Part shown: positions 1 through 64,000 of the stretch, one piece after another
Layout: each line of letters opens with the position of its first letter
Position numbering within the stretch: position 1 is the first letter of the stretch
DNA from: Anaerolineae bacterium
GTDB lineage: Bacteria; Chloroflexota; Anaerolineae; DUEN01
Assembly: GCA_025060615.1 (NCBI GenBank)
Contig: JANXBS010000003.1
Coordinates: 110,441-174,440 of the forward strand
Direction: 5' to 3'
DNA: 64,000 nucleotides
The notes under the pieces: model-generated
What the model saw: only the letters and a program-made list of their open reading frames with translations
Database searches by the model: none
What the model was told of the DNA's origin: nothing
Translations under genes and position numbers: made by a program

Positions 1-439
1 CCGCGTCGAAGAACGGATCCAGAGGACGCAGGATCTTGGTGGTAGACAGCAGTGGGATCCCCTCGACGGCGATCATGACCAGGTCAAGCTGCTCGCCGCC
101 GGCAATACGAGTGATGATGAGGTCTGCATATCCCGACCAACCTCCGGGCATATCCGTCTGTCCCACTTCGAGGGTGATGTTCGGATATCGCTCCTTGGCC
201 CGCTTGAGCGTGCCGTCCCAAGTTTGCACGCCCATTTGGGATGTCGCAACGATCCTCACGGGCTGAGCGGGTGCTTTGGGTGGCGCCGCGGCTTCCTTGG
301 GGGCCTCAGCCGGCTGCGGAGCGGCCTGTGGGACTGTGCAGGCCGCCATCAACGCCCCTGTAAGCGTCGCCGCTGAAAGGCGTAACATCTCCCGGCGGCT
401 AATCTTGCGCGCCATGAACGAATGATCTTGTGTTAGCAT
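1..439 (-). CDS. ABC solute-binding protein, family 1, partial (N-terminus)
   Basis: This is the first 146 codons of an extracellular solute-binding protein; the rest lies beyond the left edge. The ATG at 439 follows a strong AGGAGG about 8 bases upstream. The N-terminus has a twin-arginine stretch (SRREML, Arg15-Arg16) and a hydrophobic run ending in the lipobox LMAAC (Cys34), so it is probably a Tat- or Sec-exported lipoprotein. A Pro/Ala-rich linker precedes a mature start with the RIVATSQMG and LDLVMIA segments expected of family 1 sugar-binding proteins. It lies 110 bases downstream of the peptide transporter operon, but its own strong ribosome site and different family suggest a separate transport system. 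Substrate unknown. Confidence 0.85.
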   Translation of the reverse strand, partial: MLTQDHSFMARKISRREMLRLSAATLTGALMAACTVPQAAPQPAEAPKEAAAPPKAPAQPVRIVATSQMGVQTWDGTLKRAKERYPNITLEVGQTDMPGGWSGYADLIITRIAGGEQLDLVMIAVEGIPLLSTTKILRPLDPFFDA

Positions 440-549
440 CTTTCTGCCTCCTAATTATAATTTCGGTAAGCTAACAAGTCTACCTCAATCCGCAAGATAC
501 GAAGCGATAGCTCCGGTTTTGAGTAGTTTGTCGTCATCGAGATCGCTAG

Positions 550-1536
550 TCAGCGAGTTAACGTATAATCCACAGGCCTGAAGCACAACACTTGCCTTCC
601 CTCAGGCAATTCTATCATCGGTGGTTTGTGCTGCCTGCAAATCTGACGGGCATAAACGCAGCGTGGGGCGAATTTGCAGGCTGTTGCTGTATATTCTTTT
701 ACTTCGAGATCTGGCAACGTAAAATTTTCACTCCATTTCTCACCGATTTTGGGAATAGATTCCATCAACAGCTCTGTATATGGATGAGCTGGCTCGGTCA
801 AGATCATGTTGGATGGGCCATATTCGACTACATGACCTCGATACATGATAGCAATTGAGTCACTCACATAATAAGCTGTGGAAAGGTCATGAGTAATATA
901 TAGGAAACTAATGTTATGCGAACTTTTCAGGCTGAGAAACAGATTCACAATGTTCATCCGCAAGGAAGCATCAATCATGCTCACCGGTTCATCGGCGATG
1001 ATCAGTCTGGGTTTAGGGATCAAGGCGCGCGCCACTGAGATCCTTTGAAGTTCTCCTCCAGAGAACTGGTTAGGGTATTTTCCCGATACTGCATTCAGGT
1101 CGAGTCCCACTGAAGAAAGCGCGTCAGCGATGACCTCACGCGCTTCTCGGCGGTTGCCAACGATCCCGAGATTGATGGCTGTTTCATATAGATAGGTATC
1201 CACTGGCTTACGCATGCTGAATGTCTCAAAGGGGTTCTGAAAGATAGGTTGCACAAGCCGCTTAAACTGATGATCGTCTATCTTATCTCTTGCTTTAAAC
1301 AGGCTTTTGCCTTCAAGGAAGACCTCTCCTCTAGTAGGCTCCACCAACCTGAGTAGGATACGAGCTAAGGTGGTTTTTCCACTCCCGGACTCACCCACAA
1401 TACTCAAAATGGATGGGGTATTACCATCCATAGACAGACTTACATGGTCAACCGCGACCAGCCTGATCCCCCAAACCAGGCCGCCAATTCGAAATACCTT
1501 TGTGACATTATTAATCTCGATCAGTTTATTGCCCAT
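550..1536 (-). CDS. Oligopeptide-type ABC transporter ATP-binding protein (OppF/DppF-like)
   Basis: This is the second ATPase of a peptide/opine/nickel-type importer. It has a Walker A (GESGSGKT, near residue 50), the ABC signature FSGGELQR (near 157), a Walker B (LIIADEP) and the C-terminal oligo_HPY cysteine region (CKFAPRCVYARQICRQ) typical of OppD/OppF proteins. An upstream GTG at 1560 is in frame but has no ribosome site. The ATG at 1536 gives the usual N-terminus (MGNKLIEINNV) behind a weak AAGAG. It is the last gene of the operon binding protein - permease - permease - OppD - OppF. This family can also carry oligosaccharides, so peptide specificity is not proven. Confidence 0.9.
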   Translation of the reverse strand: MGNKLIEINNVTKVFRIGGLVWGIRLVAVDHVSLSMDGNTPSILSIVGESGSGKTTLARILLRLVEPTRGEVFLEGKSLFKARDKIDDHQFKRLVQPIFQNPFETFSMRKPVDTYLYETAINLGIVGNRREAREVIADALSSVGLDLNAVSGKYPNQFSGGELQRISVARALIPKPRLIIADEPVSMIDASLRMNIVNLFLSLKSSHNISFLYITHDLSTAYYVSDSIAIMYRGHVVEYGPSNMILTEPAHPYTELLMESIPKIGEKWSENFTLPDLEVKEYTATACKFAPRCVYARQICRQHKPPMIELPEGRQVLCFRPVDYTLTR

Positions 1537-1560
1537 AGCTCTTATACGGGTAGGCAGCAC

Positions 1561-2517
1561 CTATTGGCGCAGATGGCAAGCTACATAATGCCTTGGTTCA
1601 ATCTCGAGTAACTGGGGGTCTATTTGGCGACAGATATCCATCGCGAAAGGACACCGAGGCGCAAAACGACATCCACTGGGTAAATTGAGAAGACTAGGCG
1701 GAGCACCAGCGATCCCTTCTCTCTTAGTACGGTCTCCAATGCGAGGCAATGATTTGATCAACAGATCCGTATAGGGATGCAGTGGACGATTGAAAACCAT
1801 CTCCGTTAAACCTAACTCAACTATTCTGCCAGCATACATGATCGCCATTCGATGAGAGATTTGGTAATGTACGCCCATATCATGAGAAACGACCAGCAGC
1901 GTGTTCTGCATCCTCTGCTGCACTTGAGTCAGCATCCTGAGGATGCCTCTCTGCACTACTACATCAAGAGCGGTGGTCGGCTCGTCAGCCAGGACGATCT
2001 TAGGATGGAGAAAGGTAGCTAGCGCTACTAGGATCCGTTGCTTCATACCACCGCTGAGTTGGTGAGGATAGGCCCTTAGGATCTCAGATGGCAATCCTAG
2101 CTCTTTCAGATAGTCTATAAGTTGGGCTCGAATGAGCTGTTTGTCTCCTACCTGGTGGAATCGAGAGATAGCGTCAAAGAACTGGGTTTCGATCCTAACG
2201 ACGGGATTGAGAACGCTCATAGATCCTTGGGGGATATAGGAGATGAATCTCCACCATCCCTCACGCAGGTTATTGCCGTTCAGGACTATGACTTGTCCAT
2301 TTTCCTCCATCTCAGCTCTGATCTGCCCAGAGACGAGCTTCAGCGGCCATTCCACATAGCCATACATGACCTTGAGCAGGGTGGATTTCCCACATCCTGA
2401 TTCACCAGCGATTCCAAGTATCTCGTTTTTGCGGACTTCCAAGCTGACATCGTCAACTGCTTTAACGGTTCCCCTGGGCGTCTCATAATAAGCCCGCACA
2501 TCTCTAAGTGTGAGCAT
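1561..2517 (-). CDS. Oligopeptide-type ABC transporter ATP-binding protein (OppD/DppD-like)
   Basis: This is the first ATPase of the peptide-type importer, 318 residues. Visible motifs are Walker A GESGCGKST (about 38-46), signature LSGGMKQR (about 154), Walker B IVLADEPTTALD (about 173) and a C-terminal oligo_HPY segment with CRFAPRCPFAMDICRQ. The start ATG overlaps the 3' end of the upstream permease gene by 14 bases and has GGGAGAGG as ribosome site, a typical translationally coupled arrangement. It probably pairs with OppF to form an ATPase heterodimer on the cytoplasmic face of the two permeases. Confidence 0.92.
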   Translation of the reverse strand: MLTLRDVRAYYETPRGTVKAVDDVSLEVRKNEILGIAGESGCGKSTLLKVMYGYVEWPLKLVSGQIRAEMEENGQVIVLNGNNLREGWWRFISYIPQGSMSVLNPVVRIETQFFDAISRFHQVGDKQLIRAQLIDYLKELGLPSEILRAYPHQLSGGMKQRILVALATFLHPKIVLADEPTTALDVVVQRGILRMLTQVQQRMQNTLLVVSHDMGVHYQISHRMAIMYAGRIVELGLTEMVFNRPLHPYTDLLIKSLPRIGDRTKREGIAGAPPSLLNLPSGCRFAPRCPFAMDICRQIDPQLLEIEPRHYVACHLRQ

Positions 2518-3343
2518 ACTGATAGCCTCTCCCTGCTGCAGACCGTTCTGAAAGGCCAGTAGACGTCAAGAACAGAGCAATGAAGAGCATCACGATGGTC
2601 ACCACTGGCGGCCCGATCCACCACCACTGTTCTCTTAAGAGAGCCTGATGTTGCAATGCCCAGTAGATCATCGTACCCAGCGTGGCTTCCTCTAAGCTAG
2701 AAAGTCCAATAACTGCTAATCCGGATTCTGTCGCGATCCCGACCAGTACTGTATTGACGAAGTTAGCCATGGCCCAGCCCGTGATATAGGGAAAGATCTC
2801 TTTGGTGATGATCTGAAACGTACTTTCACCAGAGAACCACGCTGTGTTTACGAATTCACGCTCTCGCATGCTCAATGCCATAGCGCGTGTCTGCCGAGCC
2901 GGCCAGGGCCAATTGAAGATCACAAGGATACCACTGATCAGCAGCAATGAGGCTCTACCTTGTAACAGAGAGGCCATCAGGATCAGAATAGGGAGAGAAG
3001 GAATGACCACGAAGGTGTCCATGAACAGTGTCAATATTCGATCTGTGAATCCACCACTAAAGCCAGCCGTCAATCCGGCCATCACACCAATCGCAGTGGC
3101 AAAGAATGCTACGGTCAAGCCGACGATGAGCGAACCTCGGGTAGCCCAGGTTAACAGCCAGAACGTATCCTGTCCCAAATTGGTAGTTCCCAACAGGTGT
3201 TCTCGGCTCGGTGGCAAGTTGCGCGGCATTACATTCCACACCCGAGGATCATATGGCGCGAAAAACGGCAAGATCACACCTAGTAGGATAAAAATACTTA
3301 ACAGAAAAAATCCGACTTTCAATCTTCCGTTTAGTTTAGTCAT
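2504..3343 (-). CDS. ABC transporter permease, DppC/OppC family
   Basis: This is the inner-membrane permease of the peptide-type system, 279 residues. An N-terminal helix (KVGFFLLSIFILLGVILPFF) is followed by the family segment LLGTTNLGQDTFW (normally LGTDxxGRD) and about five more membrane helices. The cytoplasmic loop REREFVNTAWFSGESTFQII corresponds to the EAA-type ATPase-docking region. No convincing Shine-Dalgarno precedes the ATG, so translation may be coupled to the upstream permease gene, which ends 26 bases earlier. Confidence 0.9.
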   Translation of the reverse strand: MTKLNGRLKVGFFLLSIFILLGVILPFFAPYDPRVWNVMPRNLPPSREHLLGTTNLGQDTFWLLTWATRGSLIVGLTVAFFATAIGVMAGLTAGFSGGFTDRILTLFMDTFVVIPSLPILILMASLLQGRASLLLISGILVIFNWPWPARQTRAMALSMREREFVNTAWFSGESTFQIITKEIFPYITGWAMANFVNTVLVGIATESGLAVIGLSSLEEATLGTMIYWALQHQALLREQWWWIGPPVVTIVMLFIALFLTSTGLSERSAAGRGYQYAHT

Positions 3344-3369
3344 AGCTGATTAGATTAATTCTATGTTGA

Positions 3370-4368
3370 TCACCGATATCGGATTCTGGGATCGAAGAAA
3401 GGATAGAGTAGGTCCACTAAGAATGTGGCAGTCGCCACAGCTATGATAGATAAGCTAATCGTTCCCATTAGTAGATTGTAATCAGCCTGCAGAACAGCTG
3501 TATAAATCAAGGTGCCAAGTCCAGGGTAAGCGAATAGAATCTCCGTAATTAGCGCGCCATTAAACACACCGCCTAGCACTAGTGCTAGCATGGTGATCTG
3601 AGGTAAGATGGCGTTTCTCAGCACATACTGTCCCATGATTTTCCCTTCTCCAACTCCTTTCAACTTGGCAAAACGCACAAAATCTTCTTCAGAGATACTA
3701 GACGAGAGGGCCTTCATGCTGAGCACCCACCAACCAGAACCAGCAATAACGATAGAAAGTGCAGGAAGGATAGAGTTATAAACCGTACTAACTATAAATT
3801 GTAAACTGGGGAATTTACCTTGTACACTAAATGATAGTGGAAAAATCGGCTTTATATAGACAAACAAAATAATCAAAATCAATGCTAAAATATAGTAAGG
3901 GATTGGATAGATAGTTACTGCGATCGCCTCTAGGATTCGAGAATACACTTTATGGCGATAATAGCCGCTCAAAAGTCCAATCACATTTCCGATCACCCAA
4001 GCGATAATTGCGGAAGACAGGAGCAGGAAAAGAGACCATGGAATGGCTTTGCGGATTAGATCCATCACTGGAGTGGGAAACATGGCCAAAGAAGGGCCAA
4101 AATCACCAGTCAAAAGTACTCGTTTCAGAAAACCCACATACTGCTGTCCCAGTGTCCCTTCTAGGCCAAAGGACGCAATCAGAGACTGACGCAGGGCCTG
4201 TACCTGCTCAGGTTCCATAAACGCGCCTTGCGACATCACTCTGCCCAACATGGCCTCAACGGGATCTGATGGCATGAGTCTAGGAATGAAGAAGATAGTT
4301 GTGATCCCGACCCAAATCACCAGAATATAGATCAGGATACGAGACAACAAAAATCGCACGAACCCCAT
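3370..4368 (-). CDS. ABC transporter permease, DppB/OppB family
   Basis: This is the partner permease of the peptide-type importer, 332 residues from the chosen ATG at 4368. That ATG has AGGGAGC eight bases upstream and gives the standard N-terminus MGFVRFLLSRILIYI. A longer in-frame start at 4443 would add 25 residues unlike the family. Six membrane segments can be read. The FAKLKGVGEGKI loop is the EAA-type docking motif (usually ARAKGL), and the C-terminal LVDLLYPFFDPRIRYR ending is characteristic of DppB proteins. It lies just after the binding-protein gene. Confidence 0.92.
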   Translation of the reverse strand: MGFVRFLLSRILIYILVIWVGITTIFFIPRLMPSDPVEAMLGRVMSQGAFMEPEQVQALRQSLIASFGLEGTLGQQYVGFLKRVLLTGDFGPSLAMFPTPVMDLIRKAIPWSLFLLLSSAIIAWVIGNVIGLLSGYYRHKVYSRILEAIAVTIYPIPYYILALILIILFVYIKPIFPLSFSVQGKFPSLQFIVSTVYNSILPALSIVIAGSGWWVLSMKALSSSISEEDFVRFAKLKGVGEGKIMGQYVLRNAILPQITMLALVLGGVFNGALITEILFAYPGLGTLIYTAVLQADYNLLMGTISLSIIAVATATFLVDLLYPFFDPRIRYR

Positions 4369-4439
4369 AGCAAGCTCCCTTAGTTGGGGTAGGGAAGGTG
4401 CAAGCACGAAGCACTGCACCTTCCCCTCTCCTTGTATGA

Positions 4440-6395
4440 TCACCTTCTTCCTGTTGGCTCAAATTTGGGAACCATGTACTTAAAGAGTGACCACCACCAC
4501 CATGGGCCTTCGTAGTAGTTGTTAGCATCAGGGAAATTCGTCCAGTAATAGGTATCTACTGGTACGAATTTCGAAGTCCCGAACATAGGCAACCATGGCA
4601 GTTCGGCAACCCACGCCTTCATGAACTCCCTCATCAGCTCAACGGTCTTCGGGTCGTCGCTAGTCAGGAAGGACAGTTCATCCAAGATGGCACTGAGGGT
4701 GTCACTTTCATAGCGGACAGCGTTGCCGGGAGCTGGTTGTCCGATCGGCACGATGTACTTTTTGTGCCAGGCGCTAACCATATTATCGTAGATATCGGGG
4801 GCGACGCCACAGCCGGGCCAGTAGGAACCAGCGTCGAAGGTGCCGTTGCTCCAGCTACTCCAGAAGGTGCCAGCTTCCATCGCCTGCACATTGACATCAA
4901 TGCCAAACTGACGCCAGACATCAGCTACGGCGTAAGCCAGCCGCTGAGACTGGACCTCAAAGTTAGCCGGCGCATTGATCGTCATTCTCCAAGGAGTTCC
5001 ATCAGGTAACAACCATTTACCATCGGCGCCTCTCTTGAACCCAACGCTTTCTAAGAGTTGAGCTGCCTTCTCAGGATCGTACTTCCACCAGCCCACGCCG
5101 AAGAGGTCGATAATCTCTTGCTCGTCAGTGGGGATGCCTTCAATTCCTTGGTCTCTTAGGGTCTTGGCCATCTTCACTGCGAAGTCAGGATCGAAAGGCT
5201 TGTAGCCGTCCTCAAACGCGAAGTCTATCAGCCAGGGTCGTAACGGCTTGTGGTAGGTTTCCTGTAGGATGTGAATGGGCGGTGTGGCAAGCGGGGACAC
5301 CCGCAACATGCCGGCAAAGGTAGCCAGAGATACTTTCTGGATGTCTGTGGCCAGTGCTAGGGCCCAGCGCACCTCCTTCTTTTCATAGGGAGAATTCGGA
5401 ATGACGAACGCAATGCCGCGCTCGCAGGGATCGTCCAGATTGGCCCAAGGGAAGTGATCATACCAAGCCTTGGCATAGGGATTCTTTTGCCGAAGGATGT
5501 CCCAGCTCTCGGGAGTAATGTCCGTGAAAATATCTAGATCGTGTTGGATACCGGCGATTACCCGTTTTTCTTCAGGACCGTAGAACCGAACCAGGATGTA
5601 CTTGGGCTTTGGTTCTCCAGCGATCATGCCAGCATCTGTGCGCTGCCAATCCTGGCGCTTCTCCCACAGGAACCAGTAGCCGTTGGGGTCCACATCCTTG
5701 AGCACGTAGGGGCCGCTGGACACGGGAGGATAAAAATTGAAGGTAGCAGGGTTCTCTGCCTTTTCGAAGACGTGCTTGGGGACCAGTCGAAAGGCGTCGC
5801 CCCACACCGTCACACCCAGGGTATATCCCAACCGCGGTTCGGGTCTTAAGGTCTCAAGCTCGATGGTATATCTGTCGATCACCTTGTAGCTTTTGACAAC
5901 TTGTTTCAGGAAGCCACTATATCCGAACTCTGGCGTGTTCAGAATCATATCCACGGTGTAGGCAAAGTCATCAGAAGTGATTTCGACACCATCACTCCAG
6001 TACATGCCCTGCCGGAGTTTGATCCTGAACTTAGTATAATCCTCATTTAGGGGCTCCGGCATCTCCGCGGCCATAGCTGGGAACTGCTGGCCTGTCACTG
6101 TGTTCATTTCCCACATGTTAGAGAGGGCCAGTTGATGGTATCCCTGATTGAAGCGTGTTCCTGACATATAGGGGTTAAACTGGGTAGGGTTGTCGACGCG
6201 GCCGTCGAGGTGGTCAAGGATGAGCGTTTCATGCCGCGGCGTTCCCACTTCTGTCAGCCTCCCTTCAACCACTGGCGTAGCTTCGGCTGTTGGCAGAGAG
6301 GGGGCCGGGGCCTGAACCAACTGAGCGCACGCTCCTAATAGCAGTCCCGCGATCACTAGAAAAGCGAGGGTAACAGGTTGACATCTCGCTCTCAT
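4440..6395 (-). CDS. ABC transporter substrate-binding lipoprotein, family 5 (peptide/oligosaccharide)
   Basis: This is the extracellular binding protein of the Opp/Dpp-type system, 651 residues, somewhat longer than most DppA/OppA proteins. The signal peptide ends in the lipobox LLGAC (Cys22-24 region), so the mature protein should be lipid-anchored. The body has SBP_bac_5 features such as FRIKLRQGMYWSDGVEITSDDF (a W-SDG-xxTxxDF motif) and the SSGPYVLKDVD segment. The ATG at 6395 follows GAGGAGGTG. It is the first gene of its operon. Family 5 proteins in some thermophiles bind oligosaccharides. With a sugar ABC system directly upstream, a sugar substrate is possible, but the sequence does not decide it. 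Confidence 0.92.
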   Translation of the reverse strand: MRARCQPVTLAFLVIAGLLLGACAQLVQAPAPSLPTAEATPVVEGRLTEVGTPRHETLILDHLDGRVDNPTQFNPYMSGTRFNQGYHQLALSNMWEMNTVTGQQFPAMAAEMPEPLNEDYTKFRIKLRQGMYWSDGVEITSDDFAYTVDMILNTPEFGYSGFLKQVVKSYKVIDRYTIELETLRPEPRLGYTLGVTVWGDAFRLVPKHVFEKAENPATFNFYPPVSSGPYVLKDVDPNGYWFLWEKRQDWQRTDAGMIAGEPKPKYILVRFYGPEEKRVIAGIQHDLDIFTDITPESWDILRQKNPYAKAWYDHFPWANLDDPCERGIAFVIPNSPYEKKEVRWALALATDIQKVSLATFAGMLRVSPLATPPIHILQETYHKPLRPWLIDFAFEDGYKPFDPDFAVKMAKTLRDQGIEGIPTDEQEIIDLFGVGWWKYDPEKAAQLLESVGFKRGADGKWLLPDGTPWRMTINAPANFEVQSQRLAYAVADVWRQFGIDVNVQAMEAGTFWSSWSNGTFDAGSYWPGCGVAPDIYDNMVSAWHKKYIVPIGQPAPGNAVRYESDTLSAILDELSFLTSDDPKTVELMREFMKAWVAELPWLPMFGTSKFVPVDTYYWTNFPDANNYYEGPWWWWSLFKYMVPKFEPTGRR

Positions 6396-6511
6396 GGTAA
6401 CACCTCCTCTTTGGTTCAGTTGTTGAGCTCATCTGACTGCTTTAGTTTAGAATCTTGGCTTGCCTGACACCTGTCATTCGATTAGATGATAGCTCATCAC
6501 CCCCTTTATTT

Positions 6512-7390
6512 TCACCCTTTTAGGCCGGTCAATGTGATCCCCTCAACGATAAACCGCTGTGCTACAAAGTAAAGAATCAGACAAGGCGTTAATACAACCA
6601 CCGATGCTGCCATAAGATAATTCCATTGTGTGCTATATAAGCCGCGAAAAGTCGCCAAGCCGAGCGATAAGTTGAATAATTCTGAATCGTTTAATATGAT
6701 TAACGGCCAAAGAAAATCATTCCAGCCATAGATTACAGAGAAAACAGTAACCGTAGCCAATGCAGGTTTGATCAATGGCAAAATAATTCGCCACCAAATG
6801 CCGATATACCCACATCCATCAATTTTAGCTGCATCATCTAACTCGGTCGGGATCGTAGCCATGAACTGACGTAAAAGGAAAATATAGAATGCGCCACCGA
6901 AATAAGCTGGTACCAATAAAGGTAGATATGTGTTCAACCACCCGAGTTGCTTATATAGGATATACAACGGCACCATAGTTACCTGGCCTGGTAACATCAT
7001 TGTGGAGAGAAGGATCACAAAGACCGCATCACGTCCGCGAAAACGAAAACGCGCGAATCCATAAGCAATCCAAGAACTAGAAAGCACCACGCCAAAGGTG
7101 CCCACCGTAACCAAGAACAGAGTATTAGCTAACAGTCGTGGAAAGTTCATCAAGGTGAGTGCTTTTGGGTAGTTTTCCCATAAAACAGGATTAGGGATCC
7201 ACTTGGGTGGATATAGCCAAACATCAGCTTCGATTTTAAGTGATGAAGACACCATCCAAAAGAATGGTAAGGAGAAAATGAAACCCAATGCTGTTAACGT
7301 CACATACCATAGTACTTTACTAATGAATTGCTGCAAATGATGAGCAGTGAACTTACTTCTCGCTAAAGAATCGGTTGTTTTTACAACCAT
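6512..7390 (-). CDS. Carbohydrate ABC transporter permease, MalG family
   Basis: This is the second inner-membrane permease of a CUT1-type sugar importer, 292 residues, with about six membrane helices. The EAA loop reads ELDDAAKIDGCGYIGIWWRI followed by LPLIKPA, the docking site for the MalK-type ATPase. The ATG at 7390 follows GAGGT at 8 bases. The upstream MalF-type gene ends 6 bases before it, so the two are co-transcribed. No MalK-type ATPase is encoded here; as in many bacteria a shared ATPase encoded elsewhere is likely. Confidence 0.93.
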   Translation of the reverse strand: MVVKTTDSLARSKFTAHHLQQFISKVLWYVTLTALGFIFSLPFFWMVSSSLKIEADVWLYPPKWIPNPVLWENYPKALTLMNFPRLLANTLFLVTVGTFGVVLSSSWIAYGFARFRFRGRDAVFVILLSTMMLPGQVTMVPLYILYKQLGWLNTYLPLLVPAYFGGAFYIFLLRQFMATIPTELDDAAKIDGCGYIGIWWRIILPLIKPALATVTVFSVIYGWNDFLWPLIILNDSELFNLSLGLATFRGLYSTQWNYLMAASVVVLTPCLILYFVAQRFIVEGITLTGLKG

Positions 7391-7396
7391 AGTAGA

Positions 7397-8350
7397 TTAC
7401 CTCTTTGCCATATCACCTTCATAGTATACCCAGCGGTCAGCTAGCCGGAGCTGAATAAGTGTAAGAATCAAGATGATGATAAAGAGAATCCATGCCATTG
7501 CCGCTGCATAACCCATACGTAGTAAAGCGAAACCCTGACGGAACAGGTATAACACATAGAATAATGTCGCATCCTGTGGCCCACCACTAGTCATAATGTA
7601 AGATTGCGTAAATACCTGAAATGACCCGATCATACCCATGATCAGATTAAAGAAGATGACCGGTGTCATCATTGGCACCGTAATATGCCAAAAACGTTGC
7701 CAATGGCTGGCACCATCAATTTCAGCCGCTTCATACAGGCCACGTGGCACACCCTGTAAGCCGGCCAAGAAAATGACTGCCGTGCTTCCTACTCCCCAGA
7801 GGCTCATCAGAATGAAAGCCGGTTTAGCCCACTTAGGATCAACAAGCCAACCTGGCGTAGGCAGTCCAATCGAGCGTAGTAAGTAGTTAATTAACCCGAA
7901 TTGCGGGTTAAATAACCAAATCCACAACAATGACACAGCTACACCAGAAGTTACAGAAGGTAAATAAAACACTGTACGGAAGAAGTTCATGCCAGACAAC
8001 TTGACGTTAAGCAATAAAGAGAGAGCAAAAGCAAAAATAATACCTAAAGGAACGCTGAAAAGTACATAATAAGTCGTATTGTACAATGACAGTCGAAACA
8101 ATCGATCAGCTGTAAACAGGTTTATATAGTTTTTGAGCCCAATCCAACGTGGCGGTGTAATTAGTTCGTAGTCTGTCAAACTTAACCAGAGTGACGCAAC
8201 CATAGGACCCAATGTGAAGACCATAAAACCAATAATCCAGGGAGCAATGAAAAACCAACCCCAGAAGGCTTCGCGGTTAACCAGTCTAGATCGGCGCTTG
8301 AATGCTATTTGTGATGGTATTTTGGCTGCCCTTATCCCGATCAAACCCAT
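7397..8350 (-). CDS. Carbohydrate ABC transporter permease, MalF family
   Basis: This is the first inner-membrane permease of the sugar importer, 317 residues from the ATG at 8350. That ATG has AAGGTGG upstream; an in-frame TTG at 8383 adds 11 unlikely residues. The N-terminal helix AFWGWFFIAPWIIGFMVF is typical of the family, and the EAA loop is LYEAAEIDGASHWQRFWHIT followed by VPMM. Membrane segments continue to the C-terminal RLADRWVYYEG. Partner of the MalG-type protein downstream and the binding protein upstream. Confidence 0.93.
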   Translation of the reverse strand: MGLIGIRAAKIPSQIAFKRRSRLVNREAFWGWFFIAPWIIGFMVFTLGPMVASLWLSLTDYELITPPRWIGLKNYINLFTADRLFRLSLYNTTYYVLFSVPLGIIFAFALSLLLNVKLSGMNFFRTVFYLPSVTSGVAVSLLWIWLFNPQFGLINYLLRSIGLPTPGWLVDPKWAKPAFILMSLWGVGSTAVIFLAGLQGVPRGLYEAAEIDGASHWQRFWHITVPMMTPVIFFNLIMGMIGSFQVFTQSYIMTSGGPQDATLFYVLYLFRQGFALLRMGYAAAMAWILFIIILILTLIQLRLADRWVYYEGDMAKR

Positions 8351-8445
8351 TCTCTTACCACCTTCTCTCGGACGTGTTATCAATCACTGTCTCCTATTCG
8401 CGCCTGTGAACCCATACAGGCACCTAAGAGTTCAGATGCGATTCG

Positions 8446-8497
8446 CTGAAATAGCCTGCAGATATCGGTTTGGACCGACGACTGCAGGCTATTTCAG
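8446..8497 (-). repeat. 16-bp perfect inverted repeat between sugar-binding protein and permease genes
   Basis: CTGAAATAGCCTGCAG (8446-8461) is matched exactly by its reverse complement at 8482-8497. The 20-base loop contains a further short inverted repeat, TCGGT...ACCGA (8465-8478). No run of T follows, so it is not a simple terminator. In sugar ABC operons a stable hairpin after the binding-protein gene often protects the upstream mRNA and lowers permease expression; that role is inferred here. Confidence 0.8.
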
Positions 8498-8516
8498 TCG
8501 GTTGTGACTCTGCGAG

Positions 8517-9875
8517 TTATTCTGGTATCTCTTTAGCTAAGGCCTCCTCGATCTTTCTAGCAGCATCGCTGAGAGCATCCTGCGGTGGGCGATCGCCGAA
8601 GATAGACTCATCAAAAGCCTGTTGCAGGGCGTCAGTAATCGCAGGGTACTCAGAGCTACGTGGACGGGCCTTGCCAGCTAACATGGCCTCAATGAAGATC
8701 TTCAACTGCGGCACTTCTGCCAGGCGCTGCTCAGCAATAGACTTGCGTCCGGTGAGAGCATAGCCATACTTCGAAGTATGCAATTGCCACTCGTCACTCA
8801 TCATGAACTTCAGAAACTCGATCGCCTCAGGGATATGCTTACCCTGCCTATAAGCCGAGATGAGCCAACCACCCACACCGCTGACAAATTTTCCTCCAGC
8901 TGTTTTCGGGGGAACTGGAGCGATATCCCACTTGAACTTAGGTGGATTCACCTGGGTTAGATTGGCCAGATCGAAAGCACCAGTCTCCCCCATGGCAACT
9001 AATTGGCCGTACCATGTACCCTCTGGTCCAGCCTGCATTACACCTGCTTTAGGCCAGATGTAATACTTCTTAATCAAGTCGGACAGGAATTGAATTGCCT
9101 CAACCGCTGGCGGCTCTGCAATGGTGACTTTCTTATTGGCATCGTACACATCACCGCCATTGGTCCAGATCCATCCTAGGATCATCCATGTGGCTCCCTC
9201 ACCCCGACAACACCAGGTCTCAAAGGCAGCCTGTCTCAACGCATTGGGATCGAAACCTGGCTCATTGGCCTTCTTGCCACTTTGATCTATGGTGAGCTGC
9301 TGACCATAAGTCACTAGCTCATCCCACGTGGTAGGCACTGGGACGTCTGCCTTCTCCAGCATGTCCATATTGACGCGAAGGGCTTGCGAATTTGTCTCCA
9401 GTACAGAGGCATAGACTTTGCCTCGCCATTCCATCTCTGCACGAGCAGAGGGGTAGAAGTCGTCCAGCAACTTTGGATCAATTCCCTCAATCTCTGCCGT
9501 CAAGCCACGTGCTGTGTAGGCTGGGACGTTGATACCATCAACAGCGAACAAATCAGGCAATGTCCCGCCAGCTGCAGCAGTGCGGAACTTCTGTTCCCAC
9601 TCGCTGGGCACTCGAGTAAACTTAAACTGAACGCCAGGATGTTGTGGCTCAAAATTCTTCCGCACAAAATCGGTCACTTTGATGTTATCATCCAGCGGAT
9701 GTGGTGCCCATAGCTCAAGGGTGATAGCCTCGGCAGCCGGCTTAGCCTCTTCAGCCACCTTGCCCTCAGGCACAGCCGTCATAGGAACAGGCTGGCATGC
9801 TGCCGCTGCAATCCCTACGCTGCTTGCCCCTACAAGTTTTAAGAAATCGCGCCGACTGAACGTCTTGGTACTCAT
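8517..9875 (-). CDS. Carbohydrate ABC transporter substrate-binding protein, family 1 (Tat lipoprotein)
   Basis: This is the extracellular sugar-binding protein, 452 residues from the ATG at 9875, which follows AGGAGA. A longer GTG-initiated form (9968) would place the signal peptide inside the protein. The N-terminus is a clear twin-arginine signal (FSRRDFLKLVG) ending in the lipobox AAAC (Cys29), indicating folded export and lipid anchoring. The mature part has family 1 features: ITLELWAPH, GGTLPDLFAVDG and GVGGWLISAYRQGKH. It is followed by the 8446-8497 hairpin and the MalF/MalG genes, and preceded by a LacI regulator. Sugar specificity cannot be read from the sequence. Confidence 0.92.
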   Translation of the reverse strand: MSTKTFSRRDFLKLVGASSVGIAAAACQPVPMTAVPEGKVAEEAKPAAEAITLELWAPHPLDDNIKVTDFVRKNFEPQHPGVQFKFTRVPSEWEQKFRTAAAGGTLPDLFAVDGINVPAYTARGLTAEIEGIDPKLLDDFYPSARAEMEWRGKVYASVLETNSQALRVNMDMLEKADVPVPTTWDELVTYGQQLTIDQSGKKANEPGFDPNALRQAAFETWCCRGEGATWMILGWIWTNGGDVYDANKKVTIAEPPAVEAIQFLSDLIKKYYIWPKAGVMQAGPEGTWYGQLVAMGETGAFDLANLTQVNPPKFKWDIAPVPPKTAGGKFVSGVGGWLISAYRQGKHIPEAIEFLKFMMSDEWQLHTSKYGYALTGRKSIAEQRLAEVPQLKIFIEAMLAGKARPRSSEYPAITDALQQAFDESIFGDRPPQDALSDAARKIEEALAKEIPE

Positions 9876-10015
9876 AGGATTTTCTCTCCTTATCTCGTTA
9901 ATAGCGACGGTTTCTCGATAGCTTATTGCCGAAAGGAAAAATCGTTTTTGAAGTAAATGTTCAATCACCTCCCTTCTCTCTGAAGAAACTAAATTAAGAA
10001 GACCGATACACCTTA

Positions 10016-11029
10016 TTATAGCGCGGACAATAGTGCCGTGGACCCTCGGATCAGCAAGTGCGTATACACTAACGTCTGTGTTGGAGGAGCCTTGCGTCCC
10101 TGTAGCAGATCCGCTAACTTTTGCATGGCCACAATGCCTAGCTCACGCTTGGGGATGTGCACAGTGGTCAGCGGAGGAGAGGTATGGCCACTTTCAGCCA
10201 CGTTGTCAAAGCCTACGATGGAGATGTCCTCAGGCACCCGTACCCCTGCCTCCCTCATTGCCTCCAATGCCCCAAATGCCGTCTTGTCACTCACCGCAAA
10301 GACCGCCGTGGGACGTGGCGAACGCTCCAACAGGGCCTTCATCTCCCGATATCCCTTCTTGGGATATCCGCTGGATAGCGAAGGCTGCAAGATCAGCTCT
10401 TCACGGGTCAATCCCGCCTCGCCGGCCGCGATGAGGGCGCCGGCCAGCCGGTCACCCAGCGTTTTATATTTTTCCGGACCACAGATGATCGCGATATGAC
10501 GATGCCCCAGCTCCAAGAGGTGACGAAGGGCCTGATAGCCGCCGGAGATGTTGTCCGGCAATACACAATCCAGATCCGCCCCTCGCACATAGTTGTCCAG
10601 CAGCACAAACGGAATGCCTGCTCGCTGCACCTCGAGGATCTGCGCGTCGGTGATGCTGCCGCCGCCGAGGATCAACCACCCTTCGGCCCGGTGACCGGAG
10701 AGCACCTGCTTGAGGTCCTGACCTTCCACAATGGAGAAGATCACGCTCATCCCCAGCGCCTTCGCCTGCTGCTCAATGCCTTGGATCACCTCAGCGTAGA
10801 AGATGTCACTAAAGACCGGCAAAGGAAGCCGTTCAACCACAAGCCCTACTAGACGATGATGGTTGGCCCTTGAGCGAAAGCGCGGCTGGTATCCCAGTTT
10901 CTCAATCGCCGCGGCAATCCGTTGTTGCATGGCCGGGCTGACCCCCGGCCGTCCACGCACATACAGTGAGACGGTGGAAGGAGACGCATGGGCTTCGCGA
11001 GCTATGTCGCGTAGAGTGATACGAGCCAA
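10016..11029 (-). CDS. LacI-family transcriptional regulator
   Basis: This is a 337-residue sugar-responsive repressor. The N-terminal helix-turn-helix (ITLRDIAREAHASPSTVSLYV, residues 4-24) and hinge (AAIEKLGYQPR) are followed by a periplasmic-binding-protein-like effector domain (from about residue 60). That domain has the typical AVFAVSDKTAFGALEAMREAG and DISIVGFDN segments. The best start is a TTG at 11029, preceded by GAGG; no in-frame ATG or GTG fits the family N-terminus. It lies directly upstream of, and on the same strand as, the sugar transporter operon, which it very likely controls together with itself. Confidence 0.93.
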   Translation of the reverse strand: MARITLRDIAREAHASPSTVSLYVRGRPGVSPAMQQRIAAAIEKLGYQPRFRSRANHHRLVGLVVERLPLPVFSDIFYAEVIQGIEQQAKALGMSVIFSIVEGQDLKQVLSGHRAEGWLILGGGSITDAQILEVQRAGIPFVLLDNYVRGADLDCVLPDNISGGYQALRHLLELGHRHIAIICGPEKYKTLGDRLAGALIAAGEAGLTREELILQPSLSSGYPKKGYREMKALLERSPRPTAVFAVSDKTAFGALEAMREAGVRVPEDISIVGFDNVAESGHTSPPLTTVHIPKRELGIVAMQKLADLLQGRKAPPTQTLVYTHLLIRGSTALLSAL

Positions 11030-11062
11030 GGGGGAGACCTCATCTAAAGAATTTGCAGAAGC

Positions 11063-11092
11063 ATTATAACACGTACAGGGCTAAAAAGTCAA
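11063..11092 (-). promoter_or_regulatory. Sigma-70-type promoter of the LacI regulator
   Basis: Read on the minus strand, TTGACT (11092-11087) is separated by 18 bases from a perfect TATAAT (11068-11063), which lies 33 bases upstream of the regulator's TTG start. Both hexamers are near consensus. Confidence 0.75.
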
Positions 11093-11122
11093 GATATGAC
11101 TCGCACAAGCTTTGTAAATTTG

Positions 11123-11135
11123 ATCGAAATTCGAT
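11123..11135. promoter_or_regulatory. Candidate LacI-type operator palindrome
   Basis: ATCGAA-A-TTCGAT is a perfect 13-base palindrome about 30 bases upstream of the -35 box of the LacI-family gene. It may be an autoregulatory site, but LacI operators usually have a central CG and usually overlap the promoter. No second copy was found before the binding-protein gene, so the assignment is tentative. Confidence 0.35.
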
Positions 11136-11568
11136 TGATTATGAAGTCCAATTACTATACGCTTTTCTAGTCACCATTAGGATCCATTCGCCACAATGAA
11201 GGGGCGTGGGTGACCTTTCTCCTCAACGCTTCGAATGAGAGAGGACCAAACGAACTGTGTCAGATCTGGCGGGTGGCCGTAGGAGTACCGGAATAGGTGC
11301 TTTAGATCCTCGAGGCTCCTCAAGCCCTGCTCAAGAACAATAAACTGCTTGGAAGAAGTAACCAACCGATCATGATCGCTGAATCGCTTTTAAATTTAGC
11401 CGCCACGTTGATAAGGCTAACTTCCTCCAGGGTTGCTCCGCTACTCGCGAGCTTTGAGTAAGGATGAATTGCGGCGCCACAATCCAGAAACTGGGCTATC
11501 GCTTTCGATCAGCAGCTTAGCCCACCGTGCGGTGGACAGAAGGGGGTTGATCACAACACGCTGCGCCC
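11136..11568. other. Intergenic stretch without a convincing gene
   Basis: A 62-residue open frame runs on the minus strand at 11177-11365 (ending HPRPFIVANGS), but it has no recognisable domain or clear ribosome site. The remainder has no long open frame. It separates the LacI regulator from the 135-residue hypothetical gene. Confidence 0.5.
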
Positions 11569-11976
11569 CTACATCGCCGTATCCCCTTTTAGCCCCACTG
11601 CCTCGCGCAGGGCGTCCACCGCGATCAGAAGGACCCCTATCGCAGCGCGCAGAGGCTCGGAAGTCAGAGGCGCCCTACCAACGGGCAGGAGCACGCGCAG
11701 CCGCACCTCACCATCCTCAGGGGCGCGAACAATCGCCACGCCAGGCCAACGCCAAGCTAGGGCCAGCAGCGCCTCGGCCTGCTCCCGCGGCTGTTGGCCC
11801 AACCCAATAGCCTCCAGGAGTACGGCTTGGCCGCCCGCGGCTGGCCGTAAGGCGAGATCAGCAGGGCCTGTCTCGGCGCGAAAGCTGGTCAGAAGCACCT
11901 CGCGCTCGGGAATGGTCTGGTATTGCCAACCTAGGGCGTTGAAGACTTGGACGATCTCGGACAGAGTGATAGGCAT
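11569..11976 (-). CDS. Hypothetical protein, 135 aa, possibly YbjN/secretion-chaperone-like
   Basis: A small acidic protein of 135 residues with GGAGG seven bases before the ATG, so it is probably expressed. The layout is an N-terminal helix (ITLSEIVQVFNALGW), alternating short strands (EVLLTSFRAE, VRLRVLLPVG) and a long hydrophobic C-terminal helix (LRAAIGVLLIAVDALREAVGL). This order resembles the YbjN/type III chaperone-like fold seen in many small bacterial proteins, but no diagnostic motif is present, so the similarity is only suggestive. It stands alone, with the divergent PIG-L gene on the other side. Confidence 0.55.
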   Translation of the reverse strand: MPITLSEIVQVFNALGWQYQTIPEREVLLTSFRAETGPADLALRPAAGGQAVLLEAIGLGQQPREQAEALLALAWRWPGVAIVRAPEDGEVRLRVLLPVGRAPLTSEPLRAAIGVLLIAVDALREAVGLKGDTAM

Positions 11977-12288
11977 GTGAACCTCCGAAAAAGGTTGATC
12001 CCAAGAACAGCCGGGACGCTCATCATCGGTTTGCGCTTTGAGGGGGCACTCCCAGGCTTACCAGTCCATCGTCGGGCTGAAAGGACAAAGAACAGCACAC
12101 CATCTTAAAATAGCCCGTTTCAACAGGTTGAGGATACATGGCCCGGCGATGGCTCATCGGCATTCTATCGCCTTGCCATATGGCCGTCAAGGGCATGTAG
12201 CACAACTGCGAGCAGTTGTGCTCTTCTTGTGAGGGGCGTTCTGAAAACTCGCTGACAAATCGTACATACGCTCGGACATGGAGGTCCC
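11977..12288. other. Intergenic region with one copy of a dispersed 25-bp repeat
   Basis: This divergent region holds no recognisable gene. It contains the block at 12066-12090 (key part GGGCTGAAAGGACAAAG) that recurs at 45099-45123. Open frames on both strands here have no family features. Confidence 0.5.
12066..12090 (+). repeat. 25-bp dispersed repeat, copy A
   Basis: This block matches 45099-45123 at 23 of 25 positions, including 17 identical bases in a row. Both copies lie in gene-poor spacers. It may be the end of a decayed insertion sequence or a short interspersed element. Confidence 0.55.
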
Positions 12289-12318
12289 TTGTCACCGCTG
12301 CTAGGGCTATGCTAGAAT
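12289..12318 (+). promoter_or_regulatory. Promoter of the PIG-L deacetylase gene
   Basis: TTGTCA (12289-12294), an 18-base spacer and TAGAAT (12313-12318) lie 41 bases before the chosen ATG at 12360. Their position argues against the longer reading frame that opens at 12216. Confidence 0.55.
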
Positions 12319-12359
12319 GGAAGAGAGACCGAAAGGATTGCCTGAGGTCAAGAGGCGTT

Positions 12360-13229
12360 ATGTTAGGCCAAGGTTTCACTTACTACGATCTGCAGCGCAA
12401 CCTTTCAAGCACGGACATCACTCTATTCTTCCCGAGTTGGCAGCCAGGCGACGAGCGAGTGGTGATTCTCTCGCCCCATGACGATGACGCGCTTCTGGGA
12501 GCTGGTTACCTCCTCCTCGCCATACAGGCCAGCGGCGGTGAGGTCTATATCCTTATCCTGTGCGATGGAAGCGCGGGCTATTCAACGCCGGCTGAGAAGA
12601 AAGATATCATCGCCATACGGCGTGCTGAGACCCTTATTGCTTACAAGGCGCTCGATGTGGACGCGTCCCACATCCTTCGCTGTGATTACCCAGACTTCAG
12701 CCTGGCTGGATACCTTGGGTGGCAGCTACCCGACGGTTCGCCTGGCACGATGCAGCGCATCCTGCCGGAGCTGCGACGCTTGCGCGCCACCCGATTGCTG
12801 GTACCCAATGGCTATCGTGAGCACGTGGACCACGAGGCAGCAGAGCGCATCGGCCGCTACGATGGCCCACAGGTGGGTGATCCGGTGCTGGCCGATCTGG
12901 GGCTGGCCCTGCCTGTGCGCAGTCTGCTCCAATACGCCGTGTGGAGCGATTTTTCACCGGAGGACGCACTCGTGCATGGGCGGTCGCCGGCGCTTCGGGC
13001 AAACCGGGCGCTGCTGGCCCCTGCCGAGGTCGAAGATCGAGTGATGGCAGGGTTGCAGGCGTTTCGCTCTCAAGCGCGTATCATTGAAGGACTGGTAGCG
13101 GCAAGAACCGCCCGCCGCCACGATGATCGCTGGCTGGAGCTCTATTTAGCCTTTGATCCCCGGCCTCCCTTGGACTACTCGCCTTATCACGCAGCGATCC
13201 GCCGTATCGATGGCATCCGGCGGGTTTGA
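12360..13229 (+). CDS. PIG-L family deacetylase (LmbE-like)
   Basis: A 289-residue zinc-dependent N-acetylglucosamine-type deacetylase of the PIG-L/LmbE superfamily. The metal-binding N-terminal motif reads SPHDDDALLGAG (His40, Asp42/43), and the second histidine motif is REHVDHEA (His155, His158). The ATG at 12360 was chosen because it follows AAGAGG and lies downstream of a promoter-like sequence; earlier in-frame starts would precede that promoter. The next gene, 36 bases downstream, is a GT4 glycosyltransferase. The pair recalls pathways in which a GlcNAc-containing lipid or thiol precursor is glycosylated and deacetylated. The exact substrate is unknown. Confidence 0.88.
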   Translation: MLGQGFTYYDLQRNLSSTDITLFFPSWQPGDERVVILSPHDDDALLGAGYLLLAIQASGGEVYILILCDGSAGYSTPAEKKDIIAIRRAETLIAYKALDVDASHILRCDYPDFSLAGYLGWQLPDGSPGTMQRILPELRRLRATRLLVPNGYREHVDHEAAERIGRYDGPQVGDPVLADLGLALPVRSLLQYAVWSDFSPEDALVHGRSPALRANRALLAPAEVEDRVMAGLQAFRSQARIIEGLVAARTARRHDDRWLELYLAFDPRPPLDYSPYHAAIRRIDGIRRV

Positions 13230-13265
13230 AGCGGATAAGATCGGTAGAGGACGGGGGGAGAGGCT

Positions 13266-14423
13266 ATGCGCGTGGCGATGGTAGGGCCGTTTGGGCTGCG
13301 AACGCGCGGCACGATGTGGCGGCGAGCGTTGCCGTTGGGTCGGGCACTGGCCCGCCGCGGCCATCGCGTGACCCTGATCGTGCCCCCCTGGGATAGCCCG
13401 GCCGATAGCGGGCAAGCCTGGGAGGATCGTGGCGTGCGAGTGGTGAACGTCCGCCTGGGCAACTCGGGCTTGATGACCGCTCGCCTGTTACGAGAAATCC
13501 TAGCCGCCCGACCAGAGGTCGTACACGTCTTCAAGCCCATTGCTTTTAGTGGATTCGTAACATTGGCATTGTACCTCGTCCGACGCCAGGGGCTATGGCG
13601 AGGCCGGCTGGTTTTGGACGCAGACGACTGGGAAGGGAGCGGCGGTTGGATAGATCGCGCAGGCTACCCGATGTTGGTGCGCTGGCTTTTTGCCTGGCAG
13701 GAGACGTGGGGCTTGCGTCATGCTGACGCGCTGACCGTGGCCTCTCGCTGGCTGGCGGTACAGGCCCGCATGTTGGGGGCTCGGCAGATCACACACGTCC
13801 CCAACGGCGTAGACCTCGCCGACTGGCCACGGCGATCGCAGTATGCGAACAACCCTCCTGCAGCGTTGCTGCTCACCCGCTTCATTGAGTTCCCGCCTGC
13901 GCAATTGGTGGACATTTGGGCGGGCGTGCACCATCGGCTGCCTGAGGCGACCTTGATCGTGGCCGGGGGCGCTCTGCGCGGGGAGGTGCGCCTCGCGCAG
14001 CTCTTGATGGAAGCAGGCCTGCCGACAGCGCGCGTCCGCTGGCAGGGCTTCCTCCCCTACACCGTCCTTCCATCATTATGCGCCAAGGCTGAAGTAGCCC
14101 TCTTTCCGGCTCGGGCGAGCCGGCTCAACCGGGCGAAATGCCCGACGCGGTTGGCCGACGTTATGGCTGCGGGATTGCCGGTCATCGCTCATCGCGTCGG
14201 TGAGCATGAGACCTACGTAGTTCATCAGGAGACAGGTCTGTTGATCTCCCCCGGGGACGACGCCGCAATGAGTGAGGCCATCCTTTCACTGCTGAAGGAT
14301 CGGCCGAGAGCGGAACGGATGGGACAGGCTGCTCGCCAGCGCATTGCTGACCACTTCACCTGGGATCGGCTAGCCTCACGGGTCGAGGAGGTCTACTTGA
14401 GTCTAGCAAGCCAGGCCCGCTAA
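13266..14423 (+). CDS. Glycosyltransferase family 4 (GT-B)
   Basis: A 385-residue retaining glycosyltransferase with the GT-B double Rossmann arrangement. The N-terminal domain opens with MRVAMVGPFGLRTRGTMWRR and includes PEVVHVFKP. The C-terminal donor-binding domain includes LIVAGG, VRWQGFLPYTVLPSLCAKAEVALFPAR and the ADVMAAGLPVIAHRVGEHETYV loop, corresponding to the E-x7-E region of GT4 enzymes. The ATG follows GGGGAGAGG. Its position after the PIG-L deacetylase gene suggests a joint role in making a glycoconjugate, possibly of the cell envelope. Donor and acceptor are not predictable. Confidence 0.87.
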   Translation: MRVAMVGPFGLRTRGTMWRRALPLGRALARRGHRVTLIVPPWDSPADSGQAWEDRGVRVVNVRLGNSGLMTARLLREILAARPEVVHVFKPIAFSGFVTLALYLVRRQGLWRGRLVLDADDWEGSGGWIDRAGYPMLVRWLFAWQETWGLRHADALTVASRWLAVQARMLGARQITHVPNGVDLADWPRRSQYANNPPAALLLTRFIEFPPAQLVDIWAGVHHRLPEATLIVAGGALRGEVRLAQLLMEAGLPTARVRWQGFLPYTVLPSLCAKAEVALFPARASRLNRAKCPTRLADVMAAGLPVIAHRVGEHETYVVHQETGLLISPGDDAAMSEAILSLLKDRPRAERMGQAARQRIADHFTWDRLASRVEEVYLSLASQAR

Positions 14424-14470
14424 ATGTAAAACCAAGCCAGGAAGGGGTAGGGAAGGGCTAAGAGAAGCCT

Positions 14471-14494
14471 TTGCGGAGGGAACTCCTTCCGCAA
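14471..14494 (+). terminator. Hairpin after the glycosyltransferase gene
   Basis: TTGCGGA pairs with TCCGCAA around a short loop, extended by GG/CC with a bulge. No T-run follows. It lies 48 bases after the glycosyltransferase stop and may end that transcript or belong to the leader of the next gene. Confidence 0.35.
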
Positions 14495-14605
14495 CTCCCC
14501 AACGTTCCAGCGCGAAGATGCCTTTCTCCAAAGTCACGGTTAAATGCAGAGCCACTGTGGGAAAGGAAAAGAGGTATAAATCTGGCATCGAGGAGGGATG
14601 CTCTT

Positions 14606-15466
14606 ATGGAACCAGTACGGATCGGCATCATCGGCGGCAGCGGCCTGTATCAGATGGAAGCGCTCCAAGATGTGCAGGAGATATGGCTGGACACGCCGTT
14701 TGGCCCCCCATCAGACGCCTATATCGTAGGTACGCTGGAAGGACAGCGCGTGGCCTTCCTACCCCGTCATGGCCGTGGCCATCGCATCATGCCCGGCGCG
14801 CTCAACAGCCGTGCCAACATCTGGGGCTTTAAGAAGCTGGGCGTGGAGCGGCTGATCTCGATCACGGCCTGCGGTAGCATGAAGGAAGAGTATCAGCCCG
14901 GCCACGTCGTCATTCCAGACCAGCTCTTCGATCGCACGCGCGGCCGGCCGCTTACCTTCTTCGACGAGGGGGTGGTCGTTCACGTCTCCTTCGCCGAACC
15001 GTTCTGTCCAGAGCTGAGCCGAGCCATCTATGAGGCGGTCCGAGAGGTGGGGATCCCCGTCCATTGGGGCGGCACTTTCATTACCATCGAAGGGCCGCGC
15101 TTCAGTACCAAGGCCGAATCTCGCATCTTCCGACAGTGGGGCGTGGATATTATCGGCATGACCGCTGTGCCGGAAGCCCAATTGGCCCGTGAAGCCGAGA
15201 TCTGCTATGCGGCGATGGCGCACGTTACCGACTACGACGTATGGCATGAGGCGGAAGAGCCGGTGACCGTGGAGATGGTGGTGCGCCGGTTGTTGCAGAA
15301 CGTCGAGGCCACGAAGCAGGCGGTGCGGAAGCTCATACCCCGGCTAAGCGGCCCTCGTACCTGCCCATGTGGCAGCGCGCTGAAGGATGCCATCATCACG
15401 GACCGTGCTGCCATCCCGCCTGCAGTGCGGGCCCGGCTCGAACTGCTATTGGGCAAGTATCTATAA
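14606..15466 (+). CDS. mtnP: S-methyl-5'-thioadenosine phosphorylase
   Basis: This enzyme cleaves 5'-methylthioadenosine with phosphate to adenine and 5-methylthioribose-1-phosphate, in methionine salvage and polyamine by-product recycling. The 286 residues carry the phosphate-binding GGSGLY, the FLPRHGRGHRI stretch, the ITACGSMKEEY core, the EGPRFSTKAESR signature and the IGMTAVPEAQLAREAE substrate segment, all typical of MtnP rather than purine nucleoside phosphorylases of other specificity. The ATG at 14606 has GAGGAGG eight bases upstream; a longer frame from 14471 would add 45 non-homologous residues. The preceding leader can fold (see findings). Confidence 0.93.
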   Translation: MEPVRIGIIGGSGLYQMEALQDVQEIWLDTPFGPPSDAYIVGTLEGQRVAFLPRHGRGHRIMPGALNSRANIWGFKKLGVERLISITACGSMKEEYQPGHVVIPDQLFDRTRGRPLTFFDEGVVVHVSFAEPFCPELSRAIYEAVREVGIPVHWGGTFITIEGPRFSTKAESRIFRQWGVDIIGMTAVPEAQLAREAEICYAAMAHVTDYDVWHEAEEPVTVEMVVRRLLQNVEATKQAVRKLIPRLSGPRTCPCGSALKDAIITDRAAIPPAVRARLELLLGKYL

Positions 15467-15573
15467 TGCCCTGACCGTCCAGGGGATGAAACTTCGCTTG
15501 CCGTAGATGCGTATTGGATTAGGGACGGAAGCTCTAGAGCGCGCCAGCTTCTGATCTTCCGGTGAAGTGTCTT
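15467..15573. other. Spacer after mtnP
   Basis: No gene or regulatory site recognised here; it leads into two decayed coding fragments that fill the gap up to 16113. Confidence 0.4.
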
Positions 15574-15778
15574 ATGGCCTAACGATTTGAACGGTTGTTG
15601 AGAGAGGGACGCGAGGATATCTTGCCTCTTGCCTATCTGTGCAAAGTATGGCGCGCCCAATGTCCGAATTTCCGGCTCGGTGGCTAGCAACGAGGTAGAC
15701 TGCGGCCAGCACGACCTTCCAGTTCTAAAGCTGGCGGTTCAACGGCTGCTCAAACAGCTTGAGGGGTTAAGCGAGTGA
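15574..15778 (+). pseudogene. Decayed MNT-type nucleotidyltransferase (frameshifted remnant)
   Basis: Two overlapping frames together read like the N-terminus of a small DNA-polymerase-beta-like nucleotidyltransferase (MNT, the antitoxin-side partner of HEPN proteins). One frame gives FERLLREGREDILPLAYLC. After a one-base shift near 15642-15650, the other gives AKYGAPNVRISGSVASNE, corresponding to the family pattern KYGAxNVRVFGSVARGE. The catalytic SDxD stretch is eroded to CGQHDL, an early TAA follows the putative ATG at 15574, and the protein ends after about 30 further residues at 15778. No HEPN partner remains. Recognition rests on motif memory, not on a search. Confidence 0.5.
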
Positions 15779-15910
15779 ACAACGTGCGAATTTGCCCGTA
15801 TTATCCGAATCGTTTATGATGGCACTTACTAAACGTTCAGTTATCAAGGAGAGCACCTTAGCCCTTGTCCTCTCACACGAAGCGATCCTTTATTTGGGCT
15901 ATGACATATA

Positions 15911-16054
15911 GTGCTGGTCTATGCGGGATTACATGGCCTTACTCGGATGCGCATTGGCAAAGCCATATGGCTGGCAGCTATTTACGCAGCGCTCAGTTTA
16001 GTTGTGTGCTTGATTCCAGCCCTGATTGGACGCGCCTTCGCACCCGGAGGATAG
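15911..16054 (+). pseudogene. Short membrane-helix fragment upstream of the export genes
   Basis: A 47-codon frame opening with GTG encodes one strong membrane helix (IWLAAIYAALSLVVCLIPAL) after a short basic stretch (GLTRMRIGKA). It is preceded in frame by a stop and has no clear ribosome site, so it looks like the 3' remnant of a larger membrane-protein gene. A small real protein cannot be excluded. Confidence 0.3.
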
Positions 16055-16113
16055 CGTCTCCTCATCGCGATCGCCTGTTTTCCGTCATCTACCGTCCAGA
16101 GGGGTGAGAAATT

Positions 16114-17502
16114 ATGCGACGTGCGATGACCATCTTCGTGATCCTAGCCGCCATCGTCGGCGGCGGCGTCTTCGGATACCGGATCTTCGCTCAGGAAAGG
16201 AGCGCCGCAAAGCCTAGCTACGAGACATACGTCGTGGGCCGCGGCACCATCGTCTCCACGGTGAGCGCCACCGGCAGCATCGAGCCGGAGCAGCGCGTGG
16301 ACCTGGCCTTCAAGAGCATCGGCCGTGTGGCCGAGGTATACGTCAAAGCGGGTGATTCGGTGAAGGCAGGACAGCTCTTAGCCGCCCTGGAGACGACCGA
16401 TCTCAAGCTGGCGTTGGCTCAGGCAGAGGCCACCCTGCAGATCAACCAGGCCCGGCTGGAACAGGTACGCAAGGGACCAGACGAGGGTGAGATCGCGGCG
16501 GCAAAAGCGCAGTTGGAGAGCGCACAGGCGGCCTATCGGCAACTGTTAGCCGGGCCGAGCGAGGATGAGAAGCGCGCGGCGATGGCTGCAGTCGAGCGAG
16601 CTCGAGCGGCCCTGGAACAGGCGCAGGCTGCCTATGATCAGGTGGCCCATATGCCTAATGTGGGCATGCTGCCGCAATCCCTTCAACTGCGGGATGCCAC
16701 CATCGAGCTAGAGCGGGCAGAGGCGCAATATCGGATGACCACCGCACCACCCACGGAAGCCCAGATCGCTCAGGCTCAGGCACAGATCGCTCAGGCACAG
16801 GCGAATCTGGATCGCCTGCTCAAGGGGCCTAGCGCAGAGGAGATCAAGATCGCTGAAGCGCAGGTGGCTCAAGCCCAAGCTGCGGTAGAACAAGCGCGTC
16901 TGGCCTTGGAGAACGCCATCTTGACTGCACCATTCGACGGTATAGTAGCAGCTGTGAACATTCGCCCTGGTGAGATAGCCAGCAGCGCGCTGGCGGCAAT
17001 CGTGCTGATTGACCCCTCGCGGTTCCACATTGACGTCAAGGTGGACGAGGTGGACATCGGCCATGTAAAGGAAGGGCAACCTGTCGAGATTCGGCTGGAC
17101 GCGCTACCAGAGGCGAAGATCTCGGGGCACATCGAACGCATCTCGCCAATTGCGCAGGTGGCAGGGGGTGTGGTCTCCTACGACGTGACCATCGTCATCG
17201 AGCCGACGGATGCCCCGCTGCGAGCCGGTATGACGGCTACAGCTAATATCGTGACCACTGAGTTGAGAGATGTATTGGTCGTGCCTAACCGGTTTATCCG
17301 TATGGACCGTGAGAACAACAAGACCTATGTGGAGAAAGTGGTGGACAATATTCCGGTACCTGTTGAAATCACAGTAGGAGCTCGCAACGAGCAGTTCAGC
17401 CAAGTGCTGCGCGGTTTGGAAGAAGGAGACGTGTTGGCGCTTCGCAATGTGAGCGGACGTGAGCAGTTGCGTCAGTCTATGTTTGGGAACAGAGACTCGT
17501 AG
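16114..17502 (+). CDS. Membrane fusion / periplasmic adaptor protein (HlyD/MacA-like)
   Basis: This is a 462-residue adaptor of a MacAB-type tripartite or monoderm-style export system. A single N-terminal membrane anchor (residues 5-25) is followed by a split biotinyl-lipoyl domain (IGRVAEVYVKAGDSVKAGQLLA and ILTAPFDGIVAAVNIRPGE). Between the halves is a long coiled-coil hairpin (about residues 95-270) with near-perfect internal repeats of AQAQIAQAQ type. The C-terminal beta-barrel segments (FHIDVKVDEVDIGHVKEGQPVEI, LRAGMTATANI) fit the RND/MFP family. GAGGGG precedes the ATG. The ABC ATPase gene follows after 7 bases and the FtsX-type permease after that. Confidence 0.9.
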   Translation: MRRAMTIFVILAAIVGGGVFGYRIFAQERSAAKPSYETYVVGRGTIVSTVSATGSIEPEQRVDLAFKSIGRVAEVYVKAGDSVKAGQLLAALETTDLKLALAQAEATLQINQARLEQVRKGPDEGEIAAAKAQLESAQAAYRQLLAGPSEDEKRAAMAAVERARAALEQAQAAYDQVAHMPNVGMLPQSLQLRDATIELERAEAQYRMTTAPPTEAQIAQAQAQIAQAQANLDRLLKGPSAEEIKIAEAQVAQAQAAVEQARLALENAILTAPFDGIVAAVNIRPGEIASSALAAIVLIDPSRFHIDVKVDEVDIGHVKEGQPVEIRLDALPEAKISGHIERISPIAQVAGGVVSYDVTIVIEPTDAPLRAGMTATANIVTTELRDVLVVPNRFIRMDRENNKTYVEKVVDNIPVPVEITVGARNEQFSQVLRGLEEGDVLALRNVSGREQLRQSMFGNRDS

Positions 17503-17509
17503 GTGAGAG

Positions 17510-18262
17510 ATGAGCCGTCTCAATGGGCGAGAAGATGGGGCAGGACTCTCTACTGACAAGGTGATCCGACTGGAACAGATCACCAAGGTTTACCGCATGG
17601 GTGAGATCGAGGTGCATGCGTTGCGTGGGATTGACTTGGAAGTACGCCGCGGCGAGTTTCTGGCCATTATGGGGCCATCGGGCTCGGGCAAGTCCACCCT
17701 AATGAATATCCTGGGCTGTTTGGATCAGCCTACCAGTGGACGTTATTGGCTGGACGGTGAGGACGTCTCCCAGATGGGTGACAACCAACTAGCCGAGATC
17801 CGCAACCGTCGCATCGGATTTGTGTTCCAATCGTTCAATTTGTTGCCTCGTACTACGGCGCTTGAGAACGTGGAACTGCCGTTAATCTATGGAGGCGTTC
17901 GCCATAGGCGGGCGCGTGCCCAGGCTGCGCTGGAGGCGGTCGGGCTGGGAGATCGGTTGCATCATCGCCCTAACGAGCTGTCAGGCGGACAACAACAGCG
18001 CGTGGCGATCGCCCGCGCGTTGGTGAACGAGCCGGCTATCATCTTGGCCGATGAGCCCACGGGTAATCTGGACTCGCAATCGGGCGAGGAGATTATGGCC
18101 ATCTTTCGACGTTTAAATGAAGAGCAGGGGATCACAATAATCCTCGTCACCCACGAGCTGGACATCGCAGCCCATGCGCAGCGGATTGTACGCCTCCAGG
18201 ACGGCTATCTCATCGCCGATGAGGCGGTAACTCATCGGGTGCAGGCGCGGGCTAGAAGATAG
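17510..18262 (+). CDS. ABC transporter ATP-binding protein, MacB/LolD type
   Basis: A 250-residue ATPase of the MacB/LolD/FtsE class. Visible motifs are Walker [10 protein letters not shown] (about 54-62), Q-loop [25 protein letters not shown] (a hallmark of the class), signature LSGGQQQR (about 157), Walker [13 protein letters not shown] and the H-loop VTHE. The first about 18 residues ([18 protein letters not shown]) precede the conserved domain, and an internal start is possible. It powers the adjacent FtsX-like permease together with the adaptor upstream; substrates of such systems include peptides, macrolides and lipoproteins. Confidence 0.93.
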
Positions 18263-18322
18263 AAATAGGCCTCCGGGGCAGGCATCATGCTTGCCTCTGT
18301 GCTCTATAGCCTAGAGTGTTCT

Positions 18323-19567
18323 ATGAACCTGGTCGAATCCTTTCGGATTGCGTTACGTGCCTTGTCGGCGAACAAATTGCGCTCGGCGCTGACGATGCTG
18401 GGCATCATCATCGGCGTCGGAGCGGTGATCACGCTGGTCTCGGCAGGCAAGGGGGTGGAGGAGTACGTCACCAGCCGGTTTCAGAGCCTCGGTTCCAACT
18501 TGCTGTTCGTGGTACCCGGCCGGCTGGATCAGGGGGGTCCGCCGCGCGAACGCCGCGGCGGACAGGCGCTGACCATGGGGGATGCCGAGGCCATTGCGGA
18601 TCCGCTGAACGTGCCGGACGCAGTGGCTGTGGCTCCTGAAGTAAGGCGCTATGCGACGGTCACGAGAGGCAAGCGAGACGTTTACTCACAGGTAGCGGGG
18701 GTAACGCCTGAATACGAGCAAGTGCGCAACTGGTACCCTGCACTGGGCACCTTTATCACCGCTGAGGATGTCTCCGGACACACGCGCGTGGCCGTGTTAG
18801 GTGCCACCGTGGCTGATAAGTTGTTTGACAGTGATGAGTATCCGCTAGGGCAGACGGTCAAGATCAACGATGTGCTATTCCGCGTTGTGGGGGTCATGGA
18901 GAAGCGGGGTGGCTCCGGTTTTGGCGATGAGGACAATGTAGTCTTTGTCCCCATCTCTACGGCACAAATCCGCCTATTTCCCGCTCGTTCCGTCTCCGGC
19001 GATTACCAAGTCTCGGTGATTTATGTACAGGCTGCTTCAGAGGATAGGATGGCAGCTGTGCAGCAGCAGATCACCGAGCTGCTCCGCCGTCGCCATAACA
19101 TTACTTATCGGGATGACGATGATTTCACTGTAGTCAGTCAGGCCGATTTGATCTCCGTCTTTGGAGAGATCACGAGCGTGCTTACGCTGTTCCTGGGCTC
19201 TATTGCGGCGATCTCGCTGCTAGTAGGTGGCATCGGCATCATGAACATCATGCTGGTGAGCGTGACTGAGCGCACGCGCGAGATCGGGCTGCGGAAAGCT
19301 GTAGGGGCTAAACGCCGCGATATTCTAGTGCAGTTCCTGATCGAGGCGATAGTCCTGGCCCTGATCGGTGGGTTTGTCGGCATCCTGTTAGGCGCTGTTG
19401 GCGCAGCGGTGGTCTCACAACTGGCCGAGGGGCTGCGAATCAGTGTGACTTTGGAATCGGTCCTGCTAGCGACGGGCTTTTCGGCGGCAGTAGGGCTGTT
19501 CTTCGGCATCTATCCTGCTACGCGGGCCGCTCGCCTCAACCCGATCGAGGCGCTTCGCTACGAGTAA
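18323..19567 (+). CDS. ABC transporter permease, MacB/FtsX family
   Basis: A permease of 414 residues from the ATG at 18323 (MNLVESFRIALRALSANKLR, the standard family N-terminus); another in-frame ATG at 18287 would add 12 residues. It has the four-helix FtsX topology: one N-terminal helix (LGIIIGVGAVITLVSAG), a large extracellular MacB_PCD domain (about 60-280), then three C-terminal helices beginning LTLFLGSIAAISLLVGGIGIMNIML. The VTERTREIGLRKAVGAKRRDI loop after the second helix is diagnostic. It uses the mechanotransmission-type ATPase encoded just upstream. Confidence 0.92.
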   Translation: MNLVESFRIALRALSANKLRSALTMLGIIIGVGAVITLVSAGKGVEEYVTSRFQSLGSNLLFVVPGRLDQGGPPRERRGGQALTMGDAEAIADPLNVPDAVAVAPEVRRYATVTRGKRDVYSQVAGVTPEYEQVRNWYPALGTFITAEDVSGHTRVAVLGATVADKLFDSDEYPLGQTVKINDVLFRVVGVMEKRGGSGFGDEDNVVFVPISTAQIRLFPARSVSGDYQVSVIYVQAASEDRMAAVQQQITELLRRRHNITYRDDDDFTVVSQADLISVFGEITSVLTLFLGSIAAISLLVGGIGIMNIMLVSVTERTREIGLRKAVGAKRRDILVQFLIEAIVLALIGGFVGILLGAVGAAVVSQLAEGLRISVTLESVLLATGFSAAVGLFFGIYPATRAARLNPIEALRYE

Positions 19568-19691
19568 GGAACCCCGCACCAGCTTCATGATTTCTCCACA
19601 GTTGTCTGCTATGCTAAGATGCGCAGCCATCTAGTAATGCAGAGCTGCCGGTTGGACTTGTCCTGCGAGATTTCTTCACGGCAAGGGGGGA

Positions 19692-21371
19692 ATGGTGAAC
19701 AGGAAGTGGTGGCTTAGCAGGCCGGTGATTGCCGGTATAGCCAGCCTGATCCTGGGATTGCAATGGTGGCATAGTCTGGCCCTCTTCCGTCTATCATCAA
19801 CAACAACTGTGTTGGCCCAGGGAGGGGTGACACCTACATTCACGCCTCGGTTCATCCGGTTCAAAGGATTCGTTGCAACCTTGCAGGCCGATTTGAAGGC
19901 GGCTCCGCGCCCAGATGCTGCGACGGTGGCTCGGGTCCAAGGTGGACAGAGCCTGGACATGGTGGGCCGATCGGACCCGCCCGGATGGATTCTGGTGATC
20001 TATCCGCCGGACAGCGAGGGGCGGGCCTGGATCGCCGTGGACCAGTTGCGCATCTACAGCAATCTGGAACTACTTCCCATCGTCAAAGCGGATGCAGCTA
20101 TCCTTGTACAGGCTACGCCGACCGCGACCGTCACCATCACAGCCGCGATGGCTCCGGTCGCGGCCCGCGCGCTGCCCACGATGCCGGCGGGAGCTTTGTC
20201 AGCACGGGTCACTGCGGATATATTGAATGTGCGCGCTGGACCAGGCACCAATTACGCCATTTTGGGTAAGCTACGTGGGGGCGACCAAGTGCAAATCACG
20301 GGACGCAACGAGGCCGGCACGTGGCTACAGGTGGTATATAGCGCCACCGCCTCGAAGCCAGGCTGGATCTCCGCTGTGTATGCCGAAGTGAGTGGTGATC
20401 TGACGAAAGCGCCAGTGGCGACTACTACGGCGCAGCCTCTTGCGCCGACAGCCACACCGCAACGGCGCTCTAGCGCGTTTACGGGCAAATTGGCTCTCTT
20501 GACAAACAGCGGCGGTGAGCTCTATCTGGTCAACGCCGATGGTAGCAATCTGCACCGGGTAACGGCAGGCGTTTTGGACCCCGATTTGTCGCCTGATGGC
20601 AGCCGCATCGCCTATGCGCGGTGGCCCGGTGGGCCTGATCCGGAAGGCATCTACGTGCGCGATCTGACCAACGACAACGAGTGGCGGCAATGGGGAACGC
20701 ATCTGCCGCGCACGCCTGATTGGTCACCCGATGGGCGTTATCTAGTGTTCGCCTTTCAGAAGGGAGGACGTGAGGGATACGAAGAGCTGAAGTTTGAGTT
20801 CTTCCAAGGAGGAAGGCGGTTCACTTTCACCTACCTTCTGCCGCCAGATCCTAACTGGCGGTTAGGGCATGTGGATACCTGGACAGGCGAGTATCGTGAT
20901 GTGCCTTCCCTTGCGTACGCCTCTAATCCCAGTTGGGCGCCAGATGGGCAGCGGATCATCTATCACGATAACCGCGGGTTCGAGGTGACGACCCTGTCGG
21001 GCCCTAGCCGGGCCATCAATCAGGAGGTGCGCTATAGGAATCCGGTTTGGTCGCCTGCAGGTGGGTTGATCGCCTTTGAGTACGTGTATCCAGACCACAC
21101 AGACATTTATGTGATGAATGAGGACGGCTCTGGCGTGCGTCAGTTGACCTTCTCAGATCCGCTGGCCAGGAAAGCGGTCAACAACGTCTCGCCTACCTGG
21201 TCGCCCGATGGGCAGTGGATTGCCTTTCTGACCGATCGCAGCGGCCGATGGGAGGTGTACGTGATGCGGCCTGATGGCAGCGAACAGCAGCCTCTCTTCC
21301 CTAGCGGGTTACCCAACATCGTTTTCCAGCATTCAACCGCGGGTGAGCGTCTTCTGAGTTGGTCGCGTTAG
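19692..21371 (+). CDS. Secreted SH3b-domain / TolB-like beta-propeller protein
   Basis: A 559-residue exported protein. The N-terminal hydrophobic signal (about residues 10-42) ends near VLAQG. A first degenerate SH3-like segment (about 72-118, ending GRAWIAVDQLRI) and a full SH3b domain (about 172-233: ADILNVRAGPGTNYAILGKL, then GWISAVYAEV) suggest binding to peptidoglycan or surface polymers. A Thr/Pro-rich linker leads to a C-terminal TolB/WD40-like propeller (about 265-559) with repeated SPDGxxIAY and NADGSNLHRVT-type blades (LSPDGSRIAYARW, WSPDGRYLVFAF, WSPDGQWIAFLTDR). The MacAB-type exporter genes end 124 bases upstream. Function unknown. Confidence 0.82.
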   Translation: MVNRKWWLSRPVIAGIASLILGLQWWHSLALFRLSSTTTVLAQGGVTPTFTPRFIRFKGFVATLQADLKAAPRPDAATVARVQGGQSLDMVGRSDPPGWILVIYPPDSEGRAWIAVDQLRIYSNLELLPIVKADAAILVQATPTATVTITAAMAPVAARALPTMPAGALSARVTADILNVRAGPGTNYAILGKLRGGDQVQITGRNEAGTWLQVVYSATASKPGWISAVYAEVSGDLTKAPVATTTAQPLAPTATPQRRSSAFTGKLALLTNSGGELYLVNADGSNLHRVTAGVLDPDLSPDGSRIAYARWPGGPDPEGIYVRDLTNDNEWRQWGTHLPRTPDWSPDGRYLVFAFQKGGREGYEELKFEFFQGGRRFTFTYLLPPDPNWRLGHVDTWTGEYRDVPSLAYASNPSWAPDGQRIIYHDNRGFEVTTLSGPSRAINQEVRYRNPVWSPAGGLIAFEYVYPDHTDIYVMNEDGSGVRQLTFSDPLARKAVNNVSPTWSPDGQWIAFLTDRSGRWEVYVMRPDGSEQQPLFPSGLPNIVFQHSTAGERLLSWSR

Positions 21372-21440
21372 CCGAGGTTCTTTAGGCTATATCGGCCCTT
21401 CCTTAGCTATCAACTGTAAGCCATCTGTAAGCATTGGCTA

Positions 21441-21470
21441 TTGATCGAATAGCGGCTGTGGAAATAAAAT
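21441..21470 (+). promoter_or_regulatory. Promoter-like sequence before the receiver protein
   Basis: TTGATC (21441-21446), an 18-base spacer and TAAAAT (21465-21470) precede the receiver-like gene by about 70 bases. Confidence 0.4.
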
Positions 21471-21540
21471 GAGGATAAAATGGCGTTAGAGATCAGAGGA
21501 CTCTCGCTTAAAGCTTCATGAGCGAGCTTAATAAGTATCT

Positions 21541-21981
21541 ATGAGGCCAGTGCTTCACTTGACTCAAGGTGGCTTTAGCAGCCTAAGCAAGGGTAAGGGC
21601 AAACAACGGCATTTACTGATCCTAGCCGATGAGCGTACACGAGCTGTACAGGTCGTCCGATCAGCTTTCCAAACCCGTGGGTGGATCGTTGACACCATGG
21701 ATCCGACGACGGAGGCTCTAGGCTCTATCAAGCGATGGCTATATGATCTAGTCATTATACAAATCACACAGCCTGACATAGGAGATTTCGCGTTGTGTGA
21801 GGCACTCCGCCAGCGTTCCCGTGTTCCCCTGTTGTTAATCGTCTCCCCAGCGGTCAGTCGAGAGATCATCTCTGCCTTCCATAAAGGTGCCGACGCTTAC
21901 GTGGTAGAGCCCTTTGACCTGCGTGAGCTATTGGCGCGCGCCGAGGCCCTGCTCCGTCGAGCCGAGAAGCGTCTTCTTTAA
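21541..21981 (+). CDS. Degenerate response-regulator receiver protein (pseudo-receiver)
   Basis: A 146-residue protein with a CheY-like fold and no output domain. It aligns by eye with OmpR-type receivers: LLILADE (acidic pocket, Asp30-Glu31), LYDLVIIQITQPD, VPLLLIVSP, GADAYVVEPFDLRELLARAEALLRRA. The residue at the phospho-acceptor position is Gln74 instead of Asp, and the conserved Lys is Glu123. Ser102 keeps the Ser/Thr switch position. It therefore cannot be phosphorylated in the usual way and is probably a protein-binding module. No ribosome site is evident before the ATG at 21541, so the exact start is uncertain. No histidine kinase lies next to it. Confidence 0.75.
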   Translation: MRPVLHLTQGGFSSLSKGKGKQRHLLILADERTRAVQVVRSAFQTRGWIVDTMDPTTEALGSIKRWLYDLVIIQITQPDIGDFALCEALRQRSRVPLLLIVSPAVSREIISAFHKGADAYVVEPFDLRELLARAEALLRRAEKRLL

Positions 21982-22189
21982 GGCTTTAAGGGCAACCCAT
22001 TCCCGCGATATTCTCTGAATGGCTCCACTTCCTTCGCACCCTCTAGTACCTCAGAACTAGGCCTTTGCCATAAAGGTAGTCCTGTTAGGCGCGTCCTTCA
22101 GCAAAATTTCACGTCTTGTTTAATGGAATTTCCCAGTGCCTTAGAAGAGATTGAGTCAGTCTTTTCATATGTTCCTGAGAGGTTGAACT

Positions 22190-22750
22190 ATGGCCATCCA
22201 TGTGCGCGGATTACGAGAGCATGAACAGAAACGTTTATGGGAGTGGGCTCAACACCACAACAACGTAAACATGTGGAAACGTGCCCATATCATCTTGCTC
22301 TCTGCGCAGGGCTATACTGTCCCCCAGATCAGCCTTCAGGTTGGGCTGCACCCGATCAACGTGCGCAAATGGATTCACCGTTTCAATCGCTATGGGTTAT
22401 CCGGCCTGCAGTCGGGCAAGTCGCCTGGACGTCCACCGCGCTTCACCGACGAACAAAAGCAGACCATCATCCAACTTGCCCAGGTCAGCCCATCTCGTTT
22501 AGGGCTGCCATTCAGCCGCTGGTCTCTCCAACGCCTGCGCGAATACCTGATCCGATCGGGCGTGGTGGACACTATCAGCGCTGAGACCATCCGACAGATC
22601 CTCCGCTCCACCGAGGATGGGCGCCGGGCACCGAAGGACCTCCAGGTAACGCCCGAGGGCGATCGCGTCCAGAGCGTTCCAGTGGGATTGGACGGAGCCT
22701 CTTCGCCCATACAGCCTATTCCACAGCAACTGGAAGCTAGCTACGCGTAG
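22190..22750 (+). CDS. IS630-type helix-turn-helix protein lacking the DDE domain
   Basis: A 186-residue protein matching only the DNA-binding half of IS630-family transposases. A first HTH (ILLSAQGYTVPQISLQVGLHPINVRKWIHRFNRYGLSGL) is followed by the linker SPGRPPRFTDEQKQTIIQLA and a winged second HTH (FSRWSLQRLREYLIRSGVVDTISAETIRQILR). The catalytic DDE half is absent; instead a polar Pro/Gln-rich tail ends the protein. GAGAGG precedes the ATG and a strong terminator follows, so it is organised like a normal gene. It may be a domesticated DNA-binding protein or a remnant fixed by chance. Confidence 0.75.
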   Translation: MAIHVRGLREHEQKRLWEWAQHHNNVNMWKRAHIILLSAQGYTVPQISLQVGLHPINVRKWIHRFNRYGLSGLQSGKSPGRPPRFTDEQKQTIIQLAQVSPSRLGLPFSRWSLQRLREYLIRSGVVDTISAETIRQILRSTEDGRRAPKDLQVTPEGDRVQSVPVGLDGASSPIQPIPQQLEASYA

Positions 22751-22795
22751 CCGCCGCTCATACCTAGGCCTTATCCTCGTCTAAGGGCCATCGTG

Positions 22796-22823
22796 AGGGG
22801 AGGCTTGGGGCCTCCCCTTTTGT
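22796..22823 (+). terminator. Rho-independent terminator
   Basis: AGGGGAGGC and GCCTCCCCT form a 9-bp stem with a 5-base loop, followed by TTTT. It ends the orphan helix-turn-helix gene and insulates the MazG gene downstream. Confidence 0.88.
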
Positions 22824-22847
22824 GTTTCTCCAACGCGGCCTTATAAT
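22820..22847 (+). promoter_or_regulatory. Promoter-like sequence before the MazG fusion gene
   Basis: TTGTGT (22820-22825), a 16-base spacer and TATAAT (22842-22847) lie 38 bases before the ATG at 22885, directly after the terminator. Confidence 0.45.
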
Positions 22848-22884
22848 CAGCGCAAATCAAGCCAGAATGAGGAGAGACACACGT

Positions 22885-24231
22885 ATGGCCATCACTATCG
22901 TCGGGCTAGGCCCTGGAGATCCGAAATACCTGACGCAAGAGGCCTGGCGGATCCTAAATGAGGCATCGAGAATCTATGTCCGCACCCGCGAGCATCCCAC
23001 GATCGCCTCGTTTCCTCCGGACAAGGTGATCGGCTTTGACGACGTATACGCCCGCGGAGAGGAGTTTGCAACGGTATATGAGGAGATCGCGCGCCGTGTG
23101 GTGGAGTTGGGCACCCAACCGGAGGGCGTGGTATACGCCGTGCCAGGACACCCGCAAGTTGGAGAGCAGACCACCCGGCGCATCCGAGAGCTAGCCCGGG
23201 AGCGCGGACTTGAGGTGCTCATCGTGGACGGGCTCAGCTTCCTTGAGCCGATGTTCACCGCCTTGAACCTCGATCCTCTAGAGCAGATGGGCCTCCAGAT
23301 CGCTGATGCGATGGTGGTCGCTCGGCGTCACTATCCACCGTTGGAGCCGAGCCGGCCTGCCCTGATCGCTCAATGCGATAGCCGGACCCTCGCCAGCGAT
23401 GTCAAATTGACGCTATTAAATGCATATCCTGAGGATCACCCGGTGACGGTGCTTTCCGGCGCAGGCACCAACATGGTGGCCATCCGCCAGGTGCCGCTGG
23501 CCGAGCTAGACCATAGTAGCCAGTTCGACCATCTGACCACGCTCTATCTGCCGTCCGTCGCGCCAGGTGGATCTGTGACCGATCTGCTAGAGGTGATGGC
23601 ACAGCTGCGCGCTCCAGATGGCTGTCCTTGGGATCGCCAGCAAACCCATGAGAGCCTACGCGCCTACCTGCTAGAAGAGGCTTACGAGGTTCTAGCCGCA
23701 TTGGATTGTGGTGACATGGAGGCGCTACGTGAGGAACTGGGCGATCTGCTATTGCAGGTGGTCTTCCACACTCAGATCGCCTCAGAGGGCTCCGTGTTTC
23801 GTATGGCCGACGTCACACGGGGGATCGTCACCAAACTGTGGCGCCGGCATCCGCATGTCTTCGGCGACCTCTCTGTGAGCGGTGTCGGAGAGGTGCTTCA
23901 CAACTGGGAGGCCATTAAGGCAGACGAGCGCAACCAAAAATCTGACCGACAGGGGCCGCTCTCGGGCATCCCGCAGGGATTGCCGGCCTTAGCTCAAGCG
24001 CAGGCCTACTTGGCCCGGGCGGAGCGGCTAGGGCTCAGCCAACCGGTTGACCTCTCTACGATCGCAACATGGCTCTTGGAGTTGGACCGCGCGCCCAATG
24101 CGGAGGAACTTCTGGGACAGGTCCTGCTCTCCCTAGCGAATTGGGCTCAGCAGCATAATCTGGACGCCGAGAGTGCCCTGCGCACAGTCAACGCCCGGCT
24201 GGCCGCCCAGGTGAACCGACATTACGCTTGA
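22885..24231 (+). CDS. mazG: Tetrapyrrole methylase domain - MazG nucleoside triphosphate pyrophosphohydrolase fusion (YabN-like)
   Basis: A 448-residue two-domain protein like Bacillus YabN. The N-terminal half (about 1-215) is a SAM-dependent tetrapyrrole methylase fold opening with ITIVGLGPGDPKYLT and including VVYAVPGHPQVGE. The C-terminal half (about 225-400) is MazG, with PDGCPWDRQQTHESL, the metal-binding EEAYEVLAALD and REELGDLLLQVVFH motifs and KLWRRHPHVFGD. MazG hydrolyses abnormal or excess NTPs to NMP and pyrophosphate; the methylase half has no confirmed substrate in this family. The ATG at 22885 follows AGGAGAG; an earlier ATG at 22822 lies inside the promoter region. Confidence 0.92.
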   Translation: MAITIVGLGPGDPKYLTQEAWRILNEASRIYVRTREHPTIASFPPDKVIGFDDVYARGEEFATVYEEIARRVVELGTQPEGVVYAVPGHPQVGEQTTRRIRELARERGLEVLIVDGLSFLEPMFTALNLDPLEQMGLQIADAMVVARRHYPPLEPSRPALIAQCDSRTLASDVKLTLLNAYPEDHPVTVLSGAGTNMVAIRQVPLAELDHSSQFDHLTTLYLPSVAPGGSVTDLLEVMAQLRAPDGCPWDRQQTHESLRAYLLEEAYEVLAALDCGDMEALREELGDLLLQVVFHTQIASEGSVFRMADVTRGIVTKLWRRHPHVFGDLSVSGVGEVLHNWEAIKADERNQKSDRQGPLSGIPQGLPALAQAQAYLARAERLGLSQPVDLSTIATWLLELDRAPNAEELLGQVLLSLANWAQQHNLDAESALRTVNARLAAQVNRHYA

Positions 24232-24363
24232 TCTCTCCGTCGCCAGAAGGTCTGGGAGGCACCTTGATGGAGGGCAGTTCCTCCACCCTTACCTGCTTCT
24301 TCTTGACCTCATTCAGTGAACTTGTTCGCCAAGGTTGGTAGGTAAAGGGCAAAAAACGAATTT

Positions 24364-24390
24364 CCCGGAGGGGCGTTTCGCCCCTCCGGG
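24364..24390 (-). terminator. Bidirectional-looking terminator between mazG and the formate dehydrogenase operon
   Basis: CCCGGAGGGGCG and CGCCCCTCCGGG form a perfect 12-bp stem with a TTT/AAA triloop. On the minus strand a T-run (GTTTTTTG) follows a few bases after the stem, so it most likely ends the formate dehydrogenase transcript. It lies between two convergent genes. Confidence 0.85.
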
Positions 24391-24453
24391 CCTCACTCGA
24401 AATAGGAGGGTAGCCTGTTAGCTTGTTTGACTTGAATTTTACTCTCTTTCGGT

Positions 24454-27291
24454 TTAGACCCTAGCAGGCATTGTGAGAGCCTGGGCTAGCTCTTCGGTGC
24501 CATTCACCCGCTCAATGGCCACCGCACAGGCCTTGAATTCCGGCGTCTTAGTCACTGGGTCCAAGGCGGCATTGGTCAGCGCGTTGGTCGGCGCCTCCGG
24601 GAAGTGGAAGCTCATGAATACCACGCCGGGGGCAACCTTCTCCGTGACCTCGGCTATGGTGGTCACCACACCTCGACGGCTGCGAACCTGCACACGATCC
24701 CCATCCTGTATGCCCAGGCGCCGGGCATCCTCGGGATGGATTTCCACCGTGTGGAAGGGCATTCTTGCGCGCAGCCCGGCGCTGCGATGTGTCATTGTGC
24801 CAGTGTGGAAGTGATACAGGCTACGCCCAGTGGTGAGCAAGAACGGGTACTCATCATCCGGCACCTCGGCCGGCGGCAGATATTCCACTGGCGTAAAGCG
24901 GCCTAAACCGCGCGTGAACCGTCCGACGTGAAAGATCGGCGTGCCAGGATGTTGCCGGTCGGGACAGGGCCATTGCAGCCCCTGACGCTCGATCCGGTCG
25001 TAGGTGATGCCGCCATAGGCGGGCGTCAGATGGGCGATCTCCTCCATGATGTCGGCCGGATTGAGGTAGTCCCACGAGCCACAAGGAGCCCGTTGCACCC
25101 GCTGCTGCAGGTCCGGATCTAGAGCCAGACACCGGTTTGCCAGGTCTATTAGAATCTCCCAGTCCGGTCGAGATTGGCCGATGGGACGCAAGGCGCGACG
25201 CACGCGCTGTACACGCCGCTCCGTATTCGTGAATGTGCCGTCCTTCTCGGCGAAGCTGGCCGCCGGCAACACCACATCCGCCAGCGCCGCGGTATCGCTC
25301 AGGAAGATATCCTGAACCACCAGGAAATCGAGGGCTTTTAGCGCTTTTCGCACATAGTTAACATCAGGGTTAGTGAGCACCGAATCCATGCCCACGATGA
25401 GCATGCCGCGCACCTGGCCGGCCAGCGCGGCCTGGAACATCTCGTACATCGTCAGGCCGGGCTCGGCAGGTAGCTCCACTCCCCAGGCCTCCTGGAATTT
25501 GCGCCGATGGGCCTCCACCGTCACGCTTTGGAGACCAGGGTAGTAGTTGGGCAGCGCACCCATGTCGCAGGCGCCCTGGACGTTGTTCTGCCCGCGCAAT
25601 GGGTTCACGCCGCCGCCGGGGACGCCAAGATTGCCCAACATCATCTGCAGGTTGGCGATCGCCAGCACGTTCGCCGTGCCGGTTCGGTGCTCAGTGACAC
25701 CCAGGCAGTAGAGCACGGCGCCTGGGCGATTGGCCGCGAAAAGCCGAGCAGCTCGAATAATATCCTCTGCTGGCACACCGGTGATCTCCGCTACGCGCTC
25801 TGGAGTATAGCTGGCTACGGCCTCGCGTACTGCCTCAAAGTTCTCGGTGCGCTGGGCGATGAATTCATGATCTATCAGGTCTTCGGCGATTACAATATGC
25901 GCTAGGCCGTTTAGCAGCGCAATGTCAGTACCTGGCCTGAGTTGCAAGTGCAAGGTGGCGAACTCCGTGAGCGGGATGCGACGAGGGTCGGCCACGATCA
26001 AAATCGCCCCACGGCGCTTCACCGCCTGCCGTAGGCGCATGCCAACGACTGGATGCGCCTCGGTAGTGTTGGAGCCAATTACGAGGTAACTCTTCGCCTC
26101 GGTTGCGATATCCTCAATGCTATTGGTCATCGCCCCGGAGCCAAATGCCATCGCCAGACCGGCGATCGTGGGGCTGTGTCAGAGGCGGGCACAGTTGTCT
26201 ACGTTATGCGTCCCCCAGATCTGCCTAGTCAGCTTCTGCGTCAGGTAGTTCTCCTCGTTTGTGCAACGAGCGCTGGCGATGCATGCCAAGGCGTTGCTGC
26301 CGAACTCTCGGCGAATCCTCATCATATGCTCGGCGACGATGTGCAGCGCGGTGTCCCAGTCCACCTCGACGAAATCGTCCCGGCCAGCGCCGTCGCCGCG
26401 TGGCTTGCGGCCATTCGGTCCCAGCAGCCACTTTCGCACCAGCGGCCTCGTCAGGCGATCGGGATGGTTGACAAAGTCGTGGCCGAACTTGCCCTTGACG
26501 CACGTCCAGCCGTGGTTAACTGGGGCATCCCACGCCGGCGTGACATAGACGACGCGATTGCGCTTGAGGTCCACATTCAGCTCGATCTGGCAGCCCACCC
26601 CACAATAGGCGCACGTCGTGCGCACCTTGGTCAGCTCCCATGTCCGCCCCTGGCCAATGGCCTGCTTGGGCCACAGGGCCGCCGTTGGACAGACGCTCAC
26701 GCAGGCGCCGCAGAACTCACAGGAGCTATCCAGCATCGTGCTGTCTGGCCCGAAGCCGATGTGAGTCTCAAAGCCACGCCCGAACACCCCCACTGCCTCC
26801 ACGCCGTTGACGTAGTCGCAGGCGCGCACGCAACGGCGACAGCGGATGCACTTGGACAAGTCCACAGCGATGAAGGGGTTCGCGTCTCGGAGGTTATTGG
26901 CCGGCACCCGGCCGGCATAGGCGCGCTCCCTGGCTCCAAACTGGTATGCCAGGTCCTGGAGCTCACAGGCGCCGGCTGCCTCGCACTTCATGCAGTCGAG
27001 GGGATGAATGGAGAGGATTAGCTCCAGGGCGAAGCGGCGAACCTGCTCCACCAACGGCGTCTGAGTGCGGACGATCATGCCCTCGCTGACTGGGGTGGTA
27101 CAGCTTGGCAGAGGGATACGCGCCCCTTCCACCTCCACTACGCAGAGACGACAGCCACCTGTAGGGGGGAGGGCAGGATGGTGACATAGGGTGGGGATGT
27201 GGATGCCGGCCGACTGCGCGGCCTGCAGGATGGTAAAGCTGGCAGGCACGGTGATCTGCTGACCGTCTATCGTGATGTTCACAGTCTTCAT
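24454..27291 (-). CDS. fdhA: Selenocysteine-containing formate dehydrogenase, catalytic subunit
   Basis: This subunit oxidises formate to CO2 (or the reverse) at a molybdenum/tungsten bis-pterin site. It is one 945-residue gene read through an in-frame TGA at 26181-26179 (residue 371). The sequence around it, CARL-U-HSPTIAGLAMAFGSGAMTNS, is the conserved active-site region in which Cys or Sec ligates the metal. A bSECIS hairpin follows at the right distance. Domains in order: [2Fe-2S] ferredoxin (1-80), His/Cys-rich NuoG-type cluster (HPLDCMKCEAAGACEL), two [4Fe-4S] (CIRCRRC...CEFCGACVSVCP), molybdopterin Fe4S4 (CAYCGVGC), then the molybdopterin oxidoreductase and dinucleotide-binding domains. 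AGGAGG precedes the ATG. It follows the NuoE- and NuoF-like genes in one operon, implying NAD-linked, possibly bifurcating, formate dehydrogenase. Confidence 0.93.
26150..26181 (-). promoter_or_regulatory. Bacterial SECIS element with UGA selenocysteine codon
   Basis: On the minus strand, UGA (26181-26179) is followed after 12 bases by ATCGCC (26166-26161), loop GGTCT (26160-26156) and GGCGAT (26155-26150). This 6-bp stem with a GGUCU apical loop starts the loop 18 bases after the UGA. That matches, as I recall it, the Escherichia coli fdhF SECIS spacing and loop. SelB should bind here to direct Sec insertion. Confidence 0.9.
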
Positions 27292-27342
27292 CCCAACCTC
27301 CTGCGCAAGCGAGCCTCGGGCAGGTGAAGGCGTCCCCTTCGC

Positions 27343-29061
27343 TTACTCGGATGTGGCATATACCTTCAGACCACATTTGCCTGTTCGGATATGTTCTTCA
27401 AACTCATCGCGGAAGTACCGTAACACGCTGAGCACCGGCGAGGGGGTAAGCTGTCCTAGTCCGCAGAGCGAGCCGACCTGCATATACCGGGCGATCTCCT
27501 GGATGCGGTCTAGGTCTTCCATCGTTCCTTTTCCCTCGAGGATGCGATCCAACACCTCTAGCAGCCGGGTGCCGCCGATGCTGCAGGGGATGCATTTCCC
27601 ACAGGATTCGACGGCAGCGAAATTCAGGAAGAAGCGGGCGAACTCCACCATGCAGGTGTCCTCGTCCACCACGATCATCCCACCCGAACCCATGACGGCG
27701 CCGGCTGCCTGCAGTGAGTCGTAGTCCACGGGCGTGTCCAGTTGAGAGGCGGGCAGACATCCTCCCAGCGGCCCGCCAGTCTGCACTGCCTTGAACCGCT
27801 TCCCGTCCGGCACGCCGCCCCCGATCTCCTCGATGATCTCCCGCAGCGTGATCCCCATGGGTACCTCGATCAGCCCGGTGCGACGGACTTTACCGGTCAG
27901 GGCAAATACTGCCGTCCCCTTGCTCCGCTCTGTGCCGATGCTGGCGAACCACTCGGCGCCGTGACGCAGAATGGACGGGATGTACGCATACGTCTTGACG
28001 TTGTTGATGTTGGTGGGCTTGCCCCACAGCCCGGACTGGGCGGGATACGGCGGCTTGGGCGTAGGTTCGCCGCGGCGCCCCTCGATGGAGCGCAACAACG
28101 CGGTCTCCTCGCCGCAGACAAACGCGCCGGCGCCTTCCTTGATATAGAGTTGAAAGCCGAATCCCGTGCCCAAGATATTCTCCCCCAGCAACCCATAGCG
28201 CTCTGCCTGAGCAATAGCCGTCTTTAACCGTTCGATGGCCAGGGGATACTCTGCCCGACAGTAGATGTATCCCTCGTGCGCGCCAACGGCGTAACCGCAA
28301 ATGATCATACCCTCGATGACGGCATGAGGATCGCCTTCCAGGATGCTGCGATCCATGAAAGCGCCGGGATCCCCCTCGTCGGCGTTGCACACCACATATT
28401 TTGGTTTTCCCGGTGATGCCCGGGTGATGGCCCACTTGCGGCCTGCCGGGAACCCGCCGCCACCACGGCCACGTAGCCCAGAGGCGGTCACTTCTTCGAT
28501 GACTTGCTCAGGAGTCATGATGGTCAGCGCTTTGGCCAGAGCCTGATAGCCGCCGCGAGCGATGTACGCATCAATGCGCTCTGGGTCAATGATCCCACAG
28601 TTGCGCATGACGATGCGAAGCTGCTTGCGGAACTGCGGCAGGTCCGTGTACAGCGGATCCATTCGCTCGCCGTCGAACAGAGGCTCATAGGCCATCTCCG
28701 AGAGGACCCACTCCGTCACCGGCTTTCCCCCGATGACGTGCTCGACAATGATGCGCTCCGCCATCTCAGGCGTCACGTGGGCATAGGTCACGCGCGGTCG
28801 GCCGGGTAAGGCCACATCGACCAACGGCTCGTAGGAGCACATGCCGATGCATCCTACTGTGGAGGTCTGAAGCCGCACCCTTCGATCTCGCGCGGCATCC
28901 CGGAGCGCCACTTGGACATCCAACGCGCCGGCGGCACGGCCGCACGTCCCCGATCCAATGAAGACCACAGGTTGCTCCTGCCGCCTGCGGCGCATCTCCG
29001 CCAATGTCTCAGCCTGGCGGCTCTCCAGTTCAGCAGGTGAGGTGATCTTTCCTGCGGCCAT
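27343..29061 (-). CDS. nuoF: NAD-binding NuoF/HoxF-like subunit of the formate dehydrogenase
   Basis: A 572-residue diaphorase subunit that passes electrons between NAD(H) and the Fe-S chain via FMN. An N-terminal thioredoxin-like [2Fe-2S] domain (about 30-125; CGRAAGA...CIGMC) is followed by the NuoF core, with the FMN/NADH glycine-rich GLRGRGGGGFPAGRKW, NADEGDPGAFMDR and GAGAFVCGEETALL. An SLBB region and the [4Fe-4S] motif SCGKCIPC then CGLG follow. Unlike HndC/HydB-type bifurcating subunits, it lacks the extra C-terminal ferredoxin domain and ends at KCGLKVYATSE. GGAGAGG precedes the ATG; the NuoE-like gene ends 10 bases upstream. Confidence 0.93.
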   Translation of the reverse strand: MAAGKITSPAELESRQAETLAEMRRRRQEQPVVFIGSGTCGRAAGALDVQVALRDAARDRRVRLQTSTVGCIGMCSYEPLVDVALPGRPRVTYAHVTPEMAERIIVEHVIGGKPVTEWVLSEMAYEPLFDGERMDPLYTDLPQFRKQLRIVMRNCGIIDPERIDAYIARGGYQALAKALTIMTPEQVIEEVTASGLRGRGGGGFPAGRKWAITRASPGKPKYVVCNADEGDPGAFMDRSILEGDPHAVIEGMIICGYAVGAHEGYIYCRAEYPLAIERLKTAIAQAERYGLLGENILGTGFGFQLYIKEGAGAFVCGEETALLRSIEGRRGEPTPKPPYPAQSGLWGKPTNINNVKTYAYIPSILRHGAEWFASIGTERSKGTAVFALTGKVRRTGLIEVPMGITLREIIEEIGGGVPDGKRFKAVQTGGPLGGCLPASQLDTPVDYDSLQAAGAVMGSGGMIVVDEDTCMVEFARFFLNFAAVESCGKCIPCSIGGTRLLEVLDRILEGKGTMEDLDRIQEIARYMQVGSLCGLGQLTPSPVLSVLRYFRDEFEEHIRTGKCGLKVYATSE

Positions 29062-29071
29062 ATCTCCTCTC

Positions 29072-29548
29072 CTACTGCTTGCTCAACGCGCGAGCCAACT
29101 CCACGGCCTGCTCCGGAGTCAGCCGACCAACCACCTGTTGATCGAAATAGGCGACCGGGGCCAGTCCGCAGGAACCCAGGCAATAGACGACCTCAAACGT
29201 GAGGGCGCCATCAGGGGTGGTCTCGCCGGGGATCACGACCAGTTCCTGCCGTAATGCGTCAATGATCTTGCGAGCTCCCTTAATATGACAGGCCGTGCCA
29301 TCGCAGAGTCGGATACGATGACGGCCACGCGGTGTCAGGTAGAACTGCGAATAAAACGTCGCGACCCCATACAGCCGAGTGATCGGGATGTGCAGCTCTT
29401 TGGAGATAAGGCGCATCGCCTCTGACGGCAGCCAGCCATATAGCGCCTGCACGCGCTGTAAGATGGGGATGACCGCCTCGCGCTGATCGGCGAACTCTAC
29501 CAAGATGGGCTTTAGAGGATCGAGATTCACCGTGCCTAGGTTGCTCAT
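29072..29548 (-). CDS. nuoE: NuoE/HoxE-like [2Fe-2S] subunit
   Basis: A 158-residue thioredoxin-like ferredoxin subunit carrying one [2Fe-2S] cluster with ligands in CDGTACHIKGA and CLGSCGLAPV, the usual C-x4-C...C-x3-C pattern of NuoE proteins. An N-terminal helical segment (ILQRVQALYGWLPSEAMRLI) precedes the cluster fold. The ATG at 29548 was chosen over a longer frame opening at 29689, because the extra 47 residues have no family similarity and GAGGGAAG lies just upstream of 29548. It is the first gene of the NuoE-NuoF-FdhA operon. Confidence 0.92.
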   Translation of the reverse strand: MSNLGTVNLDPLKPILVEFADQREAVIPILQRVQALYGWLPSEAMRLISKELHIPITRLYGVATFYSQFYLTPRGRHRIRLCDGTACHIKGARKIIDALRQELVVIPGETTPDGALTFEVVYCLGSCGLAPVAYFDQQVVGRLTPEQAVELARALSKQ

Positions 29549-29772
29549 GGCCTTCTTCCCTCGCAAACGGTTTATCAAGAGAGGGGATAAGGCTCCAACT
29601 TTTGGATCTGTTCCACGGCTATGGGAAGGGCTGCAGATGGGAGCGAGCGTTTTCAGCCCACCGGGGTATGAAGAAGCGCCGACTATCAAAGATTATCTCA
29701 AATGCTCAACCCTTTTGGTATGATTCTGAGCATGTTTTACGAGAGGAATAGCCGGCGTGAAGGGCGCAACAG

Positions 29773-30420
29773 CTACTGATCGGGATGCAGCCAGGCGATC
29801 CAGGCGGCGATCCCCTCGCCAGTGCGACAGGAGACCTGAAAGATCGGCGCGTCGCGGTTAACGGCGCGTACGGCGCGCTCGAAGCTCGCCCAATCAAAGT
29901 CTATATACGGCATCAGGTCTATTTTGTTCAACACGATGGCATCCATATCCATGAAGCTAGTGGGATACTTGATCGGCTTATCGTGGCCTTCCGGCACGCT
30001 AGCCACCAACACACGCCGGTGCTCGCCCAACACGAACTGGGTGGGGCACACTAAATTGCCCACATTCTCGATCAAGAGCAAGTCTATCGCCTCTAACGGC
30101 AACTGAGTCAGCGCCTGCGCGATCATTGAGGCGTCGAGGTGACACCCGCCACCCGTGTTGATCTGGATCGCCGGCACGCCAGCCGCCTGAACCCGGTCAG
30201 CGTCCACGCGCGAGGCCAGGTCCCCTTCGATGACGGCTAGGCGTGCTCGATCACGCAGCGCCTCGATGGTGCGCAGGATCAGGCTGGTCTTGCCCGCTCC
30301 CGGCGAGGCGATGAGGTTCACCGCCAGAACTCCAGCTCGATCCAGCCGGGCGCGATTCTCCAGCGCCAGTCGGTCATTGGCATTCAACACCTGTTCCTTG
30401 ACTTTTCGGATCTCCCTCAT
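29773..30420 (-). CDS. hypB: Hydrogenase nickel incorporation GTPase HypB
   Basis: A 215-residue GTPase that delivers nickel to [NiFe]-hydrogenase large subunits with HypA. Visible are the P-loop NLIASPGAGKTSLIL, the metal-site segment TGGGCHLDA (Cys and His ligands), IENVGNLVCP and the base-recognition NKIDL. The N-terminal CxxCGC high-affinity nickel motif of Escherichia coli HypB is absent, as in many HypB proteins. The ATG overlaps the hypA stop (ATGA), indicating coupling. Its likely client is the MvhA-type large subunit at 42.7-44.2 kb; hypCDEF are not in the window. Confidence 0.95.
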   Translation of the reverse strand: MREIRKVKEQVLNANDRLALENRARLDRAGVLAVNLIASPGAGKTSLILRTIEALRDRARLAVIEGDLASRVDADRVQAAGVPAIQINTGGGCHLDASMIAQALTQLPLEAIDLLLIENVGNLVCPTQFVLGEHRRVLVASVPEGHDKPIKYPTSFMDMDAIVLNKIDLMPYIDFDWASFERAVRAVNRDAPIFQVSCRTGEGIAAWIAWLHPDQ

Positions 30421-30767
30421 CCCTTCACCACCTCGATGCTATCTACATAGAGTTCTTTTCCCGCCATCACTTCACCGCCGAGCGTATGGCAGACAGGGCA
30501 AATCCATAGCTGACCATCAGACGGCTCGTAGACAGCCCCGCAGGCTTGACAACGGATCTGGCCTGGCCGGCGCTCGATCACCAGCTCGGCTCCCTCGGCC
30601 AGGGTGCCCTGGCTGAGGAGGTCGAAGTAGAACTGGATGGAATCGGGCACGAAGCCGGTGAAGTCCCCCACCACCAAGCGGATTTGGGTCACGCGTGAGG
30701 CGCCGGCGTCGGCAGCGTGACGGTTGACGATCTCCAGAATGCTTTGTGTAATAGACAATTCGTGCAT
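30417..30767 (-). CDS. hypA: Hydrogenase maturation nickel metallochaperone HypA
   Basis: A 116-residue zinc protein that binds Ni through its N-terminal MHE (His2) and transfers it with HypB. Starting at the ATG at 30767 gives MHELSITQSILEIV, required for nickel binding; a six-residue longer frame would bury that histidine. The zinc site is formed by CQACG and CPVCH. A TGCTACAAT extended -10 (minus strand) ends only 7 bases upstream, so the message may be nearly leaderless. Confidence 0.95.
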   Translation of the reverse strand: MHELSITQSILEIVNRHAADAGASRVTQIRLVVGDFTGFVPDSIQFYFDLLSQGTLAEGAELVIERRPGQIRCQACGAVYEPSDGQLWICPVCHTLGGEVMAGKELYVDSIEVVKG

Positions 30768-30773
30768 GATCCT

Positions 30774-30816
30774 ATTGTAGCACATCTCCGGCCAATGATC
30801 ACTTTTGTGCTATAAT
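30774..30816. promoter_or_regulatory. Divergent extended -10 promoters between hypA and the sensor kinase
   Basis: Toward hypA, minus strand TGC-TACAAT has its hexamer at 30779-30774. Toward the kinase, plus strand TGC-TATAAT occupies 30808-30816. Neither has a good -35, consistent with extended -10 promoters or activator dependence. Confidence 0.5.
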
Positions 30817-30969
30817 TAACAAGGACAAGATATGGTTATAGCAGCCTCCTCATGGCTGTGGGAGTGCCTGCTTCACTTAGGGCGGCGGAGATTTCCATCG
30901 TGCTCCTGGTTTGCAGCGCCAACCTGATCTCGGTGAAAAGCCCAGTGTCAGGCTCAAGGAGAGGCTACC

Positions 30970-32532
30970 ATGCTGTGCGAGCAGGTGAACTCGTTATGCC
31001 TGACTTACGGCTTTGCCTTTTCCATCAGGGGGCTGGCCATGTTTGCGCTGGGACTGGCGGTGCTCCTCGCCCTTCCACGCAGCCGCGAGATCCCCTTAGG
31101 TTGGTCGTTTCGCTACGTGGGCGCCTTTGCGCTCGCCCAGAGCGCATCGGTATGGTTGGGGGCTGTGCAATCCTGGCGGCTGATCGAATGGCTCCCACTG
31201 GAATATCTTCGCACGGCTCTTCGCATCCTCGCTGCCACAATCCTTCTCCAGTTCGGATGTTATGTGCTGGCCCAGCGTGTCCATCGGCTGGCCGTTTGGC
31301 TTCGGCGATTGCCCTTCCTGGCTGCCTTGATCGTAAGCGCCTGGACCGGGATAATATGGGCCAGCCACGCGGCTCATTGGAATGAACTGGCGCGCTGGAT
31401 CGCCCTGACCTCGCTGTTTCTGCCAGGTATGGCGTTGGCCGCCATGGCTTTTTGGCGCATTCACGCAGAGATGGGCGCTGTTGGCCTCAAAGTGCCCGAC
31501 CGAGATGCTAAGCTGGTGGCTCTCGTGATCATCGCCGAAGCGGTGGTCGTAGTCCTGATCGTGGCCCCTGCACCATGGGCGCGTCCCTTAGCCCCTTGGG
31601 CGCAAGGGATCATCTGGTTTGCTGAATTCGCCCGTCCCTGGGTCACGGTGGCGCTGGCCGTGGCCGTCATCCGCTTTCTACGGCTATTTGACCTTGAACG
31701 TGAGCGGCGGCTGGAATCCATGGCGCGCGAACGCCAGGAGGCGTTGAAAAAGGCGGAAGAAGCTCAGCTCCGATTGGAGCAGGAGATCGCACGGTGGAGC
31801 GCGCAACTGGAAGCCCTCACCCGGCGGCGCATCGGACGGGAAGTCTCATCAGAGCCCGGGATGGCACGCTGGCGGGAGAGCGTCGAAGCGGTCGCCGTGG
31901 CGCGGGAGCGCGAGCGAATCAGCCAGGAGCTGCATGATGGGATTGCACAGCTCCTGGGCTATCTTCACCTGCGGGTGCAGGCGGCCCGGCGCGCTTTGGT
32001 GGCCGGTCGGCTGTCAGAAGCGGCGCTGACCTTACAGCAGCTCGAACGACTGGCGGAGACGGCTTATTCTGAGGTGCGGGAAGCCGTCCTGGGATTGCGG
32101 TTAGCCAGCGTCCCTGACATGGAGGAAGCTATCCGGGAATACATAGAGCATTTTCAAGCGCGCTGGAACGTGAATGTGGAATGGGCCATAAAGGACCCTC
32201 AGGCGTTGAGATTGTCGCCGCTGGTGGAGCTGCAACTGTTGCGAGTGCTTCAGGAGGCCCTGACCAACGTGCGCAAGCACGCTCAGGCCCGTCAGGCCCA
32301 CATCACGCTGCAAGCAGACGATGGCTGGATGGTCATGACCGTCGAGGATGATGGCATTGGGTTCGACCCGGAAGAGATCCGGATGGGACATTTCGGATTG
32401 CGTTTGATGCGGGAGCGTTGCGAGAGCGTGGGGGGAAGCCTGCGCGTCGAGAGCACGCCGGGACGGGGCACACGAATCGAGGCACGATTGCCGTTAAAAG
32501 GCCTCTCTGGGGCGGAGAGGGGGACGCGATGA
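30970..32532 (+). CDS. Membrane sensor histidine kinase, NarX/DegS-type (HisKA_3)
   Basis: A 520-residue two-component kinase. The N-terminal half (about 1-245) has roughly seven hydrophobic segments without a large extracellular domain, suggesting sensing within the membrane. A short coiled coil (LERERRLESMARERQEALKKAEEAQ) leads to the HisKA_3 H-box ARERERISQELHDGIAQLLGYL, with the phospho-acceptor His near residue 321. The HATPase domain has ALTNVRKHAQA, VEDDGIGFDPE and GHFGLRLMRERCESVGGSL. AAGGAGAGG precedes the ATG. Its stop overlaps the response-regulator start (ATGA), so the pair is co-expressed. It sits between the hydrogenase maturation genes and the Hdr/Etf/Mvh cluster and may regulate either. 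Confidence 0.93.
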   Translation: MLCEQVNSLCLTYGFAFSIRGLAMFALGLAVLLALPRSREIPLGWSFRYVGAFALAQSASVWLGAVQSWRLIEWLPLEYLRTALRILAATILLQFGCYVLAQRVHRLAVWLRRLPFLAALIVSAWTGIIWASHAAHWNELARWIALTSLFLPGMALAAMAFWRIHAEMGAVGLKVPDRDAKLVALVIIAEAVVVVLIVAPAPWARPLAPWAQGIIWFAEFARPWVTVALAVAVIRFLRLFDLERERRLESMARERQEALKKAEEAQLRLEQEIARWSAQLEALTRRRIGREVSSEPGMARWRESVEAVAVARERERISQELHDGIAQLLGYLHLRVQAARRALVAGRLSEAALTLQQLERLAETAYSEVREAVLGLRLASVPDMEEAIREYIEHFQARWNVNVEWAIKDPQALRLSPLVELQLLRVLQEALTNVRKHAQARQAHITLQADDGWMVMTVEDDGIGFDPEEIRMGHFGLRLMRERCESVGGSLRVESTPGRGTRIEARLPLKGLSGAERGTR

Positions 32533-33194
32533 GACCCATTAGCGTGCTGATAGTGGACGATCACGCGCTGTTTCGCCAGGGTTTGATGAACCTGCTGCGC
32601 GAGTTCAAAGAAATCCGGGTTGTCGGCGAGGCCGCTGACGCTGAGGCGGCGCTGCACCTTGCACGCCAGCTTCGTCCAGACCTGATCTTGATGGATATTC
32701 GGATGCCCGGTCTAGCTGCGTTTGCTGCCACCCGGCAGATCAAACAAGAGCTACCGCAAGCCAAGGTGGTGGTTCTCACCGCGTCCGAGGAAGAGAAAGA
32801 CCTGTTCGAGGCGATCAAGGCCGGCGCCGAAGGATATATCCTCAAGGACACGCGGATCGAGGAGCTGGTACGGATGCTCACCGGCGTCTTTCGCGGCGAG
32901 GCGCCGATTTCCGGCGTGATGGCGGCTAAAATGCTGGGCGAGTTCGCGCGCAGGGCGCAGCACAAGGAGAGAAGGCCGGATCCCACCGAGCTGACGGCAA
33001 GGGAACGCGAGGTGCTCTCGTTGGTGGCAAAAGGAGCATCCAACTTTGAGATCTCTCGGCAATTGCATATCAGCGAGAACACGGTCAAGAAGCATCTGCG
33101 CAGCATCCTGGACAAATTGCACCTCGAGAACCGGGTCCAGGCGGCCATCTACGCATTGCAGGAAGACTTGATAGGCAGTACACACTTGGAGTAA
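32529..33194 (+). CDS. NarL/LuxR-family response regulator
   Basis: A 221-residue DNA-binding response regulator. The receiver has the acidic pocket VDDH (Asp10-Asp11), the phospho-acceptor in LILMDIRMPG (Asp56) and the conserved Lys106 (GYILKD). The C-terminal LuxR-type HTH (about 155-215) reads LTAREREVLSLVAKGASNFEISRQLHISENTVKKHLRSIL. The ATG overlaps the kinase stop codon and follows GGAGAGGGGG; a longer frame from 32418 is an artefact inside the kinase gene. All phosphorylation residues are intact, unlike the receiver at 21.5 kb. Confidence 0.94.
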   Translation: MRPISVLIVDDHALFRQGLMNLLREFKEIRVVGEAADAEAALHLARQLRPDLILMDIRMPGLAAFAATRQIKQELPQAKVVVLTASEEEKDLFEAIKAGAEGYILKDTRIEELVRMLTGVFRGEAPISGVMAAKMLGEFARRAQHKERRPDPTELTAREREVLSLVAKGASNFEISRQLHISENTVKKHLRSILDKLHLENRVQAAIYALQEDLIGSTHLE

Positions 33195-33555
33195 TCAACA
33201 GGACTTAGGCAGTCCGCACACTAACGAAACACCCCTCCTGGCCTTCCCCACCGTGCATGACAAAGGCAAGATTTTTCGAGAGGGGCAACAGTTCCTCTAA
33301 GCTTCCTCCCCTTCCACTAAGTAGCATTCGTACTACTTAAGGGTCACCATTTAGATGGCCCTTTTTTGTGCCCAAAGATGGCCTCCTTGAGGCTGGCAAG
33401 CCTTCCGTTGGTGGCTTACACTTACCTTAGAAAGTTTGTGCGAAAAATCACAATCTTCTCCCGCATTCCACCTCTTTTTAAGGCGCTCAGCTTCAGGTTT
33501 TGTCATGAATACAGCAAGAATGAGCTAGGCCAGGGCGGCTTACCGGAGGCCCGCT
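33195..33555. other. Spacer between two-component system and Hdr/Etf cluster
   Basis: This stretch holds two short hairpins in tandem (33319-33338 and 33339-33367) but no recognisable gene. It probably also carries the promoter of the downstream cluster, though no clear hexamers were found. Confidence 0.5.
33339..33367 (+). terminator. Terminator after the response regulator
   Basis: AAGGG and CCAT pair with ATGG and CCCTT around TTAG, with a 3-base bulge (TCA), followed by TTTTTT. A second small hairpin (AAGTAG/CTACTT) lies immediately upstream. Confidence 0.7.
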
Positions 33556-34017
33556 GTGGTGCCGCTAGCGCTCTTCCGTCAATTCCCTTTTTTCGCATCT
33601 GTAGAAGACAGCCGGCTCACACGACTAGCCGCGATCTCAGCAGAGATCTCGTATGAGCCAGGTGAGGCTATCTTTGAAGAGGGCGCTTCAGCGGATCGGC
33701 TGTACCTGGTCCTCAGTGGGGCGATCGAGCTGTGGATGCACATGGACGGGCTGGGGCGCCCCATTCCGGTAGGCGTTGTGGGTCCCGGAGAGGTCGTCGG
33801 ATGGTCCACGTTGGTGCCGCCGCACCAATACACGGCTCGCGGGGAGGCGCGTGGCCTGACCCGAGTGGTAGCTGTGGACAGTGTGCGGCTACGACGACTG
33901 GTGGAGGAAGACCACTCGTTGGGATACTACCTGTATCGCCAGGTAGCGAGCGTGATCGCGCAGCGTTTGCATGATTTGCGACTGCGTTTGGCCAGCCTGT
34001 TGAGAACACCGGCCTAA
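33556..34017 (+). CDS. Cyclic-nucleotide-binding domain protein without DNA-binding domain
   Basis: A 153-residue protein made of a Crp/Fnr-type cNMP-binding beta-roll: FRQFPFFASVEDSRLTRLAAI, PGEAIFEEGASADRLYLVLSGAIEL and GPGEVVGWSTLVPPHQYTARGEA, then a C-terminal helix. The phosphate-binding cassette is present but atypical (GWSTL in place of GE-x-AL). No helix-turn-helix follows, so it is not a classical Crp regulator and may instead be a regulatory subunit. The GTG start follows GGAGG. It is the first gene of the Fe-S/Etf/Hdr/hydrogenase cluster, 13 bases upstream of the HdrD-like gene. Confidence 0.85.
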   Translation: MVPLALFRQFPFFASVEDSRLTRLAAISAEISYEPGEAIFEEGASADRLYLVLSGAIELWMHMDGLGRPIPVGVVGPGEVVGWSTLVPPHQYTARGEARGLTRVVAVDSVRLRRLVEEDHSLGYYLYRQVASVIAQRLHDLRLRLASLLRTPA

Positions 34018-34030
34018 AGGAGATGCGGCC

Positions 34031-35242
34031 ATGATGAACGCAACGGCCCTCCTTCCCTGTGAGGTGACCTGGGAGACTTTCCTAGAGACTCCTGAAGGGC
34101 GTAACGCGCTCACCTGCATTCAGTGCGGTATGTGCGCAGGGACATGTCCATACGGAGCCGAGATGGACTACCCGCCACGCCGGCTGCTCGGGATGTGGCG
34201 AGCCGGGATGATAGATCGCGTGGTGCAAAGCCACAGCCTACTGTTGTGCGTGACATGCTATGCCTGTGCCACCAAATGCCCGCGCGGTATCCAACTGACG
34301 CAAATGCTTCTGCCACTAGTGAAGGAGAAGACCTTCGAAGCGATGCCAGAGCTGCCAGCCGAGCTGCAGAAGGCGCTGATCAACACGCTGCGCTACGGCA
34401 ATCCGCTGGGTGAATCACCACGCAAACGGGCCGACTGGGTAAAGGGCGCCGGCGTGCCGGTGCGCATCTTGCCGTCCGACCCCAAGCCGGTAGATGTGCT
34501 GTGGTTTGTCGAATGCTACACTTCCTATCACCCGCGCGGCATAGACAACAGCCAGGCCGTAGCGCGCATCTTTCATCGGCTGGGAGTGGACTTCGGCATC
34601 TTGGGACCAGAGGAGAAGTGTGCCGGCGAATGCGCCCGCCTCTTCGGCGAGGTCGGGCTGTTTGACACGCTGGAAGATCACAATCTAAAGGCCCTAGCTC
34701 GCTATTCGTTCCGACGGCTAGTCACCTCCGGCGCTCATGCTTACGATGCCTTCAAATATCGCTATCCCTATAAGGGATTCGCCTATCCACTAGATCACAC
34801 GGTGACCTTTCTGGCTGAGCACCTGGAACAGATCAAACCGTTGCTACGCAAAAAGCTGAACTATGTGGTGACTTATCACGATTCGTGCTGCCTGGGTCGG
34901 CACAATGGCTTCTATGAGCAACCGCGGGCCTTGTTGCAGGCCATCCCTGGCGTCGAGCTAGTGGAGATGGTTCACTATCGGGAGAACAGCCTTTGCTGTG
35001 GCGGCGGCGGCGGCGGCATGTGGTTGGACACCTACTACAAGTCGAAAGGATTGGAGCGGCTGTCCGAACGGCGGGTCAAAGAGGCCATCGCCACCGGGGC
35101 CGACGTGTTGGCCATCTCTTGTCCATACGAGGTCTCTCGCTTTGAGGACGCCCTGAAGGTCCTGGGGTATGACCAGAAGATGATCGTCCGGGATGTGGCG
35201 GAGCTTCTCGATGAGTCTATGGGAGGCATGGAGTCGCTATGA
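34031..35242 (+). CDS. HdrD-like Fe-S protein (ferredoxin plus CCG domains)
   Basis: A 403-residue soluble protein joining HdrC- and HdrB-like parts. The N-terminus has two [4Fe-4S] motifs (CIQCGMCAGTCP and CVTCYACATKCP). The C-terminal CCG-type domains would hold non-cubane clusters, as in heterodisulfide reductase. The second is canonical (TYHDSCCLGRHNGFYEQPR...ENSLCCGGGGGGMW), and the first is altered (FVECYTSYHPRG...EEKCAGECARLFGE, CAG for CCG). Methanogen HdrB/HdrD reduces CoM-S-S-CoB; bacterial relatives act on unknown disulfides or pass electrons to ETF. AAGGAG precedes the start. The stop overlaps the etfB ATG. Confidence 0.87.
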   Translation: MMNATALLPCEVTWETFLETPEGRNALTCIQCGMCAGTCPYGAEMDYPPRRLLGMWRAGMIDRVVQSHSLLLCVTCYACATKCPRGIQLTQMLLPLVKEKTFEAMPELPAELQKALINTLRYGNPLGESPRKRADWVKGAGVPVRILPSDPKPVDVLWFVECYTSYHPRGIDNSQAVARIFHRLGVDFGILGPEEKCAGECARLFGEVGLFDTLEDHNLKALARYSFRRLVTSGAHAYDAFKYRYPYKGFAYPLDHTVTFLAEHLEQIKPLLRKKLNYVVTYHDSCCLGRHNGFYEQPRALLQAIPGVELVEMVHYRENSLCCGGGGGGMWLDTYYKSKGLERLSERRVKEAIATGADVLAISCPYEVSRFEDALKVLGYDQKMIVRDVAELLDESMGGMESL

Positions 35243-36006
35243 ACACGCTCGTGCTTTTGCGGATGGTCCCCGATTTGGTGGAAGAGCTAGAGGTGGATGC
35301 TAGCAGTAAGGCGCTTGACCGGCAATGGCTGCGCCTTGTCCTCAACGAGGTGGACGACCACGCGCTGGAGGAGGCGCTTCTACTTAAGGAAAGGCACGGC
35401 GGCAGTGTGACGGTTCTAGCCCTCGACGCGCCAGAGGTGGATGACGCCCTTTATGCCGCCGCGGCCAAGGGAGCAGATCGGGTGGTAAAGATCACACACT
35501 CATTGGATGGCGTGGGCACCTGGACACTAGCACAGCTCCTAGCCCAGGTGGTCTCTGCCTTTTCGTATGATCTCATCCTGACCGGCGTGCAAGCGGTGGA
35601 CGACCTGGACGGCGTGTTGGCTCCCATGTTGGCCGCGCGGCTGTGTTTGCCCTATCTGGGGCCTGTGACGGCCGTTCGGGCTGATCCGGCCGCGAGGACG
35701 GCTACGGTCGAGCGAGAGCTGGCCGGCGGGATCAAGGGAGAATACCGCCTGCCGCTGCCGTGCGTGCTGGGCATCCAGGCGGCCGAGAAGCCGCTGCGCT
35801 ACGTGACAGTCTCGCGTGTGCGCCAGATGATGAAGACAACCCATATCGAGAAGATGCCAGCCCCTAAAGTGGCAACGGATTCACCGGTGACCGTACGTCG
35901 GCTATACAAGCCCGAAGTTGCGGGTAGGGCGGAGATGCTCGAGGGCACGCCGCAGGAGGTGGCCCAGAAGCTGGTGGCTATCCTGGCTGAAAGGGGGGTG
36001 CTATGA
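35239..36006 (+). CDS. etfB: Electron transfer flavoprotein, beta subunit
   Basis: A 255-residue ETF beta subunit (FixA/EtfB class). Typical features are ALDRQWLRLVLNEVDDHALEEALLLKE, GADRVVKI, and the nucleotide-binding YDLILTGVQAVDDLDGVLAPMLAARL stretch followed by LPCVLGIQAAEKPLRY. With EtfA it forms a flavin heterodimer. Next to Hdr-like proteins, such ETFs either feed electrons to a membrane quinone reductase or take part in flavin-based bifurcation. It overlaps both neighbours by 4 bases (ATGA), so the HdrD-like protein, EtfB and EtfA are made together. Confidence 0.93.
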   Translation: MNTLVLLRMVPDLVEELEVDASSKALDRQWLRLVLNEVDDHALEEALLLKERHGGSVTVLALDAPEVDDALYAAAAKGADRVVKITHSLDGVGTWTLAQLLAQVVSAFSYDLILTGVQAVDDLDGVLAPMLAARLCLPYLGPVTAVRADPAARTATVERELAGGIKGEYRLPLPCVLGIQAAEKPLRYVTVSRVRQMMKTTHIEKMPAPKVATDSPVTVRRLYKPEVAGRAEMLEGTPQEVAQKLVAILAERGVL

Positions 36007-36986
36007 CGGCGCAAGAGGTTTGGGTTCTGGTCGAACACCGACAACAGAGGGTGGCCGACATCACTTTTGAGTTGTTAGGCCTAGGGCGGGAAGTGGCTCA
36101 AGCGCTGCAAGCCCCCTTGAAGGCTGTGCTCCTCGGACATCAAGCACGCGACCTGGCCTCGGCCTTGGGAGCTGCTGATGCTGTATTATACATGGACCAC
36201 CCGGCGTTGACAGAGGTCACGCCGGAGGCATATGCCCGGGCGCTAAAGCCTCTGCTTCAGGAGCGGAGGCCGCGGTTGATGGTAATAGGGCTGACTAACT
36301 TCACGTTGGGACTCGGACCGTATCTGGCGTGTGAGCTTCAGTGGCCGTTCGTCAACTTTTGCAAAGGGATGCATGTTGAAGACGGAAGCGTGGTGATCAC
36401 CTGTTTGCTCTATGGCGGCAAGATGGAGGCAGAGGTGGAGCTCCCTGCCGAACCTGGCCTGATCGGGGTGATGCCCGGTGCTTCGCCCGCAGACAAGGGC
36501 AGAGACGAGCGTTTCCCTCTGGTGGAGGAGGTGCTATCCCCGCCAGGATTGGAGCAACAGGCCGTGCAATTCCTGCGCTACATTCAGCCGGAGGCCGCCG
36601 ACGTTGACATCACCACGCAAGAGGTGCTGGTGTCAGTGGGGCGAGGGATACAAAATCAGGAGAACATCGCATTGGCTGAGGAACTGGCACAAGCTCTAGG
36701 AGGAGCAGTGTGCGCTTCGCGCCCGGTGATCGATCAGGGATGGCTGCCGCTCTCCCGGCAGGTGGGCAAGTCGGGCATGACCGTCAAGCCAAAACTCTAT
36801 TTGGCGTTGGGCATCAGCGGGGCGCCAGAACACGTCGAAGGCATGAAAAACGCCGGGCTTATCATCGCCATCAACACAGATCTGCGAGCACCTATATTCA
36901 ACGTCGCACACTATGGCATCGTTGCCGACGTCTTGGAGGTGCTTCCGGCCTTAATAGAGGCTATCCGGGGCAAGAAAGGAGGATAA
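36003..36986 (+). CDS. etfA: Electron transfer flavoprotein, alpha subunit
   Basis: A 327-residue ETF alpha subunit (FixB/EtfA class). The C-terminal FAD domain is clear: SVGRGIQNQENIALAEELAQALGGAVCASRPVIDQGWLP, then QVGKSGMTVKPKLYLALGISGAPEHVEGMKNAGLIIAINTD and APIFNVAHYGIVAD. No N-terminal ferredoxin extension is present, unlike some bifurcating EtfA proteins such as lactate dehydrogenase-linked forms. The ATG overlaps the etfB stop. The membrane HdrE-HdrD-like fusion follows 6 bases downstream. Confidence 0.94.
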   Translation: MTAQEVWVLVEHRQQRVADITFELLGLGREVAQALQAPLKAVLLGHQARDLASALGAADAVLYMDHPALTEVTPEAYARALKPLLQERRPRLMVIGLTNFTLGLGPYLACELQWPFVNFCKGMHVEDGSVVITCLLYGGKMEAEVELPAEPGLIGVMPGASPADKGRDERFPLVEEVLSPPGLEQQAVQFLRYIQPEAADVDITTQEVLVSVGRGIQNQENIALAEELAQALGGAVCASRPVIDQGWLPLSRQVGKSGMTVKPKLYLALGISGAPEHVEGMKNAGLIIAINTDLRAPIFNVAHYGIVADVLEVLPALIEAIRGKKGG

Positions 36987-36992
36987 GAAAGC

Positions 36993-39032
36993 ATGCCTGC
37001 TCCAACCACCTCGACGTATTTCGGCGTGCCAGGTTACCTCTTCCTTTGGCTCTTCACATTGCTCTCTTTTTCGCTATTCGGCTATCGAGTGTTCCATTAC
37101 GTGCGGGTTCTGAAGCGGGCCCGTCCTGAGAATCGGTGGGACCAACCCATCAAACGGGTCTGGCTTTTCCTAACGCATGTGTTGGGCCAAAGGAGGCTCT
37201 TCAATGAACCGGTGATCGGCATTGCGCATCTCCTTATCTTCTGGGCCTTCATCTTTTATGCGACCAGTTTCTTCTGGAACCTGCTCAAAGGTCTGCTTCC
37301 TTTCACACCTATTCCCTATGCCGACGAGGTGCCCTGGATGGCTTTCGCTCTGGAAATACTGGGGGTACTGGCCCTGGTCTCCCTTTTGGTGGCAGCGGTG
37401 CGACGCTACGTCTTCACTCCTCCCCACCTTAAACTGTCGTGGGACGCCACCCTCATCCTCTGCCTGATTGCCATACTGCTCCTCTCCTTTCTAGGGGGTC
37501 AGGGGTTCAAGGCTTTAGGAGAAGGTCATCGAAGCTCATGGATGCCCGTCGGGACTTTTATCGCTCAAATCTTCACCGCCCTCGGTGTCTCCCCGGTACA
37601 GGCACCTTCTCTATTCCTCTGGGCATGGTGGATTCACATGGTCACGGTACTGGGCTTCCTGGCCTATCTGCCCTATTCCAAGCACCTGCACCTACTCGCC
37701 TCGCCCTTCGGGGTTCTTTTTGCGTCGCTCTCCCGTGGGAGGATGCCAGCGGGCTCAGAAGGCGCCTCCCAATTGGAAGAATTCACCTGGCGGCAGTTGT
37801 TGAACGGATTGACCTGTGCTGAATGTGGACGATGCGATCGTGCCTGTCCGGCCTTCAATAGCGGCTTCCCCCTTTCACCCCAGAGGATGGTTCACCACAT
37901 CAAAGAACTCGTCCGTGCCGCGCCTGTCCTAACCTCCGGCCTTGCTACTGGGAACGAATCCCATAGCGGGAAGAAATTCCTTGGAGAGGTGGTACGTCCT
38001 GAAGAGCTTTGGGCGTGTATGACCTGTTACGCCTGCATGGAACGCTGTCCGGTTTTTAACGAGCATATCCCCCTCATCGTGCAGATGAGACGGCACCTTG
38101 TCTCCCAGGGACAGGTGGACCAGCGGCTACAAGAGACGCTGGTGAACTTGACTCGCTATGGGAACTCGTTCGGCCAGTCGGATCGGGCGCGAGCGCGCTG
38201 GACGCAAGGGCTCCCCTTCAAGATCAAGGACGCGCGACGGGAGCCGGTGGAGTATCTGTGGTTCGTCGGCGACTATGCCTCGTACGACCCGCGCGCCCAG
38301 GAGATCACGCGGACGGTCTCCATGCTCTTCCACGAGGCTGGGTTAGATTTCGGCATCCTCTATGAGAGCGAGCGGAATGCCGGCAACGACGTGCGACGCG
38401 TGGGCGAGGAAGGGCTGTTCGAGCTGTTGGTGGAGAAGAACATCGCCACCCTGAAACGCTGCACGTTCGGGACAATTGTGACCACCGATCCTCACACATA
38501 CAACACGCTCAAGAACGAATACCCCGACTTCGGGGCGAGCTATCCGGTGATGCACTACACGGAGCTCCTCTGGCGGCTGATCCAGGAGAGGCGCCTACCA
38601 CTACGGGCAAAAGTGACAACGCGGGTGACTTATCACGATCCCTGTTACCTGGGGCGGTATAACGGCGTCTATGAGGAGCCGCGACGGGTGTTGAGGGCGC
38701 TGGGGGTCGAGCTGGTGGAGATGCCCAGGAACCGCGATCGGGCGCTCTGTTGTGCCGCAGGAGGTGGTCGCATCTGGATGGAGGACTGTCTCGGCATTCG
38801 AGAGCGGCCCAGCGAGAGCCGCGTTCGCGAGGCCGCTGCGCTTACTGGGGTCTCTACGCTGGTGGTGGCCTGCCCCAAAGACCTGGTGATGTTTCTGGAT
38901 GCGGTGAAAACCACCGGCTACGAAGGGAAGATCGCCGTCCAGGATCTAGTGCAATTGGTCGCTGAAGCGGTACAGCCCGGCAGTCTGTGTAAGGAGGAGC
39001 CGACTCGTGTCCTAGCGGCCAAAGCTGCGTAA
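36993..39032 (+). CDS. Membrane Fe-S oxidoreductase, HdrE-HdrD-like fusion (candidate ETF:quinone oxidoreductase)
   Basis: A 679-residue fusion. The N-terminal part (about 1-245) has six hydrophobic segments with histidines placed like a NarI/HdrE-type cytochrome b (HLLIFWAF, WWIHMVTVLGF...YSKHLHLL). A cytoplasmic part follows with two [4Fe-4S] motifs (CAECGRCDRACP and CMTCYACMERCP) and CCG-type domains. The second CCG domain is nearly canonical (TYHDPCYLGRYNGVYEEPRR...RALCCAAGGG). In the first, all expected cysteines are lost (FVGDYASYDPRA...ERNAGNDVRR). Relatives next to etfBA in syntrophic bacteria are proposed ETF:menaquinone oxidoreductases. AGGAGG precedes the ATG. Confidence 0.87.
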   Translation: MPAPTTSTYFGVPGYLFLWLFTLLSFSLFGYRVFHYVRVLKRARPENRWDQPIKRVWLFLTHVLGQRRLFNEPVIGIAHLLIFWAFIFYATSFFWNLLKGLLPFTPIPYADEVPWMAFALEILGVLALVSLLVAAVRRYVFTPPHLKLSWDATLILCLIAILLLSFLGGQGFKALGEGHRSSWMPVGTFIAQIFTALGVSPVQAPSLFLWAWWIHMVTVLGFLAYLPYSKHLHLLASPFGVLFASLSRGRMPAGSEGASQLEEFTWRQLLNGLTCAECGRCDRACPAFNSGFPLSPQRMVHHIKELVRAAPVLTSGLATGNESHSGKKFLGEVVRPEELWACMTCYACMERCPVFNEHIPLIVQMRRHLVSQGQVDQRLQETLVNLTRYGNSFGQSDRARARWTQGLPFKIKDARREPVEYLWFVGDYASYDPRAQEITRTVSMLFHEAGLDFGILYESERNAGNDVRRVGEEGLFELLVEKNIATLKRCTFGTIVTTDPHTYNTLKNEYPDFGASYPVMHYTELLWRLIQERRLPLRAKVTTRVTYHDPCYLGRYNGVYEEPRRVLRALGVELVEMPRNRDRALCCAAGGGRIWMEDCLGIRERPSESRVREAAALTGVSTLVVACPKDLVMFLDAVKTTGYEGKIAVQDLVQLVAEAVQPGSLCKEEPTRVLAAKAA

Positions 39033-39059
39033 AGGTGATTCCGGACCCGGAGGTGAGGC

Positions 39060-41054
39060 ATGAAGGGGAACCATGCCGAGATGCGCATCGGCGTCTATGT
39101 ATGCCATTGTGGGACGAACATCGCCGGCACAGTGAACGTCCAGGCGGTGGCGGAGTATGCCGCGTGCCTGCCAGGGGTGGTGGTGGCGCGCGACTACAAG
39201 TACATGTGCTCTGACCCGGGACAGGAGCTGATCCGCAAGGACATCCAGGAGCTGGGGCTGAACCGCATCGTCGTGGCCTCGTGTTCCCCGCTGTTGCACG
39301 AGCACACCTTCCGCTCGGCCACTGCGGCGGGCGGGCTGAACCCCTTCTTCGCGCACATGGTCAACATCCGAGAGCATGACTCCTGGGTCCACACCGACCA
39401 GACAGCCGCTACCGAAAAGGCGAAAGAGCTGGTCCGGGCGGCGGTGGAACGGGTGGCCTATCATAGGCCCCTGGAGAGGAAACGGGTGCCCATTCGCCCT
39501 GAGGTGCTGGTGGTGGGAGGGGGGATTGCTGGCATCCACGCCGCGCTCACCCTGGCCAACGCCGGCAAACACGTCTACCTGGTGGAGCGGGAGCCGACTA
39601 TCGGCGGGCATATGGCCAAGTTCGACAAGACCTTCCCCACGCTGGACTGCGCGGCCTGCATCCTCACCCCCAAGATGACCGCCGTCAAGGCCCATCCCAA
39701 CATCACCCTCTGGACTTATTCGGAAGTTACGAACATCGAGGGATTTGTGGGGAATTACCGGGTGACCGTCAAGCGCCGGCCGCGCTACGTAGATGAGGAA
39801 CTCTGTGTGGGGTGCTACCAATGCATCGAGGCCTGCGTGTACAAGGACGCCCGTTTCCCTGATGAGTTCAACCTGGGGCTGGGCCGGCGCAAACCCATCT
39901 ACATCCCCTTTCCACAGGCTGTACCGCTGGTGGCTGTGATTGACCCTGAGACCTGCATCATGTTCAAGTCCGGCAAGTGTAAGCAGACCTGCCTAGAGGC
40001 CTGCGAGCGAGGGGCGATCAACTTCCGCCAGGGGGAGCGATTCGAGCAAATCGAGGTGGGGACTGTGATCCTAGCGACTGGCTTCCAGACCTTCGACGCC
40101 CGGCGTATTCCCTATTATGGATACGGTCGCTACCCTAACGTGTACACTAGCCTCGAGGTGGAGCGGCTCTTGAACGCGGCCGGCCCCACCGGCGGCGAGG
40201 TGATCCTGCGTAATGGCGAGCGCCCCAAAAACGTGGGCATCATCCACTGCGTCGGCTCGCGCGATGAGAACACCAACCGTTGGTGCTCGCGCGTGTGCTG
40301 CATGTACTCCCTCAAACTGGCCCATCTGATCAAAGAGCGAACAGGCGCCGAGGTCTACAACTTCTACATTGACATCCGCGCCCCAGGCAAAGCCTTTGAG
40401 GAATTCTACAATCGGGTCGCTGAAGAAGGGGTCCACTTCATCCGTGGCAAGGTGGCTGATGTGTATCCGGAAACCCCTGGGGACGGGTATGGCCGATTGA
40501 TCCTACAGGCCGAAGATACGCTGCTGGGCATGATCCGCAAGATCCCGGTGGACATGGTGGTGCTGGCGGTGGGCCTGGAACCGCAGCCTGACGCAGAAGA
40601 GGTCCGACGGCGATTCAACATCTCCTGTTCAGCCGAGGGCTGGTTCCTAGAGCGGCATCCTAAGCTAGCGCCGGTGAACACATTTACCGACGGCATCTTC
40701 CTAGCGGGTGCATGTCAGGGGCCTAAGGACATCCCGGACACGGTGGCTCAGGCCGGCGCCGCTGCAGCCGAGGCTCTGACGCTGATAGACACGGGCTTTA
40801 TCGAGCTGGAACCCAACACCGCTTACATCGTGGAGGAGCATTGCTCCGGCTGTAAGACCTGCATCCCACTTTGCCCGTACAATGCCATCGCCTTCAACAC
40901 GGCGACAGGCAAGGCGGTCATTACCGAGGTGCTGTGCAAGGGATGTGGCGTCTGCGTAGCAGCATGCCCATCGGGTTCCATTCGGCAGAACCTGTTTGAA
41001 GATGAGGAGATCTTTGCGGAGATCGAGGGCCTTCTGGCGATGGCCGCGGTTTGA
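39060..41054 (+). CDS. hdrA: Heterodisulfide reductase subunit A-like FAD protein
   Basis: A 664-residue flavoprotein of the HdrA family, the site of flavin-based electron bifurcation in Hdr-Mvh complexes. The N-terminal domain (GVYVCHCGTNIAGTVNVQAV) is followed by the FAD dinucleotide motif VLVVGGGIAGIHAALTLANAG (about 150) and the conserved GGHMAKFDKTFPTLDCAACILTPKM, where Cys, not Sec, occupies the variable position. Then come an inserted ferredoxin (CVGCYQCIEAC), a thioredoxin-reductase-like core, and a C-terminal two-cluster ferredoxin (CSGCKTCIPLCP, CKGCGVCVAACP). GGAGGTGAGG precedes the ATG. MvhD, its usual electron donor, follows 33 bases downstream. Confidence 0.94.
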   Translation: MKGNHAEMRIGVYVCHCGTNIAGTVNVQAVAEYAACLPGVVVARDYKYMCSDPGQELIRKDIQELGLNRIVVASCSPLLHEHTFRSATAAGGLNPFFAHMVNIREHDSWVHTDQTAATEKAKELVRAAVERVAYHRPLERKRVPIRPEVLVVGGGIAGIHAALTLANAGKHVYLVEREPTIGGHMAKFDKTFPTLDCAACILTPKMTAVKAHPNITLWTYSEVTNIEGFVGNYRVTVKRRPRYVDEELCVGCYQCIEACVYKDARFPDEFNLGLGRRKPIYIPFPQAVPLVAVIDPETCIMFKSGKCKQTCLEACERGAINFRQGERFEQIEVGTVILATGFQTFDARRIPYYGYGRYPNVYTSLEVERLLNAAGPTGGEVILRNGERPKNVGIIHCVGSRDENTNRWCSRVCCMYSLKLAHLIKERTGAEVYNFYIDIRAPGKAFEEFYNRVAEEGVHFIRGKVADVYPETPGDGYGRLILQAEDTLLGMIRKIPVDMVVLAVGLEPQPDAEEVRRRFNISCSAEGWFLERHPKLAPVNTFTDGIFLAGACQGPKDIPDTVAQAGAAAAEALTLIDTGFIELEPNTAYIVEEHCSGCKTCIPLCPYNAIAFNTATGKAVITEVLCKGCGVCVAACPSGSIRQNLFEDEEIFAEIEGLLAMAAV

Positions 41055-41087
41055 TCTTCCAGTAGTGCAATCGACGGAGGTGAACTT

Positions 41088-41585
41088 ATGGCCACCGAGG
41101 CGTTTGAACCCAAAATCGTGGCCTTTTTCTGCAACTGGTGCACATATATGGCTGCCGACTTGGCCGGAGTCTCGCGGATGAAATACGCCCCTAACGTGCG
41201 TATCATCCGTCTTATGTGCTCAGGGCGGATAGATCCTCAGTTCATCCTGGAGGCGTTCGCACGGGGGGCGGATGGTGTCCTCATCGGCGGCTGCCATCCG
41301 GGTGATTGCCATTACATGGAAGGAAATTACAAAAATCTACGGCGTTTTAAACTTTTGCAGCGAGTCTTGAAGGAGATGGGCATCGAAGAGGAGCGGTTGC
41401 GGTTGGAGTGGATCTCGGCCTCAGAAGGCGAGAAGCTGGCCCGCGTCGTGAACGAGATGGCGGAGACGGTGCAGCGGCTGGGACCGCTGAACCTGCCGGG
41501 AAAGATGCGAGCTTGGGATGCCGAGGCGATGCTGGCGGAGATGGCCGCGGAGACGCTCGTCCCCTCGCTCCAAGCTGCGGCGTAA
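41088..41585 (+). CDS. mvhD: MvhD/FrhD-like [2Fe-2S] adaptor between hydrogenase and HdrA
   Basis: A 165-residue iron-sulfur protein that links the MvhAG hydrogenase to HdrA. Diagnostic segments are VAFFCNWCTYMAADLAGVSRM (Cys where some relatives have Sec), RIIRLMCSGRIDPQFILEAF and GGCHPGDCHYMEGNYKN. The C-terminal helix region is longer than in methanogen MvhD, about 25 extra residues ending LVPSLQAAA. CGGAGGTG precedes the ATG, and the small-subunit gene starts 14 bases after the stop. Confidence 0.93.
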   Translation: MATEAFEPKIVAFFCNWCTYMAADLAGVSRMKYAPNVRIIRLMCSGRIDPQFILEAFARGADGVLIGGCHPGDCHYMEGNYKNLRRFKLLQRVLKEMGIEEERLRLEWISASEGEKLARVVNEMAETVQRLGPLNLPGKMRAWDAEAMLAEMAAETLVPSLQAAA

Positions 41586-41599
41586 GGAGGTGGGCGCCC

Positions 41600-42562
41600 A
41601 TGTCCAAACCGAAAGTGGCTTTTTACTGGTGTGCCTCGTGCGGCGGCTGCGAAGAGGCCGTGGTGGACCTGGCGGAGGATATCCTGGCGGTGACTGAGGC
41701 GGTCGAGCTCGTCTTCTGGCCGGTGGCATTGGATTTTAAGCGGGCCGACGTCGAGGCCATGCAGGAGGACGAGATTGCAGTTGCCTTCATCAATGGGGCG
41801 ATTCGTACCTCGGAACAGGAGGAGATGGCCCATTTGCTCCGGCGGAAGGCCCAACTCGTGGTAGCCTTCGGCGCGTGTTCGCACCTGGGCGGGGTGCCTG
41901 GGCTGGCCAACTTATGGGACCGGGGGACGATCCTGCGCTACGTGTATCAGGAGGCTCCCAGCGTCGCGAATGGGCTGAATGTGATCCCTCAGGAGATGTG
42001 GAGCGAGGATGGACGAAGGGTGACCCTGCCGGCCTTTCGCAACACGGTGCGGGCGCTCAATCAGGTGACCCCGGTGGACTACTACCTCCCCGGCTGCCCG
42101 CCCACACCCAAGCTCATCAAGGAGGCGGTAGGGGCGATCTTGGAGGGGAAGCTACCCCCTAAAGGCACGGTGTTAGCCCCTGATGTGGCGCTTTGCGAGG
42201 AGTGCCCGTTGAAGGCTTCCAAGCCGGAGAAACTGACGCTGACTGAGTTCAAGCGGCCTCATCGCACGATGATGGACCCTACCACTTGCCTACTAGCCCA
42301 AGGGCTGCTCTGCATGGGGCCAGCCACACGAGGGGGCTGTGAGGCACTCTGCCCCACCGGGCATATGCCCTGCACTGGATGCTTCGGCCCCACCTCGCGT
42401 GTAAAGGATCAGGGGGCTAAAATCCTCTCCGCGATTGCTTCTGTTGTGGACGCCAAGGATGAGGGAGAGATCGAACGCATCCTGGCCGGCATCCCTGATC
42501 CCATTGGCACCTTCTATCGCTACAGCTTGCCGACTTCCATCCTGCGGCGACGAGTCTTGTAA
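41600..42562 (+). CDS. mvhG: [NiFe]-hydrogenase small subunit, MvhG/group 3-like
   Basis: A 320-residue iron-sulfur subunit that carries electrons from the NiFe site. The proximal-cluster motif is FYWCASCGGCEEAVVD (Cys11, Cys14, Cys17); further ligands are in FGACSHLGGVPG, LPGCPPTPKLI, and a C-terminal cysteine-rich part (CEECPLKASK, LLCMGPATRGGCEALCPTGHMPCTGCFGP). No Tat signal peptide is present, as expected for a cytoplasmic group 3 enzyme. The ATG at 41600 follows AAGGAGGTG; a longer frame from 41408 runs through the mvhD gene and is rejected. Confidence 0.93.
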   Translation: MSKPKVAFYWCASCGGCEEAVVDLAEDILAVTEAVELVFWPVALDFKRADVEAMQEDEIAVAFINGAIRTSEQEEMAHLLRRKAQLVVAFGACSHLGGVPGLANLWDRGTILRYVYQEAPSVANGLNVIPQEMWSEDGRRVTLPAFRNTVRALNQVTPVDYYLPGCPPTPKLIKEAVGAILEGKLPPKGTVLAPDVALCEECPLKASKPEKLTLTEFKRPHRTMMDPTTCLLAQGLLCMGPATRGGCEALCPTGHMPCTGCFGPTSRVKDQGAKILSAIASVVDAKDEGEIERILAGIPDPIGTFYRYSLPTSILRRRVL

Positions 42563-42657
42563 GCCTCCTAAAGGCTGTGCCAATACCTCTAGGGCCGGGG
42601 GAAAAGCCCAGAAGGGACGACGATTAGCCAGTGAAACATCCAATGGAGGGATGTCTT

Positions 42658-44178
42658 ATGAACCTGATGATAGAGCACCACATCCTGATTGATCCGATCA
42701 CGCGTCTCGAGGGGCATGGGAAGATAGACATCTTCCTGAACGAGCGTGGGGAGGTAGAACGAGCATACTTCCAGGTGCCAGAGCTACGCGGCTTTGAAGT
42801 CTTCGCCCGCGGGCGGCCAGCTGAGGACATGCCGCAGCTCACCTCGCGCATCTGCGGCGTCTGCCCGCTGGCCCATCACATGGCCTCGACCAAGGCGCTT
42901 GACGATCTATATCAGGTGGAGCCACCCTCTGCAGCCCGCAAAATCCGCGAGCTCGATTACTCCATATTCATGCTGGAGGATCACGCCCTGCATGTCTATG
43001 TCCTGGCTGGCCCCGACTTTATCGTTGGACCGCAAGCTCCCAAGGCCATGCGCAATGTGCTGGGGGTAATCCAGACTGTCGGCCTGGAGGTGGGTCAGAA
43101 GGTGATCGCGATGCGCCGCAAGCTTCGGGAGCTGGAGACGTATCTGGGCGGCAAGGTGATCCATCCCGTGTTGGGGTTGCCGGGTGGCGTCGCCAAGGGC
43201 ATTGCGCCAGAGGACCTGCCTCGCTTTCGAGAGATAGCCGAGGAAGGGGTGGAATTCGCCCTCTTCACACTGAACGTCTTCCGGGATCTGGTGCTCAAAA
43301 ACTCCGAATACGTCCAGCTCATCACCTCGGAGACCTTCACCCATCGCACGTACTACATGGGGCTGGTGGATGCTGACAATCGCGTCAACTTCTACGACGG
43401 GATGTTGCGGGTGGTGGATCCTGACGGGAGAGAGTATGTCCAATTCCGAGCTCAGGACTATCTGCAGTTCATTGCTGAGCACGTCGAGCCGTGGAGCTAT
43501 ATCAAGTTCTGCTACCTGAAGCCGGTGGGGTGGAAGGGGTTCATAGATGGCCCAGAGAGCGGGGTGTACGCAGTAGCCCCCTTGGCGCGGCTGAACGCAG
43601 CCGAGGGCATGGCGACGCCGCTGGCACAGCAGGCCTACGAGGAGTTCTACCGCACGCTAGGTGGAAAGCCCGTCCATCATACGCTGGCGACCCACTGGGC
43701 GCGCGTGATCGAGATGATCTACGCCGCTGAGCGGATGCGAGAGTTGGTCAACGACCCAGAGATCATCAGCGCCGAACTGCGCATCCTGCCAACGGCTACG
43801 CCGAAGGTCGGGATCGGCGTAGTGGAAGCGCCGCGTGGCACCCTCATCCACCACTACGAGACGGATGAGCAAGGGCTTATCCGCAAGGCGAACCTGATCG
43901 TCGCCACCCAGAACAACGCCGCTCGCATCGCCATGTCAGTGGATAAGGCGGCGCGCGAGTTGATCCATAACGGGCAGGTCTCCGACGGATTGCTCAATAT
44001 GGTAGAGATGGCCTTCCGAGCCTATGATCCGTGTCATGGCTGCGGCACCCATGCATGGCCAGGACAGGTGCCGTTGCAGATTCGGATCTATGGCCAGGAT
44101 GGCGCCTTCCAAGGAGTGCTGACCAATGCCTCAGATGAATGGAGAGAAGCGGTGTCTAGTGTTAGCGTTGGGCAATGA
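42658..44178 (+). CDS. mvhA: [NiFe]-hydrogenase large subunit, MvhA/group 3-like
   Basis: This is the catalytic H2-activating subunit, 506 residues from the ATG at 42658 (GGAGG at 8 bases; an ATG at 42631 would add 9 residues). Nickel ligands are in the N-terminal RICGVC (Cys66, Cys69) and C-terminal DPCHGCGTH (Cys459, Cys462). After His465 a 41-residue tail follows that must be cleaved by a maturation protease. The ITRLEGHGKID N-terminus is typical. With MvhG, MvhD and HdrA it should form a cytoplasmic group 3c-type hydrogenase. The protease gene starts inside the sequence for the cleavable tail. Confidence 0.94.
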   Translation: MNLMIEHHILIDPITRLEGHGKIDIFLNERGEVERAYFQVPELRGFEVFARGRPAEDMPQLTSRICGVCPLAHHMASTKALDDLYQVEPPSAARKIRELDYSIFMLEDHALHVYVLAGPDFIVGPQAPKAMRNVLGVIQTVGLEVGQKVIAMRRKLRELETYLGGKVIHPVLGLPGGVAKGIAPEDLPRFREIAEEGVEFALFTLNVFRDLVLKNSEYVQLITSETFTHRTYYMGLVDADNRVNFYDGMLRVVDPDGREYVQFRAQDYLQFIAEHVEPWSYIKFCYLKPVGWKGFIDGPESGVYAVAPLARLNAAEGMATPLAQQAYEEFYRTLGGKPVHHTLATHWARVIEMIYAAERMRELVNDPEIISAELRILPTATPKVGIGVVEAPRGTLIHHYETDEQGLIRKANLIVATQNNAARIAMSVDKAARELIHNGQVSDGLLNMVEMAFRAYDPCHGCGTHAWPGQVPLQIRIYGQDGAFQGVLTNASDEWREAVSSVSVGQ

Positions 44179-44686
44179 GCTATTGGGAGACGATGCGGTC
44201 GCGCTGCATCTAGCGCGCCGGCTGCGCGAGGTGCTCTCTGGATCAGTGGATGTGATGGAGTCCACCGAGACGGGCTTGGGCTTACTGGATTTGCTGGTGG
44301 GCTACGATACCATCTTCATCCTGGACGCCATCGAGGTCGAGAAGCCTGATGGCCATTTGCGGCTCATCACTGGTACCAACTCGATGCCCCTGCTCGGTGG
44401 AGGGATTCACTTCCTGGGGCTGCCAGATGTCCTACACCTGTGCCATGCGTTGGGATTGGCCGTGCCAGCTCGGGTCATGGTGGTGGGCATCCCCATCGCG
44501 TCAGTGCAGGAAATACGGGAAGGGCTGTCACTTGAGATGGCCGCGCGGCTGCCAGGGTGGACCCAATCCGTGCGCGGGTTGATCGAAAAACATCTGAGTT
44601 GGTGCAGCGACGGGAGCCAAGGAGGCGAGAGCCATGAAAGTGAAAGACGTTTTGCAGATGAAAGGGGGGCAGGTCCTATCCATTAA
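44126..44686 (+). CDS. Hydrogenase maturation protease (HyaD/HycI-like)
   Basis: A 186-residue endopeptidase expected to remove the C-terminal tail of MvhA after nickel insertion. The family opening LVLALGNELLGDDAVALHLARRL contains the metal-binding GNxLxxDD. Further features are the Glu/Asp ligands in STETGLGLLDLLVGYDTIFILDAIE and the His of VLHLCHALGL. AAGGAG lies 9 bases before the ATG. The gene overlaps mvhA by 53 bases and the CBS gene by 53 bases. The last about 17 residues (ESHESERRFADERGAGPIH region) look like read-through of the overlap, not a conserved end. Confidence 0.9.
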   Translation: MPQMNGEKRCLVLALGNELLGDDAVALHLARRLREVLSGSVDVMESTETGLGLLDLLVGYDTIFILDAIEVEKPDGHLRLITGTNSMPLLGGGIHFLGLPDVLHLCHALGLAVPARVMVVGIPIASVQEIREGLSLEMAARLPGWTQSVRGLIEKHLSWCSDGSQGGESHESERRFADERGAGPIH

Positions 44687-45074
44687 CGCTGATACCTCCA
44701 TTCAGGAGGCCATTCGACTGATGACTGAGCAGGACGTCGGTTCGCTGCTAGTGCGCGATGCCTCGGGCCAGTTCGTTGGCCTGATCACCGAGCGACAGAT
44801 CATCCGCTATTGGAGTCAACATCCGGAGGCCACTGCTACCGTACCGGTGCGCGAGGCGATGAACCGAAACCCGCTGGTGGCCTTCCCCGATGATGACTTG
44901 GACTATGTGATGAGCGTGATGACCGAGAACCGGGTGCGTCACGTGTTGGTGCTGTCCGACGGGGAGTTGGTGGGAATCGTCTCCATCGGTGACATGGTGA
45001 AGGCCCAGTTGGAGGATACACGGGTCGAAAACCGCTATCTGCAGGATTTCATCGCCGCGAAATACATCTCCTGA
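44634..45074 (+). CDS. CBS-domain pair protein
   Basis: A 146-residue protein consisting of two CBS domains: INADTSIQEAIRLMTEQDVGSLLVRDASGQFVGLITERQIIR and AFPDDDLDYVMSVMTENRVRHVLVLSDGELVGIVSIGDMVK. Such pairs bind adenine nucleotides (AMP, ATP or SAM) and report energy status. AAGGAGG precedes the ATG, within the end of the protease gene. It is the last gene of the Hdr/Etf/hydrogenase cluster and may tune that complex to the cell's energy charge. Its target is not known. Confidence 0.92.
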   Translation: MKVKDVLQMKGGQVLSINADTSIQEAIRLMTEQDVGSLLVRDASGQFVGLITERQIIRYWSQHPEATATVPVREAMNRNPLVAFPDDDLDYVMSVMTENRVRHVLVLSDGELVGIVSIGDMVKAQLEDTRVENRYLQDFIAAKYIS

Positions 45075-45489
45075 ACCTCATAGGTCAGACCCGGCGATCC
45101 ATTGTGGGGCTGAAAGGACAAAGGTTGGCGAGCCGCTCTGAAAGCGAGAGCTCGGAGTGTACTTCTTGCGCTCCCTCGGATACCAGCATACGCGGTTTCC
45201 TAAGGACCCCAAGGACCATCTCATTTCGCTGTCGTATCTGCTCTGGATAATCCTCACCGGACTTCTGACCCTGCCGATCTGAAAGGTCGCTTCCACTTCT
45301 ACTTCAAAGGCCTGCACCCACATCCACACCAGGGTTAGAAGGGCCAAACTGTTCATGCCGCCGTCGTCGCTTTCACTTCCTCCGGCTGCAGATGCGCCGA
45401 ACCCCATGCTAAGATGCTTCGTGTCCCCAGGTAGGTCTTGGTCAGCCGCTTTCTCGCTTCTCCCTCTCGACGCGGGAACTCCGACCTTC
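45075..45489. other. Gene-poor spacer with repeat copy B and decayed coding sequence
   Basis: A 185-codon minus-strand frame covers this spacer and runs into the mannosidase start, without a ribosome site or recognisable domain. Part of it (SDDGGMNSLALLTLVWMWV) looks protein-like and may be the remnant of a transposase. No functional gene is called. Confidence 0.45.
45099..45123 (+). repeat. 25-bp dispersed repeat, copy B
   Basis: Matches 12066-12090 at 23 of 25 positions in the same orientation. It lies 25 bases after the CBS gene. Confidence 0.55.
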
Positions 45490-45518
45490 TTGACTAGGTG
45501 GCACTTATCAGCTATAAC
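45490..45518 (+). promoter_or_regulatory. Promoter of the alpha-mannosidase gene
   Basis: TTGACT (45490-45495), a 17-base spacer and TATAAC (45513-45518) lie 53 bases before the ATG at 45572, a near-consensus sigma-70-type promoter. Confidence 0.75.
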
Positions 45519-45571
45519 GTAAAAGCTTTTCGGATATCCTTTTGAAGTCCACGATAGAAAGGACTCCGGCC

Positions 45572-48406
45572 ATGCCCAAGTATACCGTCCACATCGTCCC
45601 ACATACGCATTGGGACCGTGAGTGGTACAGTCCATTTCAGCGGTATCGGATGCGCTTGGTCCATCTTCTGGACAAGTTGCTTGCCATCTTAGAAAAGGAC
45701 CTCGATTACCGAGTCTTCACCCTGGATGGACAAGCCATTCCGATTGTAGATTACTTGGAGATCCGCCCAGAGAAGCGCACGCTCATTCAGCAGATGGTCT
45801 CGGCAAAGCGGCTGCTCATCGGCCCCTGGTATATTCTGCCTGATGAGTTTCTGGTGAGCGGTGAAGCTCACGTGCGCAACCTTATGCTAGGCCATCGCAT
45901 CGCCCAGGAGTTCGGCTTTGTGCCCAAGATGGGCTATATCCCTGACACGTTCGGGCACATCTCGCAGCTGCCTCAGATCCTCCAGGGCTTCGGCATAGAC
46001 AACGCCATGCTCTGGCGCGGCCTCTCTCGGCCGGAGCTGAAGTCAGAGCTGTGGTGGGAAGCGCCGGATGGCACGCGCGTCCTGCTCCATCACCTGCTCT
46101 CGTTCACCGGCTATAGCAACGCCGGTCCTATGCCCGCCGACTTCGAGCGTGCCGAGGCGTACCTGAAAAGCCTGATCCGCACCCAGCAGCAGCGGGCCAC
46201 CACCAGCCACCTTCTGATACAGAACGGCGTGGATCACATGGAGCCGCGTCCTGACCTGCCGACGTTCATCCGCTTCCTCAACGAGCGCGCTGCTGCCCGC
46301 GGCGAGGATATCCGTTACATCCATAGCTCGGTCCTCGACTATATCGCCGCGGTCAAAGCCGAGATAGACCCCACGGCGCTGGAAGTTGTGCGGGGCGAGC
46401 TGCGTTCCACCAACTTCGTGCCGGAGGGCGGCCAGATCGTCCTGCCCAACATCCTCTCGGCTCGCATCTACAACAAGATCCAGAATGCCGACGCGCAACA
46501 AGCGCTCGAGCGCTGGGCCGAGCCGTGGTGCGCCTTCCTGTGGACGCTGGGCGAGGAGTACCCACAGGGCTTCCTCTGGCGAGCCTGGGATTGGCTGATC
46601 CAGAACCACCCGCACGATTCGATTGGCGGCTGCTCGGTAGACGAAGTGCACGCGCAAATGGAAACCCGCTTCCAATGGGCGCAGGAGATTGCTGACAACT
46701 TAACCGACGAGCGGTTCCGCCTTCTGGCTGCCCGGCTTGACCTTTCTTGGCTGGCGGAAGACGAGTTCGCTGTAGTGGTGTTCAACGGACTAGGATGGGA
46801 ACTGGATGAGACGGTTACCGTTAACCTAGACGTGCCGTATAACTTTTGGGCACGCCTGGCTTTGCAGCGAGCTCAACCCTTGCGCGAATGGGACGATCAG
46901 AGCGATTTCCTTGACGTCTGGCGGCGGGAGACCTGGCGCGATTGGGCTGGGGATCCGCCGGTCCTGCCCGATCTGGGGTTTAAGGGCCTGCTTCTGCGCA
47001 CCGCCGACGGCATCGAGGTGCCAGCCGAGATCGAAGACGTCACCACCACTATGGTAGGGCAGAATCTGCTTAGTGGGCCGCGAGCTGTCCAGAGCGTTTT
47101 GCGCATACGGGCGACGTTTCCAGTGCGGACTTTGCCGGCCTATGGATATCAAGTGCTGGCCGGCCGTCTCACAGCCCAACCGGTCAAGTACGACCTGCCG
47201 CGCCATCCGGCAAACGTGATGGAGAACGAGCACCTGCGCGTGGAGATCCAGCCTAACGGCACCCTGCACGTCATCGATAAGGCCACTGGTCAGCGGTACA
47301 CTGACTTGGGTTACTTCGAGGATGGCGGAGACTGCGGTGATGGCTACAATTACTCCTACCCGCCTCACGACGCCGTGTTCAATACCCTGAGTGCACGGCC
47401 GCGCATCGCCCGTCTGTCTGATGGTCCCGTGGTCCAGCGCTACCGGATCGAGTACGATCTGGAGCTGCCGGTCGGCCTGACCGAGGACCGTAAGCGCCGA
47501 CGCGCTGATATCGTTCATTGCCCGTTGACGGTCATCGTCTCCCTAGGAGCAAACGCCCACCGTGTGGATTTCGAAGCGACGCTGGAGAATCGGGCCAGGG
47601 ATCATCGTTTGCGCGTGATCTTTCCCAGCGATGTGCCGACGGACGTCTCTTACAGCGAAGCGCAGTTTGACGTGGTGCCCCACCTGGTGCACCCTAAGCA
47701 GCCATCCCGAGAGGTATGGTGGGAAGATCAGCCGGTAACGTATCCTCAGCAGACGTTTGTGGACGTCAGCGATGGGCAGCGCGGCCTGTGCGTGATGAGC
47801 CACGGCCTGCCAGAGTACGAAGTAGTGAACAGCCCTCGCCGGGAGATCGCCATCACCTTGTTGCGCGCGGTGGCTTATCTAGGTGCTGGCGACGACCTAT
47901 ACACGATCCGAAGCGGGGCCGGACCGCGCATCCCCACGCCAGGTGGCCAGTGCCTGCGCACCCTTACCTATCGCTACGCGATCATACCTCACGCCGGCAC
48001 CTGGGAGCAGGCAGAGGTGTGGCGAGAAGCGCACGCCCACAACGTGCGGCCGCGCGCGATCGTGGCGGTGAGACATCCCGACTTCCCAGTGCCCGTCGCG
48101 CCTACACCAGCAGGCATCACGTTGCCGCGCGATCGCCATAGCTTCCTATCAGTGACAGGGCGCAACGCAGTCCTGAGCGCAGTCAAACGCGCCGAGCGGG
48201 AGGACGCGCTGATCGTTCGCCTATTCAACCCCAGCACGGAACCGACGACGGCGACCGTACGCTTCGCCTGCGCTTTGAGCAGCGCCGAGTTGGTCAACCT
48301 GAATGAGGAGCCGCTGAGACAGCCCCTGGTCATAGAAGATGAACATCAGGTCAATGTGATCATGGCGCCTAAGCGGATCGTGACGATCAAAGCGACGCCG
48401 GTATAG
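45572..48406 (+). CDS. Alpha-mannosidase, glycoside hydrolase family 38
   Basis: A 944-residue retaining, zinc-dependent alpha-mannosidase. Zinc ligands lie in HIVPHTHWDREWY (His13, Asp15) and in QNHPHDSIGGCSVDEVH (near residue 345). The nucleophile is Asp125 in MGYIPDTFGHISQLPQIL. The three-helix bundle and the large C-terminal beta-sandwich domains of GH38 follow. No signal peptide is seen, so it should act in the cytoplasm on imported mannosides or mannosylglycerate-type compounds. The ATG at 45572 gives MPKYTVHIVPHTHWD; an earlier ATG adds 10 residues. A PfkB kinase gene follows. Confidence 0.95.
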   Translation: MPKYTVHIVPHTHWDREWYSPFQRYRMRLVHLLDKLLAILEKDLDYRVFTLDGQAIPIVDYLEIRPEKRTLIQQMVSAKRLLIGPWYILPDEFLVSGEAHVRNLMLGHRIAQEFGFVPKMGYIPDTFGHISQLPQILQGFGIDNAMLWRGLSRPELKSELWWEAPDGTRVLLHHLLSFTGYSNAGPMPADFERAEAYLKSLIRTQQQRATTSHLLIQNGVDHMEPRPDLPTFIRFLNERAAARGEDIRYIHSSVLDYIAAVKAEIDPTALEVVRGELRSTNFVPEGGQIVLPNILSARIYNKIQNADAQQALERWAEPWCAFLWTLGEEYPQGFLWRAWDWLIQNHPHDSIGGCSVDEVHAQMETRFQWAQEIADNLTDERFRLLAARLDLSWLAEDEFAVVVFNGLGWELDETVTVNLDVPYNFWARLALQRAQPLREWDDQSDFLDVWRRETWRDWAGDPPVLPDLGFKGLLLRTADGIEVPAEIEDVTTTMVGQNLLSGPRAVQSVLRIRATFPVRTLPAYGYQVLAGRLTAQPVKYDLPRHPANVMENEHLRVEIQPNGTLHVIDKATGQRYTDLGYFEDGGDCGDGYNYSYPPHDAVFNTLSARPRIARLSDGPVVQRYRIEYDLELPVGLTEDRKRRRADIVHCPLTVIVSLGANAHRVDFEATLENRARDHRLRVIFPSDVPTDVSYSEAQFDVVPHLVHPKQPSREVWWEDQPVTYPQQTFVDVSDGQRGLCVMSHGLPEYEVVNSPRREIAITLLRAVAYLGAGDDLYTIRSGAGPRIPTPGGQCLRTLTYRYAIIPHAGTWEQAEVWREAHAHNVRPRAIVAVRHPDFPVPVAPTPAGITLPRDRHSFLSVTGRNAVLSAVKRAEREDALIVRLFNPSTEPTTATVRFACALSSAELVNLNEEPLRQPLVIEDEHQVNVIMAPKRIVTIKATPV

Positions 48407-48524
48407 GAGCACCACTGCACTTGGTGGGGAACTCAGATGCGGTCTGCTGCAAGAGCTCCTATACGATGCGGAGTTCATCGGGGCATTTCGCGAGTTTCTT
48501 GAGGTGATCTAAGGGAGGAAAGCC

Positions 48525-49511
48525 TTGACAAAAGCCACACAGGACATCCGCTCTTTTGATGTCGTTTGCCTTGGCATCATGGTGGCTGATGTGCTGGCGC
48601 GGCCAGTCCAGCGATTGCCGGAGCGCGGCAAGCTCGACATAGTGGACCGCATTGAGCTGCACACCGGTGGTTGTGCGGTGAACACCGGCATCGCCTTAGC
48701 CAAGCTGGGCATCCGCACCGCCGTCATGGGCAAGGTCGGCGTGGATGGCTTTGGCGATTTCATTATCCACACGTTGCACCATTACGGAATTGACACCTCC
48801 GGTGTCGTGCGCGATCAGGTTGCTAACACCTCAGCCACCATGGTTCTGATCGGCCCGGACGGTGAGCGCAGTTTTATCCACTACCTGGGCGCAAATGGGG
48901 AGCTACGCGCGTCCGATGTGAATCTAGACGTGGTCAAGCGAGGACGCATCTTGCACATCGCCGGCCACAACTTGATGTCAAAGTTTGACGGCTCCGAGGC
49001 CGCCACAGTGCTTCGGGCTGCCCGCCAGCTGGGGGTGGAGACCTCGTTGGATACGGCGTGGGATGCCAGCGGGCGCTGGCTGCGGTTGATCGAGCCGTGC
49101 CTGCCGCATCTCGACTATTTCGTGCCCAGCTTTGAAGAGGCGATCCGGATCGCCGGCCGCGAGGAGCCGGCTGAAGTGGCCCGTTTCTTTCTGGATTACG
49201 GAATTCGGATCGTGGCGTTGAAGATGGGTGAGCAGGGTTGTTACGTCACTGACGGACGGCAGGCAGTGCGGTTGCCAGCTTACTCCGTGATGCCGGTGGA
49301 CACCACCGGCGCAGGGGACTGTTTCGCTGCCGGTTTTCTGGCCGGGCTCATCCACGGCTGGGACTTAGAGCGGACGGCGCGCTTCGCCAATGCCGTGGGA
49401 GCTATGTGTGTTACCTCCATTGGCGCGACCAGCGGTGTAAGGAATCTGGAGGAGACGCTGGCTTTCATACGGAAGATGGAATCGAGAGCAGAAGCAGGGG
49501 TGTCAAGTTAA
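48525..49511 (+). CDS. PfkB-family carbohydrate kinase
   Basis: A 328-residue ribokinase-like sugar kinase. The N-terminal FDVVCLGIMVADVLARPV, the GGCAVNTGIALAKLG substrate segment and the C-terminal PfkB signature DTTGAGDCFAAGFLAGL (catalytic Asp in GAGD) are clear. The TTG start is supported by GGGAGG eight bases upstream. Placed after the alpha-mannosidase, it may phosphorylate a released sugar. The 118-base spacer before it includes a coding-like scrap (GLLQELLYDAEFIGAFREFLEVI) from an unknown lost gene. Confidence 0.92.
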   Translation: MTKATQDIRSFDVVCLGIMVADVLARPVQRLPERGKLDIVDRIELHTGGCAVNTGIALAKLGIRTAVMGKVGVDGFGDFIIHTLHHYGIDTSGVVRDQVANTSATMVLIGPDGERSFIHYLGANGELRASDVNLDVVKRGRILHIAGHNLMSKFDGSEAATVLRAARQLGVETSLDTAWDASGRWLRLIEPCLPHLDYFVPSFEEAIRIAGREEPAEVARFFLDYGIRIVALKMGEQGCYVTDGRQAVRLPAYSVMPVDTTGAGDCFAAGFLAGLIHGWDLERTARFANAVGAMCVTSIGATSGVRNLEETLAFIRKMESRAEAGVSS

Positions 49512-49587
49512 GGTCACGGGATTTCCCCGGGCCCCCCTCTCTTGTTGTTTCGGGGGCATCAAGGCATTTAAGCAGGATTACTAAGAG

Positions 49588-52500
49588 ATGTTATGGAATT
49601 GTCCCAAATGCGGCGCCGAACAGCCCCAGGAAGCTAACTTTTGTATCTCATGCGGAATGCCCCTCCGCACCTATTGCCCTCGCTGTGACACGCCTATTCG
49701 GGCCGGCGCTCGCCGCTGCGGGCGGTGCGGCACACCACTGGCCGATCCGCTTTCCTTCTCGGAGCTGTTCGAAATACCTACCATCCTGCAAGGCCGCTAT
49801 GAGATCGAGCAACGCCTGAAGCGAGGATATACCACTGCAGTCTACCTGGCCCGTGATCTGAGGCTGGGACGCCATTGCATCGTTAAAGAGTTCAACCCGC
49901 GCCGGCTAGTGGATGAGCTCGAACGAGACGAGGCCCAACGCTCGTTCCAAGCTGAAGTCGCACGCTGGGCCCAGATTCACCATCCCAACTTGGCCCGCAT
50001 CCAAGGCATGTTCATCCAGGCCGACCACCCTTATCTGGTCATGGAGTGGGTGCGCGGACGGAGCCTCCGCCATCTAATCACCGATCCCAGCGTGGAAATC
50101 CGTGAGGCTGATGCCGTAGCTTGGGTGTTACAGATCTGTGAAGCATTGGCCGTCTTACACGCTCAGAACCCGCCGCTTATCTTCGGGGACCTAAATCCTG
50201 GACATGTGATGATCACGGCAGATGGGCAAGTTAAGCTGATAGACTTTGGGCTCAGCGCCTGGTTTACGCCGTGGGATCGGGGGATCCCGCGCTACCGGGG
50301 CAGCCCTGGCTATGCCGCTCCTGAGCAACGCGAGCGATGGGAGGCGGACGCCCGCAGCGATCTCTACGCGTTGGGTGGTCTGCTTTACTACGCGCTGACC
50401 CGTCAGGCCCCTAATCAGCCTCCTATCCGCCTGAACGAGCTGTCACCCGCGCTGGCGGAGGTCGTTCGGCAGGCGCGTCAGCGCGATCCAGAACGTCGAT
50501 TCTCATCGGCACAGGCTATGCAAGAGGCCCTGGCAAGAGCCGTCCATCTACCCTCTCACAAACCTGCAGTGATTCAGGCCTCATCTGGCCGCGTCGCTGA
50601 GCAGCCTACACCTGATCCCTGGAGCGCGCTGCGCGCTCAGCTCAGGGAGCAAGCCAATGCCGACTGGCTGCGCACGGTGCGGCGCTTCTACGGAGGACAG
50701 ATCCTCGACTGGCTGCGGCGTGAGGCACACCGGCTGGGAAAAGAGGGGCAGACTCAGGCTGTGCGACAGGTCGAGGCCGCAGTGGCAGAGGCGGAATCGC
50801 TGCTAGCCCAGGGAGAATTGGAGGATGCGCTGGGCCGTCAGGTGATCGTCGCCCGCTGGCTGACGAGGATCGGGGCGGGCTCCGCCAGTCCAGAATTGAG
50901 CCTCCAGCCGCAGCGCTTAGCATTTGGGGAGCTGACGCGCCGAGTGGTCAAGCGCGCTGTGCTGCGCCTTCGCAATACTGGCCCCACAATGTTAGTGGGC
51001 GAGGTGCAAAGCCTGGCGCCATGGCTGGAGGTCCGTGATGCTCGCTTTGCCTGTGGGCCGGATGAGGAGGCCCGCGTGACCGTGGTCGCCCTGGGCAAAC
51101 GACTGCCATCAGAAAATGTACGAGCCGTGCGCGCCTTGCACGTGATCACCAACCGCGGCGAAGTATGGATGCCGGCCTCAGCCAGCCTAGTGGTGCCGAA
51201 GCTGGCCATCAGCCCCGAGGCGCTCGACTTCGGGCAGGTAGTTCACGGCCAGACCGCCGATGCCGAGCTCATCGTCGCCAACCAGGGCGGAGGCGAGGTC
51301 GAGGGAACCATCCAGAGCGCCGTCCCCTGGCTTTCAGTGATGCCAGATCGCTTTCACGTCCCATCGAGGGAGCGGCAGACGATTCGCGTGCGCTTTCATG
51401 GAGGCCTGGCACCAATGGAAATGCAAGGGGCCGCCGACGTCCTGCTGGTGAACAGCGATGATGGCCGGGTGAAACTCCCTGTGCGCTGGCGATGGGCTGA
51501 GCCGGGGCTGATGCTAACCCCCACCGTGCTCCTCTGGGGAGAGCAAAGGCGCGAGGCGCAGCCCGAAATGAGCCTGACGATCACCAACTCAGGTACGGCG
51601 GTACTGGAGGGAGCCGTCCGCTCGCGCTGTTCATGGGTGCACGTGACGCCCGAGGCTTTCACCTGCCCGCCTGGCCGATCGGTCACGATAGCAGTGAGGG
51701 CCACCCTGGGCGAGCTGCCGCCAGGTCGTACCAGCGTCGGTGAGGCGTTGGTCATCGAGAGCAACGCAGGGCGACGAACGGTGTCAGCCTCTGTGGATAT
51801 CCTGGCCCCTGAACTGCAAGTCAAGCCCCCCTCTCTGGACCTGGGCGAGGTGATGTGGGGCGAGGCCAGCCAGGCGGCTCTGCGCATCGCCAACCGAGGA
51901 TCACTGCCGCTGATGGCTCAGCTGGAGAGTCTGTTCCCTTGGCTACATGTGGAGCCGGCGGAGGTCGTTTGCCCGCCGGGTGCGTTGACCCGTGTGAAGG
52001 TAGAAGCGCGCACCGAGGAGATGCTTCACGGTGGTGAGTGGCATGCGGTGCCAGGCATACGCGTCGAGAGCAACGCCGGGCGCAGAGAAATCCCGATCTC
52101 TCTGCTGGTCCGTAAGCCGGAGCTACAATTGACGCCGGAGTTTCTGGATTTCGGTGTCATCCCTCGTCAAGGAGTGGGGCAGACTATGCTCTTCATCAGC
52201 AACCCGGGCACGGCGCCGCTCACCTGGTCCCTCTCCAGCGACGCGCTCTGGCTAGAGGTACCCACATCTCAGGGCATCACCAACCCTGGGGAGACGTCTC
52301 AAGTGCACCTGTACGCTTACGGGCTAGCCGTACCCGCCGATCAGGATGAGGCCCAGATGAGCCTGATCATCGAAAGCGACGTAGGTGAGCAGGTGGTGCA
52401 CGGCATCGTAATGATAGCTCGCCCGCAGTTATGGGTAGACCCACTGCGGCTGGACCTGGGCATCAGCGCCAACTATGCGCCGGTGGAAGGCCTGCTCAGC

Positions 52501-53076
52501 CTCTTCAACCGCGGCCTGGGCGATCTCACTGGCACCGTTCAGACCACTGTGCCCTGGTTAACAGTGGAGCCGGTTGAATTTCAGGTTCCAACCGGCGGGC
52601 AGCAGCCGATCCTCGTGCGCGCCATACCGGATGGCCTGCGCGAGGGCGAGACGTTGGTAGAAGGGGCGCTGGAAGTTGTCAGCAACGCTGGCCGAGAACG
52701 GGTGGATGTGCGCTTAGAGATCCGCCTCAGCGGTGAGCTGGTAATCGAGCCGCAGGGACTTCTCTGGAGGCAAGGGGAAATGGCACCCGTGCTACGGCTG
52801 CGCAATGTGGGGCGCGCGCCTATCTCGGTGCTCATTCGGCCGCAGGCGAGCTGGCTGCATGTGAATCATCAGGTGTTAATGATCAAGCCTGGCCGGATCG
52901 CTACAGTGCAGTTCACTCTGGACGAGGCGATTTTGCCCTCTGCTCCCATCGTCGAAACAGAGCTTGTGCTAGATTGGGCTGGCCAGATCGTACGCATACC
53001 AGTAGTGGTAGAGACTTATGCCTTTGTGGCGAGGCTTCGGCCTGATGACGCCAGCATATCATCTATTGAGAATTGA
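49588..53076 (+). CDS. Zinc-ribbon / pseudokinase / seven Ig-like repeat protein
   Basis: A 1162-residue protein. Two zinc ribbons (Cys5/8/19/22 and Cys30/33/44/47) precede a Ser/Thr kinase-like domain (about 65-315). Lys100, Glu123, Asp201 and the DFG Asp219 are kept. The glycine loop is degenerate (LKRGYTTAVYLA), and the catalytic loop reads FGDLNPGH, so the HRD Arg, the catalytic Lys (Asn203) and the metal-binding Asn (His206) are replaced. A helical region (about 345-430) leads to seven repeats of about 100 residues, each opening like LxLxPxxLDFGxV and containing a PWLxVxP motif. No membrane helix or signal is present. Probably a large cytoplasmic scaffold or atypical kinase. Confidence 0.87.
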   Translation: MLWNCPKCGAEQPQEANFCISCGMPLRTYCPRCDTPIRAGARRCGRCGTPLADPLSFSELFEIPTILQGRYEIEQRLKRGYTTAVYLARDLRLGRHCIVKEFNPRRLVDELERDEAQRSFQAEVARWAQIHHPNLARIQGMFIQADHPYLVMEWVRGRSLRHLITDPSVEIREADAVAWVLQICEALAVLHAQNPPLIFGDLNPGHVMITADGQVKLIDFGLSAWFTPWDRGIPRYRGSPGYAAPEQRERWEADARSDLYALGGLLYYALTRQAPNQPPIRLNELSPALAEVVRQARQRDPERRFSSAQAMQEALARAVHLPSHKPAVIQASSGRVAEQPTPDPWSALRAQLREQANADWLRTVRRFYGGQILDWLRREAHRLGKEGQTQAVRQVEAAVAEAESLLAQGELEDALGRQVIVARWLTRIGAGSASPELSLQPQRLAFGELTRRVVKRAVLRLRNTGPTMLVGEVQSLAPWLEVRDARFACGPDEEARVTVVALGKRLPSENVRAVRALHVITNRGEVWMPASASLVVPKLAISPEALDFGQVVHGQTADAELIVANQGGGEVEGTIQSAVPWLSVMPDRFHVPSRERQTIRVRFHGGLAPMEMQGAADVLLVNSDDGRVKLPVRWRWAEPGLMLTPTVLLWGEQRREAQPEMSLTITNSGTAVLEGAVRSRCSWVHVTPEAFTCPPGRSVTIAVRATLGELPPGRTSVGEALVIESNAGRRTVSASVDILAPELQVKPPSLDLGEVMWGEASQAALRIANRGSLPLMAQLESLFPWLHVEPAEVVCPPGALTRVKVEARTEEMLHGGEWHAVPGIRVESNAGRREIPISLLVRKPELQLTPEFLDFGVIPRQGVGQTMLFISNPGTAPLTWSLSSDALWLEVPTSQGITNPGETSQVHLYAYGLAVPADQDEAQMSLIIESDVGEQVVHGIVMIARPQLWVDPLRLDLGISANYAPVEGLLSLFNRGLGDLTGTVQTTVPWLTVEPVEFQVPTGGQQPILVRAIPDGLREGETLVEGALEVVSNAGRERVDVRLEIRLSGELVIEPQGLLWRQGEMAPVLRLRNVGRAPISVLIRPQASWLHVNHQVLMIKPGRIATVQFTLDEAILPSAPIVETELVLDWAGQIVRIPVVVETYAFVARLRPDDASISSIEN

Positions 53077-53104
53077 GAGGAGTAGCCCCGCCTGATCGCG
53101 CGCG

Positions 53105-53132
53105 CCCCTTGATGCGCACAAGGCGCAAGGGG
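53105..53132. terminator. Hairpin between convergent genes
   Basis: CCCCTTG (53105-53111) and CAAGGGG (53126-53132) can pair around a 14-base loop. There is no T-run, so termination activity is uncertain. Confidence 0.35.
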
Positions 53133-53140
53133 TAAGTGCC

Positions 53141-53806
53141 CTATAGCTCTTCGCTATCGATCTCGATTATGTCGCCTCTGACGGTGAAGATCACGCGCTC
53201 ACAGATGTTTGTGACGCGATCGGCGGCTCGTTCCAAGTTGTGCGCAGCCCACAGCAGGTAAGTGGCCTGGTCAATCGTGCTGTGATCAGCCATCATAATG
53301 GTGAGCAGCTCGCGATACACCTGATTGTAAAGGGCATCCATCTCGTCATCTTCCCGGGGGATGGAGCGGGCCGCCTCCACGTCTCGCTCAGCAAACGCCT
53401 TCAGCGCGCGGCTGAGCATATCGCATGCCTTTTCCACCATGCAGGAGATATCGACCAGGGGCTTGATAAGCGGGGCATTTCCGATCAACAGATTGATCTT
53501 CGAGATGCCCTTGGCGTAGTCTCCTGTGCGCTCCAGCTCCGTGGCGATCTCCAGAATGGCCGCAATGGTGCGGAGATCGCCAGCCATTGGCTGCTGGGTG
53601 GCGATCAGCGTTAGGCAGTCCGCCTCAATACTGTAGCGCTTCTCATTAATCTCGCGGTCGCTGGCGATGATCCGCCGCGAGCCCTCCAGGTCACGCCGTT
53701 TCAGGCAATCCACGGAGTCGAGAAGCGCCTTCTCCACCATACTGCCTAAGGTCAGTATATCATCTTGCAGCCGTTGCAATTTGAGTTCGAAAGCTTGTCG
53801 CAACAC
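53141..53806 (-). CDS. phoU: Phosphate signalling complex protein PhoU
   Basis: A 221-residue all-helical metal-binding protein that dampens Pst transport and Pho signalling. Two tandem PhoU repeats are visible, including SIEADCLTLIATQQPMAGDLRTIAAIL and ELERTGDYAKGISKINLL in the first, and the matching HNLERAADRVTNICERVIF in the second. The start is a GTG preceded by GAGGTAGGA. No pst genes or phoR/phoB accompany it, so it is a stand-alone copy. Confidence 0.95.
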   Translation of the reverse strand: MLRQAFELKLQRLQDDILTLGSMVEKALLDSVDCLKRRDLEGSRRIIASDREINEKRYSIEADCLTLIATQQPMAGDLRTIAAILEIATELERTGDYAKGISKINLLIGNAPLIKPLVDISCMVEKACDMLSRALKAFAERDVEAARSIPREDDEMDALYNQVYRELLTIMMADHSTIDQATYLLWAAHNLERAADRVTNICERVIFTVRGDIIEIDSEEL

Positions 53807-53906
53807 ATTCCTACCTCACATATGGTCAAGCATGCCTAAAGCCTCCTGTGCTCTCTCCGACTGTTCTACATATTAGCGCACTTTTCGCCCTTTAGCAATA
53901 GGGAGA

Positions 53907-55616
53907 TCACCACTTCAGGATTGCGCCCTTGCTAGCTGAGGTCGCCATCGTCCGGTATTTGCTTAGGTACGGCGGCAGTGGCCCCTTGTCTATTGGCCGC
54001 CAGCGGGCGCGTCGCTCCGCCAACTCTGCCTCGCTTAGCTCCACATCTAACCGCCGGTTAGGGATGTCGATCACGATGATGTCCCCTGGCTCCAATAGCC
54101 CGATCGGCCCGCCGGCCGCCGCTTCCGGGCTAATGTGGCCAATGGAGCAGCCGCGCGAGCCACCCGAAAAGCGTCCATCGGTGATGAGCGCCACCTTGTC
54201 GGCCAGCCCCATGCCGGCGATTTGCGCCGTCGGTCCCAGCATCTCCTGCATGCCTGGGCCTCCCTTGGGTCCCTCGTAGCGGATCACCACCACGTCGCCC
54301 GGCTTCACCTGGCCGGATAGGATGCCCTTTGAAGCGTCCTCTTCGCTATTGAAAATCACCGCAGGGCCGCGGAAGCGCAGCATTGTCGGTGGGACCCCGG
54401 CTGTCTTGACTACTGCGCCCTCAGGGGCCAGATTGCCAAATAGGATAGCCAGGCCGCCATCCTGGCTGTAGGCTTTTTCCAGCGGACGAATACACTCTGG
54501 GTCGCGCGTGGGGTGTCCAGCGATGTTCTCGCCTAGCGTTTTGCCCGTCACAGTCATGCAATCCAGGTGCAAAGTTCCTGGCTTCTTGGACAGCTCGTAC
54601 AGGATGGCAGAGACCCCACCTGCCCGATCTACATCTTCAATGTGATAGTGAGACGAGGGGCTGACCTTGCACAGGCACGGCACGCGCGCGCTCACCTCGT
54701 TCAACCGCTCCAGTGGGTACTCAATCCCCGCTTCATAGGCGATGGCGATGGTGTGTAGCACGGTGTTCGTCGAGCCCCCCATCGCCATATCCAGGGCAAA
54801 GGCGTTGTCAATCGCCTCCAGCGTGACGATGTCGCGCGGTTTCAGATCCATCTCCAGCAGACGCATGATCTGAAACGCGGCTTGGCGAGCGAGCTCCTGC
54901 CGGCGCGGGTCCACAGCTAGGATGGTGCCATTCCCTGGCAGGGCCATGCCCAGCGCCTCGCACAGGCAGTTCATCGAGTTGGCGGTGAACATGCCCGAGC
55001 AGGAACCACAAGTTGGGCAGGCGTAATCTTCCAGCGTCTTGAGTTGCTTTTCGGTGATGATGCCAGCCCGATACGCGCCTACCCCTTCAAATACCGAGAT
55101 CAGGTCTATCACCTGGCCCTCGGGAGTTACGCCGGCCTTCATAGGGCCACCGGAGATGAAGATGGTGGGGATGTTGAGACGCATGGCCGCCATGAGCATC
55201 CCTGGCACGATCTTGTCGCAGTTGGGGATGCAAATCAGCGCGTCGAAGCTATGCGCCGCCACCACCGTCTCCACCGAATCGGCGATGAGCTCGCGGCTGG
55301 GCAGAGAGTACTTCATGCCCATATGCCCCATCGCGATGCCATCGTCTACGCCAATGGTGTTGAACATGAATGGCACACCGCCGGCCTCGCGCACCGCTTG
55401 CCGCACTACCTCACCGAACTCCTTTAGGTGTACGTGTCCCGGGATGATGTCAATATAGGAGTTGGCGATGGCGATAAACGGCTTATCCATATCCTCATCG
55501 CGCACGCCCACCGCCTTCAACAGCGAGCGATGTGGGGCGCGCTCGAAGCCGCGCTTGATCGTATCTGAGCGCATGGGACGCCGTGGTGACTTCCCATCTC
55601 CGCGATGATAGCTCAT
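53907..55616 (-). CDS. ilvD: Dihydroxy-acid dehydratase
   Basis: A 569-residue iron-sulfur dehydratase converting 2,3-dihydroxy-isovalerate and 2,3-dihydroxy-3-methylvalerate to the 2-keto acids of valine/leucine and isoleucine synthesis. Cluster cysteines lie in [12 protein letters not shown] and [36 protein letters not shown] and the C-terminal [21 protein letters not shown] are family signatures. AGGAGGGAGA precedes the ATG. It is on the same strand as the leucine operon but separated from it by the KOW-like gene. Confidence 0.97.
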
Positions 55617-55766
55617 GAGATCTCCCTCCTGACGCTAGTTTGGGGGAAAATCAAGCTCATCGTTGATCTATTCCAAATAGAGATTGCCAGAAAGGCAAAC
55701 AATCCCTTCACCACGCCTGACGAAGGGCGGACAGACTGTGGGCCAATAGATAGCTCTAGCTCTATA

Positions 55767-55775
55767 TGGTATAAT
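55767..55775 (+). promoter_or_regulatory. Extended -10 promoter of the KOW-like gene
   Basis: TGG-TATAAT (55767-55775) lies 66 bases before the ATG at 55841. No good -35 is present. Confidence 0.5.
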
Positions 55776-55840
55776 AGCAGTAACGTTTTGATCTTTAGCC
55801 TTCATACCGATGTTGGGATGGAGCACATAGGAGGTGTGAG

Positions 55841-56032
55841 ATGGCTGAGCCGAACATCACCGTAGGAAGCCGAGTGCGAGTGAAGCCTGCACGCCCCTTC
55901 GCCGGGCGAGAGGCCGAAGTGCGAGAGGTCAGCGTCACGCGCGTGCGTGTGTATTTGCTCCCAGACGGCCCGGAAGTGAATATGCTGCCTCGCGATGTCG
56001 AGCCCATTGAGTCGCTCCAACGGGCCGCCTGA
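55841..56032 (+). CDS. Small KOW-like protein, 63 aa
   Basis: A 63-residue protein behind a strong AGGAGG and an extended -10 promoter, and followed by a terminator hairpin, so it is a genuine gene. The sequence ITVGSRVRVKPARPFAGREAEVREV resembles a KOW/SH3-like nucleic-acid-binding strand pair (V-x-V-x-x-G-x-F-x-G). The end (LPRDVEPIESL) also fits small-barrel proteins. Function unknown; RNA or ribosome binding is only a guess. Confidence 0.75.
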   Translation: MAEPNITVGSRVRVKPARPFAGREAEVREVSVTRVRVYLLPDGPEVNMLPRDVEPIESLQRAA

Positions 56033-56058
56033 TCGTCGCTTGCGCTCTCGCACGCAAT

Positions 56059-56092
56059 GGGGCTTCTCCGCCGATCGAAGTGGAGAAGCCCC
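56059..56092. terminator. Terminator hairpin between convergent genes
   Basis: GGGGCTTCTCC (56059-56069) and GGAGAAGCCCC (56082-56092) form a perfect 11-bp stem with a 12-base loop, between the KOW-like gene and the end of cimA. No long T-run, but the position suits a shared terminator. Confidence 0.7.
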
Positions 56093-56107
56093 GTTCCCTC
56101 TCACCGG

Positions 56108-57736
56108 CTATTGAGCGATCCGCGCTGCGCTCGTCGGTTCCTGAAGCGAAATCGCTGGCTCCTCGGCGGTAGTTTCCTCCTCTCCGTTCAATAAGGCGTA
56201 CTCCACCGAATCGGCTAACGCCTGCCATGAGGCCTCGATGATGTTAGTGGAGGCTCCCACGGTTCCCCAACTCCGGCGGCCATCAGTGGAGTCAATTAAC
56301 ACGCGCACATGCGCTGCCGTGGCCGACTGCGAGTCAAGGATGCGCACCTTGTAGTCCGTCAACTGCACTTTCGCCAGTTGCGGGTAGAACTGTAACAGTG
56401 CCTTTCGCAGCGCCTTATCCAACGCGTTGACCGGGCCGTTACCGTCTGAGACGGTGTGGAAGATCTGATCCCCCACGCGCACCTTGACCGTCGCCTCGCA
56501 GATCATGCCGCGGCCTTGGCGGTGCTCCACCGTCGCTGTGTAATCAATCAGCTCAAACGGCCGCTTGTAATCCGGGCGAGCTCGCCGCATCAATAATTCT
56601 AGGCTGCCCTCGGCGCTCTCAAACGCGAAACCTTTATGCTCTAGTTCCTTGATATGTTGCAAAATGCGACGTTCGGTCGCCCGATCTAGCCCGTCCAGCC
56701 CAAACTCAGCTCGCTTCACAGCGATATTATCCTTCCCCGCTAGCTCCGATACGAGCACGCGCTTCCGGTTCCCCACCAGCGCTGGGTCAATATGCTGATA
56801 TGTCCGCTCGTTTTTGACCATGGCGTTGACATGCGCGCCGCCCTTGTGGGCGAAGGCGCTATACCCTACGAACGGCTGGTGTGGATTCGGGCTAAGGTTG
56901 GCCAGCTCTGACACGAACAGGCTCAGCTCCCGCAGCCCGGCCAACCGATCGGCCGGGATGCACTCGTAGCCCATTTTGAGCTGCAAATCAGGGATAATAG
57001 AGACCAGGTTCGCATTGCCACAGCGCTCACCATACCCATTGATCGTGCCCTGGACCTGAGTACACCCCTGCCGAACTGCCGCCAGGGAGTTTGCCACTGC
57101 TACGTCACTGTCGTTGTGGGCATGGATGCCTAGGGGCGTATGAACGGCTTCCTGGGCTGCGCGTACTCCTGCCTCTATCTCCCATGGCAGAGAACCGCCA
57201 TTGGTATCGCACAACACGATCCAATCGGCTCCCGCCTTAGCAGCCACGCGCAACGTCTCCAGGGCATATTCGGGATTGGCCTTCCAGCCGTCAAAAAAGT
57301 GCTCAGCGTCGTAGATGACCTCGCGGCCCTGCGCCTTCAAATAGCGAACGCTGTCCTCAATCATGCGTAAGTTCTCGTCCAGGGTTGTACGTAGGACATC
57401 CCGCACATGCAGGTCCCACGTCTTGCCGAAAATGGTGACCACCGGTGTCTCCGCATCTAGTAGCAGCCGGATCTGGGGATCCTCCTCCACGGCCATGTCG
57501 GCCCGGCGGGTGGAGCCAAAGGCTGCAATGCGGGCGTGCTGAAGACCCAGCGAACGGACGTGTTGAAAGAACTCCACGTCCTTAGGGTTCGAGCCGGGCC
57601 AGCCACCTTCGATGTAATCCACGCCAAAAGCGTCTAGCCGTTGAGTGATCCGCAGCTTATCCGCTAGCGAGAAGTTGACGCCTTCACCTTGGGCGCCGTC
57701 ACGCAACGTTGTGTCGTAGATCCACACCTTGGCCAT
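56108..57736 (-). CDS. cimA: (R)-citramalate synthase
   Basis: This enzyme condenses pyruvate with acetyl-CoA to citramalate, opening the threonine-independent route to isoleucine. The 542 residues start at the ATG at 57736, which follows AAGGAGTG; a longer frame from 57838 would add 34 unrelated residues. YDTTLRDGAQGEGVNFSLADKLRI is the CimA-type opening (LeuA has DGEQSPG here). GIHAHNDSDVAVANSL and the C-terminal regulatory LeuA dimer domain follow. It is the last gene of the leu operon and shares LeuCD and LeuB with leucine synthesis. Confidence 0.93.
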   Translation of the reverse strand: MAKVWIYDTTLRDGAQGEGVNFSLADKLRITQRLDAFGVDYIEGGWPGSNPKDVEFFQHVRSLGLQHARIAAFGSTRRADMAVEEDPQIRLLLDAETPVVTIFGKTWDLHVRDVLRTTLDENLRMIEDSVRYLKAQGREVIYDAEHFFDGWKANPEYALETLRVAAKAGADWIVLCDTNGGSLPWEIEAGVRAAQEAVHTPLGIHAHNDSDVAVANSLAAVRQGCTQVQGTINGYGERCGNANLVSIIPDLQLKMGYECIPADRLAGLRELSLFVSELANLSPNPHQPFVGYSAFAHKGGAHVNAMVKNERTYQHIDPALVGNRKRVLVSELAGKDNIAVKRAEFGLDGLDRATERRILQHIKELEHKGFAFESAEGSLELLMRRARPDYKRPFELIDYTATVEHRQGRGMICEATVKVRVGDQIFHTVSDGNGPVNALDKALRKALLQFYPQLAKVQLTDYKVRILDSQSATAAHVRVLIDSTDGRRSWGTVGASTNIIEASWQALADSVEYALLNGEEETTAEEPAISLQEPTSAARIAQ

Positions 57737-57904
57737 TGGACACACTCCTTGTCTAGCGATTAGTAGGCAGTAAAGGTTGGCGGATTGGCAGCGGTCCGCC
57801 ATCAGCGATCCACCATCAGCTGTTCGCTGTGCATCCAATGGCGCGGGCGCCGATAGCGCCCGGTGACCTACCTCCTTTCCTCTTCGCCATCACGTTCACC
57901 TCTT

Positions 57905-58693
57905 TCAGCGAGACATGAGATCGGCCACGGAGTCCAGGATCAGATTGGGCCAGATACCGCGGGCCAGATCGCCCTGGCGGAACTTGCCCGTGCGCACGAG
58001 GACCCCGTACAGCCCTACGCGTTGAGCGCCTTTGATGTCCATCTCGACGTCATCGCCCACCATCGCCACCCGTTCAGCCGGCAGGCCTAGGTCGTGCAGG
58101 GCTGCCTCGAACAGGGCCTGCTCTGGCTTGCCGATAATGGTGGCCGACTTTCCCGTGGCGTATTCCAGCGCTGCGATGAACGGCCCGGCATCCAGCCGCA
58201 GGCCGTCTTTTGCCAGCCAGTATTTGCTGCGTCCCAGGCCGATCAACTGGGCTCCCTCTTCCAGCAGCAGCCGAAAGGCGCGGTTCAGCCGCTCGAAGGT
58301 CCAGGCATCTCCTAGGTCGCCTACTACTACGTAATCCGGATGCTGTTCATCTATCGGCACACCTGCGAAATCGCCCAGAGCTCCCTCTGGCACCAGAAGA
58401 TATGCGCTTGCTTCGCGTGCCCGCAGGAACTCCCCGGCAGCCCACGGCGGGCTGTATACCTCGTCCTCAGCGACTGGGAAGCCCATACGGGTGAGCCGCT
58501 CGGCCAGGACGGCTCGCCCGAGCGAGGTGGTGTTGGTGAGGAAGCGGAGCGGCATACCTGCCTCCTTGAGCGCGCGTACCACCTCCACCGCGCCGGGGAT
58601 CAGCGCGTCGCCGGTGTACAAGGTGCCATCCAGGTCGAAGATGATCGCTTGGATATGGGCCAGCTCAGCTCGCAGCCTCATATCCGCTCGCAT
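57905..58693 (-). CDS. HAD-superfamily phosphatase, NagD/LHPP-like (subfamily IIA)
   Basis: A 262-residue phosphatase of the HAD-IIA group. Motifs are the nucleophile [13 protein letters not shown], motif II FLTNTTS, the cap region about 80-180, the Lys in [13 protein letters not shown] and motif [21 protein letters not shown]. The start may be the ATG at 58693 or the in-frame ATG at 58681, which overlaps the leuB stop as ATGA. It is wedged between leuB and cimA in the leucine operon; its substrate, and whether it has a role in branched-chain amino acid synthesis, are unknown. Confidence 0.9.
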
Positions 58694-59763
58694 ACTGCGG
58701 CTCCCATCTCTGCGGTCCCCACCGTTCGCTCCCCTGGCCGGGCGATATCCACCGTCCGATATCCATCGGCCAACGCAGCGGCCACTGCGCCCTCCACAGC
58801 CCTGGCCTCCTGTTCTAATCCTAGCGAGTGGCGCAGCAACATGGCGGCCGAAAGGATGGCCGCCAGCGGGTTGGCGATGCCGAGCCCGGCGATGTCTGGC
58901 GCCGAGCCATGAATCGGCTCGTATAACCCACGGGGCAGTCCTAGTGCGTTCGTCGCCTCGCCCAGCGACGCCGAGGGCAGCATCCCCATCGAGCCGGCCA
59001 GCATCGCCGCCTCGTCGGTGAGGATGTCACCGAACATGTTTTCGGTCACGATCACATCGAAGCTAGCCGGCCGGCGGATCAGGTGCATGGCCGCCGCATC
59101 CACCAGGATGTGCTCCAGCTCCACATCCGGGAACTCACGCGCCATCAGCTCGCTTGTCACTCGCCGCCACAATCGAGATGAAGCCAGCACGTTTGCCTTA
59201 TCCACCGAGGTCAATCGCCTGCCTCGGCTGCGCGCCGCCTGCGCGGCTACCCGAACCACTCGCTCGATCTCCAAGCGCGTGTATAGCATGGTGTCATAAG
59301 CCTGCTCGCCATCCGGCCCTGCCTCCTGTCGCGGGCCAAAATACAGCCCACCAGTAAGCTCCCGCACCACTAGGATGTCAACGCCGTCCAGCACCTCGGG
59401 CCGCAACGGGGAGGCATGAAGTAGCTCGGGGAACAGCTTGACTGGCCGCAAGTTAGCGAACAGCCCCAACGCCTTGCGGATACCCAGCAATCCCTGCTCA
59501 GGCCGTACTCTGGCAGCGGGGTCGTCCCATTGGGGGCCGCCCACTGCGCCGAGCAGAATGGCGTCGGCGGTCTGACAGGCCGCCAGGGTCTCCTCAGGTA
59601 GGGCCGTGCCGGTGGCGTCTATAGCGCAGCCGCCCAACAAATGGTGCTCGAACTTGAAACGATGGCCGAACTTGCGGCCGACCGCCTCCAGCGCCTTGTG
59701 CGCCTCAGCTGTTACTTCTGGGCCGATGCCATCGCCGGCCAGGATAACGATTTTTGCGTTCAA
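58678..59763 (-). CDS. leuB: 3-isopropylmalate dehydrogenase
   Basis: A 361-residue NAD-dependent oxidative decarboxylase acting on 3-isopropylmalate, and on 3-methylmalate in the citramalate route. The start is a TTG at 59763 ([16 protein letters not shown]), preceded by GGAAGGGG; upstream codons lie inside leuD. Catalytic features are [54 protein letters not shown] and the [36 protein letters not shown] loop. Confidence 0.95.
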
Positions 59764-59825
59764 AGTGGCCCCTTCCAAGACAAGGTCCAAGGGATAATAA
59801 AAGGCCACGGGCGAAGGACGAGGGA

Positions 59826-60422
59826 CTACTTGCCATGACAAGCCTCATAGATGGCGATGAGCGGTTCCTTTGCCAAGAGATACCCTAGATCGTCCACGCC
59901 CTGAAGCAAGCACATCTTCCGGAATGAGTCGATTTCGAACGGGAACGAACGGCCATCCGGAAGGCTCACTGACTGATGGAACAAGTCCACGGTAAGGCGC
60001 GTGGCTGGCATCTCTTCGACCAAATCCCACAGCAGGTTGACCACCTTCATCGGCAACTGCACCGGCAGGAGGCCGTTCTTCAGGCTGTTGTTGTAGAAGA
60101 TATCGGCGAAGCCCGGCGAGATGACGACGCGAAAGCCGTAGTCCAAGAGCGCCCAAGGCGCATGCTCGCGAGAGCTGCCGCAGCCGAAGTTGGGCCCGGC
60201 GATCAGGATCGTCGCACCTTGGTACTGAGGCTGATTGAGCGGGAAATCGGCCCGCAGGGTGCCGTCCGCATTCCGCCGCCAATCGGCGAACAACCCCTCA
60301 CCTAATCCCTCTCGCGTGACGGTGGTGAGATAGCGAGCGGGGATGATCTGGTCGGTGTCTACGTTCTCAGCTCTCAACGGCACTGCCGTGCCCGTATGAC
60401 TCGTAAATGGTTCCATGTTCAT
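59826..60422 (-). CDS. leuD: 3-isopropylmalate dehydratase small subunit
   Basis: A 198-residue swivel-domain subunit of isopropylmalate isomerase. Signatures are [15 protein letters not shown], the [17 protein letters not shown] loop and the [17 protein letters not shown] segment. AAGGTG lies upstream of the ATG. It follows leuC by 27 bases and pairs with it; it probably serves both the leucine and citramalate pathways. Confidence 0.96.
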
Positions 60423-60449
60423 CGTTCATTAACACCTTATGGGATGAGG

Positions 60450-61850
60450 TCACAATAACTCCCTCACATCCACAATGCGCCCGTGGACGGCTGCGGCTGC
60501 GGCCATAAGCGGGCTCATCAGGAATGTGCGTGCCCCCTTGCCTTGGCGTCCCTCAAAATTGCGGTTGCTGGTGCTAGCACAGTACTTACCCGCAGGCACT
60601 TTGTCCTCGTTCATCGCCAGACACATGCTGCATCCAGCCCCACGCCACTCAAAGCCGGCCTCCCGGAAGATGCGGTCTAGGCCCTCTGCCTCGGCCTGGG
60701 CTTTGACCCGTTTAGAGCCAGGCACCACCAGCGCGACGACGCCATCGGCCACCCGTCGCCCTTTGACTACCGATGCCGCCAGGCGCAGATCCTCGATGCG
60801 GGAGTTCGTGCATGAGCCGATGAACACGTAGTCTACCGGCTGTCCAGCAATGGGCTGTCCCGGCTTCAGCCCCATATAAGCGAGCGCTTTCTCCAGCGCA
60901 CGGCGCTCGTCATCGCTATCCAGATCTTCAGGACGCGGGATGCGTTCCTCGATGGTGATCCCCATGCCTGGGTTCGTTCCATAGGTGACCATCGGCGCCA
61001 GGGCGTCCACACGGATCGTCGTCTCCTTATCGAAAACAGCCCCTTCGTCGGTGACTAACTCCCGCCAGCGAGCCACGGCGCGATCCCACTCGGCTCCCTG
61101 CGGGGCAAATGGCCGCCCCTGAAGATAGGCGAACGTGATCTCATCCGGCGCGATCAAGCCGGCCCGCGCTCCACCCTCGATGGACATGTTGCAGATGGTC
61201 ATCCGCTGCTCCATGCTCAGATGGCGAATCGTCGAGCCGCGGTACTCAAACACATGTCCCGTGCCACCACCCACGCCAATCTGGCGGATGATCGCCAGGA
61301 TGATGTCCTTGGCCGTAACACCCAGACCTGGCTTGCCTTCAATGTTGATAGCATACGTCTTGGGCTTGTGCTGCAGGAGGCACTGCGTCGCCAGCACGTG
61401 GCTGACCTCGCTAGTGCCGATGCCGAAGGCTAGCGCGCCGAAGGCGCCGTGAGTGGACGTGTGGCTATCTCCGCAAACGATGGTCATCCCCGGCTGGGTG
61501 ATGCCCAGCTCCGGGCCGATGACGTGCACAATACCCTGCGCATCCCCTTCGATGTCGTACAAAGTGATCCCGAAGTCGGCGCAGTTCTTGCGCAGCGTCT
61601 GCACCTGATGGGCAGCGTCTGCCGGCCATAGTGCGATATCCAGGTCGCGGGTGGGGATGGCATGATCCATCGTGGCGAAGGTGCGATCGGGGCGACGTAC
61701 CTTCAGGCCCCGCTCCCGCAAGACGGCGAAGGCCTGCGGCGAGGTGACCTCGTGGATCAGGTGAGCGTCTATGTAAAGCACGGCTGGTGCGCCTTCCTCC
61801 TGCACCACCACGTGTGCATCCCAAATCTTTTCGAACAGCGTCTTGGGCAC
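60450..61850 (-). CDS. leuC: 3-isopropylmalate dehydratase large subunit
   Basis: A 466-residue [4Fe-4S] aconitase-family subunit, the usual LeuC length when started at the GTG at 61850 (AGGAAG upstream). A longer frame from 61940 would overlap leuA. Features are the start [47 protein letters not shown], and the cluster cysteines in [13 protein letters not shown] and [31 protein letters not shown] is also conserved. Confidence 0.96.
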
Positions 61851-61929
61851 GGTCGTCTTCCTATCCGTCAGGGTGATAAGACGACGGGGACAAGCAAACC
61901 CCGTCCCCTGTCGCCTCGTTTGTTCACGC

Positions 61930-63609
61930 TCAATGGGCATCCATTGCGACGGCGATGTTGGCTTCAGCCGCCTGTCGAGCGGCCAGCAATTTGTTCAACG
62001 CCTGCATGTAGGCTTTGGCGCTGGCCATCACGATGTCGGTGTCCACGCCGCGACCTGTGAAGATGCGGCGTCCGTGACCACCCTGCGCGCTTTGCTGTGA
62101 TCCGATCGGCTCCATGGCCTCGATGCGGATCGTCACATCGCCTACGGCGTCCATTCCCTCCGTAATGGACTGGATGCTGAACTCGTTCAGTTTGTTGGGC
62201 ACGCCTACGATGCGATTGATCGCCTGATATACGGCGTCCACCGGTCCCGTGCCACAGCCGACCTCCGTGAACACAGCTCCATCGGTCACACGCCGGAGCT
62301 TAACGACCGCAGTCGGGATGAGTGGGTGGCCGCACTGGATCTGCGCCATCTCCAGCACATACGTCTCCGGCGGTTGATACAGCCGATCGGCCACGATCGC
62401 CTCCAGGTCGGCATCGGTGATCACCTTCTTCTTGTCCGCCAGCTCTTTGAAGCGCTGGAATACCTGATTGAGCTCATCTTGGCTTAGATGGTAGCCCATT
62501 GCCTCCAACTTGGTGCGGAAGGCGTGCCGACCCGAGTGCTTGCCCAGTACCAGGCGGCTCTCGCTCAGCCCGATAGTGGTAGCGTCCATGATCTCGTAGG
62601 TGCGCTTGTGCTTGAGGATGCCGTCCTGATGGATGCCAGCCTCATGGGCGAAGGCATTTGCCCCGACGATGGCTTTGTTGGGCTGGATGAGCATGCCTGT
62701 ATAGCGGGAGACCATGTCGCTGGTGCGGTGAATCTCGGTGGTGATGATGTTGGTGCGCAGCCGGTAGTAAGGCCGGCGCACATACAACGCCATCACAATC
62801 TCCTCCAGGGCGGCGTTGCCAGCCCGCTCGCCGATGCCGTTGATGGTGCACTCCACCTGGCGGGCGCCCGCGCGCACACCGGCCAACGAATTCGCCACTG
62901 CTAGCCCCAGGTCATCGTGACAGTGCGTGGAGATAATCACCTTCTCAATGCCGGGCACGTTCCGCCGGATGCCCGCGATCAGCGCGCCGAATTCCTCCGG
63001 CGTGGTGTATCCTACGGTATCGGGGATGTTCAGCGTGGTGGCGCCGGCTTCGATGGCGACGGCCAGCACCTCATATAGGAACTCAGGGTCCGAGCGGCCG
63101 GCGTCCTCCGGGCTGAATTCGATGTCATCGCAATACTGCTTGGCATAGGAGACCATCTCCCGCGTGCGTTCCAGTACTTGCTGGCGAGTCATTCGCAGCT
63201 TGTGCTGCATGTGGATGTCTGACGTCGCAATGAATGTGTGAATGCGGGGAAAAGCCGCCGGCCTGACTGCCGCCCAGGCCTTATCAATGTCGTCTCGGTT
63301 GCAGCGGGCCAGCCCGGCGATCACAGGGGGGCGCCCTTGTAAGCGGTTGTCAGGGTCATTGCCGACCGTCTCGGCGATGCGCCGGACCGCCTCCAGGTCG
63401 CCCGGGGAGGCCGCCGGGAAGCCAGCCTCGATGATATCCACGCCCAAACGGCTGAGCTGACGAGCGATCTCAAGTTTTTCAGTCAGATGCAATGTGGCAC
63501 CCGGCGATTGCTCTCCATCTCGCAGCGTCGTATCGAAGATCAACACCGTATCCAGTACGTCGTCTACACCGTCCTGTCCGTCCGTTCCTACTGAGATCTC
63601 CTGTTCCAT
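61930..63609 (-). CDS. leuA: 2-isopropylmalate synthase
   Basis: A 559-residue enzyme, the first committed step of leucine synthesis, joining 2-ketoisovalerate and acetyl-CoA. The catalytic domain has [18 protein letters not shown], the metal-binding [16 protein letters not shown] and [20 protein letters not shown]. The C-terminal LeuA dimer/allosteric domain includes [22 protein letters not shown] and [29 protein letters not shown], so leucine feedback is likely. AGGAGG precedes the ATG. The operon continues with leuC, leuD, leuB, the HAD gene and cimA. Confidence 0.96.
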
Positions 63610-63647
63610 TTCGGGGGCCTCCTCTTTGCTGAGATGGTGAGAGGCTC

Positions 63648-63764
63648 TCAGGGCCTCATGGTCTGCTTTGATGGTCGCGACTGTGGGCCGCGTCCATCCG
63701 ATCGAAGTGTACTGAACTCCATTAGGTGCGTAAGGTCAGCAAGGCCATCTTCAGCCACGACCAT
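63648..63764 (-). other. Possible 38-codon leader ORF before leuA
   Basis: A small frame with GGGGGTG before its ATG lies between ilvC and leuA. It encodes a peptide opening [20 protein letters not shown], moderately rich in leucine. The leader has a small GAGGC/GCCTC hairpin but no terminator, so classical attenuation is not shown. Confidence 0.3.
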
Positions 63765-63836
63765 CACCCCCTTTCAAAGGGATGTCTCGGGCACCGGTTT
63801 CAGATACCGTGCGCCTGTTAAGCTGAGCGCTGACGA

Positions 63837-64000
63837 TCAGATCTCCTTCGGGTTGATCCACGGCATCATCCGGCGCAGCCGCCGGCCCACCTCCTCGATC
63901 GGATGATGGCGTTCCGCCTCGCGCATCTGGTTAAACCAGGGCCGCCCCTTGGCGTTTTCTTCGATCCATTCCTCAGCGTATGCGCCGCTCCGGACATCCT
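63837..64000 (-). CDS. ilvC: Ketol-acid reductoisomerase, partial (C-terminus)
   Basis: This is the last 54 codons of IlvC; the gene continues past the right edge. The translated end (SGAYAEEWIEEN, then GRPWFNQMREAERHHPIEEVG and RRLRRMMPWI) matches the conserved C-terminus of ketol-acid reductoisomerases. It is upstream of leuA on the same strand, so the branched-chain operon likely begins further right, possibly with ilvB and ilvN. Confidence 0.9.
   Translation of the reverse strand, partial: DVRSGAYAEEWIEENAKGRPWFNQMREAERHHPIEEVGRRLRRMMPWINPKEI

What the first reader, a model, noticed from the sequence alone, without database searches (positions are those of the whole stretch)
21541..21981. 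Stand-alone pseudo-receiver with Gln at the phosphorylation site and Glu for the conserved Lys
The fold is clearly CheY/OmpR-like, but the two residues most essential for phosphorylation are changed (Q74, E123). There is no output domain or partner kinase. Such phosphorylation-independent receivers often bind proteins or small molecules.
Basis: partly seen in the sequence, partly recalled or inferred. Interest (0 to 1): 0.5.

Follow-up and report, generated by a model that had tools for sequence, protein, structure and literature searches.

The report
Stand-alone pseudo-receiver beside a DNA-binding gene
This gene makes a small signalling domain that has lost the parts needed to accept a phosphate yet has been kept by related bacteria, usually next to the same DNA-binding gene, so it probably works by sticking to another protein rather than as a phosphate switch.

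Summary
Confirmed and extended. Window 21541-21981 (+) encodes a 146-aa receiver-fold protein (PF00072 E 5.5e-11; AF2 pLDDT 85) with no output domain, Gln74 at the phospho-Asp site and Glu123 at the Lys site. It is not decay: all four genomes held for its family carry an intact orthologue (45-49% identical), none with Asp or Lys, under purifying selection. I collected 15 members from four families of the class: Lys is absent in 15 of 15 and the Asp site is D9/E4/Q1/N1, whereas 40 canonical receivers of the class have both in 40 of 40. Three residues of the OmpR/PhoB dimer face stay invariant.

A stand-alone IS630-type helix-turn-helix protein lies downstream on the same strand, 0.2-2.9 kb away, in 11 of 12 members whose contig allows the test. 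Best explanation: a phosphorylation-independent pseudo-receiver acting by protein contact, with that protein as leading candidate partner (not shown). Pseudo-receivers are a known kind whose mechanisms are mostly unknown (PMC12632262).

The parts
21541..21981 (+). Pseudo-receiver (PsR) gene, 146 aa; receiver fold residues about 22-145
21760..21762 (+). Codon CAA, Gln74 at the phospho-Asp position (Glu in the three other family members and in G028; Asp in nine and Asn in one of the more distant members)
21907..21909 (+). Codon GAG, Glu123 at the conserved Lys position (0 of 15 members have Lys)
22190..22750 (+). Stand-alone two-HTH protein, 186 aa, like the N-terminal DNA-binding part of IS630 transposases without the DDE catalytic domain; candidate partner, conserved neighbour
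22795..22819 (+). Intrinsic-terminator-like hairpin (11 pairs, T-rich tail) that separates the HTH gene from the MazG gene; the scan's count was not above shuffles, so placement and stem length are the only support
22885..24231 (+). YabN-type tetrapyrrole methylase/MazG pyrophosphohydrolase, syntenic neighbour in G000, G001, G002, G028 (listed ORF begins at GTG 22822; ATG 22885 follows a Shine-Dalgarno-like purine stretch). Probably a separate transcription unit

Best explanation
21541-21981 encodes a member of a conserved family of stand-alone pseudo-receivers that arose from an OmpR/PhoB-type receiver by loss of the output domain and of the phosphotransfer pocket. It is not switched by phosphorylation. 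It most likely works as a constitutively folded protein-contact module through the retained part of the alpha4-beta5-alpha5 face, either as a homodimer or by binding a partner. The best candidate partner is the stand-alone IS630-type helix-turn-helix protein encoded just downstream, which would make the pair a regulator split into two genes. Its activity would then be set by expression level or by an unknown ligand or partner. SHOWN: the domain, the pocket losses, the conservation, the predicted fold, the conserved neighbourhood. INFERRED: phosphorylation independence (from the residues), use of the 4-5-5 face (from residue conservation), partnership with the HTH protein (from gene order). My separate odds: true conserved pseudo-receiver 0.95; phosphorylation-independent 0.9; acts through protein contact 0.7; HTH protein is a direct partner 0.35.
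For: Domain and fold: PF00072; AF2 model pLDDT 85; best PDB rows are OmpR/PhoB-type receivers, PmrA Z 17.9 / 2.6 A / 125 residues and KdpE Z 17.7 / 1.9 A / 118; best PDB sequence hits are YycF, ArlR and MtrA. Pocket: Lys 0 of 15 against 40 of 40 canonical receivers of the class; Asp 9 of 15 against 40 of 40; the acidic-pair columns are changed in most members. Selection: in 10 of 10 pairs of five genomes pN (0.18-0.45) lies well below pS (0.68-0.83); no stop inside in the five closest copies. Dimer-face residues equivalent to PhoB D100, R115 and R122 (residue names recalled) are invariant in 15 of 15, although the pocket is gone. Neighbourhood: the HTH gene lies on the same strand 208-2901 bp downstream in 11 of 12 testable members from three families. 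In the three members whose contig ends beside the PsR, no HTH was found elsewhere either, as expected if it lies in the gap. In the window genome and in the f31 family most of the wider ancestral neighbourhood has dispersed, yet PsR and HTH stay close.
Against: The wider block (a TgpA-like transglutaminase, a ~100-aa protein, an FmdB-like zinc ribbon, HTH, MazG) is itself conserved in parts in f1, f30 and f38, so part of the PsR-HTH linkage may be plain gene-order inheritance. Gaps of 208-2901 bp, with a subtilase gene between the two in three f31 loci, argue against a tight operon. The HTH persists without a PsR in f30, in one f38 genus and in one f31 genome, and G028 has a PsR with no HTH found. 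One dimer-face Asp (PhoB D101) is Ala or Gly in 15 of 15 against D in 39 of 40 canonical receivers, and the Glu (PhoB E111) is lost in the five f38 members. Nine of 15 relatives keep the Asp, so phosphorylation of those is not formally excluded. No interaction was tested.
Confidence: 0.5

Rival explanations
1. The pseudo-receiver heterodimerises with a full-length OmpR/PhoB response regulator encoded elsewhere and tunes or blocks it, as WhiI does with BldM or as suggested for CmrT.
For: The three invariant 4-5-5 face residues are shared with ordinary OmpR/PhoB receivers; the genome holds 11 other receivers at E below 1e-9, in open frames of 230-530 aa; precedent in PMC12632262 section 19.
Against: It does not explain the conserved DNA-binding neighbour; no full-length regulator is a shared neighbour in the loci compared; the dimer-face Asp101 equivalent is lost in 15 of 15.
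Confidence: 0.25
2. The remodelled pocket or its surface binds a small molecule or nucleotide, so the domain is a one-component ligand sensor acting on its partner.
For: ALR pockets are proposed to take other inputs (PMC4395418 abstract and section 7); [quoted passage not shown] the MazG neighbour is a nucleotide enzyme.
Against: Pocket residues vary freely among relatives (Q/E/D/N; E/A/T/V/Q/Y/L), which is not what a conserved ligand site should show; MazG has its own start region behind a terminator-like hairpin.
Confidence: 0.12
3. The protein sequesters a histidine kinase by docking like a receiver without accepting phosphate.
For: Receiver fold without phosphotransfer residues; PMC12632262 section 19 mentions kinase-binding competitors as a hypothesis.
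Against: I saw no kinase gene as a conserved neighbour of the PsR; the kinase-linked HTH genes (subtype II) have no PsR in any of the 10 loci examined.
Confidence: 0.1
4. It is a decaying response-regulator gene.
For: The output domain and most pocket residues are gone; Gln at the site is unique to this genome in the set.
Against: Intact orthologues in all four genomes held for the family, purifying selection, relatives in other families all lacking Lys.
Confidence: 0.03

Closest known systems
Bacterial pseudo-receivers / atypical response regulators (review PMC12632262)
   Same: Recognised as a receiver by PF00072 but lacking the residues for phosphotransfer; orphan, no kinase beside it
   Different: Stand-alone instead of fused to an output domain; loses Lys in 15 of 15, whereas D, T and K each survive in about 65% of PsRs (section 7)
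Aspartate-less receivers (ALR), RitR type (PMC4395418)
   Same: No phospho-Asp in this copy; OmpR/PhoB-type receiver; dimer-face residues partly kept. Glu, found in the four nearest relatives, is also the commonest ALR substitution (26%, section 7)
   Different: No DNA-binding domain; pocket Lys lost although 70% of ALRs keep a basic residue there; the family as a whole is not Asp-less (9 of 15 keep Asp)
OmpR/PhoB response regulators (KdpE, PmrA, ArcA, YycF)
   Same: Closest fold and sequence; shared Gly-Ala-Asp, Arg and helix-5 motifs
   Different: No winged-helix output domain; phosphotransfer pocket destroyed
BldM-WhiI of Streptomyces
   Same: Phosphorylation-independent regulators acting by dimer formation (PMC12632262 section 19)
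   Different: Both of those carry their own DNA-binding domains (recalled); here the candidate DNA-binding part is a separate gene of IS630 type

Membership tests
Pseudo-receiver (PsR) | Identified computationally as a receiver domain | tested here: met
   PF00072 43.1 bits, cut-off 30.2; fold Z 17.9 to PmrA
Pseudo-receiver (PsR) | Lacks key residues of the phosphotransfer pocket | tested here: met
   Q74, V101, E123, A29; Lys absent in 15 of 15 members, present in 40 of 40 controls
Pseudo-receiver (PsR) | Works without phosphorylation | not testable with these tools
   needs biochemistry
Aspartate-less receiver (ALR) | No Asp at the phosphorylation site | tested here: met
   Gln74 in the window protein; Glu in the four nearest relatives. 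The wider family does not meet it: Asp in 9 of 15
OmpR/PhoB response regulator | Receiver domain of the OmpR/PhoB type | tested here: met
   best NCBIfam and PDB matches are OmpR/PhoB regulators
OmpR/PhoB response regulator | C-terminal winged-helix DNA-binding domain in the same protein | tested here: not met
   146 aa, only PF00072; open frame 148 aa; model ends with helix 5
Canonical single-domain (CheY-like) response regulator | Intact acidic pair, Asp, Thr/Ser and Lys | tested here: not met
IS630 transposase (neighbour 22190-22750) | Full transposase with DDE catalytic domain | tested here: not met
   NF033545 matches only positions 1-107 of 299 and is below its cut-off (73.6 against 100 bits); 186 aa, HTH families only

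The most novel reading that the evidence does not exclude
A response regulator split into two genes: a phosphorylation-dead OmpR/PhoB-type receiver that works in trans on a DNA-binding protein taken over from the end-binding part of an IS630-type transposase, kept as a pair across several families of one bacterial class.
Probability: 0.3. Interest if true: 0.62.

Novelty: new member of a known kind. Interest (0 to 1): 0.42.

Why it matters
How bacterial pseudo-receivers are activated is described as largely unknown (PMC12632262 abstract and section 22). This family offers a natural series in which the acceptor site is D, N, E or Q while Lys is always absent and three dimer-face residues never change, and it comes with a named candidate partner next door. 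That makes two questions testable in small soluble proteins: does the acceptor residue matter at all, and can a receiver regulate a DNA-binding protein encoded by another gene.

Tried and rejected
Decay: rejected on orthologues and selection. Glu as a simple phosphomimic in the family: weakened, because the Lys that would bind it is absent in 15 of 15, Thr/Ser is kept in only five or six of 15 depending on the alignment, and the window copy has uncharged Gln. The genome-contig scan with the single protein gave only distant receivers (5 loci, 25-26% identity). A phylum-wide profile search of 400 genomes gave the window itself and one ordinary-length hit of 261 aa, so I found no member outside the class in that sample. 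Profile searches score only the best 9 or 10 candidates per genome, so further degenerate members may be missed; the weakest accepted member (115.5 bits) lies just above the first rejected hit (113.5 bits, a 258-aa frame), and the f38 members were accepted on stand-alone length and neighbourhood as well. f38 proteins are barely or not seen by Pfam (18.8 bits at best, none for two of the three tested) but match the other members by profile comparison (probability 96.6, E 5.6e-10) and fold alike (pLDDT 74.8, Z 15.7 to PmrA). The tree puts f1, f26 and f31 members together (98/81) and f38 on a separate long branch; a single clade is not rejected (p-AU 0.607) but not shown. In one search locus L058 was labelled canonical by mistake; it is the G130 member itself, and I removed it before (41 to 40 controls). 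The 40 controls were top matches of earlier searches, not a random sample. No Rfam match around the gene. Promoter scan near chance level. Literature searches for this class with receivers or IS630, for stand-alone pseudo-receivers with HTH, for domesticated IS630 regulators and for single-domain pseudo-receiver heterodimers listed no title or abstract that describes this family; those searches cover open-licence papers only and I read listings, not the papers. Papers seen: PMC12632262 outline, abstract, sections 4, 7, 18, 19, 22 and found passages; PMC4395418 outline, abstract, sections 7, 10 and part 1 of section 16; PMC7010744 and PMC2170065 abstract starts in listings only.

Full report
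WHAT IS THERE. The ORF 21541-21981 (+) is real and exactly as described: 146 aa, Gln at residue 74 and Glu at residue 123. Pfam sees only a receiver domain, residues 27-134. AF2, using the 15-member alignment, gives a confident (beta-alpha)5 fold, pLDDT 85, with strand 1 at 24-28, strand 3 at 70-75, strand 5 at 119-122 and helix 5 at 127-145; residues 6-18 are unstructured. The nearest solved structures are OmpR/PhoB-type receivers: PmrA Z 17.9, 2.6 A over 125 residues; KdpE Z 17.7, 1.9 A over 118. By sequence profile the best PDB matches are YycF, ArlR and MtrA. Nothing follows the receiver in the frame, so there is no output domain.

THE POCKET. Against the usual receiver set (positions named as in PMC12632262, section 7), the protein has Ala29 and Asp30 for the acidic pair, Gln74 for the phospho-Asp, Val101 for Thr/Ser, Ser102 at T+1 and Glu123 for Lys; Tyr120 (K-3), Pro124 and Phe125 are kept. 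The acidic pair is the one uncertain item: a different alignment shifts it by one residue.

ORTHOLOGUES. In a search of the window genome and its relatives (60 genomes), the three other genomes of the window's family (G001, G002, G003) hold a stand-alone copy that is 47-53% identical in the search hits (45-49% over the aligned proteins), and G028 of another family one at 37-38%. In the first class-wide search of 396 genomes these five score 204-234 bits and the next hit 107. All four orthologues have Glu at the acceptor site and Glu, Glu, Ala or Thr at the Lys site. Across the 10 pairs of these five copies pN is 0.18-0.45 and pS 0.68-0.83; synonymous sites are mostly saturated, so no exact ratio is claimed.

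A WIDER FAMILY. Following the downstream neighbour led to more members. The gene 22190-22750 encodes a stand-alone protein with HTH modules (PF13565, PF13551). It resembles the first 107 of 299 positions of the IS630 transposase model, below that model's cut-off, and has no catalytic domain. The N-terminal two-HTH domain of the ISY100 transposase, of the same superfamily, binds its terminal repeats (PMC2170065, abstract in the listing). Relatives at E up to 1e-30 occur in 51 of 298 class genomes. I read 20 of their neighbourhoods, outside family f1. Ten are of the window's subtype, and five of these ten have a stand-alone degenerate receiver upstream on the same strand; one of the five, G130, had been chosen because a receiver was already known there, so 4 of 9 without prior knowledge. 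The other ten are a second subtype, and in none of these did I find such a receiver; one of those contigs ends 129 bp upstream. A profile of ten members then found five more in 396 genomes: G065, G148, G340, G378, G393. Total 15 members: four in family f1, one in f26, five in f31, five in f38.

WHAT IS FIXED AND WHAT IS NOT. In the 15 members the acceptor site is D9, E4, Q1, N1 and the Lys site A5, E3, L3, T1, V1, Q1, Y1; in 40 ordinary receivers of the class Asp and Lys are each 40 of 40. Thr/Ser is kept in five or six of 15. Invariant in 15 of 15 are Arg90, Gly116, Asp118, Arg133 and Arg140. Asp118, Arg133 and Arg140 correspond to PhoB D100, R115 and R122 in the alpha4-beta5-alpha5 dimer face (PhoB residue names recalled; that receivers and ALRs dimerise through this face is in PMC4395418 section 16). 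Against this, the neighbouring PhoB D101 equivalent is Ala or Gly in 15 of 15, and the E111 equivalent is lost in the five f38 members, so the face is kept only in part. The tree joins f1, f26 and f31 (98/81) and leaves f38 on a long branch; one clade is not rejected, p-AU 0.607.

NEIGHBOURHOOD. The HTH gene lies downstream of the PsR on the same strand at 208, 444, 704, 2301, 2306, 256, 2901, 363, 336, 366 and 408 bp in the window, G002, G001, G130, G192, G164, G065, G116, G153, G340 and G378. In G003, G148 and G393 the contig ends beside the PsR, and a search of these genomes found no HTH elsewhere (that call had no positive control, though the same kind of query found the gene in 51 genomes). 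G028 has a PsR and MazG but no HTH found. So 11 of 12 testable members have it. The larger ancestral block, seen in parts in f1, f30 and f38, also holds a TgpA-like transglutaminase, a 630-750 aa protein, a ~100-aa protein without a Pfam or NCBIfam match in the copies tested, and an FmdB-like zinc ribbon; G032 (f30) and three genomes of one f38 genus keep parts of this block but have no PsR there. In the window genome the ~100-aa gene has moved to another contig while PsR, HTH and MazG remain together. In three of the four f31 loci with an HTH a subtilase gene lies between PsR and HTH (Pfam for one; the other two are 52-54% identical to it). I read all this as support for, not proof of, a functional link. 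MazG has a terminator-like hairpin and its own ribosome-binding site in front and is probably a bystander.

MECHANISM. With Lys absent throughout and the rest of the pocket changed, phosphorylation control is very unlikely, and Glu as a phosphomimic is also unlikely because its presumed binding partners T and K (PMC12632262 section 18) are missing in f1. Q74 then looks like one more neutral or subtly shaped change at a retired site. What selection has kept is the fold and part of the dimer face. The simplest reading is a protein-contact module, homodimeric or bound to a partner, with the HTH protein as the first candidate and a full-length OmpR/PhoB regulator as the second.

KNOWN OR NEW. Pseudo-receivers make up roughly 6% of bacterial receivers, and their mechanisms are mostly unknown (PMC12632262 abstract and sections 4 and 22). 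This is a new orthologous family of that known kind. Its stand-alone form, the complete loss of Lys and the linkage to a separate DNA-binding gene are its distinguishing marks. I found no paper on it in the listings.

Noticed in passing
L025:10550-10846, L026:1317-1625, L090:7184-7570, L094:5001-5330, L143:7116-7526; G000:C11:77883-78176: A ~100-aa protein (begins MVRLLMxWDIK) is about 55-95% conserved across families of the class, has no match in Pfam or NCBIfam for the copies tested, and recurs beside the PsR or HTH gene; it may be a further part of the same system.
   Followed up: partly
L102-L108 (families f42, f8, f23, f18 and others): A second subtype of the stand-alone HTH protein follows a GAF-PAS-HisKA-HATPase kinase (confirmed by Pfam in the four tested: L102, L103, L105, L107) and in several loci precedes genes that look like B12-binding radical SAM enzymes (that label is my reading of the sequences).
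   Followed up: partly
window 30970-33194: NarX-like histidine kinase and NarL-like response regulator, followed by a cyclic-nucleotide-binding domain protein at 33556-34017.
   Followed up: no
L143:6344-6829 (G378): An f38 member with Asn at the acceptor site while its closest relatives have Asp: an independent loss inside the family.
   Followed up: no
L099 about 7588-7990 (G164): This f31 member has an in-frame stop just before its first strand and no clear start codon; it may be a start-site problem, a sequence error or a decaying copy.
   Followed up: no

What the first reader, a model, noticed from the sequence alone, without database searches (positions are those of the whole stretch)
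49588..53076. Giant zinc-ribbon pseudokinase with seven Ig-like repeats
The architecture of two zinc ribbons, a kinase domain with a broken catalytic loop (FGDLNPGH) and degenerate glycine loop, a helical hinge and seven about 100-residue repeats has no obvious textbook counterpart. Without a signal peptide or membrane helix, the repeats should lie in the cytoplasm, unusual for bacterial Ig-like repeats.
Basis: partly seen in the sequence, partly recalled or inferred. Interest (0 to 1): 0.6.

Follow-up and report, generated by a model that had tools for sequence, protein, structure and literature searches.

The report
Dead-kinase scaffold with seven-domain arm
This gene encodes a large protein, probably inside the cell, whose kinase-like head has probably lost its enzyme activity and whose tail is a row of seven domains resembling those in eukaryotic cilia and centrosomes; it represents a distinct family, not found described in the papers searched, of probable scaffold proteins in one class of Chloroflexota bacteria.

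Summary
ORF 49588-53076 (1162 aa) encodes two zinc ribbons, a protein-kinase fold, a weakly conserved helical linker and exactly seven ~102-residue Ig-like repeats, with no membrane helix or signal peptide. It belongs to a discrete family: 25 of 396 genomes of its class carry the same array, and no sampled genome from another class of the phylum does. The family is one clade in a kinase tree. The metal-binding Asn of the catalytic loop is absent in all 26 members read (His in 22) but present in 67 of 67 other kinases compared. The catalytic Asp is lost in most members, on several branches. The window protein and its three close orthologues keep Lys100, Asp201 and Asp219, so 'pseudokinase' is strongly inferred for it, not proved. 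The repeats model at pLDDT 95 and match HYDIN/OCRL ASH and MSP domains, normally cytoplasmic, so cytoplasmic Ig repeats are not odd here. Best reading: a non-catalytic, possibly nucleotide-binding scaffold (as STRADalpha works), with an arm of docking domains. In one sister family the gene sits directly upstream of a c-di-AMP-receptor homologue in all 13 genomes that can be judged. Partner and function are untested. New variant of a known kind.

The parts
49588..53076 (+). Whole gene, 1162 aa, ATG start, TGA stop
   Evidence: orthologues
49600..49665 (+). Zinc ribbon 1 (C5, C8, C19, C22)
   Evidence: Pfam Zn_Ribbon_1/DZR; these four Cys are invariant in 22 full-length members as aligned
49675..49731 (+). 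Zinc ribbon 2 (C30, C33, C44, C47)
   Evidence: Pfam DZR 5-48; only one ribbon is present in G050 and G005
49780..50541 (+). Protein-kinase fold, residues 65-318
   Evidence: Pfam Pkinase E 1e-31, PDB phmmer
49816..49845 (+). Degenerate glycine loop LKRGYTTAVY
   Evidence: canonical first and third Gly missing
49885..49887 (+). Lys100 (VAIK lysine), retained
   Evidence: Lys in 20 of 25 family members
50182..50205 (+). Catalytic loop FGDLNPGH, residues 199-206: Asp201 kept, metal-binding Asn replaced by His206
   Evidence: Asn in 0 of 25 family members, 67 of 67 other kinases
50242..50250 (+). DFG motif (D219), retained here
   Evidence: Asp in 14 of 25 family members
50605..50883 (+). Helical linker, residues 340-432
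   Evidence: no Pfam match; 22.6% mean identity in the family; a similar W..G..WL motif precedes the Ig repeat in other kinases of the class, seen by eye
50893..51195 (+). ASH/Ig-like repeat 1
51196..51501 (+). ASH/Ig-like repeat 2
   Evidence: best stretch of Pfam HYDIN_VesB_CFA65-like_Ig (537-625; whole-protein E 1.7e-23)
51502..51807 (+). ASH/Ig-like repeat 3
51808..52116 (+). ASH/Ig-like repeat 4 (the one modelled, pLDDT 95.3)
52117..52422 (+). ASH/Ig-like repeat 5, most conserved (43% mean identity)
52423..52731 (+). ASH/Ig-like repeat 6, second most conserved (41%), NYAPVEG...FNRG signature
52732..53010 (+). ASH/Ig-like repeat 7, shortest and least conserved

Best explanation
The protein is most likely a cytoplasmic, catalytically dead or near-dead scaffold of the serine/threonine kinase fold. 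Shown by sequence and modelling: the fold assignment, the loss of the metal-binding Asn in the whole family and of other catalytic residues on several branches, the seven fixed ASH-type repeats, and the absence of any membrane or export signal. Inferred: the zinc-ribbon/pseudokinase head docks to a partner, most simply one of the only two ordinary Ser/Thr kinases of this genome or the FHA-like protein encoded beside each, and presents or allosterically tunes it. Also inferred: in this clade the pocket still holds a nucleotide, with Lys100 and His206 standing in for metal coordination as His200 does in STRADalpha, so nucleotide binding may set the head's conformation. The seven ASH domains would form an arm that carries docking sites, above all on repeats 5 and 6.
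For: Catalytic residues decayed while fold residues did not: in 22 full-length members the invariant kinase residues are H132, Q182, L190, P204, G213, P245, D258 and R304, none of them a catalytic residue. Asn 0/25 in the family and 67/67 elsewhere; catalytic Asp 8/25 against 67/67; His206 in 21/25, more often kept than Asp201. The family is monophyletic (25/25, SH 0.966) and Asp is lost on separate branches, including G050 against its same-genus relative G015. Reading frames stay open and full length across genera. Repeats are positionally orthologous (7/7 diagonal for G001 and G050) and repeats 5-6 are as conserved as the kinase domain. Repeat fold: HYDIN PapD-like domain E 1.9e-7, TM 0.81; OCRL ASH; VAP MSP, which are protein-docking domains in eukaryotes. 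G000 has three Pkinase domains including this one; the other two lie next to FHA-like genes, recognised by eye only. STRADalpha: His200 replaces Asn and holds the ATP beta-phosphate without Mg (PMC2686265).
Against: The window protein itself keeps Lys100, Glu123, Asp201 and the DFG motif. No partner was identified. The head could not be modelled (pLDDT 42). No neighbour is conserved across the whole family. His206 is lost in 4 members and Lys100 in 5 of 25, so nucleotide binding cannot be a family-wide requirement. The shape of the arm is assumed from a single-repeat model.
Confidence: 0.68

Rival explanations
1. An atypical but active kinase: in the window's clade Asp201, Lys100 and Asp219 still phosphorylate a substrate, with His206 tolerated in place of Asn, as CASK works without normal metal binding.
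For: The window protein and its three close orthologues all keep K100, E123, D201 and DFG; CASK is an active kinase with a defective metal site (PMC4718504; PMC2686265). By the narrow triad definition the window protein would count as a kinase.
Against: Asn is lost in every member; sister lineages with the same architecture have lost Asp201 or DFG Asp, which argues that the shared role is not catalytic; the glycine loop is degenerate and the catalytic-loop Lys is Asn or His in the clade.
Confidence: 0.16
2. The kinase fold has been reused for another chemistry, such as AMPylation (as SelO) or glutamylation (as SidJ).
For: Known bacterial pseudokinases have done so (PMC12599244); a conserved active-site His with Lys100 is unusual.
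Against: No family-wide set of polar active-site residues remains: 17 of 25 lack Asp201, 11 of 25 lack the DFG Asp, 5 lack Lys100 and 4 lack His206.
Confidence: 0.06
3. A surface or secreted adhesin-like protein, its Ig repeats outside the cell.
For: Many bacterial Ig-repeat proteins are exported; the NCBIfam choice-of-anchor D domain also hits the repeats.
Against: No TM helix and an N terminus that starts with the zinc ribbon, not a signal peptide; repeats closest to cytoplasmic ASH/MSP domains; cytoplasmic-side use of a related repeat in TM kinases of the class.
Confidence: 0.05
4. A decaying relic without function.
For: Catalytic residues are lost piecemeal.
Against: Full-length open frames in many genera and several families of the class, repeat order kept and structural residues invariant.
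Confidence: 0.03

Closest known systems
PknB/StkP-type bacterial Ser/Thr kinases (Pfam Pkinase PF00069)
   Same: Same fold over residues 65-318, detectable by sequence
   Different: No metal-binding Asn, degenerate glycine loop, no TM helix, no PASTA domains; N-terminal zinc ribbons and C-terminal ASH array
STRADalpha (human pseudokinase)
   Same: Asn-to-His change at the same position; in STRADalpha His200 contacts the ATP phosphate without Mg (PMC2686265)
   Different: STRADalpha also lacks the VAIK Lys, HRD Asp and DFG; no Ig array; a parallel, no special kinship implied
Reviewed bacterial pseudokinase families (ActPs1-3, GLW, CP1, DYD, DLHK; MviN, EssB; PMC12599244)
   Same: Kinase fold stripped of catalytic residues; non-catalytic scaffold roles reported for MviN and EssB
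   Different: The review text nowhere mentions Chloroflexi, zinc ribbons or Ig-like domains; several of its families are membrane-linked
HYDIN/CEP192/OCRL ASH and VAP MSP domains
   Same: Same repeat fold by Foldseek (TM about 0.65-0.85) and Pfam HYDIN/Cep192 models
   Different: Bacterial, fused to a kinase fold; sequence identity 12-25%
Titin kinase
   Same: Inactive kinase fold used as a scaffold in a protein built of Ig domains (PMC4042850)
   Different: Different Ig family, no zinc ribbons, different kinase lineage; an analogy only

Membership tests
Protein kinase superfamily (Pkinase fold) | Profile match over the domain above the curated cut-off | tested here: met
   PF00069 110.8 bits, cut-off 31.7
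Active Ser/Thr protein kinase | VAIK Lys, HRD Asp, DFG Asp | tested here: met
   K100, D201, D219 present in the window protein, though lost in many relatives
Active Ser/Thr protein kinase | Metal-binding Asn after the HRD Asp, and intact glycine loop | tested here: not met
   His206 instead of Asn; LKRGYTTAVY
Active Ser/Thr protein kinase | Phosphotransfer activity | not testable with these tools
   needs purified protein
Pseudokinase (narrow definition) | Loss of at least one of VAIK Lys, HRD Asp, DFG Asp | tested here: not met
   triad intact in the window protein; HRD Asp lost in 17 of 25 family members
Pseudokinase (wide definition) | Loss of a conserved residue needed for normal nucleotide/metal binding or catalysis | tested here: met
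   catalytic-loop Asn absent in 25 of 25 members, window included
ASH/MSP (PapD-like) domains | Ig-like beta fold matching solved ASH/MSP structures | tested here: met
   pLDDT 95.3; HYDIN 2e6j TM 0.81, E 1.9e-7
STRAD-like allosteric activator of another kinase | Binds and activates a partner kinase; binds ATP without Mg | not testable with these tools
   only the Asn-to-His parallel was checked

The most novel reading that the evidence does not exclude
The family is a bacterial counterpart of STRADalpha by convergence: a nucleotide-gated pseudokinase that allosterically controls a partner kinase, mounted on a seven-domain ASH docking arm, and wired to cyclic-di-AMP signalling through the PII-like c-di-AMP-receptor homologue encoded directly downstream in one of its lineages.
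Probability: 0.15. Interest if true: 0.78.

Novelty: new variant of a known kind. Interest (0 to 1): 0.52.

Why it matters
Bacterial pseudokinases are little studied, and few have a known job. Here is a discrete family, confined in this search to one class, in which the order of lesions can be read from relatives: Asn to His first, catalytic Asp later and repeatedly. It suggests a kinase fold kept for its shape while the chemistry is discarded, joined to docking domains known mainly from eukaryotic cilia and centrosomes. The window's genome has only two other Ser/Thr kinases, so the list of possible kinase partners is very short and a test of regulation in trans is easy.

Tried and rejected
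A two-repeat alignment (A3) was discarded because rows aligned out of register. PADLOC hits (PD-T4-6, MADS) reflect the kinase fold only; no defence context was seen, so an anti-phage role was not adopted. Conserved neighbours across the whole family: none. MreB lies convergently downstream in three sister genomes but not in the window, and PfkB upstream only in two, so neither was used as evidence of function. The idea that the Phe of FGDL is part of the damage was rejected: 19 of 67 ordinary kinases of the class have it.

Full report
What is there. The open frame 49588-53076 (+) encodes 1162 residues. Pfam places a double zinc ribbon at 5-48, Pkinase at 71-279 (E 1e-31) and HYDIN/Cep192/BACON-type Ig models over the rest. 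Sequence search of solved structures gives PknB and StkP for residues 59-318. The C-terminal 700 residues divide into seven repeats of 101, 102, 102, 103, 102, 103 and 93 residues which align almost without gaps, with a Pro, a Gly and a Trp invariant in 21 repeats from three species. A profile of the repeat finds these seven and no others in the window's genome. There is no hydrophobic stretch able to cross a membrane.

The family. A whole-protein search finds full-length orthologues at 62-65% identity in three genomes of the same taxonomic family and more distant ones elsewhere in the class. The two named records are 'Caldilineae bacterium' and 'Anaerolineae bacterium' MAGs, so the window is from Chloroflexota. 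A profile of the seven-repeat array finds 24 matches of 515-1112 bits plus one partial match of 313 bits at a contig edge (25 genomes) among 396 genomes of the class, then a drop to 160 bits; in 301 genomes drawn from the phylum nothing outside the class exceeds 133 bits. A 26th genome, G015, has the head on a contig that ends before the repeats. The full-length members have the same order: zinc ribbon(s), kinase fold, linker, seven repeats. Repeats are positionally orthologous: each window repeat matches its own-numbered repeat best in G001 and G050 (7 of 7) and in 6 of 7 cases in G045 and G061, less clearly in G038 and G234. The array therefore probably predates the split of these lineages.

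The kinase fold. In 26 members, and in an alignment of 25 of them with 67 other kinase domains from the fetched genomes, the Asn that binds metal is absent in all family members (His in 21 of 25; Arg, Arg, Asp, Val in the rest) and present in 67 of 67 others. The catalytic Asp is present in 8 of 25 against 67 of 67; the aligned residue is Phe in 13, Glu in 2, Ala and Cys in one each. The VAIK Lys is kept in 20 of 25 and the DFG Asp in 14 of 25. The window protein and its three close orthologues keep Lys100, Glu123, Asp201 and DFG, but have His206, Asn or His at 203, Gly at 200 and a degenerate glycine loop. A FastTree phylogeny puts all 25 family members in one clade (SH 0.966), with the Asp lost on separate branches: G050 (Ala) beside G015 (Asp) of the same genus, G005 (Cys), G045/G010 (Glu) and the large f36 group (Phe). 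The residues invariant across 22 full-length members are not the catalytic ones; among them are Pro245 (APE), Asp258 (helix F) and Arg304 (helix I). This is the pattern of a fold under selection without selection for phosphotransfer. It is inference, not an assay, and for the window's own clade residual activity stays open.

The repeats. Repeat 4 modelled with 21 aligned repeats has mean pLDDT 95.3 and is nearly all beta. Foldseek against the PDB ranks the human HYDIN PapD-like domain first (E 1.9e-7, TM 0.81), followed by OCRL ASH, ciliary central-pair proteins and VAP/MSP domains. In eukaryotes these domains are cytoplasmic docking modules (established knowledge), so a cytoplasmic place is expected. 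In the same class, kinases with an intact catalytic loop carry one such repeat between the kinase and TM helices, hence on the cytoplasmic side, and proteins that look by sequence like J-domain proteins carry related repeats. Repeats 5 and 6 are the most conserved (43% and 41% mean identity, against 40% for the kinase fold and 30% for repeat 7), which points to binding sites there.

Neighbours. No gene is a neighbour in the whole family. In taxonomic family f36, a short homologue of the c-di-AMP receptor (PF06153, E 4.7e-20) lies directly downstream on the same strand in 13 of 13 genomes where the contig continues; 11 gaps are 9-130 bases, one is 283, and one (G194) was placed by coordinates only. 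A LarA-like gene nearby is also conserved there, so part of this is general synteny. All 26 family genomes encode c-di-AMP receptors, but in the window's genome they are elsewhere. The window's genome has three Pkinase domains in all: this one, a 599-aa and a 338-aa frame; beside each of the other two lies a gene whose product looks like an FHA protein.

Mechanism. The best-supported reading is a scaffold: a head that binds partners and an ASH arm that carries docking sites. The His at the Asn position has a studied parallel: in STRADalpha His200 replaces that Asn and, with an Arg, holds ATP without Mg (PMC2686265; PMC4718504). Lys100 and His206 are the best-kept pocket residues here, which would suit a similar Mg-independent nucleotide switch, though neither is universal. 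Partner identity is unknown.

Known or new. The 2025 review of bacterial pseudokinase families (PMC12599244) does not mention Chloroflexi, zinc ribbons or Ig-like domains, and open-access literature searches found no description of this architecture; subscription papers were not searched. It is a new family of a known kind of protein, with a new architecture.

Noticed in passing
L083, L086-L093, L095-L097, L103 (f36 genomes): A roughly 95-residue PII-like c-di-AMP-receptor homologue is encoded directly downstream of the pseudokinase gene on the same strand in all 13 f36 genomes that can be judged.
   Followed up: partly
L106-L115, L117: A second conserved kinase in f36 and f8 genomes: zinc ribbon, intact kinase domain (HQDIKPAN-type loop), similar linker, one ASH-like repeat, then TM helices; in G069 and G167 it lies a few kb upstream of the pseudokinase.
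   Followed up: partly
L066, L069, L070, L071: Proteins with what looks like an N-terminal J domain and related Ig-like repeats in other Chloroflexota classes: another apparently cytoplasmic use of these repeats.
   Followed up: no
L170, L171 (G000 C11 and C14): Each of the two ordinary Ser/Thr kinases of the window's genome lies next to a gene for an FHA-like protein, transcribed away from it.
   Followed up: no
L076-L078: MreB is encoded convergently just downstream of the pseudokinase in three sister genomes but not in the window, where PhoU takes that place.
   Followed up: partly
window 53907-60422 (-): Branched-chain amino-acid cluster by sequence: IlvD, citramalate/isopropylmalate synthase-like, HAD phosphatase, LeuB, LeuD.
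   Followed up: no
window 42631-45074: NiFe-hydrogenase large-subunit-like gene, hydrogenase maturation protease-like gene and a CBS-domain protein, overlapping one another.
   Followed up: no
L166 4842-5537 (-), G000 C26: A 232-residue frame holding two c-di-AMP-receptor domains in tandem.
   Followed up: no
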